Assembly: GCF_001887775.1 (NCBI RefSeq) | Contig: NZ_CP015519.1 | Location: 2,356,001 to 2,420,000 of the forward strand | Direction of reading: 5' to 3' | Length of the DNA stretch: 64,000 bases | From: Syntrophotalea acetylenivorans | Lineage (GTDB): Bacteria; Desulfobacterota; Desulfuromonadia; Desulfuromonadales; Syntrophotaleaceae | Shown here: in pieces, positions 1 through 64,000 of the stretch | How positions within the stretch are numbered: position 1 is the stretch's first letter | Layout of the letters: each line of letters begins with the position of its first letter | Notes under the pieces: generated by a model | Database searches by the model: none | Seen by the model: only the letters and a program-made list of their open reading frames with translations | Told to the model about the DNA's origin: nothing | Program-made: the position numbers and the translations under genes

Positions 1-2
1 TT

Positions 3-773
3 GCGGTGATTGTCGGCGGTATCAAGCGCATCGGCAGGGTGGCCAGTAAGCTGGTGCCCTGCATGGCGATCTTCTACGTGTTGGGAGCCTTGATGGTCAT
101 AGGCCGCCACTATACGCTGTTGCCCGACGCCTTCGCCTTGATTTTTCGCAGCGCTTTCAGCGGTAGTGCGGCGACCGGTGGCTTTGCCGGAGCGGCCGTG
201 TCCCAGGCCATCCGCTTTGGTGTGGCTCGGGGCGTTTTCTCTAATGAAGCGGGCCTCGGCAGTGCACCCATCGCACACGGTGCGGCCCAGACCGAGGAGC
301 CGGTGCGCGAAGGACTGGTGGCCATGCTCGGCCCTTTCATCGATACCATCACCATCTGTACCATGACCGCCCTGGTGATCATCCTCACCGGTGCCTATCA
401 GAGCGGCTTGAGCGGCGCCGATTTGACCGCCAGTGCTTTCAATCTTGGTATGCCGGGCAAAGGGGGCTATATAGTGGCTATCGGCATCGCCTTTTTTGCT
501 TTTTCCACGGCCATCAGCTGGTCCTACTACGGCGACCGTTCGGTGGAGTATCTGTTCGGCCCTAAGCTTATTCTGCCCTACCGGGTGTTTTTCTGTCTGC
601 TGCTGCCGGTGGGGGCGGCCATTGAACTGAAGCTGGTGTGGAATATCTCAGATATTTTCAACGCTCTCATGGCCTGGCCCAACCTGGTCGGGCTGCTATT
701 CCTCAGCCCTCTGGTGTGGCGCAAGACCCGGGAGTATTTCAGTGATCCGGCGAGGGTTTATCCTAGAGACTGA
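3..773 (+). CDS. Sodium:alanine symporter (AGCS family), C-terminal part, cut by window edge
   Basis: Integral membrane Na+-coupled amino acid (alanine/glycine) carrier. The reading frame is open to the left edge, so the true start lies outside the window; a GTG at position 6 is internal. The visible 256 residues begin with the family-typical GGIKRIGRVASKLVP stretch and contain the conserved EAGLGSAPIAHGAAQT motif, which is the AGCS signature region. Several hydrophobic segments follow, ending in a short charged cytoplasmic tail with the stop at 771-773. Roughly half of a usual protein of about 450 residues is present. No terminator is obvious before the next gene. Confidence 0.9.
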   Translation, partial: AVIVGGIKRIGRVASKLVPCMAIFYVLGALMVIGRHYTLLPDAFALIFRSAFSGSAATGGFAGAAVSQAIRFGVARGVFSNEAGLGSAPIAHGAAQTEEPVREGLVAMLGPFIDTITICTMTALVIILTGAYQSGLSGADLTASAFNLGMPGKGGYIVAIGIAFFAFSTAISWSYYGDRSVEYLFGPKLILPYRVFFCLLLPVGAAIELKLVWNISDIFNALMAWPNLVGLLFLSPLVWRKTREYFSDPARVYPRD

Positions 774-867
774 TTGGCACCCGTTGTGGGTTATGCTGTT
801 GACGTGTAATATTAAATAGGCGCATAGGTAGTGCGGTTATGCCTTGGTCAAATTTGCGGAGGAAGGC

Positions 868-1398
868 TTGAATCTCTATTTTCGATTACTCTGGATGATG
901 TTGCGGCTCTGGTTCCGACCGGGTACTGTATCGCTGACAGAGCCTTTTCGGCGTTCTTTTCGCGTATTGCCCACCGACTGCGATTTTAATCTGCATCTGA
1001 CCAACAGCCGATATTTTGCCTTGATCGATGTAGCCCGGGTCGAGCAGCTGGCGCGCTTGAAATTAATCGGGCCGCTATTGAAAAAACGCTGGCTGCCGTT
1101 TCTGAACGCTAGCGAGATCACTTTTATTCGGCCTTTGCCCCCTTTAAAACAGTTCGATATCGTCACCCGTATCGTGACCTGGGATGACAAATATCTCTAT
1201 CTTGAGCAGCGTTTTGAGACCCCCGGTACCCTGCACGCTGTTTCATTGGGGCGCGCGGCCTTTGTTCATGGGAGGGATTTAGTACCGCCGTCGCAGATTG
1301 CGGCATTGGCCGGGCATGCGGGAGAGGCGCCGGTCTGTCCCGCTGTGATCGAAGGCTGGCATGTTTTGCTTAAAGAGAAAAAAGACCATTTTGCATAA
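868..1398 (+). CDS. Hotdog-fold acyl-CoA thioesterase family protein (THEM6-like)
   Basis: 176-residue protein of the 4-hydroxybenzoyl-CoA thioesterase-like hotdog superfamily. The core motif DCDFNLHLTNSRYFALIDVAR matches the family pattern in which an Asp/Asn-His-NxRY segment lines the active site. I place the start at the TTG at 868 (MNLYFRLLW...) because GGAGG ends five bases before it; a TTG at 844 in the same frame has no ribosome site. The N-terminal 20 residues are hydrophobic and may associate with the membrane. Substrate unknown; hydrolysis of an acyl-CoA is inferred from the family. The gene stands alone, followed 49 bases later by the YeeE/YedE pair. Confidence 0.75.
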   Translation: MNLYFRLLWMMLRLWFRPGTVSLTEPFRRSFRVLPTDCDFNLHLTNSRYFALIDVARVEQLARLKLIGPLLKKRWLPFLNASEITFIRPLPPLKQFDIVTRIVTWDDKYLYLEQRFETPGTLHAVSLGRAAFVHGRDLVPPSQIAALAGHAGEAPVCPAVIEGWHVLLKEKKDHFA

Positions 1399-1447
1399 AA
1401 ATCCTGAGGCCGGCAATTTTCAAGTTTTCGAGTTAAGGAGAAATGCA

Positions 1448-1987
1448 ATGAAGCAGACAGACGATCCTGGTAGTTGGAATCCTTACCTGGCTGGTGCCTT
1501 GACCGGTCTGGTGGCGGTGGCATCGGTGTTCTTTACCGGCAAGTATTTCGGCGCATCGACGTCCTTTGTGCGCACTGCAGGCATGTTGGAGCGGCTGGTC
1601 AACCCCGAGCGAGTAGCGCAGAACAGTTATTTCAGCAAATACCTCGAGTCCGGCGTGTCGGGTATAGATTGGCAATGGATGTTTGTCGTCGGCATTCTGC
1701 TCGGAGCCCTGATTGCTGCCGTCACTTCCGGATCTTTTCGCTTGCAGGCGGTGCCCGACATGTGGCAGCGTCGTTTCGGCGTTAAAACCGGTCTTGGCAG
1801 GTTTCTGACCTCCTTTATTGGCGGCGCGATCCTGCTGTTTGGTGCTCGGCTGGCCGGCGGTTGCCCCAGCGGTCATGGCCTGAGCGGGGTGATGCAACTG
1901 GCGGTGAGCGGCCTGGTGGCCCTGGTCTGTTTCTTCGCCGGCGGCATGCTGGTCGCACGCCTGCTGTACCGAAAGGGGGACGAATAA
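1448..1987 (+). CDS. YeeE/YedE family sulfur-transport membrane protein, first half
   Basis: 179-residue membrane protein of the YeeE/YedE (DUF395, TsuA-like) family, whose characterised members import thiosulfate or related sulfur species. The motif GARLAGGCPSGHGLSG carries the conserved glycine-cysteine segment that forms the sulfur path in TsuA. About four hydrophobic helices are visible. The start ATG is preceded by AAGGAG seven bases upstream. Its TAA overlaps the ATG of the next gene by one base, so the two are translationally coupled and probably form one two-chain transporter. Substrate is inferred from the family only. Confidence 0.85.
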   Translation: MKQTDDPGSWNPYLAGALTGLVAVASVFFTGKYFGASTSFVRTAGMLERLVNPERVAQNSYFSKYLESGVSGIDWQWMFVVGILLGALIAAVTSGSFRLQAVPDMWQRRFGVKTGLGRFLTSFIGGAILLFGARLAGGCPSGHGLSGVMQLAVSGLVALVCFFAGGMLVARLLYRKGDE

Positions 1988-2514
1988 TGAATCTGCTGAT
2001 CTGGGGTCTGGTGACCGGCGTACTGTTCGGTTTTTTGCTGCAGAAAGGGCGGGTGCTGCGTTACGACAAGCAGCTTGGTGCCTTGCGGTTGATTGACATG
2101 ACCATCGTCAAGTTCATGTTCTCCACCGTGCTGGTGGGCATGGTCGGCATCTACCTGCTCAACGATCTCGGCCTTGTAGAACTCAAACTCAAAGGGGCCG
2201 TGCTTGGCAGCAACATCATCGGTGGCCTGGTCTTCGGCGTTGGCTGGGGCCTGGTCGGCTACTGCCCCGGCACCTCTCTGGGGGCGCTAGGCGAGGGGCG
2301 TGTCGATGCCGTTGGCGGGATTCTCGGCATGATCTTCGGTGCTGCAGCTTTTGCCGAAGTCTATCCCCAACTCAAGGCATCAGTGATGACCTGGGGTGAC
2401 TATGGCAAGATAACTTTGCCGCAACTGTTGGGGGTCAATCACTGGCTGATCGTTGTCGTGATGATCGTGCTGGCGCTGGGCATGTTTCGCTGGTTCGAAA
2501 AGAAAGGGTTGTAA
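1987..2514 (+). CDS. YeeE/YedE family sulfur-transport membrane protein, second half
   Basis: 175-residue partner of the preceding gene. It has the corresponding motif GWGLVGYCPGTSLGALGEG, with the conserved Cys, and four hydrophobic segments ending in RWFEKKGL. The start overlaps the upstream stop (TAATG). Split YeeE/YedE pairs of this kind are common in Desulfuromonadota-like genomes. A strong hairpin follows 29 bases after the stop. The 3' half of this gene, together with its terminator, occurs again as a decayed copy at 4893-5212, so this intact gene is the likely parent. Confidence 0.86.
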   Translation: MNLLIWGLVTGVLFGFLLQKGRVLRYDKQLGALRLIDMTIVKFMFSTVLVGMVGIYLLNDLGLVELKLKGAVLGSNIIGGLVFGVGWGLVGYCPGTSLGALGEGRVDAVGGILGMIFGAAAFAEVYPQLKASVMTWGDYGKITLPQLLGVNHWLIVVVMIVLALGMFRWFEKKGL

Positions 2515-2543
2515 GTAGCGTTCTTAAGGGGTTTGGTTGCAAT

Positions 2544-2581
2544 GGAAAGGGGCAGCTGGCTATGACCGGCTGCCCCTTTCC
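2544..2581 (+). terminator. Hairpin terminator of the YeeE/YedE operon
   Basis: A perfect 13-bp stem, GGAAAGGGGCAGC paired with GCTGCCCCTTTCC around a 12-base loop, sits 29 bases past the stop. There is no long T run after it, so efficiency is uncertain. A diverged copy with a longer stem lies at 5176-5212. Confidence 0.7.
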
Positions 2582-2677
2582 GCAAAACCCAGAGTGTCTA
2601 GTATCCTGGTGGCGATTCAGTTTATTGGAATTCTTTTTGCTCATAAAGGAAGACTAAGCAAAAAGGCAGACACCGAA

Positions 2678-4267
2678 TCACAGGCTATTTGCTCCAAGAG
2701 TGTAGGCACTTTTTCCTGTTTTTTTTGAGTCATACAGGGCCATATCTGCTTTTTTGAACAATTCTCCGAAGTCTCCATCATCGACATCCATGGCAATCCC
2801 GATACTGACAGAAATTTTGGTGTGCGGGAACTTCCGGGCAACTTTTACTTCAAATCCTGTCAGCAGTTGCTCAGCGCACTGTTTCGGCCTGTCCGAACCT
2901 TCCATCTGAGGAAGAATGATGGCAAATTCATCACCGCCAAGACGAAAGAGATTTTCAGCGGGAAAAAGCTGCTGCAGCAAGTCGGAAAAGGCGACCAGCA
3001 CTTTGTCTCCTTCAACGTGACCATGCTGATCATTGACTTCCTTAAAGTTATCAAGATCCGTGAGCAACAGAGCTGTACCGGACTGACAAGGGGTTTTCCG
3101 CATAAAGTCCTGAAGACTGCGCCTGTTATTCAATTTAGTCAAATGATCGGTGTGGGCATCGATCAGCAGCTTGTTTTTGTATTGATGTTCAAGAGTTATA
3201 TCCACAAAAATATACACATGGCCTGCCAGTACGCCAAAAATATCCTGTAGCCTTTCATCATGAATTTTCAGAACTTTATTCTTTGAAAGAAGCAACAGCC
3301 CTTCTTTTTCTTTCTCAATAATCCATCGTTTACTGCGAGTGAATGATTTAGAGTCATCGATCAAAAAATCAACCTTTTTGCCGATGAACTCGGTACGGTC
3401 AAGAGCAAAAATATTGATAAATTTTTGGTTAACACTCGTAATATTCCTGTCTTTGTCGGTCACCATGACTGGAAAAGGCAGTCCCTCAATCAAAATATTT
3501 AACTCGATTAGCAAGTTCTGCAGGTCGGTCACATCGCGGGCGAACCCAACTGTGCCGATAACCTCACCATCTGTGTCAAAGATCGGTGATTTATAGGTTT
3601 TAAACTTTCGAAGTTCATCACCGCATTTCACAGTTTCATCAAACAGGCAGGTTTCCTTCGTGTTGAGAACAATCTCTTCAGACTCCAGGCAAATATATTC
3701 CCCTTGGGCGTATTCATCAGGTTCAAGATCCCAGATGTAATAATGCCCGCGGCCTTCTATCTGAGCTTTGGTTTTATTGACGGTACGGCAGAAACTGTCG
3801 TTGACTTTTAGGTGAGCCCCACGCGCATCTTTGAACCAAATCAGATCGGGCAGACTGTCTATCAGGGTATCCAGATATTTTTGGCCAAGTATGGTCTCTT
3901 CCCGTTCTTTGAGATGCCTTAAAATCCCCGCAAAGGAGGCCTGGAGTTTGTCAGCAGCAAGAGGCTTGATCCAGACCTGGTCAAAGAGGTGGAAATTCTC
4001 TGCCAGAATAGGAAAGCTATCGGAAGTAAAACAACCTATCACGACAACCGGGTCATCTTTGATTGCCTCAATGCGCTCCAAGAATTCTGGTGCAACGCTT
4101 TCGAAATCAAGGATAATGACCGAGTAGTCGCTTAAATCGGTTTCATCGACATTGGGTGAGCAAAAAAACTGATGGGAAAACCTTTCCTCGGGTTGCATCC
4201 CTTGGAGAATCGTTTCGAGTTGAGGATCCTGTGAAGCAATAAAGATATTGAGTAACCGATGATACAT
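2678..4267 (-). CDS. Diguanylate cyclase with receiver-like, two PAS and GGDEF domains
   Basis: 529-residue protein. Residues about 1-125 look like a degenerate receiver domain (LLNIFIASQDPQLETILQGM, IILDFESV, GCFTSDSFPI), residues about 135-260 and 265-375 are PAS domains, and the last 160 form a GGDEF domain with intact RLGGDEFAI and the LTDLDNFKEVND metal-binding segment. It should make cyclic di-GMP from GTP. The product-inhibition RxxD site, nine residues before GGDEF in many cyclases, is absent (FPAE instead). I chose the ATG at 4267 because GAGGAG lies six bases before it; an in-frame ATG at 4360 would run into the IS fragment. The gene is visibly richer in A+T than its neighbours and lies between a transposase remnant and a duplicated gene end, suggesting acquisition. 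Confidence 0.88.
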   Translation of the reverse strand: MYHRLLNIFIASQDPQLETILQGMQPEERFSHQFFCSPNVDETDLSDYSVIILDFESVAPEFLERIEAIKDDPVVVIGCFTSDSFPILAENFHLFDQVWIKPLAADKLQASFAGILRHLKEREETILGQKYLDTLIDSLPDLIWFKDARGAHLKVNDSFCRTVNKTKAQIEGRGHYYIWDLEPDEYAQGEYICLESEEIVLNTKETCLFDETVKCGDELRKFKTYKSPIFDTDGEVIGTVGFARDVTDLQNLLIELNILIEGLPFPVMVTDKDRNITSVNQKFINIFALDRTEFIGKKVDFLIDDSKSFTRSKRWIIEKEKEGLLLLSKNKVLKIHDERLQDIFGVLAGHVYIFVDITLEHQYKNKLLIDAHTDHLTKLNNRRSLQDFMRKTPCQSGTALLLTDLDNFKEVNDQHGHVEGDKVLVAFSDLLQQLFPAENLFRLGGDEFAIILPQMEGSDRPKQCAEQLLTGFEVKVARKFPHTKISVSIGIAMDVDDGDFGELFKKADMALYDSKKTGKSAYTLGANSL

Positions 4268-4356
4268 ACTTAACTCCTCGGAAATATTAAGCGAACGGCC
4301 AAGCTGCAAAGTTCCTTCTTTTAGGGCCACCGATAAATAGAGTTTTCCTCCAATAC

Positions 4357-4581
4357 TCATGTGGCCAGATATTCTTTCGGCGTTAATTCCCCCAGCGCGG
4401 CGTGAGGTCGGATCTCGTTATATTTAATGATCCATTTGTTGGTTATTACCCGATCCTCTGACAATCGATGAAAAACATATAGGTCAAGACCCTCATTGCG
4501 ATAGATCCGATTAAAGTGTTCGATAAATGAGTTCTGACTTGGCCTTCCGGGCTTGATGATCTCAAGATGGACAATACCCAA
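4357..4581 (-). pseudogene. IS3-family transposase (OrfB) C-terminal fragment
   Basis: About 70 residues match the end of an IS3/IS150-type DDE integrase: EIIKPGRPSQNSFIEHFNR contains the conserved block leading to the catalytic Glu, and YNEIRPHAALGELTPKEY is the usual C-terminus. The N-terminal two thirds, including the two catalytic Asp residues, are missing and no OrfA or clear terminal repeats are visible. The stop codon abuts the diguanylate cyclase promoter region. This is a dead remnant marking a past insertion or recombination event. Confidence 0.85.
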
Positions 4582-4867
4582 CAGGCAAAAAGATTTCTAA
4601 GCTTGGATATGGCAACAGCCATGCCGAAAAGGGTTTATCAGTTGTTCCAATACTCCTATTAAAGTGAAGTTTAAGCCTCCGGCCGATCGTCTTTTCTCAA
4701 GGAGAATCAATAAGTGGCTGAAAAATTGACATAAAATGTTCCAGGGTACTGAGTCTGATTCTTTAGGGGATTTGGTGGGAAAAGATTTTGAATAGTCACT
4801 TTCCATAAGAGGACGAATTAGTCATCGTACACAAAGTGTGGCGCCAGGCTAAAACCGTGTCCCCACT

Positions 4868-4885
4868 TGTGGGGCATGCCCCACA
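4868..4885. repeat. Perfect 18-bp palindrome TGTGGGGCATGCCCCACA
   Basis: The sequence reads identically on both strands and lies eight bases before the point where similarity to the YedE gene begins. A further CCCCA/TGGGG pair just to the left could enlarge the hairpin. It may mark the recombination junction or be an operator; no gene follows directly. Confidence 0.6.
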
Positions 4886-4892
4886 TCGGCTA

Positions 4893-5145
4893 GGCCTTGT
4901 CGGCTATTGTCCGGGCACCCCTCTCGGTGCTATCGGTGAGGGTCCTGTGGATGCCTTTTGGGGAATTTTCAACATGCTATTGGGAGGCACTGCCTATGTG
5001 GACCTTTACCCACAGCTCAAAGAGGGTGTCTTGATCTGGAGGATCTACGAAAAAATCATTCCGCCACAGTTGTTCGGAGTGAATCCTTGGCGGATGGTGT
5101 TGGCGATGATCGTGCTGGCGCTGGTTCGAGAAGAAAGGGTTGTAA
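4893..5145 (+). pseudogene. Decayed partial copy of the YeeE/YedE gene (3' half)
   Basis: The translated segment GLVGYCPGTPLGAIGEGPVDAF...YPQLKEGVLIWRIYEKIIPPQLFGVNPW closely parallels residues 88 onward of the intact gene at 1987-2514. No N-terminal half, ribosome site or start is present. A 14-base deletion falls between two CGCTGG repeats near the end (in the parent, CGCTGG GCATGTTTCGCTGG), shifting the frame so that the old stop TAA at 5143-5145 is no longer in frame. The copy is clearly diverged at third positions, so the duplication is not recent. It is separated from the parent by the diguanylate cyclase gene and the IS3 remnant. Confidence 0.88.
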
Positions 5146-5175
5146 GTAGCGGCTTAAGGGGTTTAGTTACAATGG

Positions 5176-5212
5176 AAAGGGACAGCCGGTCATGACCGGC
5201 TGTCCCTTTTTT
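5176..5212 (+). terminator. Duplicated terminator hairpin, 34-nt perfect palindrome plus T run
   Basis: A 16-bp stem (AAAGGGACAGCCGGTC with GACCGGCTGTCCCTTT) with a two-base centre is followed by TTTTTT. It is the copy of the hairpin at 2544-2581; a stem G:C in the parent is A:T here on both arms, a compensatory change. It can also stop transcription of the convergent decarboxylase gene, whose stop lies at 5252. Confidence 0.85.
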
Positions 5213-5251
5213 GCTGTTCAGGAGTTGTTTGCAACAATCGGTGTCTGGCCG

Positions 5252-6898
5252 TTACTTGCCGCTGTTGCGAACCTTGGCCCCCAGGGCATCGGTGAGTCGT
5301 TTCAAGGCCGGTGAGTGGTCGTGGGGATCGAGATGCACATCGAGAATCGCCGGACTGTCGGTGTGGGTCAAGGCGGCCTGCAGGGCCTGCTCGAAATCTT
5401 TTTCGCTGAAGATCTCAAATCCCTGGACGGCGCCAATGACCTCCGGTAGCCGGCTGAAGCGCCAGACGGGAACATCGTTGAAGCGGCCGTCGGTCATGGG
5501 CCGCTCGGTACCGTATCCCCCGTTGTTGAGTACTACCACAATGGGCGACAGGCCGAACCGGACCGCGGTGGAGAGTTCCATGCCGGTCATCTGAAAGGCG
5601 CCATCGCCCACCAGTACCAGGGGGCGCAGGTCGGGGCGGGCCAGCTGGGCGCCGATGGCCCCGGGGACCGCAAAGCCCATGGAGGTATAGTAGGCCGGGG
5701 AGAGGAAGGCCGCCGGGTGGCGGATGGTCAGATCGGTGGCGGCAAACATGGCATCGCCGGGATCGGCCAGCAGAACCATATGGTCGTCGATGAAGGTTTC
5801 CAGATATTCAAAGAGGCGGCGGATGGTGATGGGCTCATCCTGTGCTTCAAAGGGCTGTGGCGCCGCTGTCGGTTTAGCTGCGGCAGTGCTCCGGTGTGGC
5901 AGGTTCTGGTCGAGCAGGCCGGGCAAAAAATCGCCCAGCAGCACCTCGGGGTACTGGTGGAAGGCGATGGAGCTGCCGTCGCTGGAGGAGGAGATGGTCA
6001 GGGCCTGATCGAGCTTGGCGGTGAAGATGCCCAGATTGACATCGGTCATGAAGGCGCCGAGCATCAGCAGACAGTCGCTCTGCTCCACTGCCTGTCGGGC
6101 CTTTTCCTTGCCCACGGCTCCCTCGTAGACACCGAGAAACAGAGGGTGATCCTCGCATAGGGTCGATTTGCTCAAGGGGGTGGTGGCAAAGGGGATGCCG
6201 GTGGCTTCCAGTAGCTGCAACAGGGGTTGCTGCAGGCCGAAACGCTGGATTTCGATGCCGGCGATCAGCACCGGACGCTGAGCTTGTGCGAGTCGTTGCA
6301 CCGTCTCGGTCAACGCCTCGTGCAAGGCGTCGGGATCGCTGGCCGCTGCCGGAGGCGAAGGATCGCCGCTGCAGCTGCAGGCTGCCTCAGTCAGGTCGCG
6401 GGGCAACTCGATGTACACCGGTTGTTTGTGGCGCACCGCAGCTGCCAGTACCCGGTCGATCTCACAGCAGCCGTTTTCCACGTCGATCAGATCGGTGGCG
6501 GCGACGGTGAGGTGGCGGAAGATGTTGAGCTGGGTATCGAAATCCCGCACTTTATGATGCAGCAGGGGATTGCGATGGCGCTCGTTGAGTCCCGGCGCCC
6601 CGCTGATGACCACCAGCGGCGATTTCTCGGCAAAGGCCTGGGCGGTGGTATTGGCGATCTTCAGGCCGCCGACGCAATAGGTGACGCAGACCACGCCGAG
6701 GCCCTTTAGGCGGGCGTAGGCATCGGCGGCAAAGCCCGCCCCCTGTTCGTCGCAGGTGTTGATCATCTGCAGAGGGCTTTCTTCCAGTTGGCGGTAGAAA
6801 TCGAGAATATAATCGCCGGGTACGCCGAACACATGGTCGACGTCATAGTCGATAAGGCGGCGGATCAGATAGCCGCTGACGGTGGTTTCACCCTTCAT
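5252..6898 (-). CDS. TPP-dependent 2-keto acid (pyruvate/indolepyruvate-type) decarboxylase
   Basis: 548-residue thiamine diphosphate enzyme of the pyruvate/indolepyruvate decarboxylase family, which turns a 2-keto acid into an aldehyde and CO2. Domains in order: PYR (1-170, with the cofactor-activating E51 in CDEQGAGFAADAYARLKG), central domain (190-330), and PP (355-548, with GDGAFQMTGMELSTA...VVLNNGG, the GDG-NN ThDP-binding motif). The adjacent histidines H114-H115 (LLHHKV) match the catalytic HH of bacterial pyruvate decarboxylase, separating it from acetolactate synthase. Substrate cannot be fixed by eye. It begins eight bases after the acyltransferase gene and ends the three-gene minus-strand operon. 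An aldehyde product could feed the alcohol dehydrogenases elsewhere in the window. Confidence 0.85.
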   Translation of the reverse strand: MKGETTVSGYLIRRLIDYDVDHVFGVPGDYILDFYRQLEESPLQMINTCDEQGAGFAADAYARLKGLGVVCVTYCVGGLKIANTTAQAFAEKSPLVVISGAPGLNERHRNPLLHHKVRDFDTQLNIFRHLTVAATDLIDVENGCCEIDRVLAAAVRHKQPVYIELPRDLTEAACSCSGDPSPPAAASDPDALHEALTETVQRLAQAQRPVLIAGIEIQRFGLQQPLLQLLEATGIPFATTPLSKSTLCEDHPLFLGVYEGAVGKEKARQAVEQSDCLLMLGAFMTDVNLGIFTAKLDQALTISSSSDGSSIAFHQYPEVLLGDFLPGLLDQNLPHRSTAAAKPTAAPQPFEAQDEPITIRRLFEYLETFIDDHMVLLADPGDAMFAATDLTIRHPAAFLSPAYYTSMGFAVPGAIGAQLARPDLRPLVLVGDGAFQMTGMELSTAVRFGLSPIVVVLNNGGYGTERPMTDGRFNDVPVWRFSRLPEVIGAVQGFEIFSEKDFEQALQAALTHTDSPAILDVHLDPHDHSPALKRLTDALGAKVRNSGK

Positions 6899-6906
6899 AA
6901 GACCTC

Positions 6907-7581
6907 CTATCGAGCCGGGTTGTTTTTTCCGGCGGGTTGCCTTATCAGCTCCAATGCCTGACGGTGGCAGCCCTGCAGGCGCTGCTGCAGCTCCTGGCTG
7001 AACCGGTCCAAGGCCACATCGGGCAGATGGGGCGGCAGTTGCAACGGTTCGCCGACCACCAGCGCCACCCGGCTGAACAGCAGCGGTAATTCCATCTTAT
7101 CCCAACGGCGTTGTAAGCGCCAGTTGGGCCGGCTGGCCACGCCGAGGGGCAGAAGGGTGAAACCGAAATGGGCGGCCAGGGTTAGCAGTTGCGGTTTGAC
7201 CTCTCGGTCTGGTCCTACGGGGCCGTCGGCAGCGGTGGCCCACACCGGCTGTTCGGCCAGGCGCCGGCGCAGGGCGACAAGGAACTGGTGTCTCGGCTCG
7301 GCCGGCAGTTCAAGAGTGGAGAGACCCAGGCGTTGGCAAAGGGCACTGAGGGTTCGGCCACGCCAGGAGCGATTAGTGAGGGCACAGACCCGCCGGTGGT
7401 GCAACAGGGCGAGGAGGGCCAGATAGTCGCCGTGCCAGCATAGCAGCAGGGTGCGCTCACCGCTGGCAAACTGGGTGTCGAGACGCTGCAGACCGTGTTG
7501 CTGGCGGCGCCAGCTGGCCCCCCACAGCCGCAGTAGCAACGCGCCGATTGATCCCAGCAGTCGCTGGCCGCTATCGCTCAC
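6907..7581 (-). CDS. DUF374-type lysophospholipid acyltransferase family protein
   Basis: 224-residue membrane-associated acyltransferase of the DUF374 family (related to LpxL/PlsC-type enzymes). LLLCWHGDYLALLALL supplies the catalytic-site His in a WHG context, and ATAADGPVGPDREVKPQLLTLA matches the family TPDGPRGPxxxxxPG motif. The GTG start at 7581 overlaps the stop of the upstream glycosyltransferase (GTGA), showing translational coupling. It probably transfers a fatty acid onto a glycolipid or lipid A-like acceptor made by the neighbouring glycosyltransferase; the acceptor is inferred. Confidence 0.8.
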   Translation of the reverse strand: MSDSGQRLLGSIGALLLRLWGASWRRQQHGLQRLDTQFASGERTLLLCWHGDYLALLALLHHRRVCALTNRSWRGRTLSALCQRLGLSTLELPAEPRHQFLVALRRRLAEQPVWATAADGPVGPDREVKPQLLTLAAHFGFTLLPLGVASRPNWRLQRRWDKMELPLLFSRVALVVGEPLQLPPHLPDVALDRFSQELQQRLQGCHRQALELIRQPAGKNNPAR

Positions 7582-8849
7582 TGGCGCGGCCGCTGACGGT
7601 TGCCCGGTTTCAGGGCATGGATGATGTTGTGGACGATTTTCCATTCTTCCTCGAAACGGAAGCGCCAAGCGGTCCATTGGTTGCCGTTGGGCCGGGGGCA
7701 GTTGGAAGCGGCGATCAGCCTCGCATAGAGGCTCTGGAGACGGGTAACGGCCTTGTCCATGGAAAAATCCTGAGCGCTGTTCAAGGCACCTTCGATCAGG
7801 CGCATGCGCTCTGCTGGCAGCAGCTCCGCCAGCCAGTTCAGGGCCGCAACAAAGGACTTTCGCTGTTCTGACGGTAGCAGACGGCCGTTGATGCCGTCGC
7901 ACAGGATGTCGCGCACCCCCGGGGCGTCGATGGCCACTACCGGGGTGCCCGCGGCCATAGCTTCGGCCAGAACCAGGCCCTGGGTTTCGCTTTGCGAAGC
8001 AAAGACGAAGATGTCCATGGCGCGGTAGGCATCGGCCAGTTCCGCTAAGGGCAATACCCCCAATGCATGAACCCGCCCTGCCACACCCGCGGTGGTAAGG
8101 TATTGCAGGAGCGAAACACCCTCCGAACCTTCTCCTGCCAGCAGAAAATGCGCTTGCGGCCGTTGGCGCAGAAAGTCTGCTACTGCTGTCGCCAAAAAAC
8201 CGAGGTTTTTCTCCGGCGCCAGGCGGCCGACGTAACCAAGCAGCAGCGCATTCGCGGGGATGGCGTGCTGCTGTCGACATCTTGCGCCGTCACCGTCGGT
8301 AAAGCGCTGCAGATCGATGCCGGTGGGGATGATCTCGATGGGCACCTTGACTCCACGTCGTTGCAGACAGGCCGCCAGGGTGGCGCTCGGGGCGATCACT
8401 GCGGTGCACAGGTTGCAGTAACCGGTCGCCAGGTCGGCGGCGAAGCGGCGCACCCGCGGAGAATCGAAGGGCAGGTTGTGGGTATAGCGCTCGTACATGG
8501 TGTGATGGGTGAAAACCATCGGCAGACCGCGTTCGGCGGCGATACGCAGGGCGGTGTCGCCAAGCAGAAAGGGGTGGTGGGAATGAACGAGTTGTGGTGC
8601 CAATTCGCGCAATCGGTTGTACAGTCCCACCGGGGCCGGGAGCGGCACCGAGAAATCCGTGTGGTGAAACCGGTGCAAAGCCGGCCAGCGTAGCACCCCC
8701 GGCTCGAAGCCCGGCTGGCCGATAAAGGTTGGCGCTACCACCAGGACCTGATGGCCCCGCCGGCGCAGAGCGTTGCTGAAGCTATGTACGCTGCGTGCCA
8801 CGCCGCCCACATGAGGGTGGTAGGTGTTGGTCATCATCAGAATGCGCAT
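7578..8849 (-). CDS. GT4 glycosyltransferase, 1,2-diacylglycerol glucosyltransferase-like
   Basis: 423-residue GT-B retaining glycosyltransferase. The N-terminal acceptor half starts MRILMMTNTYHPHVGGVARS, and the donor half has LLGYVGRLAPEKNLGFL and the nucleotide-sugar motif SQSETQGLVLAEAMAAGTPVVA. HSHHPFLLGDTA and FTHHTMYERYTHN are typical of bacterial diacylglycerol glucosyltransferases. First gene of the operon with an acyltransferase and a keto acid decarboxylase. Likely builds a membrane glycolipid. The conserved C-terminal EEEWKIVHNIIHAL tail is intact. The ribosome site is weak (GGAG about 12 bases before ATG). Confidence 0.85.
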   Translation of the reverse strand: MRILMMTNTYHPHVGGVARSVHSFSNALRRRGHQVLVVAPTFIGQPGFEPGVLRWPALHRFHHTDFSVPLPAPVGLYNRLRELAPQLVHSHHPFLLGDTALRIAAERGLPMVFTHHTMYERYTHNLPFDSPRVRRFAADLATGYCNLCTAVIAPSATLAACLQRRGVKVPIEIIPTGIDLQRFTDGDGARCRQQHAIPANALLLGYVGRLAPEKNLGFLATAVADFLRQRPQAHFLLAGEGSEGVSLLQYLTTAGVAGRVHALGVLPLAELADAYRAMDIFVFASQSETQGLVLAEAMAAGTPVVAIDAPGVRDILCDGINGRLLPSEQRKSFVAALNWLAELLPAERMRLIEGALNSAQDFSMDKAVTRLQSLYARLIAASNCPRPNGNQWTAWRFRFEEEWKIVHNIIHALKPGNRQRPRQ

Positions 8850-9240
8850 GATACCGGCGCTCCAGGAGAAAGACGGACATTGGCGAGGTGCTGAAACCTG
8901 GATCTACGCTATCAATAATAACAGCTTTGGCGGCAACCTGAATTGGCGGGGGCTTCGGATCGGTTATTTGAGGATAATTGTCAGGCGGTTGCGGCACCGG
9001 TCTGGACTACGGTTCGAAGTGGCGATGCGGGGTGGTCGGCAAACGGCGGGAAAGAATGATGCTGTTTCTGATAGGGCCGAAGCCAGCAACAATAATACCC
9101 CGGGTCCTAAGTGGGATAGGAAATTACGGTGCTTGGGGTCGGGCGGCGGTAAAAAGCCTGTTCCGTCGCACTGGCTTCAGTAAACGCTGCCGCCGATCCG
9201 GCAATAGCCGGACTGGCGGCAGGCTATGGATGTGGTCCTG
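8850..9240. other. Gene-free stretch between glycosyltransferase and DksA-like gene
   Basis: About 390 bases without a convincing reading frame; short frames here have no ribosome sites or recognisable protein features. It should hold the promoter of the minus-strand operon near 8850-8950 and the hairpin at 9188-9221. Confidence 0.5.
9188..9221 (-). terminator. Possible hairpin downstream of the DksA-like gene
   Basis: TGCCGCC pairs with GGCGGCA and, inside one interruption, TCCGGC pairs with GCCGGA around CAATA-type loop. It lies 20 bases past the DksA-like stop on the minus strand. No clear T run follows. Confidence 0.45.
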
Positions 9241-9651
9241 TTAGCGTCCAGGCAACCGACTTGACGTCTGTTTTTCCAAACGTTCTTTTTCCTCGGCGTA
9301 TTCGATGCTATAGCGGGCCCATGGCCGGACCTTAAGGCGCGGATAGCCGATGGGTTCCTCGGTCCCTTCGCAGAGGCCGAATTCCTCGGTGTCGAACTTT
9401 GCCAGGGTCCGGTCGACCTCGCGCAATAGTTTGACTTCTTTATCCAGAACCCGCAACTGAACAGCCTGTAGTTGGTTGATGGCAGCTTGATCCAGCTCCT
9501 CGAGATTGTCGTCGGGATCAAACTCCATATCACGGGCGCGCATAGTCTCGATGGACTTGACCAGTTCCCGGCGTTTTCCTTCCAGCAGCTTCTGTAATTC
9601 TTGCCATTGTTGCTCAGTCAAACCGTTGATTTCTTTTGTTTTAGTTGCCAT
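9241..9651 (-). CDS. DksA/TraR-family protein lacking the zinc-finger cysteines
   Basis: 136-residue protein with the DksA layout: N-terminal helix, a coiled coil (residues about 10-90), and a C-terminal globular segment. The coiled-coil tip carries acidic residues (DPDDNLEELDQAAIN) like the DxxDxA tip that enters the RNA polymerase secondary channel. The C-terminal segment GLCEGTEEPIGYPRLKVRPWARYS aligns with the zinc finger, but only one of the four cysteines remains, so zinc binding is probably lost, as in DksA2-type proteins. ATG at 9651 is chosen because AGGAGG stands eight bases before it. Likely a transcription regulator acting with ppGpp; targets unknown. Confidence 0.85.
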   Translation of the reverse strand: MATKTKEINGLTEQQWQELQKLLEGKRRELVKSIETMRARDMEFDPDDNLEELDQAAINQLQAVQLRVLDKEVKLLREVDRTLAKFDTEEFGLCEGTEEPIGYPRLKVRPWARYSIEYAEEKERLEKQTSSRLPGR

Positions 9652-9865
9652 TCTCAGCACCTCCTATCCAGAAATCTGGCCAAGCCAGCATAGTGAGACT
9701 TAAATGTAGCATAAACGACGAAAATTATCAGTAGCCTAAACTATTTTAATCATAAGGTCACTAGGGTATTTAATTTGCCAGGATACGATTCGTATAATTG
9801 GTTTTGCTCTCGTCAATACAAGACACAGAGTGTTAATGCAGGTGATGTGCATTCGACCTCAGTGG

Positions 9866-10918
9866 TCAGGTTACCGGTTTTAGTTCAGCGGGCAGATTGT
9901 TGCTAAGCTCGATCAGGGAACGGGCGATCTCGCCGGGCCGCTCGGGGGTAGGAGTCAGCATGACGACCCGTTGCGGATCTCTTTGTTTCAAACCAAACAG
10001 GTAGGTTTTGTCGTAATAATCAAGGATGGCGTGTGCCGCTGAAGAAATATCGCCGTTGGTGATAGCTTGCAGGGTGGCGCTGGTTTTCTCCCCTCCGAGC
10101 CGCTTGCTGATATTGGTGACGGCCTCGGCCAGTTTTTCCGGCGCTTCATTGCCGTAATCAATACACAACCGCTCCACTCGCCGTTCCCTCGGCACATCGA
10201 TTTTTATCACCGTGGCTTTGCGCATCTGTTTATACAGGTTATCGTTGATCACGACCCGGCCGATACGACGGCTTTCGTCTTCGACCCAGATCGGTCTGTC
10301 GCTAACCAGGGTTTGCAGCTGGGCGCCGATTTCATTTTCAAACTGTTCGGTAGTCGGTTGCGCCAGGCCATCGATGGCGCCGAAGGCCGAGCCGCGGTGG
10401 TTTGCCAGACCTTCCAGGTCGAGAACCTGTTCGCCGCGGCGGCGAAGATTTTGTAACAGTTCGGTTTTGCCGCTGCCGGTCATGCCGCTTAATATCAACA
10501 GCGGCCAGGGGGCAGCGAGGGTGGCCTGGACCTGCCGGCGATAAGCTTTGTAACCGCCTTTGAGGAGTGCCACGCGATAGCCGACGGTTTCCAGCAGCCA
10601 GGCCAGTGAAGAACTGCGCATACCTCCGCGCCAACAATGAACCAGGATCTCTCGGCTGTCTGTGATTTCCCTCACCCGGGCGATATAATCGGTCAGGCGT
10701 GGCCCAACCATCTCCAGCCCCCGCAGTACCGCAGTCTCTTTTCCCTGGTTCTTATACAGGATGCCGATCTGGTGCCGTTCCTCGTCGCTGAACAGGGGCA
10801 GATTATAGGCGCCGGGGATATGGGCCTGGCCGTATTCTCCAGGGGTGCGGGCGTCGAATACGGGACAGTTTGCCGCACGCTGCAGGAAGGCTTCGGGAGT
10901 CAGTAGCCGTTGGCTCAT
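9866..10918 (-). CDS. selU: tRNA 2-selenouridine synthase
   Basis: 350-residue MnmH/SelU/YbbB enzyme replacing the sulfur of 2-thiouridine at tRNA wobble position 34 with selenium, via a geranylated intermediate. It has an N-terminal rhodanese domain with the catalytic C95 in VHCWRGGMRSSSLAWLL, and a C-terminal P-loop domain with SGMTGSGKTELL. Length fits the family. It implies the cell makes selenophosphate (SelD), not seen in this window. Only three bases separate it from the upstream hslO stop, so the two are co-transcribed. Confidence 0.95.
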   Translation of the reverse strand: MSQRLLTPEAFLQRAANCPVFDARTPGEYGQAHIPGAYNLPLFSDEERHQIGILYKNQGKETAVLRGLEMVGPRLTDYIARVREITDSREILVHCWRGGMRSSSLAWLLETVGYRVALLKGGYKAYRRQVQATLAAPWPLLILSGMTGSGKTELLQNLRRRGEQVLDLEGLANHRGSAFGAIDGLAQPTTEQFENEIGAQLQTLVSDRPIWVEDESRRIGRVVINDNLYKQMRKATVIKIDVPRERRVERLCIDYGNEAPEKLAEAVTNISKRLGGEKTSATLQAITNGDISSAAHAILDYYDKTYLFGLKQRDPQRVVMLTPTPERPGEIARSLIELSNNLPAELKPVT

Positions 10919-10921
10919 AAT

Positions 10922-11818
10922 TTATTGCGGCCCTTTGTTTGTGGATTTCAGGGCATCCAGCAAGAGGTTGAGTTGCTTGCCGGTAAAGCTATAGCGTTCT
11001 TTGCAGAATTCGCAGGTGACAGTCGTCGTTTCCTCTTTTTGGGCAATTGCTTCCAGTTCTTCCAGACCAAGGGCCTTGAGCATCGATTGTACCTGCGGGC
11101 GGCTGCAGGTGCAGCGAAACTCCAGAGGAGTCATTTCCGGGGTGCCGAGGGGGATGCCCTCAAAGAGCAGTTGCAGAATCTGCTCCGGTCCTTGCTCGGC
11201 TCGAAGCATGGCGGTCAGGGGGGGAAGCGTGATCAGCCGTTCTTCCAGCAAGGAAACGAGAGCTTCTTCGCCTTCAGGCATGGCCTGCACCAGCAGGCCG
11301 CCGGCCGCGGCGACCCGGCCTTCCTCTTCAAGGTAGACGCCCAGGGCAACGGTGGACGGTATCTGCTCCGATGAGGTCAGGTAATAAGCCAGGTCCTCGG
11401 CGATTTCACTGCTGTAGAGTTGGACCATTCCACGGTAGGGTTCTTTGAGACCGAGATCTTTCACGACATGCAGGAAGCCGGCTCGGCCGACGGCCGCCGG
11501 CACGTCAAAACCTTCAGCGGTGGGAGCAATTCCCGATAGCGGCTCTTTGACCGAACCCCTTAACTGGCCGGTGGCATTGGTTTCGGCATGTAGTTTTTGC
11601 AGCGGGCCGTTGCCTTCTACCATCAGTGCCAGCCGTTGGTCGCCTTTGAGCAGGCTACCCATGACTGCTGCGCCGCTGACCAGGCGGCCAAGGGCGACGG
11701 TAGCGGTTGGGTCGGTGCCCTGGCGTTGGCGGATGGCTTCGACCAGGTCGGTGGTGACGGCGGCGGCGGCGCGCAGTGTGCCGTCCCGAGTGGCGACGCG
11801 CAGCAAATGATCCTTCAT
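10922..11818 (-). CDS. hslO: Redox-activated chaperone Hsp33
   Basis: 298-residue cytoplasmic holdase that unfolds and binds clients when its zinc is lost under oxidative stress. The C-terminal redox switch is present as CTC in FRCTCSRPQ and CEFC in VTCEFCKERYSF, the CXC plus CXXC four-cysteine zinc site. The N-terminal substrate-binding domain opens with LLRVATRDGTLRAAAAVTT. AAGGAG precedes the ATG by five bases. Shares a transcript with selU. Confidence 0.95.
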   Translation of the reverse strand: MKDHLLRVATRDGTLRAAAAVTTDLVEAIRQRQGTDPTATVALGRLVSGAAVMGSLLKGDQRLALMVEGNGPLQKLHAETNATGQLRGSVKEPLSGIAPTAEGFDVPAAVGRAGFLHVVKDLGLKEPYRGMVQLYSSEIAEDLAYYLTSSEQIPSTVALGVYLEEEGRVAAAGGLLVQAMPEGEEALVSLLEERLITLPPLTAMLRAEQGPEQILQLLFEGIPLGTPEMTPLEFRCTCSRPQVQSMLKALGLEELEAIAQKEETTTVTCEFCKERYSFTGKQLNLLLDALKSTNKGPQ

Positions 11819-12017
11819 ACAGACTCCTTATGGTCGGGCTGATCGGTCCCGATCAAGTGTGGCTTGTTCTTCGATTAAAATACGGTTATGATCTTGGGCG
11901 GTATAGGTCTTCTGTCAGAGCCCAAGCTGGGCCGTATGCTACCCGAAGGGGCCGCTTCTGACAAGGACCTATCCGACCGATCGTGATTCATCATCTTTAT
12001 TTTATAGGGAGAAAGTC

Positions 12018-13013
12018 ATGAAAATCATTCTGCCGGTAGCAGGCAAAGGCACCCGCCTGCGGCCGCATACCCATACCAAAGCCAAATCATTGGTCCATGT
12101 AGCGGGGAAAACCGTCCTGGAGCACATTGTCGAACGGGTACTGACTGTCGATGCCGAGGAACTGATCTTTATCACCGACGACAATGGCAGTCAGATCGAA
12201 GAGTTCATGGAGCAGCATTTCCCCGGGGTTAACTGCAGTTATATCGTGCAGAAAGAGCGGCTCGGTCCGGCCCATGCCGTGGCTCTCGCTTCGCCGCGCA
12301 TCTCTGCCGGTGATGAAGTGCTGGTGGTTTTTAACGATACCATCTTCGTTACCGACCTGGCTAAAATCCCCGATCTGTGCGCTGATTGCGATGGCCTGAT
12401 CTATTCCAAAGAAGTCGAAGACTATCAGCGCTTCGGGGTTAATGTGGTCAAGGAGGGCTATATCGTCGATATGGTCGAGAAGCCGGACACTCCTGTTTCC
12501 CGCCTGGCCCAGGTCGGACTCTATTATCTCAAGGACGGTCAGGGATTCATGGACTATCTGGAGAAGACCATCGCTGCTGGCGATACGGTTAAGGGAGAGT
12601 TCTATTTGCCGGCGGTCTTCATGCGCATGATTCGCGATGGCATCAAGTTTTGCGCGCCGGAGATTCAGGCCTGGCTCGACTGCGGCAAACCGGAGACCCT
12701 GCTGGAGACCAATCGTTACCTGCTGTCCGGCAACCGGGTCGGTTGCGCAGGCACGATAGAGAATACGGTGATTATCGAGCCCGTGTCGATTGCTGCCGGG
12801 GCTACGGTGCGGGGCTCTATTATCGGTCCCAACGTATCGGTGGCCGACGGCTGTCACATCGAGGCCAGCATTGTCAAAGATTCGATTATCAATGCCGATT
12901 GCCGGGTGCAGAGCATGACCCTGGCCGAAAGTATTCTCGGCGATGCGGTGCAGCTCACGGGCAGCCCCCGCCGGATGAATATCGGTGACCACTCTCTGGT
13001 GATCATGGAATAA
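12018..13013 (+). CDS. Sugar-1-phosphate nucleotidyltransferase with left-handed beta-helix tail
   Basis: 331-residue protein activating a sugar 1-phosphate with an NTP. The N-terminal Rossmann-like domain has the nucleotide loop PVAGKGTRLRPHTHTKAKSL, matching the GxGTRLxPxTxxxPK signature of glucose-1-phosphate thymidylyl/uridylyltransferases (here the final part is KAK rather than PK). LVVFNDTIF replaces the usual GDxIF. After residue 245 there are hexapeptide-like repeats (TIENTVIIEPVSIAAGATV, GSIIGPNVSVADGC), i.e. an LbetaH fold as in archaeal-type Glc-1-P thymidylyltransferases. Ends MNIGDHSLV. A GGGAGAAAGTC sequence gives the ribosome site. Exact sugar and nucleotide are not decidable by eye. 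Confidence 0.85.
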   Translation: MKIILPVAGKGTRLRPHTHTKAKSLVHVAGKTVLEHIVERVLTVDAEELIFITDDNGSQIEEFMEQHFPGVNCSYIVQKERLGPAHAVALASPRISAGDEVLVVFNDTIFVTDLAKIPDLCADCDGLIYSKEVEDYQRFGVNVVKEGYIVDMVEKPDTPVSRLAQVGLYYLKDGQGFMDYLEKTIAAGDTVKGEFYLPAVFMRMIRDGIKFCAPEIQAWLDCGKPETLLETNRYLLSGNRVGCAGTIENTVIIEPVSIAAGATVRGSIIGPNVSVADGCHIEASIVKDSIINADCRVQSMTLAESILGDAVQLTGSPRRMNIGDHSLVIME

Positions 13014-13061
13014 CCGTCTGACAGAAGGGCCGCTAACGGTCCTCGAAAGTGATGCGCTACA

Positions 13062-14654
13062 ATGACTCTAGTAAAGATCCTGCCTTATGTGCTGCCCCCC
13101 GCCTTAGGGGCGGTAATCGGCTACGTGACCAACTATATCGCTATCCGTATGCTCTTTAGGCCCCTCAAGCCGTGGTATATCTTCGGCTTGCGAGTGCCTC
13201 TGACGCCGGGAATCATTCCTTCTAAGCGTTTGGAGCTGGCCAAGTCCATGGGGGGCGTGGTCGGTTCCCACCTGTTGACTTCCAAGGATGTCGGCCGGGC
13301 GCTGGAAAAGGAAGGCTTTCGTCGTGAACTGCAACAAGCGGTAAACGATAAGCTCGGCTCCTTTCTCGATCGGGACCTGGGGCCGCTGGCTTCGCTGGTG
13401 CCGGGCAAGTTTCAGGGCCGTTTTCGCGAGCTGGTCGAAATGCTGCGTTGGAAGGGCCTCAAGGCCCTGTTCGATTATCTGCAGAGCAGCGAGTTCGAAG
13501 AGAGCCTGCGAGGTTACCTGCAGCGCAAGGGCGACGAGCTTCTCGAAAGGGACCCTGCAAGCTTTCTCGCCGGACCCAAACGCATGATGCTGATGGGGCA
13601 TGTAGAGCGCAAGCTGGCCGGCGTGCTGCAGGCGGAGGGAACCGCCAAGGCCATCGAACGAATTATCGACGAGCAGCTGGAAAAACTGCTCACTTCAAAA
13701 CAACCTCTTAAGGAGATGTTGCCGGAGGCTTTGGTTGAAGGCCTGCTGGGTGCCATCGAGCGGGAGATTCCCGTACTGCTCGATCATTTCGGCGGTTTGC
13801 TCTACGATCCTGAATTTCGAGCCCGGCTGGTGGAGCGGGCCAAGGAGGCCTTGGTCAAGTTTATCGACGGTCTCGGCCCCATGAAAAACCTGGTGTCCGG
13901 ATTTATCGACCTGGAAAAGGTCGGCGAAAAGATCCCCGGCTTCCTCGATCAGGCCGGCGACGAGATTTCCCGCTGGCTGCGGGAAGAACGTACTCAGCAG
14001 CAGGTTGCCGAACTGCTGCGTTCCCGGGTGGAGAATCTTCTGGAGCGGCCCGTGAGTTCTTTCGTTGAACCTCTGCCTTTCGAAAAGGTGGCCGGAGCCA
14101 AACGTTTTGTGCGCGACCAGGTGGTTTCCTGGGTACAGAGTCCGGCTGCGGCCAAGGCATTGCGGGGATTGTTGGAGAAGGGCTTTGATGCGATCAAGGA
14201 CCGTTCCTTTGGCGAGATGCTCAATACCGCCCTGCCGGGTGGAATCGTGCCCCGTATGCGCGAGCAGCTGGCCACGCGTCTATTGGGCGCCTTGACCAGT
14301 CCTGCGGCCAGGGATGCCGTTGACCGGGTGCTGGCTGAAAAGACTGAGCAGTGGGTTTTTCATCAGCCGTTGGGATGCCTTTCGGCGCGTCTTTCGGCCG
14401 ATGTGCGTAGTGAGCTGCAGGAAGGGCTGTTTATTCATCTTGCCGAACTTTTGAAAAAAGAGGTGCCGCAGCTGGTTGATACCCTGAATATCAAGCGGGT
14501 GGTGGAAGAGAAGGTCAACACACTCGATGTGTTGACCGTCGAGCGTTTGCTCCTCGATATCATGGAGGATCACTTCAGATACATTAATCTGTTCGGTGCC
14601 CTGCTCGGCGCTTTGATCGGTCTGGTGAATCTGGTGGTTCTTGGATTTGCTTGA
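13062..14654 (+). CDS. DUF445 family membrane protein
   Basis: 530-residue protein of the DUF445/YheB-type family. A short N-terminal membrane region (VLPPALGAVIGYVTNYIAIRMLFRP, with the family-typical GYxTNxxAIxMLF motif) and a C-terminal hydrophobic hairpin (INLFGALLGALIGLVNLVV) bracket a long amphipathic, highly charged helical body. Function is unknown; related proteins are inner-membrane proteins of undetermined role. Followed by two hairpins. No operon partner. Confidence 0.85.
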   Translation: MTLVKILPYVLPPALGAVIGYVTNYIAIRMLFRPLKPWYIFGLRVPLTPGIIPSKRLELAKSMGGVVGSHLLTSKDVGRALEKEGFRRELQQAVNDKLGSFLDRDLGPLASLVPGKFQGRFRELVEMLRWKGLKALFDYLQSSEFEESLRGYLQRKGDELLERDPASFLAGPKRMMLMGHVERKLAGVLQAEGTAKAIERIIDEQLEKLLTSKQPLKEMLPEALVEGLLGAIEREIPVLLDHFGGLLYDPEFRARLVERAKEALVKFIDGLGPMKNLVSGFIDLEKVGEKIPGFLDQAGDEISRWLREERTQQQVAELLRSRVENLLERPVSSFVEPLPFEKVAGAKRFVRDQVVSWVQSPAAAKALRGLLEKGFDAIKDRSFGEMLNTALPGGIVPRMREQLATRLLGALTSPAARDAVDRVLAEKTEQWVFHQPLGCLSARLSADVRSELQEGLFIHLAELLKKEVPQLVDTLNIKRVVEEKVNTLDVLTVERLLLDIMEDHFRYINLFGALLGALIGLVNLVVLGFA

Positions 14655-14671
14655 GGTTTTTGTTGTCTGGG

Positions 14672-14703
14672 AGTCTGGCGGCTTATTATTAATCCGCCAG
14701 ACT
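14672..14703 (+). terminator. Hairpin after the DUF445 gene
   Basis: AGTCTGGCGG pairs perfectly with CCGCCAGACT around a 12-base A/T-rich loop, 18 bases past the stop. It has no T run and may act together with the next hairpin. Confidence 0.6.
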
Positions 14704-14726
14704 CCTGATACTAACTGAGTAAAGCC

Positions 14727-14762
14727 AAAAGCTGTCCGGATAGAGGGCAGCTTTTCTTTTTT
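14727..14762 (+). terminator. Rho-independent terminator after the DUF445 gene
   Basis: AAAAGCTGTCC pairs with GGGCAGCTTTT with one G:T pair, and is followed by CTTTTTT. A classical terminator separating the DUF445 gene from the export operon. Confidence 0.85.
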
Positions 14763-14886
14763 GAGTGCTGCTGATTGTACTGCAAAAGGGCGATAGGCAG
14801 TTATGCTGTAAGGAGTTTGATTGTCGGCCTGAACTGGCTGATTCTTGCGGTATTTGAAAGACGTGAAACAAAAAGAAAGAGGGGCC

Positions 14887-16170
14887 ATGATTAAAAAACT
14901 GCTCGTGCTTGGTGTGGTTCTGCTTTTGCTCGGTGGAAGCTATGGGATCTGGCGGTCCCGCCACAATGAGCAGGCCGTGCGCATTCTGGAAACGGCCGAA
15001 GTAAAGCGGGGGGCTGTACGCCAGGTTCTTGAACAGACTGGCATTATCAAGCCGCAGGTTGGGGCCATCGTTAAGATCGGTACCCGGGCTACCGGAGTTA
15101 TCGAACGGATGTTGGTCAAGGTCGGAGACCGGGTGTCCGCCGGGCAGTTGGTGGCCCAGATCGACAGCCGGGAAATCCGCTCCCAACTGGCGGAGGCAAA
15201 AGCCCGCTACCAGGCTCGCCGTGCGGAACTCGCCCGTGTCGAGCAGGTCTATCCCTTGCGGATTCGAGAAGCCGAAGCACAGTTGGCCCTGGCCGAAACC
15301 GCGGCGGAATATCTGGCCAGCAACTACCGACGACTGGCGCAGTTGGCCGAAGAAGGCATCATCTCCCAGGATGAGCTGGATAATGTTCGTCAGAAGTCCG
15401 AAGTTGAACAGCGCCTGGTTGCCGCCCGCCGAGCGGTCTTTGAGCGGGAAAGCCGCGAGTTTATCGAGGAGCGGCGCAAGGCGGACCTGGCGATGAAGCA
15501 AGCAAAAGCGCAACTGAATGCGGTGAATATCCGACTCTCTTACACGCAGATTGTCAGCCCTCTGGACGGGACAGTCAGCCAGGTCACGGCTCAGGAGGGG
15601 GAAACCATCGTCTCGGGCCTGCAGGTCGCCAATCTGATCACCGTGCTCGATACCCGTCGACTGGAGATGTGGATCTATGTCGATGAAACGGATGTCGGCC
15701 AGGTAAAGATCGGCCAGAAATTGGAGTTTCGGGTAGACGCCTGGCCGGACCGGATCTTTAAGGGCACCGTAGCCACTGTCTATCCGGAACCGGAGGTGCG
15801 GGAGAATATTGTTTATTATCGGGCTTTGGTCGCAGTAAGCGCCGAACAGGCCGAACTACTGCGACCTGAAATGACCACCCAGGTGAAGATCGTGGTGGCC
15901 GAAAAAGCGGATGCCCTGCGTCTGCCCAATGCCGCTCTCAAATGGGTCGACGGCAGGCAATTGGTATTCGTGCAGCGGGCTGACGGTTCAGTGCGGCAGG
16001 TCGTGCCGGAGTTGGGCCTGATCGGGGTGACTCACAGTGAAGTGACCGGCGGCTTGCAGGCCGGCGAGAAGGTTGCCACTCAACTGATTTTGGGCCAGGC
16101 TTCGGCGGCCGCTGGTTCAGGTAGCGGGGCGGGTGGAAACAACGCCCGTGGACGAAAGGCCGGGCGATGA
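14887..16170 (+). CDS. Periplasmic adaptor (membrane fusion) protein of a MacAB-like exporter
   Basis: 427-residue HlyD/MacA-type adaptor linking an inner-membrane ABC exporter to an outer-membrane channel. It starts with one transmembrane anchor (KKLLVLGVVLLLLGGSYGIW), then a biotinyl-lipoyl-like half (GVIERMLVKVGDRVSAGQLVAQIDS), a long coiled coil (about residues 100-215), the second lipoyl half (IVSPLDGTVSQVTAQEGETI) and beta-barrel domains. The Gly-rich C-terminus (SAAAGSGSGAGGNN) is flexible. ATG at 14887 follows GAGGGG closely. The stop overlaps the ATPase start (ATGA), so the genes form one operon. Confidence 0.88.
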   Translation: MIKKLLVLGVVLLLLGGSYGIWRSRHNEQAVRILETAEVKRGAVRQVLEQTGIIKPQVGAIVKIGTRATGVIERMLVKVGDRVSAGQLVAQIDSREIRSQLAEAKARYQARRAELARVEQVYPLRIREAEAQLALAETAAEYLASNYRRLAQLAEEGIISQDELDNVRQKSEVEQRLVAARRAVFERESREFIEERRKADLAMKQAKAQLNAVNIRLSYTQIVSPLDGTVSQVTAQEGETIVSGLQVANLITVLDTRRLEMWIYVDETDVGQVKIGQKLEFRVDAWPDRIFKGTVATVYPEPEVRENIVYYRALVAVSAEQAELLRPEMTTQVKIVVAEKADALRLPNAALKWVDGRQLVFVQRADGSVRQVVPELGLIGVTHSEVTGGLQAGEKVATQLILGQASAAAGSGSGAGGNNARGRKAGR

Positions 16171-16850
16171 GCGGCAGCGAACCGATTATTCGCCTGGAGC
16201 AGATCGACAAGACCTATCTGCAGGGCGATTTGACCATCGAGGTGCTCAAGAACATCGATTTGAGCGTGTCTCCCGGGGAATTTATCGCCTTGCAGGGGGC
16301 CTCCGGGTCCGGCAAGTCGACCTTGATGCATATTCTCGGTCTGCTCGATCGGCCGAGCAGCGGTCGCTACCTGTTTCAGGGGCAGAACGTTGCCGAGTTA
16401 GCCGATGACCGTCTCAGCGAGTTGCGCAATCGACAGTTCGGATTTATTTTTCAGAGTTTTTACCTGGTCCCCTATGTTACCGCTCTGGAAAACGTTATTC
16501 TGCCAGGTCTTTACAGTGCCACTCCGGCCGGTCAATTGCGACAGCGGGCCCAGAAACTGCTCGAGCAGGTGGGGTTGGCCGATCGTATGCATTTTCGGCC
16601 CAGTCAGCTCTCCGGCGGTCAGCAACAGCGGGTGGCCATGGCCCGGGCGCTGATGAACGATCCGCCCCTATTGCTGGCCGACGAACCGACCGGCCAGCTC
16701 GATTCCAGCACCAGCGCCGGGATCATGGAGCTGCTGCGGGAGATGCATGACCAGGGGCGTACGGTGATCCTGGTCACCCATGAGGCCGAGGTTTCCGCTG
16801 CCGCCGAAAGGATCATTGTGCTCCATGACGGTCGTATCGAACCTTCTTGA
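16167..16850 (+). CDS. ABC exporter ATPase (MacB/LolD type)
   Basis: 227-residue ATP-binding subunit. Walker A GASGSGKST, Q-loop FIFQSFYLVPYVTALEN, signature LSGGQQQRVAMARAL, Walker B LLLADEPT and the H-loop VTHEAE are all intact. The SxYLVPYxTALENV context is typical of the MacB/LolD/FtsE group that drives FtsX-like permeases. Overlaps the adaptor by four bases upstream and the first permease by 26 bases downstream, showing tight coupling. Confidence 0.92.
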   Translation: MSGSEPIIRLEQIDKTYLQGDLTIEVLKNIDLSVSPGEFIALQGASGSGKSTLMHILGLLDRPSSGRYLFQGQNVAELADDRLSELRNRQFGFIFQSFYLVPYVTALENVILPGLYSATPAGQLRQRAQKLLEQVGLADRMHFRPSQLSGGQQQRVAMARALMNDPPLLLADEPTGQLDSSTSAGIMELLREMHDQGRTVILVTHEAEVSAAAERIIVLHDGRIEPS

Positions 16851-18078
16851 TATTAGCCGCCAGCTGTGGCGGATCGCCGGTATGGCGTTGCAGGCCCTGT
16901 GGGCTTTCAAGCTGCGCAGTCTGTTCGTGATCGCCGGGGTGGCTTTGGGGATCGCTTCGTTGACCGTGATCGTGGCGGCGGTGGACGGGGCCGAACGCAA
17001 GGCGACGGAGATTGTGCGTTGGTTCGGTCCCGATGCGGTGCTGGTGTTCGGCGGCAATATCGAGAGCCGGGCGGTTGGCCAGCGGAGGCTGACCCTCTCT
17101 TACGCCGATGCGGATGCTTTGCGCCGCTCCCTGCCGGGCGCTTATCTGGTGGTGCCGATGCGGGCCAAATCCAACCAGTCGCTGCGTTTCGAGGACCGGG
17201 TGGTACAAGTGCCGCTGGTGATCGGTACCGCCGAAGGCTATGCCGAGGCCTGGAACTGGCCGCTGGTCGAAGGCCGGGATCTGAGCGCCGAGGATCTGTC
17301 TCGCGGGGCTAAGGTTGGATTGATCGGCGACAATACGGCTCGGGAGTTATTCGGCAAGCGCTCCCCGGTGGGTCATACGGTGCTGGTCAATAAGGTACCG
17401 GTTCAGATCGTCGGTCGCTTGAGCTATCGCGGGGTAGTCAGCGGCAGCGGCTCCATCGACGATCGAATTATTATTCCCATCACCACCCTGACCCAACGCT
17501 TCAACCTGAACCGTAAGTATTTCAGAGCCTTGCGAGTTAAGTTCCATGCCCCCGAGCTGATGACCGAGCATATTGCTAATCTACGCAGCCTGTTACGTCA
17601 TCTGCATCACCTGGAACCTGGCGAATTGGACGATTTCACTATTATCAGTTCCGAAGAAATTCTGAAGTTCCTCTCCATGTTCAAAAGCGGGCTGTTATTG
17701 TTTCTCGGCGTCACTGCACTGGTGGCTATGACCGTCGGCGGTTTTGTGCTGGCCAATCTGTTTTATTTGAGCATCAATGAACGGCGCATGGAGATCGGTC
17801 TGAAAAAGGCTCTGGGTGCTCGTAACTGGGCGATTCTTTGCCAGGTACTGATCGAGGCGATCTGTTTGACCCTGATCGGTGCCTTGCTCGGCATGGGACT
17901 CGGCATGGGGCTCGGTCAGTTGTTGGCTCGGCTCGGCCTCTTGCAGATTCTCTTTTCCTGGAAAGTGTTCGGTATGGCGGTGGCCGCTGCGTTGGCCATC
18001 GGTGTGCTGTTCGGCCTCAAGCCGGCCCGCCAGGCGGCTGCCTTGAGTCCCATTGAGGTGTTAAAGGATACCGCTTAA
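16825..18078 (+). CDS. FtsX-like ABC permease, first of two
   Basis: 417-residue MacB-type permease without its own ATPase domain. An N-terminal transmembrane helix (LFVIAGVALGIASLTVIVAAV) is followed by a periplasmic MacB_PCD domain (residues about 55-260) and three C-terminal helices with the conserved NERRMEIGLKKALGARN cytoplasmic loop that contacts the ATPase. ATG at 16825 lies inside the end of the ATPase gene. Probably pairs with the second permease at 18152. Confidence 0.87.
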   Translation: MTVVSNLLDISRQLWRIAGMALQALWAFKLRSLFVIAGVALGIASLTVIVAAVDGAERKATEIVRWFGPDAVLVFGGNIESRAVGQRRLTLSYADADALRRSLPGAYLVVPMRAKSNQSLRFEDRVVQVPLVIGTAEGYAEAWNWPLVEGRDLSAEDLSRGAKVGLIGDNTARELFGKRSPVGHTVLVNKVPVQIVGRLSYRGVVSGSGSIDDRIIIPITTLTQRFNLNRKYFRALRVKFHAPELMTEHIANLRSLLRHLHHLEPGELDDFTIISSEEILKFLSMFKSGLLLFLGVTALVAMTVGGFVLANLFYLSINERRMEIGLKKALGARNWAILCQVLIEAICLTLIGALLGMGLGMGLGQLLARLGLLQILFSWKVFGMAVAAALAIGVLFGLKPARQAAALSPIEVLKDTA

Positions 18079-18151
18079 CTCGGAGTACTTACCAAGCCTC
18101 ATGAATAACACGGGTTTTGAGAGTTCCAGATCTATAAGATAGCGAGTAGTT

Positions 18152-19372
18152 ATGTTCTTCAGCCTCAAAATAGCCCTGTCTTCCCTGCGTGCTCACCGCC
18201 TGCGTAGCATTCTGGCCATGGTCGGCGTGTTTCTCGGCGCCCTGGCTCTCACCGGGGTGCAACATGTGTCGCGTTCCATGCTGCTTAAGGCCGAGCATGA
18301 GACGGCCAAACTCGGCACCAATCTATTTATGGTTCGCAGCGGCCAGTTATCCTTTCGGCCCTCGGGAAGTAGCCGGGTGCGGGGGTTGGCCAGAAATTTT
18401 ACCCGGCAGGATGCCAAGGCGCTACTGGCCGGAGTGCCGGCCGCCCGAGCCGGAGCCCCCTTCGTACTGGCTACCAGCCCCATTCGTTCCGGAGACCTGC
18501 AGATCAATTGTCAGCTGGTCGCCACTCTGCCCAGCTATGCCACAGTACGCAATGTAAAGGCTGCCTGGGGGCGATTTCTCTCCGCCAGCGATGAAGCGGA
18601 GCGGGCCAAGGTTTGCGTGCTGGGGGCCAGTATCGCCCGGCGGCTATTCGGCGATGGCCAGGGAGCTGTTGGTCAACAGGTGATGTTGCATCGGGCAGGG
18701 CTGCGGGTAATCGGTGTGATGGAGCCGAAGGGGGCCGATATTGCCGGCACCGATCAGGACGAGCAGGTCTTCGTGCCTCTGACCACTTATATGCGGCGCT
18801 TGGCCAACCAGGACTGGATCAGCGGCGTCTATCTGCAGTTGGCGGATTCGCAGGCGATCGAGGAAGCGCGGCAGGCGGCGGCAACTATCCTGCGGCGCCG
18901 ACACAGCATCGATGTCGGCGAGGATGATGACTTTACCCTGCTGGCCGCTCAAGACACCATGCGGGTACAGCGCGACGCTCTGGCCCTGGTGCAGACCCTC
19001 GGTCTGCTCAGCTCAAGTATTTCCTTTGCCGTTGGCGGTCTCGGTATCTTGTCCATCATGGTATTGCTGGTGCGCACGCGCAGGCTGGAGATCGGTGTCC
19101 GCCGGGCAGTAGGGGCGAAGCGCCGGGATATTGTGCGCCAGTTCATGTTCGAGGCGGGACTGATGGCGGGTATCGGTGGCGGCCTGGGGGTGCTCAGTTC
19201 TTTGCTGCTGGTGCTGGTGGTCTGCCGCATCGGCGAAATGCCCCTGGCTTACGATCCCGTGTTGATCGGCAGCAGCCTGTTCGGCTCTCTGTTGCTGGGT
19301 TTGGCCGCCGGTGCCTATCCGGCCTGGCAGGCGGCAAATGTGGAGATATTGCAGGTGCTGCGCAACGAATGA
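18152..19372 (+). CDS. FtsX-like ABC permease, second of two
   Basis: 406-residue MacB-type permease with the same layout: N-terminal helix after ALSSLRAHRLRSILAMVGVFLG, periplasmic domain, three C-terminal helices and the loop RTRRLEIGVRRAVGAKRRD. It is clearly diverged from the first permease, suggesting a heterodimer rather than a recent copy. A 73-base gap separates the two. The transported substrate is unknown; family members export lipids, peptides, macrolides or siderophores. Confidence 0.87.
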   Translation: MFFSLKIALSSLRAHRLRSILAMVGVFLGALALTGVQHVSRSMLLKAEHETAKLGTNLFMVRSGQLSFRPSGSSRVRGLARNFTRQDAKALLAGVPAARAGAPFVLATSPIRSGDLQINCQLVATLPSYATVRNVKAAWGRFLSASDEAERAKVCVLGASIARRLFGDGQGAVGQQVMLHRAGLRVIGVMEPKGADIAGTDQDEQVFVPLTTYMRRLANQDWISGVYLQLADSQAIEEARQAAATILRRRHSIDVGEDDDFTLLAAQDTMRVQRDALALVQTLGLLSSSISFAVGGLGILSIMVLLVRTRRLEIGVRRAVGAKRRDIVRQFMFEAGLMAGIGGGLGVLSSLLLVLVVCRIGEMPLAYDPVLIGSSLFGSLLLGLAAGAYPAWQAANVEILQVLRNE

Positions 19373-19633
19373 AGGTGGTATTTTTTGTTTCGTGAACCAG
19401 CCACCAACGCTGACCAAAAAACTATCGACCTGCTGTTGCCGTTTGCCAACGACCCTGTTTGTTTCCCAATGTCTGATAAGTTCTTGGGGTCTGATAATTG
19501 TGATTTATCGGAAATAGGGGAGTGTCCTCTTTTCCCTCTTGGAAACAACTTCCCGATGCAACGGATTTTGTAATATAATTCAGCGCCTGTTTGGTCAGGG
19601 ATTGAAAGCAAAAGCGATGTAGGGAGGGTGTAT

Positions 19634-19882
19634 ATGCTTCGGCGAATCTGCAAGATCTGCGGTCGTGAAACGAGTAAGGAATTATCCGTTGAAGGGCCGA
19701 AGTTTTTCTGTAAAACCTGTAAAGACTATCCCCAATATGTAGAACTGGATATGGAACCCCATTGTCCCCAGTGCGGAGACCTGATTGAGGAGTGCGTCAA
19801 ATGCGGCACCGGTTATTTCTGCAACCGCTGCAAACGTCTCTTTTCTCGAAAAGATCTCGCCTGGAAGGATAAAGAGGCCTAA
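19634..19882 (+). CDS. Small cysteine-rich zinc-ribbon protein with five CXXC motifs
   Basis: 82-residue protein carrying five CXXC pairs: CKIC, CKTC, CPQC, CVKC and CNRC, enough for two zinc ribbons plus one pair. ATG at 19634 is preferred over the GTG two codons earlier because GGAGGG is five to six bases before it. I do not recognise a characterised family. The sequence is acidic at its centre and ends with a basic/acidic tail. It stands alone between the exporter operon and the convergent hemL gene. A nucleic-acid or protein-binding zinc protein is an inference. Confidence 0.75.
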   Translation: MLRRICKICGRETSKELSVEGPKFFCKTCKDYPQYVELDMEPHCPQCGDLIEECVKCGTGYFCNRCKRLFSRKDLAWKDKEA

Positions 19883-19905
19883 AAGTCGGACGGTCTGACA
19901 TATGG

Positions 19906-19939
19906 GAAAAGCCCCTAGTTATCTGACCGGGGGCTTTTC
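19906..19939. terminator. Bidirectional hairpin between the zinc-ribbon gene and hemL
   Basis: GAAAAGCCCC pairs with GGGGCTTTTC around 14 bases. A/T bases flank both arms, so it could serve the convergent genes on either side. Confidence 0.75.
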
Positions 19940-20007
19940 ATGTCTGCAGTATTCGGAACAGCCTAGAAGCCTATTGCGAGGTTTTCAGGTGAAACCTGTC
20001 TTGGCAG

Positions 20008-21291
20008 TTAAAGGGCCGCAAAAGCTTTCCGGGCCGCGTCGATGGTGCGATCGAGATCCTCCTGGCTGTGGGCGGCGCTCATGAAGCCGGCCTCGAACTG
20101 AGAGGGTGCCAGATTGACTCCGTTCTCCAGCATCAGGCGGAAGAAGCGGCCGAAGGCGTCGGTGTCGCTTTGGGCGGCATCGGCGAAGGAGTTGACCGGG
20201 CCGGGATGAAAGTAGGTGCAGAACATGGCCCCGACCCGCTGCAGGCAGGTGGGTTGAGAGCACTGTTCGGCGGCTTCGCGAAGCCCGGCCTCGAGGTAGG
20301 CACTCTTGACTTCCAGTTGCTGGTAGAAGCCAGGTTCCTGCAGGAGCTTCAAGGTGGCGAGGCCAGCGCTCATGGCCAAAGGGTTGCCGGACAGAGTGCC
20401 AGCCTGATAGACGGGGCCTTCCGGAGCCAGCTGTTGCATGATCTCTTTCTTGCCGCCAAAGGCGCCGACCGGCAGGCCGCCGCCGATGATCTTGCCGAGA
20501 CAGACCAGGTCTCCACGGATGTTGAAGCGCTCCTGGGCGCCGCCGTAGGCGAGGCGGAAGCCGGTCATCACCTCGTCCATGATCAGTACGATCCCTTCCG
20601 AATCGCATAACTCCCGCAGGCCCTCAAGGAAGCCGGGCAGCGGTGCCACGCAGCCCATGTTGCCCGCCACCGGCTCGAGAATGATGGCCGCCAGGTCGCC
20701 GCGATGGGCATCGGTCAGGGCCTGAACCTGTTCGAGATCGTTGTACGAGGCGGTCAGGGTGTGGCGGGCAAGGTCGGCCGGTACCCCTGGAGAGGTGGGC
20801 ACGCCGAAGGTGGCCGCGCCGCTGCCAGCCTTGACCAGCAGGCTGTCGGCGTGACCATGATAGCAGCCTTCGAATTTGAGGATCTTGTCGCGGCCGGTAT
20901 AGCCCCGGGCCAGGCGGATGGCGCTCATGGTGGCTTCGGTGCCGGAGGAGACCATGCGCAACTGCTCCATATTGGGGTAGGCCTGGCGCACCATCCCCGC
21001 CAGTGCCACCTCCAGGGCAGTTGGGGCGCCGAAGGAGGAGCCGAGAACCGCAGCCCGGCACACCGCCTCGACCACCTTGGGGTGGCTATGGCCGAGGATC
21101 ATCGGTCCCCAGGAACCGACGTAGTCGATATAGGCGTTGCCGTCGACGTCGTACAAGGTGCTTCCATTGGCCCGGTCGATAAACAGCGGCTCGCCGCCGA
21201 CGGATTGAAAGGCTCGTACCGGGCTGTTGACCCCGCCGGGAATGACTTGTTTTGCCTCGGCAAAGAGCGCGGCAGATTTCGAGCGGTTCAT
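20008..21291 (-). CDS. hemL: Glutamate-1-semialdehyde 2,1-aminomutase
   Basis: 427-residue PLP enzyme converting glutamate-1-semialdehyde to 5-aminolevulinate, an early step of the C5 tetrapyrrole pathway. [41 protein letters not shown] and the PLP lysine in [21 protein letters not shown] are intact. ATG at 21291 ([10 protein letters not shown]) is chosen because AAGGAG lies upstream of it and the length then matches the family; an ATG at 21315 would add eight residues. It supports heme and cobalamin made by other genes of this genome. Confidence 0.96.
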
Positions 21292-21393
21292 AACAGTTCT
21301 CTCCTTATGGGACACGGGGCTCTATTCTCCAGTTCTGGATAATAGAGCCCCAATATTGATAGTAGGCAGTTAAGTTGTCTGTTGCGGTTGCCG

Positions 21394-22923
21394 CTAATTG
21401 TGCAGGTCGTATTTTTTGATCTTGCGGTGCAGCGTATTGCGGGCGATGCCAAGGACCCGGGCCGTTTCGGTAATGTTCCAGCGGTGCTGGACCAGAGTCT
21501 TTTTGATGGAGGCGGCTTCCGAATCCTTGAGACATTCGCTGCCGGGCGAAGCAATGCCTTTTTTGCGCATCACCGAACAGAGGCTCTCTTCGAGGCCGCG
21601 CAGGGAATGGAGCAGTTGGGTCAGTTCGCCTCCGGAGAGTTGTTCCAGAACCTCGGGCTTACCGTAATGTTCCCAGAACTTGTCCAGAGAAGGCTCATTG
21701 TTTTCAACGGGCGGTGCCGATGTATCCCGCTGCGGCACAACAACCGGTCGCGGCCGGTTGACGGACAGCTTGCCGGCAAAGTGCTTGGGTAGAATCTTCG
21801 GGCCGTCGCAGAGGGCGACCGCTTGACGCAGGGTGTTGGACAGTTCGCGGATGTTCCCCGGCCAGTCGTATTCGCAGAGCAGTTGAGTGATCTCTGTAGA
21901 AAGGGTGAGGTGGGGATTGAGCTGGCGGACAAAATGTTCCGCCAGCATGGGAATGTCTCCCTGTCGGGCGCGCAGCGGGGGGATCTCCAACTTAACCACG
22001 TTGAGACGGTAAAAGAGGTCTTCGCGGAAATCACGGCCGAGCATGGCTTGTTCAAGGTCGACGTTAGAGGCGGAAATAACCCGCACGTCGCTATGGACCA
22101 TCTTTTCTCCGCCCAGGCGCATGAATTCGCCTGTTTCCAGAACCCGCAGCAGTTTGACCTGAATGGCCAGGCTGGCCTCACCGACTTCGTCGAGAAACAG
22201 GGTACCGTTATTGGCCAGCTCGAAAATGCCTCGGCGCATGCTGCCGGCACCGGTAAAGGAGCCCCGTTCGTGGCCGAACAGTTCGCTTTCGAGCAAGTTG
22301 TCGGACAGGGCGCCGCAGTTGATGGGGATAAACATCTGTTCGGCCCGGTGGGAGGTGGCATGGATAAAGCGGGCCAAGACCTCCTTGCCGGTCCCCGTTT
22401 CCCCTTGAATCAGGATGCTGATGTCCTTGCTCGCCAGGCGATAGGCAAGGGATGCCAGTTGCCGCATTTCCGGTGTGTTGCCCACCATGAATCCCTGGCT
22501 TTTGGCAAACTGACTCCACTCTTCTTCGTCTTTTTGCTTGCCCTGGGAGGCGGAGGCGGCCGCTTCCTGGATCAGCCATTCAATCTGCTTGATATCGTCA
22601 AAGGGTTTTTCAACATACTGATAGGCGCCCATCTGCATCGCTTTGACTGCCGTCTGGATGGTGCTGAAGCCGGTCATGATGATGACTTCGCAATTGGGCT
22701 GTTTGCGTTTGATATGTTTCAGCAGAGTCAGGCCATCCGTATCGGGAAGCTTCAAGTCGACCATGGCCACCTGAAAGGGCGACCCCTCCAGGGCACGCAG
22801 GGCTTCACTCTCACTAACTGCGGTAACCGTGCGACAACCTTTCCTGTCGAGCAGCCGGCGAAAAAAATTACAGACGGATTCTTCGTCGTCGATAATCAAA
22901 ACATTGATGGGATGTGCAGCCAT
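21394..22923 (-). CDS. Sigma-54-dependent two-component response regulator
   Basis: 509-residue NtrC-type activator. Domains: receiver (1-125, with acidic pocket IIDDEES and phosphoacceptor D56 in VDLKLPD), AAA+ sigma-54 activation domain (about 145-385, Walker A GETGTGKE, Walker B GTLFLDEVGEA, and GSFTGA in place of GAFTGA), and Fis-type helix-turn-helix at the C-terminus (NITETARVLGIARNTLHRKIKKY). Between AAA+ and HTH is an unusually long linker of about 90 residues. The gene is 17 bases downstream of its likely cognate kinase. Confidence 0.93.
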   Translation of the reverse strand: MAAHPINVLIIDDEESVCNFFRRLLDRKGCRTVTAVSESEALRALEGSPFQVAMVDLKLPDTDGLTLLKHIKRKQPNCEVIIMTGFSTIQTAVKAMQMGAYQYVEKPFDDIKQIEWLIQEAAASASQGKQKDEEEWSQFAKSQGFMVGNTPEMRQLASLAYRLASKDISILIQGETGTGKEVLARFIHATSHRAEQMFIPINCGALSDNLLESELFGHERGSFTGAGSMRRGIFELANNGTLFLDEVGEASLAIQVKLLRVLETGEFMRLGGEKMVHSDVRVISASNVDLEQAMLGRDFREDLFYRLNVVKLEIPPLRARQGDIPMLAEHFVRQLNPHLTLSTEITQLLCEYDWPGNIRELSNTLRQAVALCDGPKILPKHFAGKLSVNRPRPVVVPQRDTSAPPVENNEPSLDKFWEHYGKPEVLEQLSGGELTQLLHSLRGLEESLCSVMRKKGIASPGSECLKDSEAASIKKTLVQHRWNITETARVLGIARNTLHRKIKKYDLHN

Positions 22924-22940
22924 GCTTCTCCTCTTGGTCT

Positions 22941-24629
22941 TCAGACGGGTAGATGTTTAGTCGGTTGTGGCGGACTGGGCGGCAGCTTCAGAGAAAAGCA
23001 GCTACCTTTGCCGGGACTGCTTTCCACTTCCAGGGTGCCGCCGTGGGCCTGGGCGATCCCGAAGCTGACCGAAAGACCTAACCCGGTACCTTTGGTCGCT
23101 TCTTTGCTAGTGTAAAACGGGGTAAAGACATCGTCCAGTTTGTCCTTTTCTATGCCGGTTCCGTTGTCCCGTACAGAGACGGTCACCCAATCCTGATCCG
23201 GTCCCTGCTCTAGATAAGATTTCAGGTAGATGGTCTTTTCCCCGGTTTTATCCGTCAGGGCGTCTCTGGCGTTGATCAGCAGGTTGGTAACCACCTGCTG
23301 GATTTGTACGGCGTTGGCCATAATTCGCGGTAAGTCTTCAGCCAGCTGTTTGACAATGGTGATCTGTGTCGGGTCGACCAGATAGTTGACCAGACCAAGA
23401 GCCCGTTCGATCTCGCGGTTGAGGTTGGTCAAATCCATCGGGACCTGTTCCTGACGGGAAAAGGTCAGCAGGTTCTGGATGATACGCTTGCAACGCAGGC
23501 CGCAGTCAGCGATTTCTTTAAGGGAATCGCCTTGTTCCGGGTTGCCGGCCAGTTCAGCATATAAGAGTTGGGCTGTACCGATGACCACGGTCATCGGGCT
23601 ATTCAGTTCATGGGCGACCCCCGCTGCCATCTCGCCAATGGCTGCCAATCGTGCCGAATGCATCAACTTGGCTTCCATTTGGGCTTTTTCGGTAATGTCC
23701 TTGATGATGATGGTCATTGCTACCAGTTCCTGCTCTTTGCCCAATACAGGATAAAAGGATAGATCAAGCTGGCGGCCTGTTTTTGTCTCCAGATGGCGGT
23801 AAATGGGACGGGGGTCTATGGCCAGCGTTTGCATCGGGCAGTTAGGACAGGGACTGTTGCGACCGTAAAGGGTAGTGAAACATTTCTGGTCCTGTTGCGA
23901 CGGCTTTCCGTCGGGAAATAGTTCCGGCAACGGTCGATGGTTGTTGAGTTGAATATTGTATTCGGTATCTATCAACAAGATCGGTTCGGTGACGGCGTTA
24001 AAAGTCGCTTCCCAGCCTTGTCGTGCGCGGGAAACCTCTTCGTAGAGCTGGGCGTTCTGAATGCTGATGGCCAACTGTTCGGCCAGATGCTGAACAAAGC
24101 TGAGCTCTTCCTGGGTATAGGCCGACTTTTGGGAACTGCCGATCAGCAGCAGTCCCTGGTTGGCCGACTTATAATGCAGGGGAGCCACCACCAGAGAATG
24201 GAGCTGCTCCGCCAAATGGGGATACCCGGCGAAAAAGGGGTCGCTTTTAGGCAATTCGCCAAGGATCAAGGCCTCGTTGAGGTTCAGGGGCTCCCAGAGA
24301 ACCGAATCGCGCGGTAGGGGTTGCGCTTGTCGAAAATGAAACGGGGGCAGCGCTTTGATCACCAGTTCATCGTTCTGCAACATGGCCAGGCCAAGCAAAT
24401 CACAGGGCAAAGCTTCTGGCAACAACTGCTGGGCTTCGTTGAACATGTCTTCAACAGACATTTCCAGATGTAGGGCCCGGGTCAGGCGGTGCAGAATTTC
24501 GAGGCGGACATTTTGCCGGCGAATCTTTTCCTGACGCTTCTTCAGCTCGGCGTAATAGCTCAACTTGGACGCATTGACGCCGGTCAGGTCGGCTATTAGC
24601 TTATTTTTTCCGTCAGGCTTTTGGCTCAC
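22941..24629 (-). CDS. Cytoplasmic sensor histidine kinase (GAF-PAS-HisKA-HATPase)
   Basis: 562-residue kinase with no transmembrane segment. A short N-terminal coiled coil leads into a GAF domain (about 55-195), then a PAS domain (about 205-320), the H-box GVAHELNSPMTVVIGTAQLL and the ATPase domain with N-box NLLINARDAL, DNGTGIEKDKLDDVFTPFYTSKEATKGTGLGLS. The PAS domain contains a cysteine cluster, CFTTLYGRNSPCPNCP, that could bind metal or sense redox. Pairs with the sigma-54 response regulator. Signal unknown. Confidence 0.92.
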   Translation of the reverse strand: MSQKPDGKNKLIADLTGVNASKLSYYAELKKRQEKIRRQNVRLEILHRLTRALHLEMSVEDMFNEAQQLLPEALPCDLLGLAMLQNDELVIKALPPFHFRQAQPLPRDSVLWEPLNLNEALILGELPKSDPFFAGYPHLAEQLHSLVVAPLHYKSANQGLLLIGSSQKSAYTQEELSFVQHLAEQLAISIQNAQLYEEVSRARQGWEATFNAVTEPILLIDTEYNIQLNNHRPLPELFPDGKPSQQDQKCFTTLYGRNSPCPNCPMQTLAIDPRPIYRHLETKTGRQLDLSFYPVLGKEQELVAMTIIIKDITEKAQMEAKLMHSARLAAIGEMAAGVAHELNSPMTVVIGTAQLLYAELAGNPEQGDSLKEIADCGLRCKRIIQNLLTFSRQEQVPMDLTNLNREIERALGLVNYLVDPTQITIVKQLAEDLPRIMANAVQIQQVVTNLLINARDALTDKTGEKTIYLKSYLEQGPDQDWVTVSVRDNGTGIEKDKLDDVFTPFYTSKEATKGTGLGLSVSFGIAQAHGGTLEVESSPGKGSCFSLKLPPSPPQPTKHLPV

Positions 24630-24692
24630 TATTGAGACCTCTGTCCAGGGCAGGAAAACTCATCTGTGGTTTTAAGCGACTTGCTTCAATCG

Positions 24693-25838
24693 CTAAAGGG
24701 CTTTGCGGAACAGTTCGGCAATATCTTTCGGAGTGGCCATGCGAGGGTTGGTGGCAATGCATTCGTCTTGCATGACATTGTCGGTCAGACGTTGAAGCTG
24801 GTCTTCAGAGAGCCCTAAGTCGGACAGGGATTGCTTCAAGCCAATATCCGCTACAAGTTTTTTAACCGCTTCAATAGCGTGCTCAGCAGCCGGCAATGGA
24901 TCCGTTGAGCTGAGTCCCGCCATCGCCTGGGCGATCTGTTGAAATCGTTGGCGGCAGTCCGGTAGATTGAACTGCATAACATGGGGTAACAGGATAGCGT
25001 TGGCTTCGCCATGGTGAGTATCCATCAGACCGCCGACCTGGTGGGTCATGGCGTGGCCGGCGCCGAGTATGGCATTGGAAAAGGCAATGCCGGCATTAAG
25101 GCTCGCGAGGGCCATATTGGTATTGGCCTGCAGGTCGCTGCGGTCCGTTACGGCCTGGCGCAGGTTGCCGAACACCAAACGGACTGCTTTTAACGCATGC
25201 AGATCGGTCAAAGGGGTGGCGGCCAGGGAAACGTAGGCTTCGATCGCATGGGCCAGGGTATCGATACCTGTAGTAGCTGCCAGACGTGGATTAACCGTGG
25301 ACAGCAAATTCGGATCGATCAGGGCAATATCAGGAATAAGGGACCGTGAGACAAAAGACATCTTCAGTCGGCGCTCGGTATTTACGATGCGAGCGAACTG
25401 GGTAACCTCGGTGCCGGTGCCGGCAGTGGTAGGAACGATGATCACGGGAGGCAGAGGCTGGTGAATCTTGTTGATGCCTTCATAGTCGGTCAGTTGACCG
25501 CCATTAGTGGCTAACATGGCTATGACTTTGGCCATGTCGGCGCAACTTCCGCCACCAACTCCGATGACGGCATCGCATTTAGCGGCTCGGTATCGTTCCA
25601 GGGCCACCTCAACTTCCGTGTCCTTGGGATTTGAGCTTAGCGCAGAAAAAATTTCGAATTCGACTCCCGCTGCGGCGAGGTATTCAGTTGCTTTGTCGAT
25701 CCAACCGGTTTCCAGCAAACCGCTGTCGGTCACCACAAGGGCCCTGAAGGCACCGCTGCCTGCAGCGCTCTCGCCGAGATGTTGCAGGGCTCCCGGACCG
25801 AAGATGACTTCCGGAATGACAAATTTACTGATATTCAT
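24693..25838 (-). CDS. Iron-containing alcohol dehydrogenase (group III)
   Basis: 381-residue NAD(P)-linked alcohol dehydrogenase. Nucleotide motif GVGGGSCADMAKVIA and PTTAGTGTEVT are intact, as are the metal-ligand regions GIDTLAHAIEAYVS, GAGHAMTHQVGG and DTHHGEANA. It shares only the family framework with the two tandem enzymes at 28-31 kb, so it is a separate lineage. It lies behind a promoter with a 16-bp palindrome and 64 bases upstream of the two-component pair in the same direction. It probably reduces or oxidises short-chain aldehydes/alcohols. Confidence 0.92.
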   Translation of the reverse strand: MNISKFVIPEVIFGPGALQHLGESAAGSGAFRALVVTDSGLLETGWIDKATEYLAAAGVEFEIFSALSSNPKDTEVEVALERYRAAKCDAVIGVGGGSCADMAKVIAMLATNGGQLTDYEGINKIHQPLPPVIIVPTTAGTGTEVTQFARIVNTERRLKMSFVSRSLIPDIALIDPNLLSTVNPRLAATTGIDTLAHAIEAYVSLAATPLTDLHALKAVRLVFGNLRQAVTDRSDLQANTNMALASLNAGIAFSNAILGAGHAMTHQVGGLMDTHHGEANAILLPHVMQFNLPDCRQRFQQIAQAMAGLSSTDPLPAAEHAIEAVKKLVADIGLKQSLSDLGLSEDQLQRLTDNVMQDECIATNPRMATPKDIAELFRKAL

Positions 25839-25924
25839 GGTTTGACCGCCGAGAAATGAGGTTTTTCCGCCCGTAATCTATTCTTTGACACAGCATCTGC
25901 TTCAAAGACTTAGCATAGATTATT

Positions 25925-25954
25925 AAAATACTATGGGTGAAGCTCGGCAGTCAA
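25925..25954 (-). promoter_or_regulatory. Possible sigma-70 promoter of the alcohol dehydrogenase at 24693-25838
   Basis: On the minus strand TTGACT (25954-25949) and TATTTT (25930-25925) are separated by 18 bases, about 90 bases before the start codon. It is a moderate match, placed just downstream of the palindrome. Confidence 0.45.
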
Positions 25955-25963
25955 TGTGAATTA

Positions 25964-25979
25964 ATGCGGTATACCGCAT
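25964..25979. promoter_or_regulatory. Perfect 16-bp palindrome ATGCGGTATACCGCAT, likely operator
   Basis: A symmetrical element with a GGTATACC core, resembling operators of GntR-type regulators, centred 17 bases upstream of the putative -35 box. It lies between the alcohol dehydrogenase and the moeA stop. Binding protein unknown. Confidence 0.65.
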
Positions 25980-26011
25980 AGTTCGCGTGATTGCGACGGT
26001 TAACGAGAACC

Positions 26012-27229
26012 TCAGTACTCAAGCATATCGGCGTAGCGGCTAAGTAAGTGGATGTTTACCTGGTCGCCGGCTTGAAAATGATCGCGATCTTCGGGCAGCA
26101 GCGCAAGGGCATCGGCCTGGACCATGGTCTTAAGAATGCCGGTGTTCTGATCGCCGGAGCAGCTAGCCAGATACTTGCCGTCTCTTACTTCAATGCTGAC
26201 TCGCTGAAAATTGAGAACGCCGAGGCGTTTCTTGGTCAAGTCCGTCAGCAGTGTGGCTTCGATCAGGGGTTTGATGACTCGGCTGTGGCCCATCATTTTA
26301 AGCAGGGCGGGTCTGACCAGTTCTTCAAAGGTGACCATGGTCGATACGGGGTTGCCGGGCAGGCAGAAGATCGGCGTCTTGTCGAGGCGGGCAAAAGTGG
26401 TTGGTCGGCCCGGTTTGATTCCCACGCGGCAAAAGAGGGTTTCCGCACCAAGTTCGTCGAGTACGGTGCGGACAAAGTCGCGGTCGCCGGTCGATACACC
26501 TGCAGAGGTAATCAAGGCGTCGGCCTTGAGTCCTTCAAGCATCTTTTCCCGAGTTGCTTCGCGGGTGTCGCGGGCGATGCCAAGGATGGTCGGTTCGGCG
26601 CCGATTTCCCGCAGGGCTGTGGCCAGGGCCAAGGTGTTACTGTTAATGATTTTGTCTTCGGTCAGCGGATCTCCTGGTTCGATCAATTCATCCCCGGTCG
26701 CCAGGATGGCTACCCTGACCGGCCGATAAACCGAGACAAAGATCTTGCCAAAGGAGGCGAGCATACCGACCTCCGCTGGCCTTAGAATCGTGCCGGTGGG
26801 TACGATCACTTCTCCGCGCTGAACGTCTTCTCCTTTGTGGCGAATGTGAGATCCAGCTTTGACCGGCTTGGGGAAGTGAACGCCACCCTCGGTCTCTTCA
26901 GTATCTTCCACGGGCACAATGGCATCCGCTCCCTCCGGAAGGGGGGCGCCGGTCATGATCTTGACCACGGTGCCGGGTTCCATCGGGGACCCGAGGGAGC
27001 CGCCGGCAGGGATAAAACCGCTAACGGGAAGAGTGGTTGGTTCCTGGCAGTCGGCTGCACGCACGGCATATCCGTCCATGGCCGAGTTGGTCCAGCGGGG
27101 CATGTCCCACAGGGCCGTGATGTCTTCGGCGAGAACACGACCGCCGGCATCGAGAATGGACGCCCGCTCAAGGCCCATCAGGGGGACTTGGTTAAGAATG
27201 GTGGCACGGGCTTCTTCAAAGCTGGGCAT
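26012..27229 (-). CDS. moeA: Molybdopterin molybdenumtransferase
   Basis: 405-residue enzyme inserting molybdate into adenylylated molybdopterin to make molybdenum cofactor. PRWTNSAMDGYAVRAAD, IMTGAPLPEGADAIVPVED, SAGVSTGDRDFV and LPGNPVSTMVTFEE are diagnostic. ATG at 27229 is chosen (MPSFEEARATI) because AGGAAGGA precedes it; an upstream ATG would add 15 residues. mobB lies elsewhere in the window, so the cell makes a guanine-dinucleotide form of the cofactor. Confidence 0.95.
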   Translation of the reverse strand: MPSFEEARATILNQVPLMGLERASILDAGGRVLAEDITALWDMPRWTNSAMDGYAVRAADCQEPTTLPVSGFIPAGGSLGSPMEPGTVVKIMTGAPLPEGADAIVPVEDTEETEGGVHFPKPVKAGSHIRHKGEDVQRGEVIVPTGTILRPAEVGMLASFGKIFVSVYRPVRVAILATGDELIEPGDPLTEDKIINSNTLALATALREIGAEPTILGIARDTREATREKMLEGLKADALITSAGVSTGDRDFVRTVLDELGAETLFCRVGIKPGRPTTFARLDKTPIFCLPGNPVSTMVTFEELVRPALLKMMGHSRVIKPLIEATLLTDLTKKRLGVLNFQRVSIEVRDGKYLASCSGDQNTGILKTMVQADALALLPEDRDHFQAGDQVNIHLLSRYADMLEY

Positions 27230-28204
27230 AGAAACTTCCTTCCTAAATGCTTTGCTGGTAGCTGATTTCGGCACTCTGTAGAGATGCCTTGATATATGAA
27301 AACGAATATTTGTGAAGATTTAAATCTCAAAGGGCGCTGGCAGTTCTGCGCGGTACCCTGCTGCTGAGAATAAAGAGATATTACAATTTTATTCTGGCAC
27401 TCACTTGCAGTACGAGAGACCTGCGATATAACTGTGTCCAGGCTTCAGCTTAGTTTTTAAACTGTAAGAAGAGCAATAGAACAACGTTTAACTTTCCCAT
27501 GCGTTTTCGATCTTTAAGTTACGTGTCCGGAATTGAAAAGAGGTTCTTGTCCTTTCGGAAAGAACCTCCGGTGCGTCGAAACACAAGGTGCGGCGCAGAA
27601 GGACTCTCCTTTCCAAAGCGGGAGGTCGCACCGTTTCCAGCAAGACCCGTAGGCCTCTGACCTTGGAGTAGATATCTTTAGGTCGGTCGGCTCGGAGATC
27701 GATTAGATTGTATGTCAATGCGCAGCCCCGGATTCGCTCTTGAGAAAGGTCTTGAGATGACTTCCGGGGTTGATGTCAGTTTAAAATCCGGTTTGCGAAA
27801 GCCTTTCTGTGAGCGCTTTGCTGCAAAATTGTATGCGACGCTAGAAATTACACCAATGGTAGGGCTTTTTCAACAGAAAAGAGTGTTTGCGTGACCTCCG
27901 GGGGCGGGGTTTGAAGCGGACCCGGCGAGGACATGGTGCATAATGTAACACCCGCAAGAGACCCATAATGGAACACTTTGACACGTAATGTTTGCCCGGG
28001 TTGTTGTTTTATTGTTCGTTGGGCGTAATGGCGGTGCTTTTTGCTCCCCTGGGAGGAGGGTCTTGGTCGAGAAAATTAAACAGCGATTTGTTTTTCTCTT
28101 CAGGGGTTGCCAGCAAGGGCGCTGATGTTTGGCCGATTTGGAGGCTCTTTCAGGGAGGTTATGGGTCGGCGTTTGATCCCTTAATTGTTGCATTAATGGA
28201 GCGC
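27230..28204. other. Long gene-free region upstream of the first tandem alcohol dehydrogenase
   Basis: About 1 kb with no convincing gene. A minus-strand frame of 76 codons (27488-27718) has no ribosome site and no recognised family. The segment 27540-27640 is rich in inverted repeats, including a hairpin at 27540-27568. The rest is mixed in composition and might contain a regulatory RNA or activator sites for the sigma-54 promoter at 28205. Confidence 0.5.
27540..27568. repeat. Strong hairpin in the gene-free region
   Basis: GAGGTTCTT pairs with AAGAACCTC and, inside a one-base bulge, TCC with GGA around a TTTC loop. It may be an RNA structure or a leftover terminator; no T run follows. Confidence 0.5.
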
Positions 28205-28220
28205 TGGCATCCTAATTGCT
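28205..28220 (+). promoter_or_regulatory. Sigma-54 (-24/-12) promoter candidate
   Basis: TGGCAT at 28205-28210, five bases, then TTGCT at 28216-28220: the GG and GC doublets are spaced exactly as in the consensus TGGCAC-N5-TTGCW, with one mismatch. The start site would be near 28231, leaving a leader of about 200 bases before the alcohol dehydrogenase at 28434. A sigma-70-like TTGACA (28284-28289) lies further down with a weak -10 (CAAAAT). Confidence 0.65.
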
Positions 28221-28433
28221 CTATGTTTTGGCTCCGACGTTATGGCATCTTTAAACAGTGTTTTGTTTTTTTGATGAATAGTCTTGACAAAAGATGTTTA
28301 TGTGCCAAAATCAATTTCAGTAAACAGAAAGGAAGGGGGGTGAAGGCGTAACACTTTAGAATTCTTTTGGTGGTAGAAGGCTTTATAATTGTGCAAGCTC
28401 TTTCAACAAACAAAATCTTGAGGAGGATTTACC

Positions 28434-29606
28434 ATGCCTGTTGTTAATCTCGCTGACACTACTTACGGCTTCTTCATTCCTAGCGTAACTCTGATGGGTG
28501 TTGGCTCTGCTAACGAAGTTGGCGCTAAAGCTGCCGAGCTGGGCGCAAAAAAATGCATGATCGTTACCGATGCTGGCCTGAACAAGATGGGCGTGGCTGC
28601 TAAGATTCAAGATAACATCAAGGCTGCTGGTGTTGATTGCATTATCTATGATGGTGCTGAGCCTAACCCGACCGACAAAAACGTTCATGACGGCGTTAAG
28701 GTTTTCCAGGACAACGGCTGTGACTTCCTCGTTTCCTTGGGTGGCGGTTCTTCTCATGACTGTGGTAAGGGTATCGGCCTTGTTTGCGCCGGTGGCGGCC
28801 ACATCCGCGACTACGAAGGTGTTAACCAGAGCTCCGTACCTTTGACTCCTCTGATCTCCATCAACACCACCGCGGGTACCGCTTCTGAAATGACCCGTTT
28901 CTGCATCATCACCAACACCGATACCCACGTTAAGATGGCTATCGTTGACTGGCGTGTAACTCCTCTCGTCGCCATTGATGATCCAGTACTGATGGTAGGT
29001 AAGCCTCCTGCGCTGACCGCCGCTACCGGTATGGACGCCTTGACTCACGCTGTTGAAGCTTACGTTTCGACTATCGCTACTCCGATCACCGACGCTTGCG
29101 CTGAAAAAGCTATCCGTCTGATCGCTCAGTGGTTGCGTCCCGCCGTTGCTCTGGGTGCTAACCTGGCCGCTCGCGATGCCATGTGCTACGCTCAGTTCCT
29201 GGCCGGCATGGCGTTCAACAACGCTTCCCTCGGTTACGTTCACTCCATGGCTCACCAGCTTGGTGGTTTCTACAACCTGCCTCACGGTGTTTGTAACGCC
29301 ATCCTGCTGCCTTGCGTTTGCGAATTCAACATGATCGCTTGCCCGGATCGTTTCGCTGACATCGCCGAGTTCATGGGCGTTCCTTGCGAAGGCTTGACCA
29401 TTACTGAAGCTGCTGCTGCTGGCATCGCTGCTATCCGCGAGCTGTCCGCTTCCATCGGCATCCCTGCTGGTCTGACCGACCTCGACGTTAAAGAAGCCGA
29501 CTTCAAGATTATGGCCGAAAACGCCAAGAAGGACGCTTGCCAGCTGACCAACCCGCGTACCGCTACGCTGGAGCAGGTCATTGGTATCTTCAAGGCTGCT
29601 ATGTAA
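28434..29606 (+). CDS. Iron-containing alcohol dehydrogenase, tandem copy 1
   Basis: 390-residue group III alcohol dehydrogenase of the 1,3-propanediol/butanol dehydrogenase type. SLGGGSSHDCGKGIGL binds NAD; GMDALTHAVEAYVS, YVHSMAHQLGG and NLPHGVCNA hold the divalent-metal ligands. AGGAGG is seven bases upstream of ATG. Codons are strongly biased toward a small set (GCT, GGT, AAC, CTG), as in very highly expressed genes, which fits a main fermentative enzyme reducing acetaldehyde to ethanol or the reverse. It differs from copy 2 in roughly 35 of 390 residues. The sigma-54 candidate at 28205 is upstream. Confidence 0.94.
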   Translation: MPVVNLADTTYGFFIPSVTLMGVGSANEVGAKAAELGAKKCMIVTDAGLNKMGVAAKIQDNIKAAGVDCIIYDGAEPNPTDKNVHDGVKVFQDNGCDFLVSLGGGSSHDCGKGIGLVCAGGGHIRDYEGVNQSSVPLTPLISINTTAGTASEMTRFCIITNTDTHVKMAIVDWRVTPLVAIDDPVLMVGKPPALTAATGMDALTHAVEAYVSTIATPITDACAEKAIRLIAQWLRPAVALGANLAARDAMCYAQFLAGMAFNNASLGYVHSMAHQLGGFYNLPHGVCNAILLPCVCEFNMIACPDRFADIAEFMGVPCEGLTITEAAAAGIAAIRELSASIGIPAGLTDLDVKEADFKIMAENAKKDACQLTNPRTATLEQVIGIFKAAM

Positions 29607-29632
29607 TTCTTAGCAACTTGATAGCAGGACCC

Positions 29633-29667
29633 GAAACGCCCGGCCTTTTGGCCGGGCGTTTCTTTTT
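29633..29667 (+). terminator. Rho-independent terminator of alcohol dehydrogenase copy 1
   Basis: GAAACGCCCGGCC pairs perfectly with GGCCGGGCGTTTC around four bases, followed by TTTTT. The same structure follows copy 2. Confidence 0.95.
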
Positions 29668-30372
29668 GTGAAGTGACCGAAGTCGGGTTGTAGGTTTTTG
29701 GGAAGGGGAGGAGCTGCGTGGTTTTTAAAGGTCTCATTGAGTATGGATCGTTTAATTCCATGGGTGGTGGAGTGGCGGGCTGCCATAAACGATGTTTTGC
29801 GTTGTGGTATACGAAATGAAATAAAAAGTCACCGGGGCTACACGGGTGAAAGTTTTTAAGGTTGTGCTGGAAGAGGATATGTCTAAAGCTGGTCTTTCTG
29901 CCGCTGGTGATTTAAAGGTTTTTGTCTGCTTGCTGCCGCTTCGCCTCCAGGTTTGGAAGCCGTGAAAAGTTTATGCAAACATTGTTGTAAAATCGCATTT
30001 TCTTCCTTGTGTCGCTTGTCCGCGACTAAATAAATTATGAGTGGCTGAGATGATATTTGGGGTTCGTTCCTGGCGTGGGAAAAGTGGTTTTGCTACGCTG
30101 TTTGGTTAATGAAAAATACAGCAAATGGTTGCTTGTTCTGGTCTTATGTGTCTTGCAAAGTATAGAGAAATAAAGTGTTTTTTTATTTGCCAAGAGATTG
30201 GGCAGAGTTCATCATCCGTGATATGTCAAAGCTGGCGGGGATCAAGAAAATTGCAATAAACAATGTTTTAAAAAAATCGTTTGATTTGTTTTGAGATTTA
30301 TAGTAAAAATTTCGCCGTGCAAAAACCTGTGTGGGGTTTTTTTTCTTCAACGCTTAACTAGGAGGATTCACA
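29668..30372. other. Gene-free, T-rich region between the two alcohol dehydrogenases
   Basis: About 700 bases with no usable reading frame. It must hold the promoter of copy 2, since copy 1 ends in a strong terminator, but I see neither a correctly spaced sigma-54 site nor a strong sigma-70 one; TATAGT near 30299 is the best -10 candidate. A GGTATAC sequence near 29807 partly resembles the palindrome at 25964. The leader ends with AGGAGG before copy 2. Confidence 0.5.
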
Positions 30373-31545
30373 ATGGCAGTTGTAAATCTCGCAGACACTA
30401 CTTACGGTTTCTTCATCCCCAGCGTTACTCTGATGGGTGTTGGTTGTGCTAACGAAGTTGGCCCTAAGGCCGCTGAGCTTGGCGCCAAAAAAGTTCTGCT
30501 CGTCACCGACGCCGGCCTGAACAAAATGGGTGTTGCTCCCAAGATCGCCGACACCATCAAGGCTGCTGGCGTTGACTGCATCATCTACGACGGTGCTGAG
30601 CCCAACCCGACCGACAAGAACGTACACGACGGCGTTAAGGTTTTCGAAGACGAAGGCTGCGACTTCATCGTTTCCCTCGGCGGCGGTTCTTCCCATGACT
30701 GCGCTAAAGGTATCGGCCTTGTTACCGCTGGTGGCGGCCACATCCGTGACTACGAAGGCGTCAACAAGAGCACCGTGCCCATGACTCCCCTCGTAGCCAT
30801 CAACACCACCGCGGGTACCGCTTCTGAAATGACCCGTTTCTGCATCATCACCAACACCGATACCCACGTCAAGATGGCTATCGTTGACTGGCGTTGTACT
30901 CCTCTGGTCGCCGTTGACGATCCCGTACTGATGGTTGGTAAGCCCCCGGCACTGACCGCAGCTACCGGTATGGACGCCCTGACTCACGCTGTTGAAGCTT
31001 ACGTTTCGACCATCGCTACCCCGATCACCGACGCTTGCGCTGAAAAAGCCATGCGCCTGATCGCTCAGTGGCTGCGTCCTGCTGTTGCTCTGGGCGCCAA
31101 CATCGAAGCTCGCGACATGATGTGCTACGCTCAGTACCTGGCCGGCATGGCGTTCAACAACGCTTCCCTCGGCTACGTACACTCCATGGCTCACCAGCTT
31201 GGTGGTTTCTACAACCTGCCTCACGGTGTTTGCAACGCTATCCTGCTGCCTTGCGTTTGCGAATTCAACCTGATCGCTTGCCCGGATCGTTTCGCTGACA
31301 TCGCCGAGTTCATGGGCGTTGACACCGTAGGCATGACCCAGACCGAAGCTGCTGAAGCCGGTATCGCTGCTATCCGCGAACTGTCCGCTTCCATCGGCAT
31401 CCCTGCCGGTCTGACCGATCTCGACGTTAAAGAAGAAGACTTCAAAGTAATGGCCGAGAACGCTAAGAAAGACGCTTGCCAGCTGACCAACCCGCGTACC
31501 GCTACGCTGGAGCAGGTCATTGGCATCTTCAAGGCTGCTATGTAA
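30373..31545 (+). CDS. Iron-containing alcohol dehydrogenase, tandem copy 2
   Basis: 390-residue close paralogue of the gene at 28434 (about nine in ten residues identical by eye), with all NAD and metal-ligand motifs conserved (SLGGGSSHDCAKGIGL, GMDALTHAVEAYVS, YVHSMAHQLGG, NLPHGVCNA). Codon bias is as strong or stronger, with C-ending codons favoured. The last codons, the 3' untranslated sequence and the terminator are nearly identical to copy 1, while the upstream regions do not match, so the duplication covered the gene and its terminator but promoters differ or have diverged. Confidence 0.94.
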   Translation: MAVVNLADTTYGFFIPSVTLMGVGCANEVGPKAAELGAKKVLLVTDAGLNKMGVAPKIADTIKAAGVDCIIYDGAEPNPTDKNVHDGVKVFEDEGCDFIVSLGGGSSHDCAKGIGLVTAGGGHIRDYEGVNKSTVPMTPLVAINTTAGTASEMTRFCIITNTDTHVKMAIVDWRCTPLVAVDDPVLMVGKPPALTAATGMDALTHAVEAYVSTIATPITDACAEKAMRLIAQWLRPAVALGANIEARDMMCYAQYLAGMAFNNASLGYVHSMAHQLGGFYNLPHGVCNAILLPCVCEFNLIACPDRFADIAEFMGVDTVGMTQTEAAEAGIAAIRELSASIGIPAGLTDLDVKEEDFKVMAENAKKDACQLTNPRTATLEQVIGIFKAAM

Positions 31546-31571
31546 TTCTTAGCAACTTGAAAGCAAGACCC

Positions 31572-31604
31572 GAAACGCCCGGCCTTTGGTCGGGCGTTTC
31601 TTTA
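31572..31604 (+). terminator. Rho-independent terminator of alcohol dehydrogenase copy 2
   Basis: GAAACGCCCGGCC pairs with GGTCGGGCGTTTC (one G:T pair), followed by a short T-rich tail. It is a copy of the terminator at 29633. Confidence 0.92.
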
Positions 31605-31820
31605 TTTGTCCTGCCTAGAGGTATCGAAAGATATCTCGATTTAGAATGTGCCGTTTGTGTGGGGTAAAGGTGCTCCTGGCCTCGTGATAGGGGTTGCTTT
31701 TCCGCAGGGTATTTGCGACCATTGACCGCTCTCTTTGCAATTGCCGGATAATCGAAATGGATTTGCAGGTGAGGGGGCGCCGTTCGGGACGCCCTCTCTG
31801 CTTTTATGTGGGGGAAGAAC

Positions 31821-32639
31821 ATGAAGGAAGTAATAGAGTGGCTTCAGTCGCGGATACAGGGAGACCTTCTGCCTTGGGCCGATCAGCAATCCGCAGCACA
31901 TCGTTTTGGTCTGAGTTACCGCCAGGTAGAAGAAATGGCGTTGAAAAACGGTTTGTTGCCGGCCCGCTATCAACGCAATCGCAACATGATATCCCTGCAA
32001 GAACAGATACGTTTGTTCCATAGTCGGGCGGTTGTTATTGGTTGCGGAGGTCTGGGGGGCTATATCATCGAAGAGCTTGCACGGCTTGGCGTTGGCCATA
32101 TTGTCGCGGTGGATTATGATGTTTTTGAGGAACATAATCTGAACCGTCAATTGCTGGCTACGCCCGATTTCCTTGGAATGAATAAGGTCGCTGCAGCAGC
32201 CCGGCGCGTTGATCGCTTAAACCCGTCAGTGGATTTGATCCCTGTGTGCGAAGCGTTTGGCTCTGAAAACGGGCGGCAGATATTGGCTGGTGCCGATATC
32301 GCCATCGATGGCCTGGATAGTATAACCGTTCGATTGGAGTTGGCCGAGGCTTGCCGCGCAGAAAATGTACCCTTGGTTTATGGTTCCATCGCCGGCTGGT
32401 ACGGCTACGTTGGCAGCCAGTTTCCAGGCGAGCGTACCTTGGAAAAGATTTTTTCGGATGACACCGGAGGTCGAGGCCTTGAAACCGAGCTTGGCAACCC
32501 CTCTTTTACTCCTGCGGTTATTGCCAGCCTGGAGGTGGCCGAAGCCTGCAAAATACTCCTTGGTCGGGGCACGCCAGCCCGAAAGCGCTGTCTGTCCGTA
32601 GACCTTCTCGACATGGAATTCGTAGAAATCGAGTGCTAA
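31821..32639 (+). CDS. HesA/MoeB/ThiF family adenylyltransferase
   Basis: 272-residue E1-like enzyme that adenylates the C-terminus of a ubiquitin-like sulfur carrier (MoaD/ThiS type). The ATP loop is VVIGCGGLGGYIIEELARLGVG, and the partner acidic residue and Arg lie in VDYDVFEEHNLNRQLL, both conserved. An N-terminal 60-residue extension resembles a helical or HTH-like segment (SAAHRFGLSYRQVEEMALKNGLLPARYQRN). The CXXC zinc pairs seen in many MoeB proteins are not present. ATG at 31821 follows GGGGGAA. Given moeA and mobB nearby it may serve molybdopterin synthesis; thiamine or another sulfur pathway is equally possible. Confidence 0.85.
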   Translation: MKEVIEWLQSRIQGDLLPWADQQSAAHRFGLSYRQVEEMALKNGLLPARYQRNRNMISLQEQIRLFHSRAVVIGCGGLGGYIIEELARLGVGHIVAVDYDVFEEHNLNRQLLATPDFLGMNKVAAAARRVDRLNPSVDLIPVCEAFGSENGRQILAGADIAIDGLDSITVRLELAEACRAENVPLVYGSIAGWYGYVGSQFPGERTLEKIFSDDTGGRGLETELGNPSFTPAVIASLEVAEACKILLGRGTPARKRCLSVDLLDMEFVEIEC

Positions 32640-32690
32640 AAGCATTTACCGGGCCGCCATGCCTGGACGTACATTGACGATGAGGAAAGT

Positions 32691-33188
32691 ATGGTAACGG
32701 CCTTTCTTGGCCTTGGTGCCAATCTCGGTGATCGCCTGGGCTCTTTGCGTGGAGCCCGACAGGCTCTGGATAAATTGCCGGGGATCACCGTGGTAAAATC
32801 GTCGGCTCTGTACGAAACTGTCGCTGTGGGGGGGCCACCGGGGCAAGACGCCTATCTGAATGCGGTTCTTGAAATAACCACGACTCTATCGGCTGACAAG
32901 CTGCTGGAGAATTGTCTGGCCGTTGAAAAACAGTTCGGACGTGAGCGCCTTATCTATCATGGCCCGAGAACCCTGGACATCGATCTTCTTTTTTTTTCTC
33001 ATCTCGTATGCGAAGACAGGGATTTGACGCTACCTCATCCACGCCTTCATCTGCGAGCGTTCGTCCTGATTCCTTTAAGAGACCTGGCGCCGGAGATGCT
33101 GCATCCTCTGCAGGGAAAGACTGTGCGCCAGTTGTGCGATGAGTTACCCTGTAATCAAGGGATTAAATACTTTTCTCGGACCTGGTGA
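32691..33188 (+). CDS. folK: 2-amino-4-hydroxy-6-hydroxymethyldihydropteridine pyrophosphokinase
   Basis: 165-residue HPPK transferring pyrophosphate from ATP to the pterin in folate synthesis. LGLGANLGDRLGSL, the substrate loop YETVAVGGPPGQDAYLNAV, and GPRTLDIDLLFF with the magnesium-binding DxD are all present. GAGGAAAGT provides the ribosome site. The next gene starts four bases after its stop. Confidence 0.95.
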   Translation: MVTAFLGLGANLGDRLGSLRGARQALDKLPGITVVKSSALYETVAVGGPPGQDAYLNAVLEITTTLSADKLLENCLAVEKQFGRERLIYHGPRTLDIDLLFFSHLVCEDRDLTLPHPRLHLRAFVLIPLRDLAPEMLHPLQGKTVRQLCDELPCNQGIKYFSRTW

Positions 33189-33192
33189 TCTG

Positions 33193-33441
33193 ATGCGTTT
33201 TCTCCAATTTCTACTGTTGTTTTGGGTTTTTTACGCCCTGGTAAAGCTCCTTCGTGGTTCGACCAAGCGCCGCTCTCCGAAGCCGGAACCGGAAAAGACT
33301 GAGGCTGGCGAGGAGATGATTCAGGACCCTCAATGCGGTACCTATGTGCCGCGCAGTCTGGCTGTGGAGTTAGTAACCGATGGGCGAACCTACCATTTTT
33401 GCTCTGAAAAGTGCCGCGATGCGTTTCGGGATTCCCATTGA
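33193..33441 (+). CDS. Small membrane-anchored YHS-like metal-binding protein (PP0621 type)
   Basis: 82 residues: an N-terminal hydrophobic helix (FLQFLLLFWVFYALVKLL), a basic linker, and a cysteine module DPQCGTYVPRSLAV...YHFCSEKCRDAF resembling YHS/TRASH domains that bind metal through three cysteines. Start chosen at the ATG at 33193, four bases past folK, so the pair is co-transcribed. Function unknown. Confidence 0.8.
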   Translation: MRFLQFLLLFWVFYALVKLLRGSTKRRSPKPEPEKTEAGEEMIQDPQCGTYVPRSLAVELVTDGRTYHFCSEKCRDAFRDSH

Positions 33442-33503
33442 AGTTTCAGTTGATGCGTAGGATTTGTAGATAGTTTTATCCCCTTTTTTATAGGAGCCGG
33501 ACC

Positions 33504-34148
33504 ATGAAATTCTTTATCGATACTGCTGATGTAGATGAAATTCGCACTGCCCATGAAATGGGCCTGGTTGACGGAGTAACCACCAACCCATCACTGGTTG
33601 CCAAAAGCGGTCGGGACTTTAAAGAGGTCATCACCGAAATTACTACTATTGTTGATGGTCCCATTTCCGCTGAAGTGGTGGCTCTCGATGCGCCGGGCAT
33701 GATCGATGAAGCGCGGGAGCTGGTCAAGATTCATCCCAATATTGTGGTTAAAGTTCCGATGACCGCCGAGGGCCTGAAGGCTACTCGCACTCTGGCAGAC
33801 GAGGGCGTCAACATTAACGTAACATTGGTCTTTTCGCCGATTCAGGCCCTGCTGGCCGCCAAGGCGGGAGCAGCCTATATCTCTCCTTTCGTCGGTCGTC
33901 TTGACGATGTCGGTCATGATGGAATGGAAGGGATCGAGCAGATCCGCACCATCCTCGACAATTACGGTTTCGCTTCGGAGATTATCGTTGCTTCAGTGCG
34001 CAGTCCGTTGCATGTTCTTAATGCCGGCCTGATAGGCGCCGATATTTGCACCATCCCCTTTGGAGTCCTGCAGCAACTGGTCAAACATCCCCTGACCGAT
34101 GTCGGTATAGAGCGTTTTCTCGCCGATTGGGAAAAAGTCCCCAAGTGA
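33504..34148 (+). CDS. Transaldolase / fructose-6-phosphate aldolase-like
   Basis: 214-residue short transaldolase (TalC/Fsa class). [29 protein letters not shown] is the family opening; the Schiff-base lysine is in [30 protein letters not shown] and [10 protein letters not shown] are conserved. Length agrees with decameric enzymes. It belongs to the non-oxidative pentose phosphate route together with rpe at 41.4 kb. Its stop codon is the first base group of a hairpin repeat (34148-34270). Confidence 0.92.
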
Positions 34149-34270
34149 TGGCGGCGCAAAAAGTCCGCCCTACTGTGTTGCAGCACTTTTTCAGGAATTC
34201 GACATACTGATGTATGCTTTCACCCCTGAAAAACTACTACGCCTTGTAGGTCGAAATTTTTGCTTAGCCC
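34148..34270 (+). repeat. Hairpin repeat family R1, copy A
   Basis: Starts ATGGCGGCGCAAAAAGTCC inside the TGA of the transaldolase gene and ends TTTTTGCTTAGCCC. Left arm GCAAAAAGTCCG... pairs with right arm ...GAAATTTTTGC; the centre has GACATAC, a short spacer, then GTATGC. Three more copies, in the same orientation, lie at 53453, 53598 and 55170. Confidence 0.88.
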
Positions 34271-34324
34271 TCTCGTGGGGTTTTGCGAAATATTTAGGTG
34301 ACTCTGTTTTAGGAAGAGGGCTGC

Positions 34325-35482
34325 ATGAATCTTCATGAATATCAGGCCAAGGAGTTGTTTCGGGCCTATGGAGTGCCGGTGCCACGGGGCAGTGTCGCTG
34401 CTTCTGCTGCGGAGGCGCAGCGCCTGACGGAGGAACTGGGTGGCACCAGTGTGCTGAAGGCCCAGGTTTATGCCGGAGGCCGCGGAAAAGCCGGTGGTGT
34501 GAAGCTAGCTAAAACTTCTGCAGATGCGGGCGAATTAGCTGTCACCATGCTTGGGGCCACCCTGGTCACCCCCCAGACCGGTTCCGATGGTTTGCCGGTC
34601 GCTTGTTTGCTTGTTGAAGAGGCTGTCGCCATTGAGCGGGAGTTTTATCTTTCCATTACTCTCGACCGTTCTGTCTCCCGTTACTGTCTCATTGCCTCGG
34701 CTGCCGGAGGAGTCGACATCGAGGAAACGGCCAGTAGTGCGCCGGAACAGATTCATCGGCAACTCATCGATCCTTGCCTCGGGCTGCGCTCATTTCAGGC
34801 GCGTCGCTTAGCCATGGCCCTCGGTTTGCGAGGTTCGATATGCGAGGCAGCCGTCGATTTGATGCTCAATCTCTATCGACTGTTCCTTGAGAAAGACTGC
34901 TCTCTGCTTGAGGTTAATCCCCTGGTAACGACAGTTGACGGTCAATTGTTGGCTATGGATGCTAAACTCAACCTGGATGACAATGCTCTGTTCCGTCATT
35001 CGCAAGAACAGGCTCTTCTCGACCACAGCCAACTCGATCCCCTTGAAGTGCAGGCCGGGCGTTTTGATATCGCCTATATCAAGATGAGCGGACGTATCGG
35101 TTGTCTGGTTAATGGCGCGGGTTTGGCCATGGCGACTCTGGATGTGCTGCAGGAGTGCGGAGGCGAGCCGGCGAATTTTCTCGATGTCGGTGGCGGCGCC
35201 AGTCGGGAAAAGGTCGCCGAGGCATTTCGTATCATTCTTCAGGACCAGGAGGTCCAAGGGGTGTTCGTCAATATCTTTGGCGGTATCATGCGCTGTGATA
35301 TCGTGGCCCAAGGGATTATCGATGCTGCCGGTGCAACATCGTGCCAGCTGCCTATTGTGGTGCGCATGGCCGGTGCCCAGGTCGATGAGGGTAAAGCGCT
35401 GCTGGCGGATTCCGGTCTCAACGTGACTTGCGTCGATGGCCTGGGGGAAGGTGCGGCGCGTATTGTTGCGCTGCTCGCTTGA
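34325..35482 (+). CDS. sucC: Succinate-CoA ligase (ADP-forming), beta subunit
   Basis: 385-residue ATP-grasp subunit. [20 protein letters not shown], the nucleotide site [28 protein letters not shown] and the CoA-side [17 protein letters not shown] are diagnostic. AGGAAGAGG precedes the ATG. With sucD it converts succinyl-CoA to succinate with ATP formation. The alpha gene starts 67 bases downstream. Confidence 0.95.
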
Positions 35483-35549
35483 GCTGTTGTGACACGCCTG
35501 GTCGTTGTTCTGTAGACAATGGACCGGATTTCGAAACGGATAATAGCCG

Positions 35550-36422
35550 ATGGCAATATTAATAAATCAGGATTCGCGGATTGTAGTTCAGGGCCTCGGT
35601 CGGGCCGGGCTGTTTCATGCCCAGTCCTGTCGGGACTACGGCAGTTCAATTGTTGCCGGTGTCACTCCCGGCAAGGGCGGGGCATGCAGCGATAATATTC
35701 CGGTTTACGATACCGTCGCTGAGGCTGTGGAGCATGAAGCGGCCAATGTCTCGATGATTTTCGTGCCTCCGCCGGCTGCAGCGGACGCCATTCTTGAGGC
35801 AGCGGAAGCAGGAATTGAGCTGGCGGTCTGTATCACCGAAGGCATTCCCGTTCGCGATATGGTGCAGGTCAAGCAGGCTCTACAGGGCTGCGCCATGCGC
35901 CTGATCGGCCCGAATTGTCCCGGCGTAATAACCCCCGGCCAGTGTAAGGCAGGCATCATGCCCGGTGATATCCATCGTCCGGGCACGGTGGGGGTGGTCT
36001 CCCGCAGCGGTACCCTGACCTACGAAGCGGTTCAGCAACTCAGCGATGCCGGCCTTGGGCAGTCGACCTGTGTCGGTATCGGCGGCGATCCTATTATTGG
36101 CAGTGGTTTTATCGATATCCTCAAGCTCTTTAACGACGATCCGGCTACCGAGTCGGTCTTTCTTATAGGCGAGATTGGCGGGTCTGCCGAAGAAGAAGCG
36201 GCAAACTGGATTCAACGCCACATGCGCAAGCCGGTGGCGGCTTTTATTGCCGGAGTTACCGCGCCGCCCGGTAAACGCATGGGACATGCAGGTGCCATCG
36301 TCAGCGGGGGCAAAGGCCGGGCGGTGGACAAGATCGCTACTCTGCGAGGCTGCGGGGTAAAGGTAGCAACCAGCCCGGCTCGCATGGCCGAAGCCTTGAT
36401 TGAGGCACTAAAAGGCTTTTAA
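35550..36422 (+). CDS. sucD: Succinate-CoA ligase, alpha subunit
   Basis: 290-residue CoA-binding subunit. [20 protein letters not shown] near the N-terminus binds CoA (the usual GxTGxxG is here GLGRAG, a noticeable variation), [14 protein letters not shown] is the P-loop-like segment, and the phosphorylated His is in [15 protein letters not shown]. Ribosome site weak (ACGGA). Followed by a terminator at 36528. Confidence 0.94.
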
Positions 36423-36527
36423 AACAGGTGCTTGCAGCTTGTTTGCAGAGAGCGCAAAGGTTGACTTTTGGCCTTGAATAGCCCTATTATGGGATAATTA
36501 TTCTATAGCCTGGTAGTTTTTGATAAC

Positions 36528-36548
36528 GGTCCTATTAGGGCCTTTTTT
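36528..36548 (+). terminator. Terminator after sucCD
   Basis: GGTCC and GGGCC (one G:T pair) form a small stem around TATTA, followed by TTTTTT, 105 bases past the sucD stop and 60 bases before def. Confidence 0.7.
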
Positions 36549-36607
36549 ACATCCAATACCGTTAATCAGCAAATCATACATCCGGTGTTGGAACATTGGC
36601 AGGATTC

Positions 36608-37126
36608 ATGGCAATTTTAACGATTCGACACTATCCCGACCCCGTGTTGCAGCAAGTGGCGCAACCGGTAACCGAAATCGACGAGACCATCAAGACTCTG
36701 GCTCAGGATATGGCAGAAACCATGTATGCCGCACCGGGAGTGGGTTTGGCTGCTCCCCAGGTCGGTATCAGCCAGCGTTTGATTGTGCTTGATTGCGCGC
36801 CTAAAGGGGAACCGGCACAATTGATCACCGCGGTCAATCCCGAGATTGTAAGCCGCGAAGGCGAGCAGTTTGAAGAAGAAGGCTGTCTTTCGGTTCCCGA
36901 GTATTATTGCCGTATCCATCGGGCTCAAAAGGTTACAGTACGCTTTCTCGATCTGCAGGGCCAACCGCAGGAAATGGTCAGCGAGGGCTTCCAGGCTGTT
37001 GCCTTTCAACACGAGATCGACCACCTTGACGGTCTGCTCTTTGTCGACCATCTCTCTTCCCTGAAGAAGGGGATGTTTCGTAAAAAATATGTCAAAATCA
37101 TGAAACAACAGGAGCAGCAACTGTGA
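36608..37126 (+). CDS. def: Peptide deformylase
   Basis: 172-residue metalloenzyme removing the formyl group from new proteins. All three motifs are intact: GVGLAAPQVG, EEGCLSVP (metal Cys) and QHEIDHLDG (two metal His and catalytic Glu). ATG at 36608 gives the usual MAILTIRHYPDPVL start. Overlaps fmt by four bases, the classic def-fmt operon. Confidence 0.96.
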   Translation: MAILTIRHYPDPVLQQVAQPVTEIDETIKTLAQDMAETMYAAPGVGLAAPQVGISQRLIVLDCAPKGEPAQLITAVNPEIVSREGEQFEEEGCLSVPEYYCRIHRAQKVTVRFLDLQGQPQEMVSEGFQAVAFQHEIDHLDGLLFVDHLSSLKKGMFRKKYVKIMKQQEQQL

Positions 37127-38070
37127 TCAAGGCGGGGAATATTCGTACCATTTTTATGGGCACGCCGGACTTCGCCCTGCACACGTTGCAAGGGCTTCTC
37201 GACTTCGGTGTGGATTTGTGCGCCGTCTATACCCAGCCTGATCGGCCACGGGGACGGGGCAAAAAGCTGGCACCGCCGCCGGTCAAAGAGCTTGCCGTAC
37301 AGCACGGTATCCCCGTATATCAGCCTCTTAAACTGCGAGATCCGGCGGTGGTCGAGGAAATCAAGTCTTTGGCGCCCGATCTGATCGTAGTGGTTGCCTA
37401 TGGGCAGATCCTGCCAAAAAGCGTGTTGGATATCCCCCGGTATGGCTGTATCAATGTTCATGCGTCATTACTGCCTCGCTATCGGGGCGCCGCTCCGATC
37501 AACAAGGCAGTGGTTGATGGCGAGCAGGTCACCGGGGTGACCACTATGCTGATGGATGTGGGTCTCGATACCGGCGATATGCTGGTCAAGCGGGCTACCG
37601 AAATTGGAGCAGAGGAAACCGCGGGAGAGCTTCACGATCGTTTGGCGTTGCTTGGTCGTGAAGCCATGGAAGAGACTCTGCAACGTCTCTGCGAAGAAAC
37701 CCTTCGGCCCGAGCCTCAGGACGATGCATTGAGTTGCTATGCGGCGATGATGAAAAAAGAGGATGGCCGCATAGACTGGCAAAAAAATGCCTTGACCATT
37801 CATAACCTGGTCCGGGGTCTGACCCCATGGCCGGGAGCCTATACTACCCTGCAAGGGGAGACTCTCAAAATTGGCAGCACAGTGCCGGAAAATGGCGATG
37901 ATGCTGACCCTGGTACGATCGTCGCGGCCGGTCCCGAAGGGGTGCGTATTGCCTGCGGAGACGGCACGCTTCTGGTGCGGGAACTGCAGCTTCCTGGCAA
38001 AAAGCGTCTTTCGGCGGCGGACTTTCTGCGGGGTCGAGCTTTGCTGCCAGGCACTATTCTGGGGGAATGA
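37123..38070 (+). CDS. fmt: Methionyl-tRNA formyltransferase
   Basis: 315-residue enzyme formylating initiator Met-tRNA from 10-formyl-tetrahydrofolate. FMGTPDFALHTLQGL, QPDRPRGRGKKLAPPPVK, the catalytic NVHASLLPRYRGAAPIN and MDVGLDTGDML are present, followed by the C-terminal OB-like domain. GTG start overlaps the def stop (GTGA). Confidence 0.96.
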   Translation: MIKAGNIRTIFMGTPDFALHTLQGLLDFGVDLCAVYTQPDRPRGRGKKLAPPPVKELAVQHGIPVYQPLKLRDPAVVEEIKSLAPDLIVVVAYGQILPKSVLDIPRYGCINVHASLLPRYRGAAPINKAVVDGEQVTGVTTMLMDVGLDTGDMLVKRATEIGAEETAGELHDRLALLGREAMEETLQRLCEETLRPEPQDDALSCYAAMMKKEDGRIDWQKNALTIHNLVRGLTPWPGAYTTLQGETLKIGSTVPENGDDADPGTIVAAGPEGVRIACGDGTLLVRELQLPGKKRLSAADFLRGRALLPGTILGE

Positions 38071-38071
38071 C

Positions 38072-38863
38072 TTGAGTGAATGGACCTTAGAGGGCCGCTC
38101 CTGTCGGCCACCCTGGTTGTTCCTTTGCGTGCTCGGGATTATCGGCTTGTTGCTGGTTCTTGTGTCCTGGTTGGCCTGGTGGGTACCGAGCGTGGGCTTC
38201 GGAAATATCCATCCCGCATTATCGCGTTGGTTCGGTATTCTACTGGGTAGCATTGTGCTGGTGGTGTTGCTGGCGCTGGGGCAGCTCGGCCTGACTTTGT
38301 TCAGTGGCCGTGACCTGTTTTTTTCCGTTCATCTGCGGGGTCTGGCCATCCGCTACCTGCTGCCGGCGGTTATCTTTGTCGGCCGTTGTTTCGGCGCGGA
38401 TCGCGACGCATTGCAGCGCTCCTTCATCACCGTCAACAATCAGTTGATCCGAGGCCGCAAACTACAAGTACCGGCCAGCCAGGCGGTCATTCTTCTGCCT
38501 CACTGTGTACAACTGCATGATTGTGCCGTAAAGGTTACCGGTGACATCGAAAAGTGTCTGCGGTGCGGCAAATGCGACATCGGAGACTTGGCTGAATTAG
38601 CACAAAGCCGTGGTGTGACCATTGCGGTTGCCACCGGTGGTACCCTGGCCCGGAAGATCTTGATGGAAACACGGCCCCGATTTGTGTTGGCGGTTGCCTG
38701 TGAAAGGGATTTGACCGCCGGTATCCGCGACGCCTATCCTTTGCCGGTATACGGCGTTTTCAACCGCCGTCCCCAAGGCCCCTGTTACAACACCGAGATC
38801 GATCTGGCCGAAGTCGAAGCAGCCCTCGACGCCCATGTTCTCTCCGATTCGGTCGATCACTGA
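38072..38863 (+). CDS. DUF116 membrane protein with a cysteine cluster
   Basis: 263-residue protein. Two N-terminal transmembrane helices (residues about 14-38 and 48-72) precede a soluble DUF116 domain with LPHCVQLHDCAVKV, CLRCGKCDIGDLAELA, ACERDLTAGI and GPCYNTEIDL. The several conserved cysteines suggest a metal or Fe-S site. Starts with TTG two bases after the fmt stop; no earlier start is possible without deep overlap. Function unknown, though DUF116 genes often sit beside fmt in this group. Confidence 0.83.
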   Translation: MSEWTLEGRSCRPPWLFLCVLGIIGLLLVLVSWLAWWVPSVGFGNIHPALSRWFGILLGSIVLVVLLALGQLGLTLFSGRDLFFSVHLRGLAIRYLLPAVIFVGRCFGADRDALQRSFITVNNQLIRGRKLQVPASQAVILLPHCVQLHDCAVKVTGDIEKCLRCGKCDIGDLAELAQSRGVTIAVATGGTLARKILMETRPRFVLAVACERDLTAGIRDAYPLPVYGVFNRRPQGPCYNTEIDLAEVEAALDAHVLSDSVDH

Positions 38864-38883
38864 TTCAACGAGGTGCAAAGATT

Positions 38884-39723
38884 ATGAATATAGTACGAAC
38901 CGCTATCCTGATGACCGTTTTGACCCTGTTGCTGGTTTTTGCCGGCGGCCTGCTGGGAGGGCAGAGCGGTGCCCTGTTGGCGTTGGTTTTCGCCGGAGTA
39001 ATGAACCTCGGCTCCTACTGGTTCTCCGATAAAATCGTGATTCGCATGTATCGTGGTCGCGAGGTGCAGCACGGTACCCTGTTTGAGGTGGTGAGGGAAC
39101 TCTGCCAGCGCAACAGTCTGCCTATGCCGAAGGTATATACTCTGCCCCAGGCCACTCCCAATGCTTTTGCTACCGGCCGTAATCCGCAACATGCGGTGGT
39201 GGCCGCTACCGAAGGATTGGAGCGCATACTCAGCCGCGACGAATTGATGGGCGTCATGGCACATGAATTGAGCCATGTTCGCAACCGGGATATTCTGATC
39301 GGTTCCATCGCCGCCACGATCGCCGGGGCTATCGGTTATTTAGCTCATATGGCTCAGTGGGCCGCTCTGTTCGGCGGGCTGGGTGGCCGTGACGATGAGG
39401 ACGGCGGTCCTTTCGGTCTGATCCTGCTGATGATTTTCGGACCTCTGGCCGCCATGTTGGTGCAGATGGCTATCTCCCGATCCCGGGAATACGCCGCAGA
39501 CCGTGGTGGCGCTCAGTTGTGTGGCAATCCCCACAGTCTGGCCAACGCTCTGCGCAAGCTGGAAGACGCCAACCGGCAACGGCCCATGCCGCGGGTCAAT
39601 GAGGCCACGGCCCATATGTTCATCGTCAGCCCGTTGCGTGGCGGTGGGTTGGCCGCTCTGTTTTCCACCCATCCGCCCATGGCGGAGCGAGTGCAGCGCC
39701 TGGAAAACATGACGGTCCTTTAA
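38884..39723 (+). CDS. htpX: Membrane zinc metalloprotease HtpX
   Basis: 279-residue M48 protease of the inner membrane that degrades damaged membrane proteins. Two N-terminal helices, the zinc motif MAHELSHVRNRD (HEXXH), two more helices (TIAGAIGYLAHMAQWAALF, LILLMIFGPLAAMLVQMA) and the third ligand in SREYAADRGGAQLC. The C-terminal HPPMAERVQRLENM is typical. Followed by a hairpin at 39752. Confidence 0.95.
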   Translation: MNIVRTAILMTVLTLLLVFAGGLLGGQSGALLALVFAGVMNLGSYWFSDKIVIRMYRGREVQHGTLFEVVRELCQRNSLPMPKVYTLPQATPNAFATGRNPQHAVVAATEGLERILSRDELMGVMAHELSHVRNRDILIGSIAATIAGAIGYLAHMAQWAALFGGLGGRDDEDGGPFGLILLMIFGPLAAMLVQMAISRSREYAADRGGAQLCGNPHSLANALRKLEDANRQRPMPRVNEATAHMFIVSPLRGGGLAALFSTHPPMAERVQRLENMTVL

Positions 39724-39751
39724 GGGCCTTTTGCAGAGCAATAGAAGGTAT

Positions 39752-39773
39752 GGGGGCATGGTGACATGCCCCC
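39752..39773 (+). terminator. Hairpin after htpX
   Basis: GGGGGCATG pairs perfectly with CATGCCCCC around GTGA, followed by GTTTCGTT. A probable terminator, though rsmB starts 38 bases later in the same direction. Confidence 0.7.
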
Positions 39774-39810
39774 GTTTCGTTAGCAGCATCATAAAAATCG
39801 AGGTGATTTG

Positions 39811-41166
39811 GTGAAAAAAAACGATCCCCGCAAAATGGCCTGGGAAATCCTGGCGCGGGTCGAGGAGGGCATGTTTTCCGATCTGGCGCTCGATGCGGCT
39901 CTGTCTAATGCATCGCAACTGGAAGATCGGGATCGTGCCCTGTTGACCGAACTGGTTTACGGGGTGTTGCGCTATCGTGGCCGCCTCGATTTTGCCCTGA
40001 GTCATTGTTGCAGCCAGCCGCTGCGAAAGGTTGAACCAGCGGTGTTGCGCCTGCTGCGTCTCGGCTGTTATCAAATACTGCTTTTAGACCGTATTCCGGT
40101 TCGGGCTGCGGTGCATGAAACGGTGGAGTTGGCCAAGCGCCTCGGTCTGAGTCGGGCCACCGGGTTTGTCAATGGTATCCTGCGCGCGGTCGATCGCCGG
40201 CGAGAAAGTATCCCCTGGCCGGATCCCCGGAAAGCCCCTCTTGCTCACCTGCAACATGTACTGTCTTTGCCCAAGTGGCTGGCCCAAACCTGGCTCAAAG
40301 AATTTGGCGCCGCCGAAGCTCTGGCGCTGGCCGAGGCTATGCTGCAAGTGGCCCCCTTTACTGTCCGGGTCAATAGCTTGCAGCAGGGTAGAGAGGAGTT
40401 CCTCGCCGCGTTGACCGACGCCGGTTATCAGGCAATGGCGACTGCCTATGCCCCTGAAGGAATCAGCATTGAAGGGGGCGGCTCGCGCCGCTTGCCCGGC
40501 GATGACCGGGGCGCGTATCAACTGCAGGATCAGGCCAGTATGCTGATCGCTCATCTATTGGCGCCTCAACCCGGCGAACGGTTGCTCGACGCCTGTGCTG
40601 CCCCAGGGGGCAAGACCACCCACCTCGCCGCCCTGGCGGATAACCGGGCCGAGATTATGGCTCTGGATATTTCCGCTGCCCGATTGGCCCTGGTGGAACA
40701 GAGCGCCCTACGTCTCGGAACACAGGGCATCAGCTGCCGCGCATGGGATCTGACCGCTGCTCCCGATTTTCTCAAAAACGGGAGCTTTGACGGGATACTG
40801 GTCGATGCTCCCTGCAGCGGTCTCGGTACTCTGCGTCGTAACCCGGAGAGCCGCTGGCGGCGGCAACCGGCCGACCTGGCGGTTAATGCCGAACGCCAGT
40901 TGGCTATTCTGAGTCGGGCAGCTCCTTTACTGCGCACCGGGGGTCGGCTGGTCTATTCCCTCTGTACTTTCACTCAGGAAGAGACCGAGGGCGTGGTGCA
41001 AAAGTTTCTTGCCGCCTATCCCGAATTTGAGCGCATCGACCTGCGCTTGCAGGTACCGGAGGCCTGGCGTGAGCTATTTGATGAGCAGGGCGCTCTGCGT
41101 ACTTGGCCCCATCATCACGGCGGCATGGATGCCTTTTTCGCCGTCGGTTTTCGTCGAAAGGCCTGA
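39811..41166 (+). CDS. rsmB: 16S rRNA (cytosine-967-C5)-methyltransferase
   Basis: 451-residue Sun/Fmu protein. An N-terminal NusB-like RNA-binding domain (ELVYGVLRYRGRLDFAL, AAVHETVELAKRLG) precedes the SAM-dependent methyltransferase domain with LLDACAAPGGKTTHLA, the catalytic VDAPCSGLGTLRRNPESRW and YSLCTFTQEETE. The GTG at 39811 has AGGTG five bases upstream and is preferred over the TTG just before it. Confidence 0.95.
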   Translation: MKKNDPRKMAWEILARVEEGMFSDLALDAALSNASQLEDRDRALLTELVYGVLRYRGRLDFALSHCCSQPLRKVEPAVLRLLRLGCYQILLLDRIPVRAAVHETVELAKRLGLSRATGFVNGILRAVDRRRESIPWPDPRKAPLAHLQHVLSLPKWLAQTWLKEFGAAEALALAEAMLQVAPFTVRVNSLQQGREEFLAALTDAGYQAMATAYAPEGISIEGGGSRRLPGDDRGAYQLQDQASMLIAHLLAPQPGERLLDACAAPGGKTTHLAALADNRAEIMALDISAARLALVEQSALRLGTQGISCRAWDLTAAPDFLKNGSFDGILVDAPCSGLGTLRRNPESRWRRQPADLAVNAERQLAILSRAAPLLRTGGRLVYSLCTFTQEETEGVVQKFLAAYPEFERIDLRLQVPEAWRELFDEQGALRTWPHHHGGMDAFFAVGFRRKA

Positions 41167-41254
41167 GGGAGCTTTTTTGCTGGGGAAGTGACAGCAAATC
41201 TGGTAATAATCAAAACCTGGAAAGGCATCTTACGCCCGCTCCTTTCAGTCGCTT

Positions 41255-41312
41255 AAGCCGCAAAGGCGCCAAGAAAACCCAGTTTTTGACTTTCTTTGCG
41301 ACTTTGCGGCTT
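41255..41312. repeat. GC-rich inverted repeat family R2, single copy
   Basis: AAGCCGCAAAGGCGCCAAGA and its imperfect complement TTTCTTTGCGACTTTGCGGC face each other across 15 bases in the rsmB-rpe gap. The same GCCGCAAAG/CTTTGCGGC words recur around the SbcCD-like genes at 60.8-63.8 kb. Confidence 0.75.
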
Positions 41313-41433
41313 GAGTGAGCGTAGCGAATGGGTGTGAGGATAGAACTTGGACTTCAAGGTTTGGGTTGGTTCTCGAACCTGTTTGCCATTTAGTCGACCT
41401 CGTCCAATAGCCTCAATTAAGGGAATCCATTAT

Positions 41434-42093
41434 ATGATCAAGATCGCCCCATCCATCCTGTCCGCTGATTTTGCCCGCCTGGGCGATGAGATCCGCGCCA
41501 TAGAAGCCGGTGGCGCCGACTACGTCCATATCGATGTCATGGACGGCCATTTTGTGCCCAACATTACTATCGGCCCGCTGGTGGTGGATGCGGTTCGCAA
41601 GGTTACCGACATGCCTCTCGACGTCCACCTGATGATTGAAAATCCCGATCAGTATATTCCGGACTTTGCCAACGCCGGGGCCGATATCATCACCGTTCAT
41701 TATGAAGCGGTGCCGCACCTGCATCGTACCGTCCAGTTGATTCACGGTCTGGGCAAGAAGGCTGGCGTTTCCCTCAATCCGGCCACTCCGGTTTCGAGCC
41801 TCGAGGTTATTCTCGACGAGCTCGACCTGGTACTGCTGATGAGTGTCAATCCGGGATTTGGCGGTCAGAACTTCATCCCTTCCTGCCTGTCCAAGATCGA
41901 AGCTCTGCGCAACGAGATAGAGCGCCGCGGCCTGAATATCGAGCTTGAAATCGACGGCGGCGTCAAGCCCGCCAATATTGCTGCCATTGCTGGCGCCGGC
42001 GCCGATGTTTTCGTGGCGGGTAGCGCGGTATTCGGCACCCCCGATTATCAAGCGACCATTGCTGAGTTGCGCCGGCTGGCCGAGACAACCTGA
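41434..42093 (+). CDS. rpe: Ribulose-phosphate 3-epimerase
   Basis: 219-residue TIM-barrel enzyme interconverting ribulose- and xylulose-5-phosphate. [17 protein letters not shown], the metal and catalytic residues in [17 protein letters not shown] and [10 protein letters not shown], and [16 protein letters not shown] and [11 protein letters not shown] are all present. The ATG at 41434 follows a weak AGGGA. Its TGA overlaps the nudix start (TGATG). Confidence 0.96.
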
Positions 42094-42662
42094 TGCTTGA
42101 TCCGGCTGCTGTCAAAGCGGCTCTGGCCCGTCATGCCTGTCGAACCATCGATCCCGGTGTGTTACGGCCTGCAGCAGTGTTGCTCACCTTTTACCCTAAG
42201 GACAATAGTGATACCCTGCTCTTTACCCGGCGTACCGAGCACTTGCCTGATCATGCCGGAGAGATTTCCTTTCCCGGAGGTCGCTGGCAGGAGGGAGATG
42301 CCGATTTGACCGCCACCGCCCTGCGGGAGACCGAAGAGGAAATGGGTGTAGCGCCGCAGGACGTGACGATTCTGGGGCGGTTGGACGATTTTGTTTCCGT
42401 CTACGGCTATCACGTCACCCCCTTTGTCGGTACTTTGCCGACGGCTTATCCCTTTTGTGTCGACCATCGGGAGATCGCCGAGGTGATCGAAGTACCTTTG
42501 AAGAAACTCTGTGATCCGAAGATTTTTCACACCGAAAATTGGCGGCACAAGGGGCGGCTGTATCCGGTGGGGTTCTTTTCCATCGGCCGGCACCCGATCT
42601 GGGGCCTGACCGCGGCAGTCCTGCGTCAGTTTCTACAGCGTATCGAGGTGATCGACTGGTAA
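42093..42662 (+). CDS. Nudix hydrolase, coenzyme A pyrophosphatase type (NudL-like)
   Basis: 189-residue Nudix protein. The box GGRWQEGDADLTATALRETEEEMGV fits Gx5Ex7REUxEExGU with all acidic metal ligands. The preceding LFTRRTEHLPDHAGEISFPGG is the UPF0035 signature of the CoA-pyrophosphatase subgroup. Probably cleaves CoA or its derivatives into phosphopantetheine and 3',5'-ADP. Translationally coupled to rpe. Confidence 0.9.
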   Translation: MLDPAAVKAALARHACRTIDPGVLRPAAVLLTFYPKDNSDTLLFTRRTEHLPDHAGEISFPGGRWQEGDADLTATALRETEEEMGVAPQDVTILGRLDDFVSVYGYHVTPFVGTLPTAYPFCVDHREIAEVIEVPLKKLCDPKIFHTENWRHKGRLYPVGFFSIGRHPIWGLTAAVLRQFLQRIEVIDW

Positions 42663-42679
42663 CCAGGGAAGGCAGCATA

Positions 42680-44518
42680 ATGGCGCAGAACAGCAGAATA
42701 AAAGGTCGTTTTTTGCAACGTCTGGAAGCCGGTCTGATCATCGGTGACGGCGCCATGGGTACGTTGCTCTATAACCGCGGAATACCACTGGGCCACAGCT
42801 TCGAAGCACTCAACTTGAGTCGCCCGGAGCTGGTGGAAGCGGTGCATCGCGATTATGCGGCGGCCGGAGCGCAGCTCCTGGAAAGCAATACCTTTGCCGC
42901 CAATCGCCTTGCTCTCGGTCCCCTGGGTCTCGATGGGCAAGTCGCGGAAATCAATGCCGCGGGAGTTCGTTTGGCTCGGCTGGCCGCCGGTGTTGATGGA
43001 TTGGTGGCCGGTGCGGTAGGCCCTTTACCCTCTGCCAAGGGCCAAGCCGCAGAACTGCCCCTTGCCGAACAGCGGGCCCTGTTCAGTGAACAGATGACCG
43101 CTCTGGCTGAAGCCGGTGCTGATCTCTTTGTCCTGGAAACATTTGCGGGAATAGAGGAACTGGAGCTGGCACTGCAAGTGGCGGAAGAGCTCGGTCTGCC
43201 AGCAGTGGCGCAGATGGCTTTCTTTGAAGAGGGACGCACCCGTCACGGCTTGAGCGCCGAAGAGGTTGCCCGCCGATTGAGCGCGGCCGGTGCGGCGGTG
43301 ATCGGTGCCAACTGTGGTTCCGGGCCGCGAGAGTTGCTGAGCGTTCTGCAGCGCATGTCCACGGTGACCGACCGGCCTCTGTCCGGTTTCGCCAACTCCG
43401 GATTACCCCAGTATGTCAACGGCCGCTATATCTACCTGGCCACCCCCGAATATTTTGCCGACATGGGGCGCGAGATGGTTGCCGCCGGGGCTTGCCTGGT
43501 CGGCGGTTGTTGCGGCACCACCCCCGAGCATATCCAAGCCCTTGCCAAGAGCCTGGAAGAAGTCCGGCCCGTAGAGCGATCTGTACCTGTCATTAAGGTG
43601 ACCGAGCCGTCTGCTGTCGTTGAACCGGTGCCTACCCAGAGAACCTTTCTCGATGACTGGGGTCACCGGCCCGTTGTCACCGTTGAACTCGGTCCCCCCA
43701 AGGGCCTTGATTGCCGCAAGGTGCTGCAGGGGGCCGAGACTTTGGCCAAGGCCGGCGCCGATGCCATCAGCTTGACAGAAAACCCCCTGGCGCGCATTCG
43801 CATGGGCAACATCGCTCTGGCCAGCCAAATCCAGCAACAGGCCGGAATCGAGGTGATTATTCATATCACCGGTCGAGACCGTAACCTGATCGGTCTCCAT
43901 TCGGAGCTGATGGGAGCCCATTTGCTCGGTATCCGCAACGTGCTGGCCATTACCGGAGATCCGGTGGCGGTTGGTGGCGAGGCGGGGGCGAGCAGCGTCT
44001 TCGACCTCAATTCCGTCGGCATTCTGGAACTTCTCCGTTCCCTGAATACGGGGACTACCCTGCTCGGTGCGGATCTTGGCGGTACTACCCGGATGCTGGC
44101 CGGTGCGGCGTTCAATCCCAATGTGGCCAATATGAGCGGGCAGATTCGCAGAATGGAGAAGAAGGTAGCGGCGGGTGCGCGGTTTATCGAGACCCAACCG
44201 GTCTATTCGCCGGAAGTGATGCTGGAGATGCTGGAACGATTGGCGCCGCTGAACATTCCGGTGCTGGTCGGTTTAATGCCCCTGGTCAGCGAGCGCAACG
44301 CCGAGTTTTTGCATAACGAGGTTCCAGGTATCTCGCTGCCCGATGAGGTGCGGCAGCGCATGCGCGGCACCAGCGGCTCCTCCGGGGTAGAAGCCGGTAT
44401 GGCCATCGCGCGGGAACTGATCGATGCCGGCCGGCAGACCGTTGGCGGCTTTACCCTGATGCCGCCCTTCGGCAAGGTGGAACTGGCCGTGGAACTGCTG
44501 CGCTACATTCGCGGCTAG
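42680..44518 (+). CDS. Homocysteine S-methyltransferase / methylenetetrahydrofolate reductase fusion
   Basis: 612-residue bifunctional protein (YitJ-like). Residues about 1-300 form a Zn-dependent homocysteine S-methyltransferase barrel (IGDGAMGTLLYNRG, GANCGSGPREL and VGGCCGTTPEHI, giving the three zinc cysteines); residues about 325-612 form the MetF-type barrel (VELGPPKGLDCRKVLQGAE, HITGRDRN, LAITGDPV, FIETQPVYSPEVM). It would reduce methylenetetrahydrofolate and may pass the methyl group to homocysteine. The cobalamin-binding module of MetH is missing. The ATG at 42680 follows GGGAAGG. Confidence 0.93.
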   Translation: MAQNSRIKGRFLQRLEAGLIIGDGAMGTLLYNRGIPLGHSFEALNLSRPELVEAVHRDYAAAGAQLLESNTFAANRLALGPLGLDGQVAEINAAGVRLARLAAGVDGLVAGAVGPLPSAKGQAAELPLAEQRALFSEQMTALAEAGADLFVLETFAGIEELELALQVAEELGLPAVAQMAFFEEGRTRHGLSAEEVARRLSAAGAAVIGANCGSGPRELLSVLQRMSTVTDRPLSGFANSGLPQYVNGRYIYLATPEYFADMGREMVAAGACLVGGCCGTTPEHIQALAKSLEEVRPVERSVPVIKVTEPSAVVEPVPTQRTFLDDWGHRPVVTVELGPPKGLDCRKVLQGAETLAKAGADAISLTENPLARIRMGNIALASQIQQQAGIEVIIHITGRDRNLIGLHSELMGAHLLGIRNVLAITGDPVAVGGEAGASSVFDLNSVGILELLRSLNTGTTLLGADLGGTTRMLAGAAFNPNVANMSGQIRRMEKKVAAGARFIETQPVYSPEVMLEMLERLAPLNIPVLVGLMPLVSERNAEFLHNEVPGISLPDEVRQRMRGTSGSSGVEAGMAIARELIDAGRQTVGGFTLMPPFGKVELAVELLRYIRG

Positions 44519-44537
44519 GAGCCTGTCGGGCGCCTAG
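44515..44537. terminator. Hairpin spanning the two convergent stop codons
   Basis: CTAGGAGCCT and GGGCGCCTAG form a nearly perfect stem that includes the TAG of the methyltransferase fusion and the TAG of the convergent glutaredoxin. No T run, so a termination role is tentative. Confidence 0.45.
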
Positions 44538-44788
44538 ATACCCAGGTGGTCATCCAGATTGCCCGATGTCTCTAAGGCGAAGAGATCGTCGCAGCCGCCG
44601 ATCAGGGTGTCGTCAATGAAGATCTCCGGTACCGTCATGCGCCCGGAACGCTGGCGCATCTCCTGCTCCTTGACGGAATCGGTGCTGACGTCGTATTCGA
44701 CGAAGGGCACATTCTTGCTTTCCAGCAAGTCCTTGGCCCGATGGCAGTATGGACAATGATCTTTGGTGTAAATTTCGACCCGTTTCAT
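44534..44788 (-). CDS. Glutaredoxin
   Basis: 84-residue GrxC-type glutaredoxin. MKRVEIYTKDHCPYCHRAKDL carries the dithiol active site CPYC; TVPEIFIDDTLIGGCDDL holds the cis-proline and glutathione-binding segment. GGAG stands five bases before the ATG at 44788. Reduces protein disulfides or mixed glutathione disulfides in the cytoplasm. Confidence 0.94.
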   Translation of the reverse strand: MKRVEIYTKDHCPYCHRAKDLLESKNVPFVEYDVSTDSVKEQEMRQRSGRMTVPEIFIDDTLIGGCDDLFALETSGNLDDHLGI

Positions 44789-44855
44789 AGAAGCTCCACA
44801 TTTGGTTGATGGTTGTCGAGATTTTCCGGTCTCGATCCTGCGGGGAGGTGAAAAA

Positions 44856-45272
44856 ATGACACGATATGGCCGAGTATACTCGATTTTGTTGATGGTTGTC
44901 CTGCTTTCTTCCTGCGGCTTGGCAGCGCGCCCCGGGGAGACCATGCTCGAATCACGGGACGATTTCATCCAGAGGTTACGCTGGCAGGATTGCAACGGCG
45001 CCGGGCGTTATCTGGCAGCGGAGCACAAAGAGGCCTTTCTGGAGAACTGCCAAGCCGACGAAGACCTTCACTTTGTTGGTGTTCAGCCTCAGTCGGTGGA
45101 TCTCAGCGATGATCAACGACAAGCCGATACTGTAACCCTGCTCGAATATTACCGGCTGCCGTCGGTGGTAGTGAAGAAATACCGCTTGCGTCAGGAGTGG
45201 GCATACCGGCAGGGCGAAGGGATGAAGCAGGGCTTCTGGCAGATTGTCGATCCCTTTCCCGAGTTGCCCTGA
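44856..45272 (+). CDS. Small predicted lipoprotein, unknown function
   Basis: 138 residues with a lipoprotein signal peptide: TRYGRVYSILLMVVLLSSC, with the lipobox LSSC at residue about 21. The mature part is acidic and about 115 residues, with several aromatic residues and a C-terminal WQIVDPFPELP. GGGGAGGTG lies upstream of the ATG. I do not recognise a family. It diverges from the glutaredoxin gene, sharing a 67-base promoter region. Confidence 0.75.
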   Translation: MTRYGRVYSILLMVVLLSSCGLAARPGETMLESRDDFIQRLRWQDCNGAGRYLAAEHKEAFLENCQADEDLHFVGVQPQSVDLSDDQRQADTVTLLEYYRLPSVVVKKYRLRQEWAYRQGEGMKQGFWQIVDPFPELP

Positions 45273-45433
45273 TGAATAGTTCCCCCATGTTAAAGGCTAC
45301 TTCGGCCTGATTTAGGCCTCTCGAGTTTGCCGGCAGGCTGCAAAATAGCGCTTCAGTAAATCTTCCCGATTTTTTAGGCCTCCCTTGAGCCATGGCGGTA
45401 TCTTCTCAGAAGTCACGGTTGGTCAGAAGATCG

Positions 45434-45470
45434 AACGGCCCAATCTGTTTCCCACAGGTTGGGCCGTTTT
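45434..45470. terminator. Hairpin downstream of the lipoprotein gene
   Basis: AACGGCCCAA pairs perfectly with TTGGGCCGTT, followed by TT. The 15-base loop contains a further CTGT/ACAG pair. It stands alone in the gene-free region 45273-46052. Confidence 0.75.
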
Positions 45471-46052
45471 GTAATTCCCCTCCCTCCCCAATCGGTGAGC
45501 AGATTGTATTGAGTTTGTCCGCGGATAGGAAGCAAACCCGGTGGGGGATTTTCGGTATTAGCAATGAGGCTTTTTAGCGTATACCTATTGTTCAAATATT
45601 GTTATGAGCAGTAGAAAGAGTGCTTGATTTCGTTAAGTAGTCAATTTCAAAAAGGAAATTTCTGAATCGCCAGGGGGGTGATTCATTGATGAGCATGCCA
45701 ATGTGTATTTTTATGCGGATTGTATGAAAAATATCTGCTTTCAGTACGTTTTAGAAAAAACTTTCCTTTCATTTTAAACCATTGTTTTCCCTTTCCGTAT
45801 TCTTTACTTATCCGAAAAAGCAAAGAAATTCAAACCTTTAAGATCAAGTTGTTTTTGGTCTTTTGGGCTTGACAGCTGCCGGTCAGAGCATTAGAAAAGC
45901 GGTGCTGAAGACTGTGTAAAAGTGCGGTGTTTTGCGGCGACTTTCAATGCAATATCAACGGTTATTTTTGTTTTTACATATGCGTTCTCGTCCGAGGACT
46001 GACAATCGGGCATTTAGAGGTAGTTCAAACCACGAATTCTAGGAGGAATACC
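45471..46052. other. Long A/T-rich leader and promoter region of the acetaldehyde dehydrogenase
   Basis: About 580 bases without a gene, A/T-rich around 45580-45850. No sigma-54 site with correct spacing was found. The best promoter is at 45869-45897, leaving a leader of about 150 bases before the start codon with AGGAGG just upstream. Confidence 0.55.
45869..45897 (+). promoter_or_regulatory. Sigma-70 promoter of the acetaldehyde dehydrogenase
   Basis: TTGACA at 45869-45874, exactly 17 bases, then TAGAAA at 45892-45897. The -35 box is perfect and the spacing ideal; the -10 is moderate. Confidence 0.6.
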
Positions 46053-47390
46053 ATGGTAGAACAAAAAATCAACGCAATGATCGAAACGGCCAAAGTGGCC
46101 CTGGAAGATTTCAAAAAGCTCAACCAGGAGCAGACCGACGCCATCTGCGAAGCGGTAGCTAATGCCGTGGAAGCGAAAAAAGAAGAACTGGCCAAAATGG
46201 CTGTTGAAGAGACCGGCCTCGGTAACGTAGCTGACAAGACCATCAAGAACCACTTCGGTTCCACTGTGATCTGGAACGACATGAAGGGCGTGAAGACCGT
46301 TGGCGTCGTTAAGGACGAAAACGACATCATCGAAATCGCCGAGCCCGTTGGCGTAGTGGCCGGTATCACCCCGACCACCAACCCCACCTCCACCGTTTGC
46401 TTCAAGATCCTGTCTGCCCTTAAGAGCCGCAATGTGATCGTTCTCGGTTTCCACCCCCGCGCTCAGAAGTGCTGCGAGACCACCGCTCAGCTGTGCCTCG
46501 ACGCAGCCATCGCTGCTGGCGCTCCTGCTAACTGCATCCAGTGGATCACTGAGCCTTCCATGGAAGCTACCAGCGCCCTGATGACCAACCCCGGTGTGGA
46601 CGTGATCCTGGCTACCGGCGGCGGTGCCATGGTTAAAGCTGCTTACAGCTCCGGTAACCCCGCTTTCGGCGTTGGCGCCGGCGGCTGCCCCGTTTATGTT
46701 GCCAGCGATGCAGATATCGACCAGGCCATGGAAGACACCCTGCTGTCCAAATGCTTCGACAACGGCGTGGTTTGCGCTTCCGAGCAGAACCTGATCTTCG
46801 ACGACGCTGCCGTGGCTGAAAAGGCCGTTGCCAAGCTGCAGGAAATCGGCGCTTACCTGGTTAACGAAGACGAAAAAGCCAAGCTCGAAAAGCTCTACTT
46901 CGGCGACTGCTATGTTGTTTCCGGCAAGGTTGTTGGCCAGCCCGCGACCAAGATTGCCGAAATGGCCGGTTTCTCCGTGCCCGAAGGTACCCGCGCCCTG
47001 CTGGTCGGTCCTCTCAAGGGTATGCAGGACGAAGAGCCCATGAGCCGCGAAAAACTTTCCCCGTCCCTCGGCTACATGGTTGTCGAAGGCAAGGACGCCG
47101 CTATCGAGCGTTGCGCCGAGCTGCTGAAAAAAGGCGGCGCCGGTCACACTGCCGGTATCCACTCCGCCAGCGATGAAACCTGCATCGAGTTCGCCAGCAA
47201 GGTTGACGCTAACCGCGTTACCTTCAACTCGCCCACCAGCCACGGTGCCATCGGCGGCCTGTTCAACGTTATGATCCCTTCGTTGACCCTCGGTTGCGGC
47301 TCCCAAGGCAACAACATCACCACCGACAACGTTAGCTTCCGTAACCTGGTCAGCATCAAGCGTGCTGCCCGTCGCGTGGTACAAGGTTAA
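46053..47390 (+). CDS. Acetaldehyde dehydrogenase (CoA-acylating)
   Basis: 445-residue enzyme of the AdhE-N/EutE type interconverting acetaldehyde + CoA + NAD+ and acetyl-CoA + [44 protein letters not shown] and the catalytic C241 in [10 protein letters not shown] are present. The ATG at 46053 follows AGGAGG; an upstream frame extension to 45927 lacks a site. Codons are as biased as those of the tandem alcohol dehydrogenases, implying very high expression. With them it forms the two-step route between acetyl-CoA and ethanol. It ends with a strong terminator. Confidence 0.94.
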
Positions 47391-47445
47391 TCGTTCAACT
47401 TACCTGGATTCTTAAGTACGCCATACCTAAGCTCCTCCGGTAAGT

Positions 47446-47477
47446 GAGCCCCCCGCCTCGGCGGGGGCTCTTTTTTT
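47446..47477 (+). terminator. Rho-independent terminator of the acetaldehyde dehydrogenase
   Basis: GAGCCCCC...GC pairs with GCGGGGGCTC around a short loop, followed by TTTTTTT. Confidence 0.95.
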
Positions 47478-47566
47478 ATCCGTTTGTTTCGATTGACACA
47501 GTCCGGGCATTTATCTAGCATGCATCCTATTCTGGTTGTTGTCCCAGATCGCTCTGGAGGGTTTTC

Positions 47567-48631
47567 GTGCGAATTTTGTTTGTGGTTCCCGAACAGCCCC
47601 GTACCACCGGCAATTGGGTGACCGCTCTGCGCCATCAACAGGGGCTGGTCTCTCTTGGACATGAAGTGCGGCTGGTGGCGACGGCTGGTTCTGCAGCTTG
47701 CCTGGAACGTCAGGTGGAAGAATTCGCTCCAGATTTGGTTCACATGCTACATGCCTATCGGTCAGGGCTGCCTTGGCTGGGATGCCGGCAGCAGGCACTT
47801 ATTCCGTCGATAGTATCCCTGACCGGAACCGATCTGAATCACGGCATGGACAGCGCCGAGCAGGGGCCGCAGATTCGTACGGTACTGGAGCAGGCTGCGG
47901 CCATCATCATCCAAAATCGTCTGACCGTGGATTCTTTTGCGGCGGACCTTCCCGGCCTGGCCCCTCGCCTGCACCATTTAGCTCCCGGCGTTAGCCTGGG
48001 AGATGATCCATACCCCCTGAGACAAAGGAAGTCCATTCCCGCCTCCGATATTATCTTCCTTCTTCCAGCCGGCATTCGTCCCGTTAAAGCGAATCTGGAA
48101 CTCCTGCAACTTTTTGATCCGGTCGCGGAGGCGGCACCCTTTTGCCGCCTGCTTTTTTGCGGCTCAATTCTTGACCCGGACTATGGTCAACACTTTCTGG
48201 AGGAGTTAAAGGTGCGCCCCTGGGCCCAGTACCTCGGTGAGATTCCAGCCGCTGCCATGGCCGCGGCGCTCCGCGAGGTCGACGTGATCCTGAATCATTC
48301 TATCAGCGAGGGATTGCCCAATGTTCTGCTCGAAGCGTCTGCTCTTGGCCGACCAATACTGGCACGGGATATCCCTGGTAATCGGGCGGCATTCACACCG
48401 GAAGTTAACGGCTTGCTCTACGATTCTTCGGAACGTTTTATCCGTCAGGCCTTGGCTTTAGCCCGAAACACAGCCCTTCGCCAACGGTTAACCCGGCCCT
48501 TGCAAAAGTTCCGGACTTCTCTGGATGAGGCGTTGCAGCTTGAAAAAATCTACCAACGTCTGGCGACGGGTCTGTCCCGGAACTCCTCTTCTTGCAAAAT
48601 GGCAGGTTGCATATCAACCGCCGACCTATAG
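47567..48631 (+). CDS. GT4 family glycosyltransferase
   Basis: 354-residue GT-B glycosyltransferase. It opens MRILFVVPEQPRTTGNWVTALRH, and the donor half has LLPAGIRPVKANLELL and HSISEGLPNVLLEASALGRPILA, the EX7E-type retaining motif. The GTG at 47567 has GGAGGG upstream. The NWVTALR segment recalls the SenB selenosugar-synthase-like branch, but I cannot assign the acceptor. No partner genes of a polysaccharide cluster are adjacent. Confidence 0.78.
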   Translation: MRILFVVPEQPRTTGNWVTALRHQQGLVSLGHEVRLVATAGSAACLERQVEEFAPDLVHMLHAYRSGLPWLGCRQQALIPSIVSLTGTDLNHGMDSAEQGPQIRTVLEQAAAIIIQNRLTVDSFAADLPGLAPRLHHLAPGVSLGDDPYPLRQRKSIPASDIIFLLPAGIRPVKANLELLQLFDPVAEAAPFCRLLFCGSILDPDYGQHFLEELKVRPWAQYLGEIPAAAMAAALREVDVILNHSISEGLPNVLLEASALGRPILARDIPGNRAAFTPEVNGLLYDSSERFIRQALALARNTALRQRLTRPLQKFRTSLDEALQLEKIYQRLATGLSRNSSSCKMAGCISTADL

Positions 48632-48784
48632 CTGCCCTATAACCTATGCTTGATCTAAAGAATTTCCGTAATCCGGTCGACAAAGAAAGCTCAGGGTTGT
48701 TTTTGCACAGGGCGTTCGGCCCTTTCTTCCTTTTACCGCTTAGGCTCTCCATGGATGGAGGCCCTGTCGATCAGGGGCTTATCC

Positions 48785-49393
48785 ATGGAGAAGACCTGTT
48801 ACCAGCTCCTCGCGGTGTCTCCCGAAGCCGGTTACGATGAAATTCGGAGGGCTTTCCGTCGCCAAGCCAGACGTTGCCATCCTGATACGGCAGCGCCAGA
48901 CATGGCGGATGAAGACCTCTTCCAAGAGATTCTGGCCGCTTACCGAACCCTTAGTTCCCCATTAAAACGAGCGAGTTACGATGCCCAGCTATCTAGTGCC
49001 CGTTCTGCTGGCAGCGATTCGTTTCTGCAAAAGCTGAGAGAGCTTTGTCGTTCCCGGCGGCGCTGGTTGAATCCCTTTTTTCGCTTCGTTGCCAGTGCTT
49101 CTGTTGCTCGGACCACTCCCGTTCGCAATGGGCCTCCGCCAGTGAAGGTCCGGGCTCGGTATCATTCCAGTGGTCCCACCTTTGGCCAGGTATTGGCGGC
49201 TCGCCAGCAGGCCGAATACTCCAGTTATGTGCTCTGCGAGGATGGCATTATTCGACCTAAGAATAGGCTGGGTGCAGCAAGACGCAAGAGGCCTTTACCA
49301 CCACACCGACCCAAGTCGGCGGTAGTGCTGCGGAGCTGGTGGGGAGTGCTGTTGTTGCTGCTGGTCGGTGTCTGGGAAATGTTCAGGCGATAA
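48785..49393 (+). CDS. J-domain protein with C-terminal membrane helix
   Basis: 202 residues. An N-terminal J domain (residues 1-65, CYQLLAVSPEAGYDEIRRAF...RCHPDTA with the HPD that stimulates Hsp70) leads to a basic linker and a C-terminal transmembrane helix (VLRSWWGVLLLLLVGVWEMF). The zinc and substrate domains of DnaJ are missing, so it is a membrane-tethered co-chaperone. The start is uncertain: a further in-frame start exists ten codons upstream. Confidence 0.82.
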   Translation: MEKTCYQLLAVSPEAGYDEIRRAFRRQARRCHPDTAAPDMADEDLFQEILAAYRTLSSPLKRASYDAQLSSARSAGSDSFLQKLRELCRSRRRWLNPFFRFVASASVARTTPVRNGPPPVKVRARYHSSGPTFGQVLAARQQAEYSSYVLCEDGIIRPKNRLGAARRKRPLPPHRPKSAVVLRSWWGVLLLLLVGVWEMFRR

Positions 49394-49415
49394 GCGACTG
49401 TTTAAAAGGAAAGGG

Positions 49416-49925
49416 TTAGCTTAAAAAGCGGCTCTCAATGAGGTCGCAGATGCCGCTGGTGTCATTCAGGTCAAAGACCGGCACGTCAAGATCGAGAGGC
49501 TCGTCGGAAGCCACAGCGAGCAGATTCGGGTCGTGACTTTCACCCCGATAAAGCAGTTCGCTACGGCATTCCCGGCGGTGGACCTCGATTTTTGGCAGGG
49601 TGTTCTTTTTAAAACCTTCGGTGATGACGATATCGACCTCGCCGAAATAGCGAGCGATGGTTTCTTCTAAAGGCGGTTCCTGCCGATCGGGATTTTGCCG
49701 AATCATCGCTATTTTGTCTCGGGAAGTAACCATGGTGATGTCGGATCCCGCCTCGGTAAAGCGCCAGGAATCCTTGCCTTTTTTGTCCATGGAAAAGCCG
49801 TGGCCATCGTGCTTGACGGCACCGACACGGTAGCCCCGTCGCTTCAATTCACTGATCAACTTCACTACCAGGGTAGTTTTGCCGGTGCCGCTTTTGGCGG
49901 CCACCGAAACGACGGCGGGTTTCAT
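49416..49925 (-). CDS. mobB: Molybdopterin-guanine dinucleotide biosynthesis protein B
   Basis: 169-residue GTP-binding adaptor of molybdenum cofactor maturation. P-loop SVAAKSGTGKTTLVVKLI, AVKHDGHGFSMDKKGKDSWRF, and IVITEGFKKNTLPKIEVHR are diagnostic. Fits with moeA at 26 kb. Encoded alone on the minus strand between the J-domain gene and the cytochrome gene. Confidence 0.94.
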   Translation of the reverse strand: MKPAVVSVAAKSGTGKTTLVVKLISELKRRGYRVGAVKHDGHGFSMDKKGKDSWRFTEAGSDITMVTSRDKIAMIRQNPDRQEPPLEETIARYFGEVDIVITEGFKKNTLPKIEVHRRECRSELLYRGESHDPNLLAVASDEPLDLDVPVFDLNDTSGICDLIESRFLS

Positions 49926-50093
49926 GATTAAATTCCTTCTCGACAGAGTGTTAAGAGCAGAATGTCGATTCGTTGTCTGATGAAGACGCCCACAGAATAT
50001 CAGCGAGTTTCAGTTCGACGCAAGATGTTCTTGTCCTTAGCTGCGACTGTGATAGGTTTAAGCCATAGCATGCGTTTTTTATAGGAGATGGCG

Positions 50094-51314
50094 ATGCGTA
50101 TAGTGAATGTCTGGATAGGGTTGCTCTGTTTGCTGATAGTGCTTCCCCAGTCTGCGGGGGCACTGGTGGCCGGTGAACGGCCCGGGATTCAGTATTCCGA
50201 CCAAGTGCTGTTTCTGGCGAAGAAAATCGTGGAGGACGGGCGGGTGGCCTGGATTTCTCTGGCCTATGAAGATCCCCGCAGCAGTAAAACCTGTCGCAAT
50301 TTTTTCGATGTGCTGGGTGGTCGGGAACTGTTTGCTGATATTCCGGAAAATAGCTGGCTGCTGGTCGACTTTGAGCTGCGCAGTCTGGTCGTCGATTCGG
50401 GATTTTCCGGTGATGCCGATGTGACCGGGGTAGAAGTCTGCCATGATTACACTGCCTGCTGCCGTGAACGGGACCGGCGCGCTGCGGCAAAAGCCGTTGA
50501 GCCGCAGACCGAGGTGGCAGAAAAGCCAATGCCAGACAAGACAACCCAGGGAAAACCATCGACCCTGGATGAGGTTGGCGAACGGTTGCTGGTTGGCCGG
50601 CGGCTGGTCAAGGCCGCCCGCTGCCGAGGGTGCCATACCCTTGAAGGATTCGGTGCCGATCATGCACCGAGCCTGACCTGGCGCCGCCACAAATACGAGC
50701 CCAATTGGCTGGCGGATTATCTGGCGGCCCCCTATCGTATGCGACCGGCCATGAATAACCTGATGATGCTGGCCTACACCTCTCCCAATGCGGTGCCCAA
50801 CCTGCAGCCTTCCGAACTCAAAGCGGTAGCCGATTATTTGCAGCAGCTGGCCTGGATGACCTCGCCGGCCAAGGATTTTCGCCTCGAGCCGTGGCAGGAC
50901 TACAATTGCTTCGATTGCCATGCGCGTCTTTTTATGGAAAAACCATTATCCTTTGAGCCTACCCCCATCAGTGGTTCGCTGCCCTCAAAAGTTGCCGCCA
51001 GCGCTTCCTTGCGCAGCTGCCTGGCCTGCCATGCCTTCGGCGATCAGCAGCCGGCCGATAAGCTTCCGGCCCCCATGGCATTGGCGCCCGACCTGTTGCT
51101 GGCCGTGGAAAAGCTGCATATCGACTATCTGCAGGCCTATCTGGAAGACCCCGGTTATGTTCAGCCAGGTTCGCAGATGCCGCGCCTCAATCTCACCGAG
51201 GCGCAACTGCTGGAGCTTCGACAACTGTTCAAGGAGCTTAAGGAATCCCTGGCCGCGGGGGCTATAAAGCCGGTGCATCGTTATTATCGTATGGAAAAAG
51301 AGACGGCCAAGTAA
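50094..51314 (+). CDS. Exported triheme cytochrome c-like protein
   Basis: 406-residue periplasmic protein. A signal peptide (VNVWIGLLCLLIVLPQSAGA) is followed by a non-heme N-terminal domain (residues about 25-145) with a CHDYTACC cluster, a linker, and then a heme part with CRGCH, CFDCH and CLACH, i.e. three c-type hemes. Distal methionines are plausible in YRMRPAMNNLM and GSQMPRLNLT, where cytochrome c domains place them. The ATG at 50094 has AGGAG six bases before it. Likely electron transfer; the partner is unknown. Confidence 0.87.
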   Translation: MRIVNVWIGLLCLLIVLPQSAGALVAGERPGIQYSDQVLFLAKKIVEDGRVAWISLAYEDPRSSKTCRNFFDVLGGRELFADIPENSWLLVDFELRSLVVDSGFSGDADVTGVEVCHDYTACCRERDRRAAAKAVEPQTEVAEKPMPDKTTQGKPSTLDEVGERLLVGRRLVKAARCRGCHTLEGFGADHAPSLTWRRHKYEPNWLADYLAAPYRMRPAMNNLMMLAYTSPNAVPNLQPSELKAVADYLQQLAWMTSPAKDFRLEPWQDYNCFDCHARLFMEKPLSFEPTPISGSLPSKVAASASLRSCLACHAFGDQQPADKLPAPMALAPDLLLAVEKLHIDYLQAYLEDPGYVQPGSQMPRLNLTEAQLLELRQLFKELKESLAAGAIKPVHRYYRMEKETAK

Positions 51315-51689
51315 GCCCTCTTAGTAGTTTTTGCGAATGTGGCAAATAGAGGATGGTTGTGCGGTAGGCCTGCTTTCAGAGATACAGGCACGGGAGCGGC
51401 GCAGAGGTAAAGTGCCTGGAGGTGAGCACAACAATACCGACATCGCCACGACCAGCTTTATGCTAATTCGCAGGCTTGCTACCTTTCGACCGCTGCTTTT
51501 TCGGCTCTTTTATAGACCCGAAGGACAGGTGGGCTTCCGGTGGCAACCGGCGGATGAGAAGACAAGGCTTCTGGCATGAGGCCGCGCAATGCCGGTATTC
51601 AGTTGTCAACTGGAACAGGGTTGAAGCGCCTGCCCCGTGTTTATATTTTACCATGAACAGGGGGCAGGAAAAGGGCCGATCGACAGTTT
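51315..51689. other. Gene-free stretch after the cytochrome gene
   Basis: About 375 bases in which I see no gene, no clear hairpin and no repeat copy; short frames lack ribosome sites. Confidence 0.45.
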
Positions 51690-52187
51690 TTATTCGCGGA
51701 CGTAGGTGTCGATATCCGTTTCGTGCACCATGCCCATCAGATGGGCATATTCCGATTCGATCAACTGATAATGGTGGTTGGTCGATTTGGCATTTTCTTC
51801 AAAGACCCCGCGCACTTCGGGGTTTTTGATGTTGGCGGCGATCTCCCTCAGTTGCTTTTCAAGCTTCAGTTCCTTGTGCATGGCCAGTTCCATGGCCTTA
51901 CGTACGCCGAGGTCACTCAACAAAATCTTTTCGCGCGAAGAAAGCCATTCTTTTTCCGATTCGCTGGCACTGTCCATGAAACTGTCGAAGTCAGGGAGAT
52001 CATCGCGCTTATAGAGGCGATAGAACTGCTGGGCATGTTCCCGCTCTTCATTAGCCAGCGTCTCAAAGAGGCGCCGTGCTTCGCTGTTTTGCATGTGTCG
52101 GGCCGCCATTCGATAAAAAAGCATGGCCTTTTTCTCGGTCTGGATCGAGCGTTTGATGGCGTCCTGAACATCGATATGTTCAAACAT
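51690..52187 (-). CDS. Ferritin-like (rubrerythrin-type diiron) protein
   Basis: 165-residue four-helix protein. Two iron-ligand pairs are visible: E18 region in SIQTEKKAMLFYR with NEEREHAQQF (EEXXH), and HKELKLEKQL with ENAKSTNHHYQLIE in the second half. The C-terminal rubredoxin-like domain of rubrerythrin is absent. Likely protects the anaerobe by reducing peroxide or handling iron. AGGAGG is seven bases before the ATG. Confidence 0.87.
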   Translation of the reverse strand: MFEHIDVQDAIKRSIQTEKKAMLFYRMAARHMQNSEARRLFETLANEEREHAQQFYRLYKRDDLPDFDSFMDSASESEKEWLSSREKILLSDLGVRKAMELAMHKELKLEKQLREIAANIKNPEVRGVFEENAKSTNHHYQLIESEYAHLMGMVHETDIDTYVRE

Positions 52188-52309
52188 TCGCGGCCTCCTT
52201 TCTTGATTAGCGCAAATTACCCTGTACTTTATAGTTATCCTCCAAATGGCCGACTGTCAATCGTCCTTTACCGATCATTGGCGGGTCGTTTTCAAAAAAG
52301 GTGCATTAG

Positions 52310-52846
52310 ATGGGTCGGTCCCCCAAAATTCTTTTTCCATTGACCGTTTTTTACGATGGTAACTGCCCCGTCTGCTCGCGGGAGATTTTTCACTACCGGC
52401 CCTTGAATCGAGCCGGCCGGCTTGACTTTATCGATATCAGCGCGCCTTCCTTTGATGCAGCAGCTCGGGGACTGGATCAGGCGGCGTTGATGAAGGCCAT
52501 GCATGTGCAGGATGCCGCGGGCCGTCTTTACCTGGGGGTAGATGCCTTTCGTGCCCTGTGGTTGGGGCTTCCCGGACTTCGTTATCGGTGCCTGAGCCAA
52601 TTGCTCGGCTTGCCGGGCGTGCACCTGTTGGCGGTTCTCGGTTACCGGGTTTTTGCCCGGTTTCGCCACCTGCTTCCCCGCCGTTGCCGCGGGATGAATA
52701 ACGGGGTTGCTATTTTGTCGCCCCCGTCGGTGAAAAGACGTGAATTCATTGCAATTGCCTGCGGCCTGGGATATCGTGTCGAGCAAGTTGACGGCGGCTT
52801 GAAAGCCGCATTACAAGAGCCAAGGAGCCCGTTAGGTGATCATTAA
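52310..52846 (+). CDS. DCC (DUF393) thiol-disulfide oxidoreductase family protein
   Basis: 178 residues. [13 protein letters not shown] is the diagnostic DxxCxxC thioredoxin-like motif of the DUF393 family, and a hydrophobic middle ([22 protein letters not shown]) with basic end follows. Function is not established for the family. Overlaps engB by 11 bases, so the two are coupled. Confidence 0.84.
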
Positions 52847-53453
52847 ATCAGCTGATTTTGTTAAGAGCGCCACTCGTCCGGCGAACTATCCGCCAGGCGA
52901 TTTCAAGGAAGTGGCCTTTGCCGGTCGTAGTAACGTAGGGAAGAGCTCCCTGATTAATGTTCTGGTCAACCGCCGCGGTCTGGTCCGGACATCCTCGACT
53001 CCGGGGCGCACTCAGTTGCTTAACTTCTTCGATATTAACGGCGAGTTCTACCTGGTCGATCTACCGGGCTATGGTTTTGCCAAGGTACCTTTAGCGGTGA
53101 AAAAACAGTGGGGCCCAATGGTCCGGACCTATCTGGAAGGTCGGGAGAATCTACGGGCACTATTATTGCTGTTTGATATTCGCAGGGTGCCACAGCAGGA
53201 AGAGATACAACTGCTTGATTGGTTGGAAGAACTTCAGGTTCCGACGATCCCGATTATCACTAAAGTCGATAAAATTACCCGCAGCCGCCGGGAAAGGCAG
53301 ATTCTACCGATTCTTGAAGCCACCGGTTTGCCAAGGGACGCGTTCACTCTCTTTTCCGCCTTGACCCGCGAAGGGCGCGATGAGATCTGGGAACGCATCG
53401 ATGCTGCCCTTGACGATGATGCCCAGCCGGTGTTTGTTGATGAGGATGATTGA
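52836..53453 (+). CDS. engB: Ribosome biogenesis GTP-binding protein EngB/YsxC
   Basis: 205-residue TRAFAC GTPase of large-subunit assembly. G1 [14 protein letters not shown]2/G3 STPGRTQ and DLPGYGFA, and G4 TKVDK are all intact. The GTG at 52836 has AAGGAG eight bases upstream. The last base of its TGA is the first base of repeat R1 copy B. Confidence 0.95.
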
Positions 53454-53577
53454 TGGCGTCGCAAAAATTCCGCCCTACAGCGTTAGGGTGTTTTTTCAGA
53501 GTCTCGACATACTGGTTGTATGTCTTCGCCCCCGAAAAAACACCAGGCCTTGTCGGACGAAATTTTTGCTTAGCCAT
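53453..53577 (+). repeat. Hairpin repeat family R1, copy B
   Basis: Begins ATGGCGTCGCAAAAATTCC within the engB stop and ends AAATTTTTGCTTAGCC. Arms GGTGTTTTTTC and GAAAAAACACC pair perfectly, as do GACATAC and GTATGTC at the centre. The outer arms GCAAAAATT and AATTTTTGC also match. Confidence 0.9.
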
Positions 53578-53597
53578 CCTATGAGTAGGTAAATGTG

Positions 53598-53716
53598 ATG
53601 GCGTCGCAAAATTCCGCACTACGGCGTTAGGTTGTTTTTCAGGATCTCGACATACTGGTTGACTGTCTTAACCCCTGAAAAAACACCAGGCCTTGTTGGC
53701 TGAAATCTTTGCTTAG
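53598..53716 (+). repeat. Hairpin repeat family R1, copy C
   Basis: Directly repeated 20 bases after copy B, starting ATGGCGTCGCAAAATTCC and ending GCTTAGTC. Inner arms GTTTTTCAGG and CCTGAAAAAAC still pair; the central GACATAC/GACTGTC arm has decayed. Sits directly upstream of the SemiSWEET gene. Confidence 0.87.
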
Positions 53717-53762
53717 TCTTTTCTATAAAGTTTTTGCGAATGCATTAAGGTTGAATCAAAGA

Positions 53763-54008
53763 ATGTTCTGGATTGGTATCCTGGGCGGATTGCTGGTAGC
53801 CACTGGCTTTGTTCCGCAAATCATCAAGGCGCTTCAGACCCGTTCGACAGCGGACCTGTCGATCTGGATGTTGTTGATTATCTTTGTCGGAGGACTGTTC
53901 TACACCACCTATGCAGTTCAGGTCGGTAACCCGGTGTTTGTCGCCATGAACGGTCTGGCAACGGCCAATACCACTATTTTGCTGATACTTAAGCTTCGTT
54001 TTCGCTGA
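53763..54008 (+). CDS. SemiSWEET-type sugar transporter (PQ-loop)
   Basis: 81-residue three-helix protein. GLLVATGFVPQIIKALQTRSTADLS contains the PQ motif, and NGLATANTTILLIL supplies the third helix. It would work as a dimer facilitating sugar passage. The start is uncertain: the ATG at 53763 or an in-frame TTG four codons earlier. Its TGA overlaps the next ATG by one base (TGATG). Confidence 0.87.
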   Translation: MFWIGILGGLLVATGFVPQIIKALQTRSTADLSIWMLLIIFVGGLFYTTYAVQVGNPVFVAMNGLATANTTILLILKLRFR

Positions 54009-54658
54009 TGACGAATAATGCTGCTACAGGCTCATTGAATGCGCTGCAACCCTGCCGGCCAGAGGAGACGCGCCTTTTTTTGCTGCGGCACGGCGAGGTC
54101 GAAGGGCACGGCGAGCCGCGCTACAACGGTCAACAGGATGTGGCTTTGACCTCCCGGGGGCGAGATCATTACCGGCAGTTGGTCGAGCGCCTTAAATCGC
54201 GGCCGATTCAGGCTGTTTATAGCAGCGATTTGTCCCGCTGTTTAGAGGGAGCTGAAATGCTGGCGGCCGTCCACGGTCTGGTGCCGACTCCTTTGCAGGC
54301 ATTGCGTGAGTTGCATGCCGGCGAGTGGGAAGGTCGACCCTGGAGCGAATTACAGGCCCGTTATCCTCAGGAATGGCAGTCGCGGCTCGATGATCTTGTC
54401 CACTACCGCATTCCAGGCGGGGAAAACCTGCTCGATCTCCGACAGCGGGCCCGTTCGGCTGTCGCCGAAATCACTGCGCGGCATAAGGGGCAGGAGGTCA
54501 TCGTGGTGGCTCACGGCGGCATCAACCGGGTTTTGCTGCTGGATGCTCTCGATGCCCCTCTGGACAAAGTGCTGTCTCTGTCCCAGTTCTACGGCTGTAT
54601 GAATATCCTCGATTACGGAGCGGGTGGCCGGGTTTCTGTTCAGTTGATTAACGGTTGA
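54008..54658 (+). CDS. Histidine phosphatase family protein (CobC/alpha-ribazole phosphatase-like)
   Basis: 216 residues. The phosphoenzyme motif is FLLRHGEVEGHGEPRYNGQQDVAL (RHG), followed by SSDLSRCLEGAEMLA, LHAGEWEGRPWSEL and VVAHGGINRVLLLD, all catalytic boxes of the branch-1 fold. Lying beside cbiX and cbiET it probably removes the phosphate from alpha-ribazole phosphate or the cobamide phosphate. Coupled to the SemiSWEET gene. Confidence 0.85.
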   Translation: MTNNAATGSLNALQPCRPEETRLFLLRHGEVEGHGEPRYNGQQDVALTSRGRDHYRQLVERLKSRPIQAVYSSDLSRCLEGAEMLAAVHGLVPTPLQALRELHAGEWEGRPWSELQARYPQEWQSRLDDLVHYRIPGGENLLDLRQRARSAVAEITARHKGQEVIVVAHGGINRVLLLDALDAPLDKVLSLSQFYGCMNILDYGAGGRVSVQLING

Positions 54659-54668
54659 CGGAGTTTTG

Positions 54669-55091
54669 ATGATAGACGGGCAGGCCATGAATGAGACAGG
54701 GTGCAAAACGGCAGTGCTGTTGATCGGTCATGGCTCGACTCGGCCGGAGGTCAAGTCGGCTTTTTGTGCCCTGGCCGACCTGGTGCGAGCCGGCAGCGAC
54801 AACAGGTTGGTGGAGGTTGCCTTTTTGTCCTGCGGCGAGCCGACTATTGCCGGCGGCATTGATCGCTGCGTAGAGCAGGGGGCCCGGCGTATCGTGTTGT
54901 GTCCCTACTTTCTGTTTGCCGGTAGCCATGTACGCAATGATCTGCCCGCTGCCATGGCTGCCGCCGGGCAGAGATACCCGGAGCTGGAACTGCTGCTGGC
55001 CGAGCCGCTGGGGGTTCACGCCAAGCTCGGGGAAGTTGTCTGCGAGCGGGTTGCGGAGGCCCTGGGAAAATCCACCGTTACGGCCGAATGA
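54669..55091 (+). CDS. cbiX: Sirohydrochlorin cobaltochelatase, short form
   Basis: 140-residue CbiX(S)-type chelatase inserting Co2+ into sirohydrochlorin. AVLLIGHGSTRPEVKSAF carries the metal His, VEVAFLSCGEPTIAGGI the acidic partner, and VLCPYFLFAGSHVRNDLP the second His. The ATG at 54669 follows GGAG by five bases. Ten bases after the phosphatase stop. Confidence 0.92.
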   Translation: MIDGQAMNETGCKTAVLLIGHGSTRPEVKSAFCALADLVRAGSDNRLVEVAFLSCGEPTIAGGIDRCVEQGARRIVLCPYFLFAGSHVRNDLPAAMAAAGQRYPELELLLAEPLGVHAKLGEVVCERVAEALGKSTVTAE

Positions 55092-55169
55092 AGCAGGCTT
55101 GACGGGCTGCGGACTGAAACGGTAGAGTGACGGCGGCCGGTTCCTCAGAAGCCGGACTCTGCTGCTTGA

Positions 55170-55292
55170 TGGCGTTGCAAAAAGTTCGCCCTACGGCGTT
55201 GCGGCATTTTTTCAAAACCTCGACATACTATGTATGCCGTTGCTCTGAAGAAACACCAGGCCTTGTAGGACAAATTATTTGTTTAGCCATCC
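55170..55292 (+). repeat. Hairpin repeat family R1, copy D
   Basis: Begins ATGGCGTTGCAAAAAGTTCG and ends TTTGTTTAGCCATCC. The central GACATACTATGTATGCC arm pairs, and GGCATTTTTTC faces GAAGAAACACC. It lies between cbiX and cbiET, 79 bases after the cbiX stop. Confidence 0.87.
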
Positions 55293-55342
55293 CTGAGTTT
55301 TGGCGAATGGATCATTGCTTAAACGGCGAAAAAGGAAGAATG

Positions 55343-56554
55343 ATGAAAAAGATCTATGTTGTCGGTGCTGGAGTGCAAGGTCAGGAAGGTTTTAGTGGCA
55401 GGGCTCTGGAACTGGTCAAGTCCTGTGAGGTTCTCATGGGGCGGGCCGAACATCTGGCACTGTTCCCTGAATTTCCCGGTGAGACGGTCCTGATCGACAA
55501 TAATTTTTCCGAAATTGCCGAACGCCTTAGACAGAGCGATCGACAGACGGTGGTGTTGGCCTCAGGCGATCCGCTCTTTTTCGGCATCGGTCGACGACTG
55601 TTGCGCAATTTTTCTGCTGAGGATTTGGAGTTCGTGCCCAACGTCAGTTCGGTGCAGTACGCTTTTGCCAAGCTCAAAGAGCCCTGGGACGATGCCATTT
55701 TTCTTTCTGCCCAGGGGCGCGGTATCGAAGGGTCGGTCGATCGTATTGTCGCCAACGATAAGGCGGCTATACTGACCGATGCCATTAACACCCCGGCGGC
55801 TATCGCGGCCGAGCTGGTGAAGAGGGGCCGCGACGGTTATAAGGCCTACCTGTGCGAAAACCTGGGCACCACTGAAGAGCGTATTGTTACCACCGATGTG
55901 CGCGGCCTGCTCGAAATCAGTGCGGCTCCTCTCAATGTGCTGATACTGATTAAGGAATACGATGCCGGGGGCGAAGAGCATGTGCCGACCCTGGGCATCC
56001 CCGACGAGGAGTTCGCCGCGGCGCGTAAGCTGATCACCCACGAAGAGGTGCGGGTGGTGACTCTGGCCAAGCTCAAGTTGCGCCATGACATGGTTTTGTG
56101 GGATATCGGCGCCGGGTCGGGCTCAGTCAGTATCGAGGCCGATCATCTGTTGCCAAATGGTCGTATTTTCGCTGTAGAACGCAATAAGCAGTGTATCGAC
56201 TATATCAAGCAGAATTTCCGCAAATTCAATGTTCGTCAGGCTCGCCTGGTGGAAGGGGAGGCTCCGGCCTGTTTCGATGGGATGCCCGATCCCGATCGGG
56301 TCTTCATCGGCGGCTCCGGAGGTAATCTGTGGGATATTCTTCAGGCCGTTGATGAGCGGCTTCCGGCCGAGGGTCGGGTTGTCATTAACGCCATGACTTT
56401 CGACACTCTCACAGCGGCCAGCGAATATTTCTCCAATGCCGGCTACCAGCTGGAAATCACCACGATCAATGTGGCCCGCACCAGACCATCCACTGAATAC
56501 AAGATGTTTGAAGCCCACAATCCGGTCTATATCATTGTGGCGATAAAAGAGTAA
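55343..56554 (+). CDS. Bifunctional precorrin-6Y C5,15-methyltransferase/decarboxylase (CbiET)
   Basis: 403-residue fusion for corrin ring synthesis. CbiE part (about 1-205): IYVVGAGVQGQEGFS, VLASGDPLFFGIGRRL and NVSSVQYAFAKL. CbiT part (about 215-403): DEEFAAARKLITHEEVR, LWDIGAGSGSVSIEA (SAM motif) and VFIGGSGGNLWDILQ. It methylates C5 and C15 and decarboxylates the C12 acetate. Two adjacent ATGs (55340, 55343); the second has better spacing from AAGGA. Confidence 0.93.
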   Translation: MKKIYVVGAGVQGQEGFSGRALELVKSCEVLMGRAEHLALFPEFPGETVLIDNNFSEIAERLRQSDRQTVVLASGDPLFFGIGRRLLRNFSAEDLEFVPNVSSVQYAFAKLKEPWDDAIFLSAQGRGIEGSVDRIVANDKAAILTDAINTPAAIAAELVKRGRDGYKAYLCENLGTTEERIVTTDVRGLLEISAAPLNVLILIKEYDAGGEEHVPTLGIPDEEFAAARKLITHEEVRVVTLAKLKLRHDMVLWDIGAGSGSVSIEADHLLPNGRIFAVERNKQCIDYIKQNFRKFNVRQARLVEGEAPACFDGMPDPDRVFIGGSGGNLWDILQAVDERLPAEGRVVINAMTFDTLTAASEYFSNAGYQLEITTINVARTRPSTEYKMFEAHNPVYIIVAIKE

Positions 56555-56651
56555 TCTCGACGAAGCCTGCCCGGCTGCAATGGATAGCGGGGCCGCTCTT
56601 ACCGAGACAGGTATTTCATATCTCTGAAAAGCTTTTTGCAAGGAGGCGAAG

Positions 56652-57365
56652 ATGAACCAAGAGGAGATTTTGAACTTCATAACAACCCTGGACCACCGGT
56701 TGCTGGCCGCAGCAGCAGTGTTTCTGCTTCTGTTTCTGCTGTTTTGGCGGGTATTGCGTCGTACTTCACGTATTGAACGTGAAGTCGCTCGACTCAACGA
56801 GCGACTGGAGCGGATTCGTGAAGAGGTAAGATCCATTGCAGAGCCCAACCCCCTGTCCGTTGCCCCGGCCAAAGAAGTCCCGGCAACAATCAAAACAGAG
56901 CAAGCCCCTCCTGAAGAGCCGGATTTGATCGAAGAACAGCCTGAGGAAGAAGATGTTCTGAGCCGTGCAGCCGCATCCCTGGCGGAAGCGAATGCGGAAG
57001 AGGATCGTGGCACGGCCGACAGCGACACCGATTTTTCTTTTGACCAGACCTTTGCCGATGACCCGAATGAACTCGACGCAGCTGTCGAAGAGTCATCGAC
57101 TATGGACAATGATACCTTTTCCTTCGGCGAGCCGGAAGAAGCCCCGGCTCCTGTTGAAGAGACAGTTGTTCCCGCTGCTGCCGAGCCTGAGCTCGAGCCT
57201 GAAAAGGCCCCCTCAGGGGTGGTTAGTCTGGAGGGGGACCCTGCCCGTCCCGGCGTCAGCATGGTGCGCTGCCTGTCTTGCAATTACAAGCTGGCCTATC
57301 CGGAAAAACTGTCCGGTAAGCGGGTACGCTGCCCCTCTTGCCGCACCGGTCTCGACTTGCCCTAG
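56652..57365 (+). CDS. Membrane protein with C-terminal zinc ribbon
   Basis: 237 residues. One N-terminal transmembrane helix (LLAAAAVFLLLFLLFWRVL), a coiled coil (about 40-60), a long acidic Pro/Glu-rich region, and at the C-terminus CLSCNYKLAYPEKLSGKRV then CPSC, a zinc ribbon like the MJ0042 finger that is usually N-terminal. AAGGAGG precedes the ATG. Function unknown. Confidence 0.78.
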   Translation: MNQEEILNFITTLDHRLLAAAAVFLLLFLLFWRVLRRTSRIEREVARLNERLERIREEVRSIAEPNPLSVAPAKEVPATIKTEQAPPEEPDLIEEQPEEEDVLSRAAASLAEANAEEDRGTADSDTDFSFDQTFADDPNELDAAVEESSTMDNDTFSFGEPEEAPAPVEETVVPAAAEPELEPEKAPSGVVSLEGDPARPGVSMVRCLSCNYKLAYPEKLSGKRVRCPSCRTGLDLP

Positions 57366-57483
57366 GCTTTTTCGCAGAGACACTTTGTAAAACTGGTGCT
57401 TGACCCGGTCTGGAGAAAGGGCAGCACAGAAGTTTTATTGTCGGTAACGTCGCCATCCAGAAATTGTCTGCCAGACGGAGTAG

Positions 57484-59469
57484 GTGGTAGCAAAGGTGAT
57501 ACGAGCTAAATTCATAGGGATGTTGTTTGTATTCGGCCTGTCGCTGGCGGCTGTTTTGCCGGTCAGCGCTGCGAATGGGCAACAGGATCTCGACCATTAT
57601 CGCTTGTTGGTCTGGTTGGTTACGGCACTATTGGTTCTGGTGGTGGCTCTGTTCCTGTCTATTCTGCGCCGTGGCCATCGTAGCAGACAGGCTTTGCATC
57701 AGGAGGTCAAACGAAGGCATAAGGCGGTTAGTGCTCTGGAAGAGAGCGAAAAGCGTTTTCGCGAAACGGTTGATCTGCTGCCGCAGAGCGTCTTTGAAAC
57801 GGATCGTGTCGGCAAGGTGGTTTTCTGGAACCGTTGTGCTCTCGATCTGAGCGGTTATAGCGCTGGGGATCTGGACAGCGGCCTGATGTTATCGCAACTC
57901 TTTGCCGTTGAAGACGGAGAACGTCTGCAGGAGGTTTTTCAAAAGGTATTAAGCGGCCAGCGACTGATCAACAGTCAGTTTACCGTGCGCAAAAAGGACG
58001 GTTCGATTCTGCCTGCCCTTATCTCCGCCGATGCCATGGTTTTGCAGGGGCAAGTGACCGGCATTCGCGGTAGTATCGTTGATATCAGTGACCGGGTGCA
58101 GGCTGAAAAAACCTTGCGCCAGAACGAAGCCCGCCTCAACTATCTGGCCTATCACGATACCTTGACCGATCTGCCGAACCGGGCGTTGTTTCAGGACCGT
58201 TTGGAACATGCCCTGGCCCGGGCCCGGCGGTTTGGCAGTCAGCTCGCCCTGCTAGTCATCGACCTTGACCGCTTCAAAAACTTCAATGATTCCCTTGGGC
58301 ACGATGTGGGCGACCAGGTGTTGTGGAAGGTCGCCTGCCAGCTGCGCAATGGACTGCGTGAGGTCGATACCCTGGCCCGTATCGGTGGCGACGAGTTCGT
58401 CATTGTGCAGGAAAATGTTGCCTCCCAGGCGGATGTGGCCACGGTGGCGAAAAAAGTCCTTTCTCTTCTGGTGCAGCCGATCAGTCTGCGGGAACACCAG
58501 CTGTTTCTCACTGCCAGCATCGGCATCAGCCTGTATCCCAATAACGGCGAGGATGTCAGCAGTCTGATGCGTCAGGCCGACCGGGCCATGTATCAGGCCA
58601 AAAACAAAGGCGGTGCCTGCTTCAGTTTCTTTTCCGCCGAAGATGACGACCTGGTCGAAGAACGGCTGTTTTTGGAAAACGATCTGCGTCAGGCCGTTGA
58701 TCGCCATGAACTGCTGTTGCACTATCAGCCCCAGATCGACCTGGAGTCCGGACGGCTGGTCGGGGTGGAGGCATTGGTGCGCTGGCAGCATGGTCAGCGT
58801 GGAATGATTTCGCCGGGGGCCTTTATTCCGTTGGCCGAAGAGACGGGTCTGATCGTTCCCATAGGCGAATGGGTGCTACGGGCTGCCTGTATTCAGGGCC
58901 GGAAGTGGCAGCAGTCCGGAATGCCGCCGGTGCGGGTAGCGGTGAATATATCGACCTGGCAGGTTCGACAGCCCGATTTTGTTGACATGGTAGAGGGCAT
59001 TCTTGATGAGAGCGGCTTCGATCCACAGTTGCTGGAACTTGAAATCACCGAAAGTGCGGTCATGGACAATGTCCAGGAAGCCGTGCGGATTCTGAATATC
59101 TTTCAGCAGCGGGGCATTTCCCTGGCCATGGACGACTTCGGCACCGGCTATTCTTCGCTCAGCAGTTTGCAGCGACTGCCACTGTCCAAGCTGAAGATCG
59201 ATCGCTCCTTTATCCGTGAGGTCACCAGCAACGCCAACGATGCCGCCCTGACCAGTTCGGTTATTGCTCTGGGACGGACCATGGGCCTGGGAGTTGTCGC
59301 CGAAGGGGTCGAGACGGAAGAACAGTTGGATTTTTTGCAGCGGATGAATTGTGCTCAAGTGCAGGGATTTTTGTTCAGCAAGCCCCTTCCTGCCAACGAG
59401 GTCTCGACCCTCTTTGAACGCAGTTTTGTTTCCTCCTCGGCACCACCACCTGTAGCGTCTGAAAAATAA
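57484..59469 (+). CDS. GGDEF-EAL protein with signal anchor and PAS domain
   Basis: 661 residues. Two N-terminal hydrophobic segments (residues about 9-28 and 41-62), a PAS domain (about 90-215), GGDEF (about 220-385) with intact ARIGGDEFVIV and the inhibitory RxxD (REVD), then EAL (about 395-645) with VEALVRWQH, ELEITES, MDDFGTGYSSL and LKIDRSFI. Both catalytic centres look intact, so it may make or break cyclic di-GMP; which dominates cannot be told. Start uncertain between GTG 57484 and GTG 57496. Confidence 0.93.
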   Translation: MVAKVIRAKFIGMLFVFGLSLAAVLPVSAANGQQDLDHYRLLVWLVTALLVLVVALFLSILRRGHRSRQALHQEVKRRHKAVSALEESEKRFRETVDLLPQSVFETDRVGKVVFWNRCALDLSGYSAGDLDSGLMLSQLFAVEDGERLQEVFQKVLSGQRLINSQFTVRKKDGSILPALISADAMVLQGQVTGIRGSIVDISDRVQAEKTLRQNEARLNYLAYHDTLTDLPNRALFQDRLEHALARARRFGSQLALLVIDLDRFKNFNDSLGHDVGDQVLWKVACQLRNGLREVDTLARIGGDEFVIVQENVASQADVATVAKKVLSLLVQPISLREHQLFLTASIGISLYPNNGEDVSSLMRQADRAMYQAKNKGGACFSFFSAEDDDLVEERLFLENDLRQAVDRHELLLHYQPQIDLESGRLVGVEALVRWQHGQRGMISPGAFIPLAEETGLIVPIGEWVLRAACIQGRKWQQSGMPPVRVAVNISTWQVRQPDFVDMVEGILDESGFDPQLLELEITESAVMDNVQEAVRILNIFQQRGISLAMDDFGTGYSSLSSLQRLPLSKLKIDRSFIREVTSNANDAALTSSVIALGRTMGLGVVAEGVETEEQLDFLQRMNCAQVQGFLFSKPLPANEVSTLFERSFVSSSAPPPVASEK

Positions 59470-59563
59470 TCTTTGTCCGGCGGCTGCTTCGGTTGTTGCC
59501 GGGCGGGTCGCCATTCCTTGTTTTGCCCCCGATTGTTCACTTAATGCGACGGAGTTCCGGCCT

Positions 59564-60844
59564 ATGGCTGTGCGCTTTATCCACACTGCCGATATTCACC
59601 TGGGTAAAACCTATCGTCACTCCAGTGGCGAAGCGGCCCGTTACAATGATTTTTTCCGCACTCTAGCGGCCATTGTTGCCGACGCCCTGGCTGAGCAGGT
59701 CGATTTTGTGTTGATTGCCGGCGACCTGTTTCACACCGGTCAGATTTTGCCGCAAACCTTTGCCCGCACCATCGAAACTCTGCAGCCCCTCAAAGATGCA
59801 AACATTCCCTGTATCGCCGTCGAAGGCAACCACGACTGGATTCACCGCCGGGACAGCATCTCCTGGATGGAGGCTCTGTCGCAGATGGGGTATCTGCGAC
59901 TGTTGCGGCCCTCTCGTACCGAAGAGGGCGGTTATCATTTTGTTCCCTTCGACGAAGAACAGGGCGTGGGAGGGCATCTGCTTGTCGGTGACCTGAATAT
60001 CTACGGCCTCGGTTATGTCGGAGCTCAGGCCGGCAACCATGTGGAGCGAATCTGCGAGGCGGTAACCACCGACCACAACCTGTTGTTGTTTCATGTCGGC
60101 ATCTGGAGCTTTTCGCCGGTAGAGATCGGCAACATGAAGCCGGAAGAATCCCTGCCTTTGGCCGAACGCTTCGAGTACCTGGCCCTTGGACACGGGCATA
60201 AGCCTTACATCGTGGAAACCCCGGAGGGGCGACCCTACGGTTTTAATCCCGGTTCTCCCGAGAGGGTCAATTTCGGCGAGCAGAAGTACGAAAAAGGTTA
60301 TTACCTGGTAAACATGGAAAAGGAGCGGTTTGACCACGAATTCCGTTCCACGGACCCGCGGCCCATGCAGGCGGTGGTGGTCGACCTGGATGGAGCGAGC
60401 GATGCGGAGCAGGCTCTGGGAATCTTTCGCGACCATCTGACGGCTGTGCTGGGGAGCCTTTCCGAGAGGGCTGGTGAACATCGCCGGCCTCTCATCGATC
60501 TCAAGCTTAAGGGCAAAGTGGCTTTTCATCCCTTCGAGCTGAGCCGGGAACAACTCCGGACGGTGCTGGACGAAGTCTGTCAGCCGCTGCATGTGGAAAT
60601 TCGCAACCAGTTATCCCTTGTCAGCCGCGGCAGCGCTGAGGAGAGCTCCGGTAAAAGTCTGGCGGATATCGAACAGGAGGTTTTGCGGGAACTGATCGAG
60701 GCCAGCAGCGATTACAAGGAGCGCCCTGATGAGCTGGTCGAGCTTTCCCTGGCCATTCGCGATCTGGTGTTGCGTGGCGAGGTGGAGGACGATGAACTGT
60801 TGGCGCTGCTGGAGCGCAGTGAGAAGATTGAAGGCAAAAGCTGA
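59564..60844 (+). CDS. SbcD/Mre11-like DNA repair exonuclease
   Basis: 426-residue metallophosphoesterase nuclease. IHTADIHLG, LIAGDLFHTG, VEGNHDWIHR and the HVGIW/GHGHKP motifs give the five phosphoesterase boxes. Longer than minimal SbcD because of a C-terminal extension with EQEVLRELIEASSDYKERPDEL, the capping region. With the downstream ATPase it should open or cut DNA ends and hairpins. Confidence 0.9.
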   Translation: MAVRFIHTADIHLGKTYRHSSGEAARYNDFFRTLAAIVADALAEQVDFVLIAGDLFHTGQILPQTFARTIETLQPLKDANIPCIAVEGNHDWIHRRDSISWMEALSQMGYLRLLRPSRTEEGGYHFVPFDEEQGVGGHLLVGDLNIYGLGYVGAQAGNHVERICEAVTTDHNLLLFHVGIWSFSPVEIGNMKPEESLPLAERFEYLALGHGHKPYIVETPEGRPYGFNPGSPERVNFGEQKYEKGYYLVNMEKERFDHEFRSTDPRPMQAVVVDLDGASDAEQALGIFRDHLTAVLGSLSERAGEHRRPLIDLKLKGKVAFHPFELSREQLRTVLDEVCQPLHVEIRNQLSLVSRGSAEESSGKSLADIEQEVLRELIEASSDYKERPDELVELSLAIRDLVLRGEVEDDELLALLERSEKIEGKS

Positions 60845-60847
60845 TTT

Positions 60848-61063
60848 TCACGCGGAGTCGCGGAGGACGCGAAGACAATCAAAATCGGCCTCACGCCACG
60901 ACGCAACGTCGCCACGCAAAGCCAAACCCTGCTTATAGGGGAAAATCAAAAGCCGGTGTTGTTCGATTTCTGATTTTACGTTGCGTTCATTGCGGCGTGG
61001 CGTGAGACATGGGCTTTAAAGGTCAACAAGCATTTCTTCGCGCTCTTCGCGGCTCCGCGTGAG
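60848..61063. repeat. Nested palindromic repeats (family R2) between the SbcD- and SbcC-like genes
   Basis: Outer arms: TCACGCGGAGTCGCGGAGG at 60848 faces CTTCGCGGCTCCGCGTGAG ending 61063. Inner arms: CTCACGCCACGACGCAACGT at 60890-60909 faces ACGTTGCGTTC...GGCGTGGCGTGAG at 60978-61006, offset by a few bases. Together they form an imperfect cruciform-capable sequence of about 215 bases. No gene or clear promoter is seen. Confidence 0.85.
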
Positions 61064-61134
61064 AGAAGCGCTTTTGATTTAAGTTCGGAGTTTAATCAGG
61101 GATTTCCCCCGGAATTTCCTGGCGAAAGACATCA

Positions 61135-63582
61135 ATGCAAATTCTCTCCATCCATCTGAAAAACATCAAATCCCACCGGGACACGACCCTTGATTTCGCC
61201 GCCGGTATCAATGTGCTGTCCGGGCCCAACGGGGTCGGCAAGAGTACGGTCTTCGAGGCGATCGGCTATGCCTTGTTCGGTGTGGACGCGCGGGATTTTG
61301 TCACCAATGTCGAGCGTTTTCTGTCCATCGGTGCCAAACGGGGTGAGGTGGCGGTATCTTTTCGCATCGATGATGGCAGCAGCTGGCGGGTGACCCGCAC
61401 CGTCGGCGGTGGCGTTAAATGGTTGCTGGCCCGCCAGCTCGGAGATGATTTCGAGGTAGAGGAACACGCCAATATCCGGGAGACGGAAGTCCGCCTGGCC
61501 GAACTGTTGGGGTTGGCCAACGGCCGGCCGCTGGCCGAACAGTTCAAGCTGCTCATCGGGCCCTTCCAAAATGACTTTCTCGGTCCCTTTGTCATCAAGC
61601 AGGCGACCAAGCGGCAGGAGGCTTTCGATGAAATCCTCGGTATCGACGCCTGGCGTAAGACCTTCAAGGGAACCAGCGGTTTATTGTCGGCGGTACAGAA
61701 TCGTATCGAGGTATTGAACGCCGAGGTGGAAGCCCGCCAGGAACAGGTCGTCCTGCTGCCGGAGCGGGAAAAAGAACATCTTGAATTGCAGGAGCTGCTT
61801 GCCGGCCAGCGTCTTGTTCTGAAAGAAAAACAGGAGTTGTTGACCGAGGCGACTCGGCGACTTGCAGAGCAGGATAAACTGGAAAAGTCTCTGCGGGAGG
61901 CGACCGGCAAGGTGCAGGAATTCGATCTCCGTATTCAGAATGGCGAGGAAAAGGTTGCCGAGCAAAAACTTCGAGTTGAGCAGGCTCACCAGGCCCAACG
62001 GGAGCTTGAAAAGAACAGGGCCGGTAAAGATGCATTTGAAAAGGCTGAGCAGAAGCTTAAAGACTTGCGCGAGCTAGAGCGGCAGTGCCGTGAGCTGGAG
62101 CGTGAGATCGGGCGCCTGGAAAAAGACAGTCAGACCCTGCAACAGAAGTTGCTCCATGAGAAGGACGAAGTGAAAAAATCCGAGACGGAGCTGGCCGCGG
62201 AGCAGATCCGTCTGGATGCCGCCCGCCAGGAGCTGAAACCCGATCCCCGATTGCAGGAGGTCGCAGACCGCCTGCCCGACTTGCGCCGGAAAGGCGAAGC
62301 CCTCAGGAGCGAGCGTGGTTTGCTCAACGGTCGCCGGGCAGCGCTGGTCGAGGGACAGGACAAGCTCAGTGAAGGGATCTGTCCTTTTTTTGCCGAACCC
62401 TGCGGCAACATTGCCGGTGAACAGCCGCGAGACGTTTTCAGTCACAAGATTGCCGATCTCGATGAACAGGCGGCGCAACTGGACAGTCGCATCGAAATTC
62501 TTGGACAGGAGATACTTGAATCAGAGCAATCCCGACAAGGGCTGCAGGGATTGGTGGTGCGGGCTGGAGAGCTGGACAAACAGCAACAGCAGTTGGATGG
62601 ACGTCGGCAGAAAACCGTCGAGCGGACTGCCGGCCTGACCGGACTGCAGAGCGATTTGGCTGCGGCCGAATCCCGATTGACTGCGGCCAGGGAATCGCAC
62701 AAGGTCTATGCCGACCTGGAAGCGACTTTAAGTCGGACCGAACAGGAGCGCGCCGCTTCTCAGGCCGCACGGGATGCCTGGCATGCCCATGCCAAGGACG
62801 CCGGTGAGCTGGTTTCTCGCCATCAGATCCTGGAAAAGTGGCAGCAGGCCCTCTCTTCGTTAAAAAAGGACCGGGAACTTGCAGCGGAAACCCTCAATGT
62901 CTGCCAGAAGGCCTACGACGTCGATCAGCATCAAATCGTCCGGCAGCAAAGGGAAGGCCTGGTGGCCGCTTCCGCGGCGTTGGAACAACGTCTGCAGGAC
63001 TTGGATAAGGATCTTCAGCGCCTCACCGGGGAGATCGTCCGACTAAAGCAGATCGAACAGGAAATTGCCTCCCGGCTGGTGCAAAAGAAGCGTTTTGAGG
63101 CGCAGGAAAAATTAGTCAAGTATCTGCGTAATCGCGTGTTCAAGAATGTCTCTGCTCGACTTTCCGAACGCTTTCGCGAAGAAATCAGCCAGCGGGCCGA
63201 TCGTATTTACCGGACCATTGCCGAGGGGGATGAAGAACTGATCTGGGGTAGCCATTATCAGGTGGTGCTGCGGGATCTGGCCGATGGCCAGTTGCGGGAA
63301 CGAACCGATGATCAGCTCTCGGGCGGTCAGATGATGAGTGCCGTGGTCGCTTTGCGCCTGGCGCTGCTGCAGACCATCGGCGCGCGTCTGGCCTTTTTCG
63401 ACGAGCCGACTTCGAACCTCGACGCCTCCCGCCGGGAGAACCTGGCCCGGGCCTTTCGGGCCATCGATGTGGGCCGTGAAGAGGTCACCGAACACTGGTA
63501 CGACCAGCTGTTTTTGGTCAGTCACGATGTGGCTTTTACCGAAATCACCGACCAGATCGTCGAGCTGGGGGAGCCTAGCTGA
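61135..63582 (+). CDS. SbcC/Rad50-like ATPase
   Basis: 815-residue SMC-like ATPase. Walker A SGPNGVGKSTVFEA, two long coiled coils (about 185-400 and 430-650), and C-terminal signature DDQLSGGQMMSAVVAL with Walker B LAFFDEPTSNLDASRRENLA and H-loop VSHDVAF. The middle hook is CPFFAEPC (C416, C423), i.e. CX6C rather than the CXXC of Rad50. It is the partner of the nuclease upstream. Starts AAAGAC-spaced ATG without a strong ribosome site. Confidence 0.9.
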   Translation: MQILSIHLKNIKSHRDTTLDFAAGINVLSGPNGVGKSTVFEAIGYALFGVDARDFVTNVERFLSIGAKRGEVAVSFRIDDGSSWRVTRTVGGGVKWLLARQLGDDFEVEEHANIRETEVRLAELLGLANGRPLAEQFKLLIGPFQNDFLGPFVIKQATKRQEAFDEILGIDAWRKTFKGTSGLLSAVQNRIEVLNAEVEARQEQVVLLPEREKEHLELQELLAGQRLVLKEKQELLTEATRRLAEQDKLEKSLREATGKVQEFDLRIQNGEEKVAEQKLRVEQAHQAQRELEKNRAGKDAFEKAEQKLKDLRELERQCRELEREIGRLEKDSQTLQQKLLHEKDEVKKSETELAAEQIRLDAARQELKPDPRLQEVADRLPDLRRKGEALRSERGLLNGRRAALVEGQDKLSEGICPFFAEPCGNIAGEQPRDVFSHKIADLDEQAAQLDSRIEILGQEILESEQSRQGLQGLVVRAGELDKQQQQLDGRRQKTVERTAGLTGLQSDLAAAESRLTAARESHKVYADLEATLSRTEQERAASQAARDAWHAHAKDAGELVSRHQILEKWQQALSSLKKDRELAAETLNVCQKAYDVDQHQIVRQQREGLVAASAALEQRLQDLDKDLQRLTGEIVRLKQIEQEIASRLVQKKRFEAQEKLVKYLRNRVFKNVSARLSERFREEISQRADRIYRTIAEGDEELIWGSHYQVVLRDLADGQLRERTDDQLSGGQMMSAVVALRLALLQTIGARLAFFDEPTSNLDASRRENLARAFRAIDVGREEVTEHWYDQLFLVSHDVAFTEITDQIVELGEPS

Positions 63583-63589
63583 TTTTTTG

Positions 63590-63777
63590 CACGCGAAGCC
63601 GCAAAGGAAAACCAACCAGAAATACAATGGTTTTGACCTCCTTGGCGTCTTTGCGGCTTTGCGTGAGACAAAGATTATCGGGTTTTGGTTTTGAGTTACT
63701 CCGCGGTCTTCGCGGCTCCGCGTGAGGCAGTGGTTTCTGGGTTTTAGCCTTGGGTCACTTCGCGACTTCGCGTGAGA
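63590..63777. repeat. R2 repeat cluster after the SbcC-like gene
   Basis: A clear inverted repeat, CACGCGAAGCCGCAAAGG (63590-63607) with CTTTGCGGCTTTGCGTG (63649-63665), plus internal AAAACCA/TGGTTTT; then two decayed right-arm copies at 63699-63726 (CTTCGCGGCTCCGCGTGAG) and 63755-63777 (CACTTCGCGACTTCGCGTG). Confidence 0.8.
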
Positions 63778-63885
63778 CCAGGTTTTTAGCTCTACCCCTT
63801 GCAGTTCACGCCCGGCTCGGCTATAAAAGAGTCCGCACCTGCCATCCATTGGTCGGGTGTCAATTCACCTATGGAGAGGATAACC

Positions 63886-64000
63886 ATGGAACTGGAAATC
63901 TGTCTTTTTGTTTTTGCCGAGGACGGCACCGTTACACCTTTGGACAAGGCGGCTTTAGACAAGGCGGTCGATCATTTAGAGCCCCTTCCCGAGTACGCCG
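63886..64000 (+). CDS. Start of a hypothetical protein, cut by window edge
   Basis: The ATG at 63886 is preceded by GGAGAGG at proper spacing. The first 38 residues (MELEICLFVFAEDGTVTPLD...) are visible with no stop before the right edge. No family can be assigned. Confidence 0.6.
   Translation, partial: MELEICLFVFAEDGTVTPLDKAALDKAVDHLEPLPEYA

Follow-up and report, generated by a model that had tools for sequence, protein, structure and literature searches.

A putative mosaic of imported DNA and insertion sequences adjoining a predicted native terminator in Syntrophotalea acetylenivorans

The locus and its repeated segment

The window considered here is a stretch of 64,000 nucleotides (2356001-2420000) from the 3.22-Mb single-contig genome of Syntrophotalea acetylenivorans; unless stated otherwise, positions are counted from its first letter. 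Near its start lie two half-genes of a YeeE/YedE-type sulfur transporter (yedE), a diguanylate cyclase gene, pieces of insertion sequences (IS), a second piece of yedE, and a decarboxylase gene that is read toward that piece from the opposite strand (Table 1). A hairpin follows each of the two yedE ends.

Table 1. Features of the yedE-decarboxylase locus, in window coordinates
Feature	Position	Strand	Basis and remarks
YeeE/YedE-type sulfur transporter, first half-gene, intact	1448-1987	+	Pfam Sulf_transp, E 7e-27; 83-85% nt identity to four congeners
YeeE/YedE-type transporter, second half-gene (copy 1), intact, predicted native	1987-2514	+	Pfam Sulf_transp, E 8e-15; 83-87% aa identity to four congeners
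Copy-1 terminator hairpin (predicted)	2546-2579	+	Fold and alignment with relatives; T run cut to three T
IS3-family right end, 43 bp, fused to copy-1 terminator	2577-2619	+	Ends in inverted repeat GGCGATTCA
PAS-GGDEF diguanylate cyclase gene (about 4267-2678) with flanks, predicted imported	2620-4301	-	Nucleotide identity to another genus
Second IS3-type transposase gene remnant (rve_3)	4302-4561	-	Pfam rve_3, E 1e-19; 71% nt identity to G000:C1:3211781-3212010
Upstream flank of GGDEF gene	4562-4892		71-73% nt identity to G006 and G012; homology stops at yedE junction
Divergent YedE-type gene fragment	4893-5117	+	75 codons, in frame, no stops
Putative mosaic junction zone	5104-5124	+	Change point and alignment; holds CGCTGG repeat and 14-nt offset
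yedE coding tail, native type (predicted)	5119-5145	+	Out of frame with preceding fragment; 1/27 differences
Copy-2 terminator hairpin, predicted native	5176-5209		Perfect 34-bp palindrome; T run 5207-5212 on +
Thiamine-diphosphate-dependent decarboxylase family gene	5252-6898	-	Pfam TPP_enzyme N/M/C; converges on hairpin

A preliminary description of this DNA held that 2248-2582 reappears at 4893-5212. The repeat is real, with an aligned extent of 2248-2579 (copy 1) against 4893-5209 (copy 2), and the 14-nt gap flanked by CGCTGG and the separate 1-nt gap that had been described are both present in the alignment. Among direct repeats within the first 9 kb, the top two are the ends of this repeat, 57 nt (88%) and 46 nt (85%) long, and in a search of the genome with the yedE end and hairpin the two copies alone match over most of the length, the remaining matches being short.

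A probable recombination boundary within copy 2

Divergence between the copies is unevenly distributed. Over the gap-free coding sites (2248-2472 against 4893-5117) 74 of 225 differ, as opposed to 8 of 90 gap-free sites in the tail and hairpin (Fisher p 4e-6), and third codon positions far exceed the non-coding tail in divergence (43/75 and 7/63; p 1.5e-8). A change-point scan puts the break best at about 2459 in copy 1 (p 0.0005 by permutation). This abrupt fall in divergence argues that copy 2 is a mosaic, a segment with two histories, and that the coding part and the tail of what had been described as a duplicated, decayed 3' half differ in age. The CGCTGG-flanked 14-nt "deletion" sits at the mosaic boundary and may itself be the join.

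In the preliminary description the gene was thought to have decayed while selection preserved the hairpin, and a comparison of coding and hairpin substitution rates was proposed. Run as proposed, that comparison does give the anticipated contrast (74/225 against 5/34), but it measures a recombination boundary rather than selection on the hairpin, because conservation is as high in the coding tail (1/27) and the spacer (2/23) as in the hairpin itself. Slower evolution of the hairpin was sought and not found relative to the adjoining spacer, and since all three parts of the tail show similarly low divergence, the hairpin does not appear to be specially conserved. A diverged coding half next to a conserved hairpin can thus mimic hairpin selection, and it is the comparison of codon positions, spacer and relatives that exposes the boundary.

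The divergent yedE piece

The coding part of copy 2 does not look like a pseudogene left to drift. Its differences from copy 1 fall 16, 15 and 43 at the three codon positions (75 sites each), a distribution unlike the decay that had been claimed, and an open frame runs through it for 78 codons without a stop. It is about equidistant from copy 1 (67% nt identity) and from the yedE genes of the four congeners, G001-G004 (66-68%). Where the base is the same in copy 1 and in every one of these congeners, changes private to copy 2 number 19/125 at positions 1 and 2 and 12/27 at position 3 (Fisher p 0.0026), a third-position bias that points to past purifying selection; the piece was in all probability a working gene over most of its history. 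That said, its dN of 0.21-0.25 exceeds the 0.02-0.13 found among the native genes, so that a measure of decay was probably added to an older functional past. Its dS is 1.8-2.6 in the comparisons where it could be computed, one of the five having given no value. Neutral decay of one duplicate was considered as a sufficient cause and set aside in view of the codon-position counts, the change point and the private changes.

The frame that contains the piece (4836-5195, 119 aa) has no Pfam match at E<=0.001, and hence none to PF04143 (YeeE/YedE); its homology becomes visible only by direct comparison with yedE genes, with a best E of 5e-29 outside its own genome. No donor emerged from 136 genomes of the order, 277 of the class and 395 of the phylum (overlapping sets), where the best match outside its own genome, at 66% aa identity, lies in the window's genus. 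A second yedE of the divergent type was sought in the four congeners, two of which are less than 90% complete: the piece as query gave one match per genome, and copy 1 as query one close match in each plus one weak match in G004. Phylogenetic placement failed, the piece offering 75 codons and a long branch, and no starred branch contains it; a topology for the 225 nt that makes the two copies sisters was not rejected either (p-AU 0.51). The protein tree has 11 rows and the DNA tree 9, rows in which the motif found no match having been dropped (G005, G006 and G010, or three of the six family genomes, and 12 of 14 extra loci).

DNA between the copies

The DNA between the two copies is of several kinds. 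Just after its stem, the copy-1 hairpin runs into TTTCCGCAAAACCC, the start of a 43-bp IS end that also terminates three near-identical 1.22-kb copies elsewhere in the genome. These intact copies have the ends TGAATCGCC / GGCGATTCA and encode a transposase with HTH_21 and rve domains, and from these ends and domains we take the element to belong to the IS3 family. The likeness to that family lies in the intact copies; at copy 1 just the 43 bp persist. Elsewhere in the same genome (about 2567.2-2571.3 kb; locus L147, 1165-5328), a pair of near-identical IS3-family copies, oppositely oriented, encloses two open reading frames, in the manner of a composite element, and one of these frames is presumably polysaccharide-deacetylase-like.

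Next to the 43-bp end, the GGDEF region is 90.7% identical in nucleotides to G006 and, from 2665, 90.5% identical to G012, both of another genus. At E 1e-60 it has matches in 3 of 136 genomes, its own included, and none in G001-G004 (at most ten candidates were scored per genome in either case), and the gene probably came from a donor resembling that sister genus. An origin of the yedE piece from the same donor was examined and found no support, for the yedE of that genus is 46-49% identical to the piece in amino acids, against 64-66% for the window's genus. The upstream region of the imported gene is interrupted by the second IS remnant, and homology of the flank beyond it ends at most 7 bp from the point at which the similarity between G006 and G012 also breaks off.

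This edge of the GGDEF region (4859-4893) has almost the same end point in all three genomes (the present one, G006 and G012), adjoins the palindrome GTGGGGCATGCCCCAC, and has different neighbours each time; it could mark the boundary of a mobile module. A genome search for repeats of the palindromic stretch near 4868-4885 gave short, weak matches only. In G006 and G012 the GGDEF gene is followed by a second GGDEF gene (with a CHASE5 domain in G006) and a third open reading frame; the window retains the first GGDEF gene of this series only.

The two hairpins and a matched pair change

Both hairpins fold far better than shuffled sequences (z -7.37 for copy 1, -6.51 for copy 2). The stem of copy 2 had been described as the longer one, and RNAfold does pair 17 bases there and 16 in copy 1; in stability, however, the order is reversed, with -34.5 kcal/mol for copy 1 (2540-2590) and -30.3 kcal/mol for copy 2. 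Copy 2 has the form of an intrinsic terminator, a stable G+C-rich stem-loop with TTTTTT at 5207-5212 on the plus strand, the T run already reported, and just TTTCCATTG on the minus strand. In copy 1 the IS end stands where a T run would directly follow the stem, and of the two hairpins this is the altered one. A scan for consensus promoters and terminators found fewer sites than in shuffles, reporting copy 2 as a 5-pair stem only and copy 1 not at all.

The reported change of a stem G:C pair to A:T on both arms was confirmed. The pair lies at 2552/2573 in copy 1 and 5182/5203 in copy 2, and exact alignment places it within the stem (columns 9/30). Since six of the seven aligned hairpins keep G:C and copy 2 alone has A:U in the transcript, it is copy 2 that carries the derived state. 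A second covarying pair (columns 15/24) reads U:A in G004 and G006, and the remaining five hairpins have G:C. Among these seven related sequences 2 of 15 pairs are changed on both arms, in three cells; two such pairs arise in 41 of 500 shuffles, and three cells, or the covariation score, in 3 of 500. In none of six slid controls on the yedE strand did a pair change on both sides, against two in the real stem, and by a post hoc estimate the chance that the second of two assumed random stem substitutions restores the first is about 1%. Such pair changes would be the normal covariation of a maintained terminator stem. That selection held the hairpin after duplication does not follow, as one pair is no demonstration of it and a single template switch would give the same result.

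Gene order and the use of the terminator

In three congeners (G001, G002 and G004) the hairpin comes directly after yedE, with the convergent decarboxylase gene next, and yedE and the decarboxylase gene are convergent neighbours in the family genomes G005, G006, G008 and G010 as well. In G003, three minus-strand genes of the sugar-modification type, encoding a DegT-type aminotransferase, a GFO/IDH/MocA oxidoreductase and an acyltransferase, lie between yedE and the hairpin (L055, 2316-5225), a second insertion at the yedE/terminator site. The distance from hairpin to decarboxylase stop codon is 41-42 nt in all four congeners and in the window, where it is 42 nt for copy 2, and this constancy of order and spacing argues that the copy-2 hairpin is the native terminator of the locus. 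Copies 1 and 2 share the spacer that precedes the hairpin, with which the congener spacers hardly align.

The conserved distance speaks for a role of the copy-2 hairpin in ending the decarboxylase transcript, as do two separate insertions, in the window and in G003, that have left the hairpin attached to that gene; the role is plausible, if weakly supported. Of 105 cells, 96.2% are paired on the decarboxylase strand and 92.4% on the yedE strand. When the two columns nearest the loop (17 and 18) are set aside and columns 3-16 are counted, the one-sided changes of the six decarboxylase-linked hairpins leave five cells paired on the decarboxylase strand only and one on the yedE strand only, counts that include one state common to G001 and G004 and another common to G004 and G006, and so perhaps not independent. 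The sole one-sided change of copy 1 in these columns pairs on the yedE strand.

Use of the hairpin in both directions would fit these observations best. Mapped intrinsic terminators are over-represented between convergent genes according to PMC7566282, and the copy-2 hairpin resembles bidirectional intrinsic terminators in its G+C-rich stem, its conserved place between converging genes, its A-rich 5' flank and its 3' T run. It differs in its T run, of which the yedE strand clearly has the better one; this counts against a role for the decarboxylase. Copy 1, which has lost the decarboxylase, has a U-G pair on the yedE strand, and G003, which has lost yedE, has one on the decarboxylase strand. 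The idea that two-way terminators split by insertions generally acquire single-arm stem changes compatible with pairing only in the RNA that is still made is improbable; were it general, such rearrangements would reveal on which strand of a bidirectional terminator selection acts. The locus offers a small natural experiment of this kind, one worth extending across many genomes.

A proposed history and its alternatives

We favour, with a probability of roughly 0.8, a mosaic of imported DNA and IS elements adjoining a native terminator, though the order of events would have to be read from one genome. The ancestral order, as the relatives have it, was yedE, terminator and convergent decarboxylase, with the terminator presumably used both ways. 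In this genome foreign DNA has since arrived on the yedE side of the terminator, comprising the GGDEF gene, two IS3-type elements of which pieces remain, and the divergent yedE piece. The yedE end and terminator stretch now flanks the insert on both sides, and these flanking duplicates may go back to an integration event that used the yedE tail as its anchor, or to a short-lived tandem duplication. A later IS-adjacent deletion would have shortened the T run of copy 1, and the copy-2 hairpin is the old terminator, still joined to the decarboxylase. Simple single-crossover integration of a circle was considered and disfavoured, because it would make the tail of copy 1 foreign, and the spacer shared with copy 2 argues against that. 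Homology-facilitated illegitimate recombination, in which foreign DNA becomes joined to a resident gene through homology at one end and no more than short matches at the opposite end (PMC3240628), is similar; the present locus differs in the involvement of IS elements and in having about 100 bp of target on both sides.

One alternative is the original one, a single duplication of 2248-2582 followed by neutral coding decay, with purifying selection holding the hairpin for the decarboxylase. It accounts for the repeat and the matched pair change, is compatible with the sister relationship that the tree of the piece did not reject, and gains something from G003, whose hairpin stays with the decarboxylase though an unrelated insert separates it from yedE. 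Against this stand the uniformly low divergence of tail, spacer and hairpin, all far below that of the coding part, the third-position bias of the private changes and the 78-codon open frame. The change point and the codon-position pattern largely refute it, and we consider it very improbable: of the preliminary account, the repeat and the matched stem change stand, and the single decaying duplicate under hairpin selection does not. Another alternative, really a variant of the mosaic history that differs in the origin of the divergent piece, has an ancient functional tandem paralogue lying by the decarboxylase, its tail and terminator homogenized with copy 1 by gene conversion before the GGDEF import truncated it. 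Past purifying selection on the piece, its nearest kin in the window's own genus and the 4893 junction, which breaks the gene internally at the end of the imported module, would all suit such a paralogue. None of the four congeners, of which two are less than 90% complete, carries a second copy of the divergent type, however, and we regard this variant as unlikely, if less so than a single duplication.

Under the mosaic history the matched G:C to A:T change would have kept the stem paired on both strands, either through compensatory selection or through one template switch between the arms. Quasipalindrome mutations of the latter kind are described in PMC8794818, and copy 2 is alike in combining a matched both-arm change with a perfected palindrome: it alone of the seven hairpins is perfect and spacer-free, with 0 mismatches against 2-4. 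A switch that rewrote both members of the pair at once is possible, at somewhat less than even odds, since one changed pair is indistinguishable from two point mutations through a one-sided intermediate, which are equally possible, and the palindromic centre could be ancestral, each half occurring in other congeners.

Elsewhere in the window, positions 27590-27709 of the minus strand match the Rfam molybdenum/tungsten cofactor riboswitch (RF01055) at 59.8 bits.

Follow-up and report, generated by a model that had tools for sequence, protein, structure and literature searches.

The window analysed here is a 64,000-nucleotide stretch of the Syntrophotalea acetylenivorans genome. It holds four copies of a palindromic repeat, which we call R1, starting at positions 34147, 53452, 53597 and 55168. 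Each copy folds as a single long hairpin with a folding energy between -29.5 and -46 kcal/mol, in agreement with a first-pass annotation of this DNA that had described four long hairpins. That annotation had also placed the starts of copies A and B1 inside the TGA of a transaldolase gene and an engB-like GTPase gene, and both placements hold. Its element of about 120 nt proved to be about 30 nt short at the right end, where the left end recurs further out in inverted form, as TTTTTGCGAATGCATC. The two neighbouring copies that it had listed from 53453 and 53598 are both present as hairpins, but they belong to one two-hairpin unit at 53452-53746 rather than to two separate elements. The features are as follows.

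33504..34148, + strand: host gene for transaldolase (PF00923), ending in the copy A TGA at 34146-34148
34147..34295, + strand: R1 copy A, full element, with left terminal inverted repeat (TIR) GATGGCGGCGCAAAAA at 34147-34162, hairpin to about 34274 and degenerate right TIR GTTTTGCGAAATATTT at 34280-34295
52836..53453, + strand: host gene for the engB-like GTPase (PF01926), ending in the copy B1 TGA
53452..53580, + strand: R1 copy B1, first hairpin of the two-hairpin unit, whose GA completes the engB TGA at 53451-53453
53597..53723, + strand: R1 copy B2, second hairpin of the B1-B2 unit
53731..53746, + strand: right TIR TTTTTGCGAATGCATT closing the B1-B2 unit, with an empty site in L242, L243 and L244
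55162..55167, + strand: left target duplication CTGCTT of copy C, with its right counterpart TTGCTT at 55315-55320
55168..55313, + strand: R1 copy C, full element, with right TIR TTTTGGCGAATGGATC at 55298-55313

The window also contains a molybdenum/tungsten cofactor riboswitch (RF01055; 27590-27709, - strand), well above cut-off. A terminator-like palindrome pair lies among the duplicated segments 2523-2579/5153-5209 and 28421-28720/30360-30659, and one duplicated segment pair is a 300-nt repeat of 83% identity.

R1 is dispersed over the whole 3.22-Mb genome. A blastn search with R1 gave 44 places, and a covariance model, built from 31 aligned copies and the long-hairpin structure, gave 67 at a score of at least 60 bits and about 80 with relics, a genome-wide count that bears out the earlier description of a repeat family. 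Matches on the opposite strand are the same palindromic copies, and each copy was counted once. The interior of R1 is one long hairpin of 129 nt with conserved mismatches; the default RNAalifold consensus contained short local stems only and was superseded by this fold. Changes on both sides were found in 10 of the 44 stem pairs, against a mean of 3.6 in shuffles, and the proportion of paired cells dropped from 92% to about 40% when the partners were slid. The 67 to 80 genome copies and this excess of two-sided changes place the hairpin beyond chance. All 67 strong copies are intergenic, with genes called by our own hexamer-based caller at a coding density of 0.83. A search of Rfam gave no match at the gathering threshold, the best weak one being to retron msr (E=7.5), and the phage and plasmid collections searched yielded none. 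Literature matches to the letters of the R1 motif were, among those listed, all unrelated.

Comparison of the oriented copies located the ends of the element. Beyond GCTTAGCCATC and some 5-10 further bases lies a second right-end motif, TTTTTGCGAATGCATC, which repeats the left end GATGGCGTCGCAAAAA in inverted form. The right end, variable among copies, thus has the inverted left-end sequence twice in tandem, and the outermost pair forms imperfect TIRs of 16 bp (GATGGCGTCGCAAAAA / TTTTTGCGAATGCATC), as MITEs have. The full element of about 150 nt thus reads, from left to right, a 6-bp target-site duplication (TSD), GATGGCGTCGCAAAAA, the 129-nt hairpin, TTTTTGCGAATGCATC and the second 6-bp TSD; written as sequence, the ends have the form GATGNNNTCGCAAAAA, with the TSDs outside. 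When the flanks on the two sides are compared, their agreement shows a sharp maximum at exactly 6 bp (z=7.8; 0 of 2000 shuffled pairings), indicative of a TSD of fixed length. A perfect 6/6 TSD borders 18 of the 29 copies in three other genomes (G008, G023, G028), while it is clear in only 28-33 of 78 copies in the genome under study, the others being degraded. We had also considered TG..CA ends with a TSD of 4 bp, but rejected this reading since a final base other than T appears in the duplication on either side. The target site approximates Y|ANNNNT|RR: at insertions away from stop codons, the last TSD position is T in 15/22, the next base a purine in 20/22 and the following one a purine in 18/22.

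Empty sites were found in related genomes, namely at the gap between engB and the PQ-loop gene in G002, G003 and G004 and at the copy C site in G004. At the engB gap, the empty sequence GATTGAGGTTGGATCA in G004 compares with the filled arrangement GATTGAGGTT-R1-AAGGTTGGATCA in G001. Copy C is absent from G004 (L245), intact in G001 (L241) and internally deleted in G002 (L242). Judged from the alignment, the engB gap of the window genome seems to have lost six bases after the insertion, which brought the engB stop and the TGA of the element together; copy B1 probably came to lie at the engB stop through this later 6-nt deletion and not by direct insertion.

Two or three hairpins in tandem occur at 3065093-3065386 and 1258515-1258947, as well as in the window at 53452-53746. 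The dimer at 3065093/3065237 sits within one outer TSD pair, AGTTTT, which suggests that the pair moved or grew as one unit. Several relics without an interior were also seen among the matches to the TIR, for example a 32-bp left-plus-right fusion (1945513-1945544) and a TSD-flanked remnant at 1719811. In G008 (L297:1693-1816), a palindromic repeat unrelated to R1, TCATTCCCG...GGAATCC, lies between R1-type ends that have a perfect TTCATT duplication, which suggests that such ends can hold cargo of other kinds.

The first-pass annotation had proposed insertion at gene ends, and the genome-wide set upholds this, with a strong enrichment at stop codons. Exactly at a stop codon lie 23 of the 67 copies (34%), where a T from the gene and the GA of the element together make TGA. 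In all ten stop copies with a readable TSD, the joined flanks restore a stop at the same codon (T|AA, T|GA or T|AG), and we conclude that R1 inserts directly behind the T of the stop codon and rebuilds the codon as TGA. Since every stop codon has the form T|RR and R1 starts with GA, such an insertion leaves the protein unchanged. Stop codons fit the general target rule, as the same T|RR preference holds at the non-stop insertions. The preference does not account for their number, because leading-strand T|RR sites, intergenic or at stops, would place 5.7% of copies at stops against the 34% seen (p=9e-13), and weighting by the full target profile lowers the expectation to 1.8%. We infer that the remaining excess was left by selection, which explains it most simply, an insertion at a stop being harmless: insertions inside genes would be purged, and stop codons would become over-represented among the survivors. 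With a target rule and a stop-rebuilding dinucleotide, R1 represents a simple and harmless route for mobile DNA in a gene-dense genome.

We placed the origin and the terminus of replication from the two sign changes of GC skew, at 2.249-2.285 Mb and at about 0.607-0.728 Mb, in 61 sampled stretches. The GATGGC strand of R1 has leading-strand sense, that is, the sense of the lagging-strand template, in 60/67 copies, whereas 65% of genes in the same sampled stretches are co-directional with replication. The upstream gene is on the same strand as R1 in 46/67, the 23 stop copies among them. Away from stop codons, 39/44 copies run with replication and only 23/44 with the upstream gene. The single orientation relative to genes that had been noted earlier therefore describes the window, where all four copies run with their neighbours, but not the genome; the non-random position at stops stands, and the one-orientation rule belongs to replication rather than to genes. 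In G008, G023 and G028, 23 of 29 copies are leading by local skew, a noisy measure in draft genomes, and within contigs of the relatives' drafts neighbouring copies are concordant in 24 cases and discordant in 9.

This orientation bears directly on the idea, also raised in the first-pass annotation, that R1 was recruited as a 3' RNA element or terminator whose transcribed hairpin ends transcription or protects mRNA. The position at stop codons and the long, stable hairpin with its compensatory changes would suit such a role. Yet 21/67 copies lie opposite to the upstream gene, and of the 13 with both neighbours on the other strand, 11 still follow replication. Moreover, convergent gaps are not favoured (5/67), and empty sites adjoin intact genes in close relatives. 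Because the orientation tracks the fork and not transcription, a general 3' RNA role is argued against and we regard it as very improbable, while such a role is possible for some copies.

A polar chromosome signal of the KOPS or Chi kind, with selection keeping one orientation for replication or segregation, would account for an orientation that is about 90% by replichore and chromosome-wide. We consider it very unlikely: R1 is absent from relatives in the same family and order, single sites vary between sister species, many copies are decayed or internally deleted, and the TSDs and stop codons would be left unexplained.

Extremely unlikely is single-strand mobility of the "peel and paste" type, in which an enzyme of the IS200/IS605 or RAYT kind would use the lagging-strand template and target TTGAT. 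The strong replication-strand orientation, the hairpin and a left flank TTGAT resembling the ISDra2 target speak for it, and insertion 3' of TTGAT as in ISDra2 was indeed our first hypothesis, abandoned once the 6-bp duplications appeared. The last flank base, where it is not T, is duplicated on the right as well, and so belongs to the target and not to the element. R1 shares with the IS200/IS605 group the lagging-strand-template orientation (60/67), but not the TSD-free insertion 3' of a fixed tetra- or pentanucleotide. The sole Y1 transposase of the genome, a RAYT-like gene (L031; 1504848-1505171), is flanked by its own GGTGTCCCCGGAATTC repeats, which are unrelated to R1, and Y1 enzymes are not known to make a TSD. 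A RAYT/REP origin was rejected on these two grounds, since R1 neither borders a Y1 gene nor lacks TSDs. Of the earlier suggestion of a REP- or MITE-like mobile hairpin with a matching RAYT-type transposase, only the MITE-like part survives. Integron attC sites were set aside from the letters alone, as R1 has no RYYYAAC/GTTRRRY ends; CGTC-tagged REPs, considered for the CGTC in the R1 left end, were dropped because they measure 20-40 nt (PMC3733652).

We thus consider it highly likely that R1 is a non-autonomous, MITE-like TIR/TSD transposon of about 150 nt, which spreads as follows. A transposase acting in trans would move the element, probably one of the DDE type, given the TIRs and the fixed-length TSD. 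Integration would be coupled to the replication fork, from which the leading-strand bias of about 90% may arise rather than from selection on transcription, and the bias could be partly selective. For Tn7 with TnsE, IS608 and ISDra2, insertion orientation likewise follows replication, and further IS families are reported to touch the sliding clamp and to have the same orientation bias (PMC5371812); the mechanism proposed for R1 is drawn from analogy with these elements. R1 differs from Tn7 and IS608 in being non-autonomous and in its 6-bp TSD. The TSD of Tn7 is 5 bp, and IS608 is not known to make one. Each R1 copy can be scored against its genes and, independently, against replication, so that the set is a clean natural sample in which to ask whether the fork sets transposon orientation.

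A MITE is usually accompanied by an IS whose ends match its own, although the two need not share a genome. A scan of the genome for the R1 TIRs gave 99 places, and those places away from R1 that were read flank no transposase-like open reading frame. The loci read in G008, G023 and G028 likewise held no autonomous partner. Shared sequence beyond one R1 left end turned out to be an inserted IS110-family element and not such a partner. An element of this family, or its end, lies inside R1 at CCGCC-CT-AC in G001, G004, G008 and others; the copy in a G004 R1 (L310:325-1317) carries PF01548 and PF02371, and ends were also seen in L308, L309, L314, L316 and L317. The insertion point within the hairpins is fixed, and R1 thus serves IS110 elements of the relatives as a docking site. 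REPs are docking sites for some IS110 relatives.

R1 is, then, a mobile MITE-like family with two uncommon properties, stop-codon insertion and replication orientation. Like the bacterial MITEs RUP, Correia/NEMIS, ERIC and MITEAba12, it is shorter than 200 bp, non-coding and intergenic, has TIRs and TSDs and can form hairpins in transcripts (PMC2229807, PMC6382973). Unlike these MITEs, it combines a 6-bp TSD with ends other than TA, inserts at stop codons and regenerates them, has a duplicated right end and forms dimers inside one TSD pair; its strong replication orientation contrasts with MITEAba12, reported to have no orientation preference. REP/BIME sequences with RAYT, including CGTC- and GTAG-tagged REPs, are similarly dispersed, palindromic and extragenic, with a preference for sites downstream of genes (PMC3733652), but R1 departs from them in its 129-nt hairpin (against 20-40 nt), its TSDs and TIRs, its one replichore orientation and the lack of RAYT association. 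The Yersinia repeat YPAL/RU-2, of about 168 bp, is also palindromic and mobile, with TSDs and both empty and filled sites (PMC2229807); unlike in R1, its TSDs are of variable length (3-26 bp) and its inverted repeats lie inside the element.

R1 is patchy across Desulfobacterota. All four genus relatives contain it, as do 19 of the 31 genomes in the relatives set and, under stricter filters, 27 of 247 genomes sampled across the phylum, where some weak cases may represent the second hairpin type described below. Hairpins that share the R1 tip, CTCGACATAC-n-GTATGCCTTCG, but whose stems are unrelated were seen in Clostridia, a spirochaete, a gammaproteobacterial MAG and Chloroflexi MAGs. Loci in the Clostridia, the spirochaete and the gammaproteobacterial MAG are L143, L195, L197, L154, L173, L158, L181, L144, L159 and L131. 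By our estimate about 9 chance matches of this 19-base pattern are expected in that collection, so single matches mean little; repeated matches in one Clostridia MAG, and the agreement of flanking motifs, do not seem accidental. That a fork-coupled, stop-rebuilding family bears in this tip, together with its CCT bulge, a conserved cross-phylum recognition structure, common to hairpin elements of different build and read by a protein, is a tentative proposal, more doubtful than probable. The motif makes the search for a recognising protein concrete.

A second hairpin type has the R1 left end and a different tip, GGCGTACnnnGTACGCCTCATTCCTCG. It lies in the S. acetylenivorans genome at 1723506-1723634 (L092) and 1118320-1118447 (L098), both carrying GGCGTACnnnGTACGCC, and was seen as well at L162:344 and in L306. 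It resembles a short RNA family of Geobacter metallireducens with the core GRCGTAGCGCTGCTACGCC, which is described only as a predicted RNA family (PMC2700814), and the shared core motif points to a possible relationship between the two.
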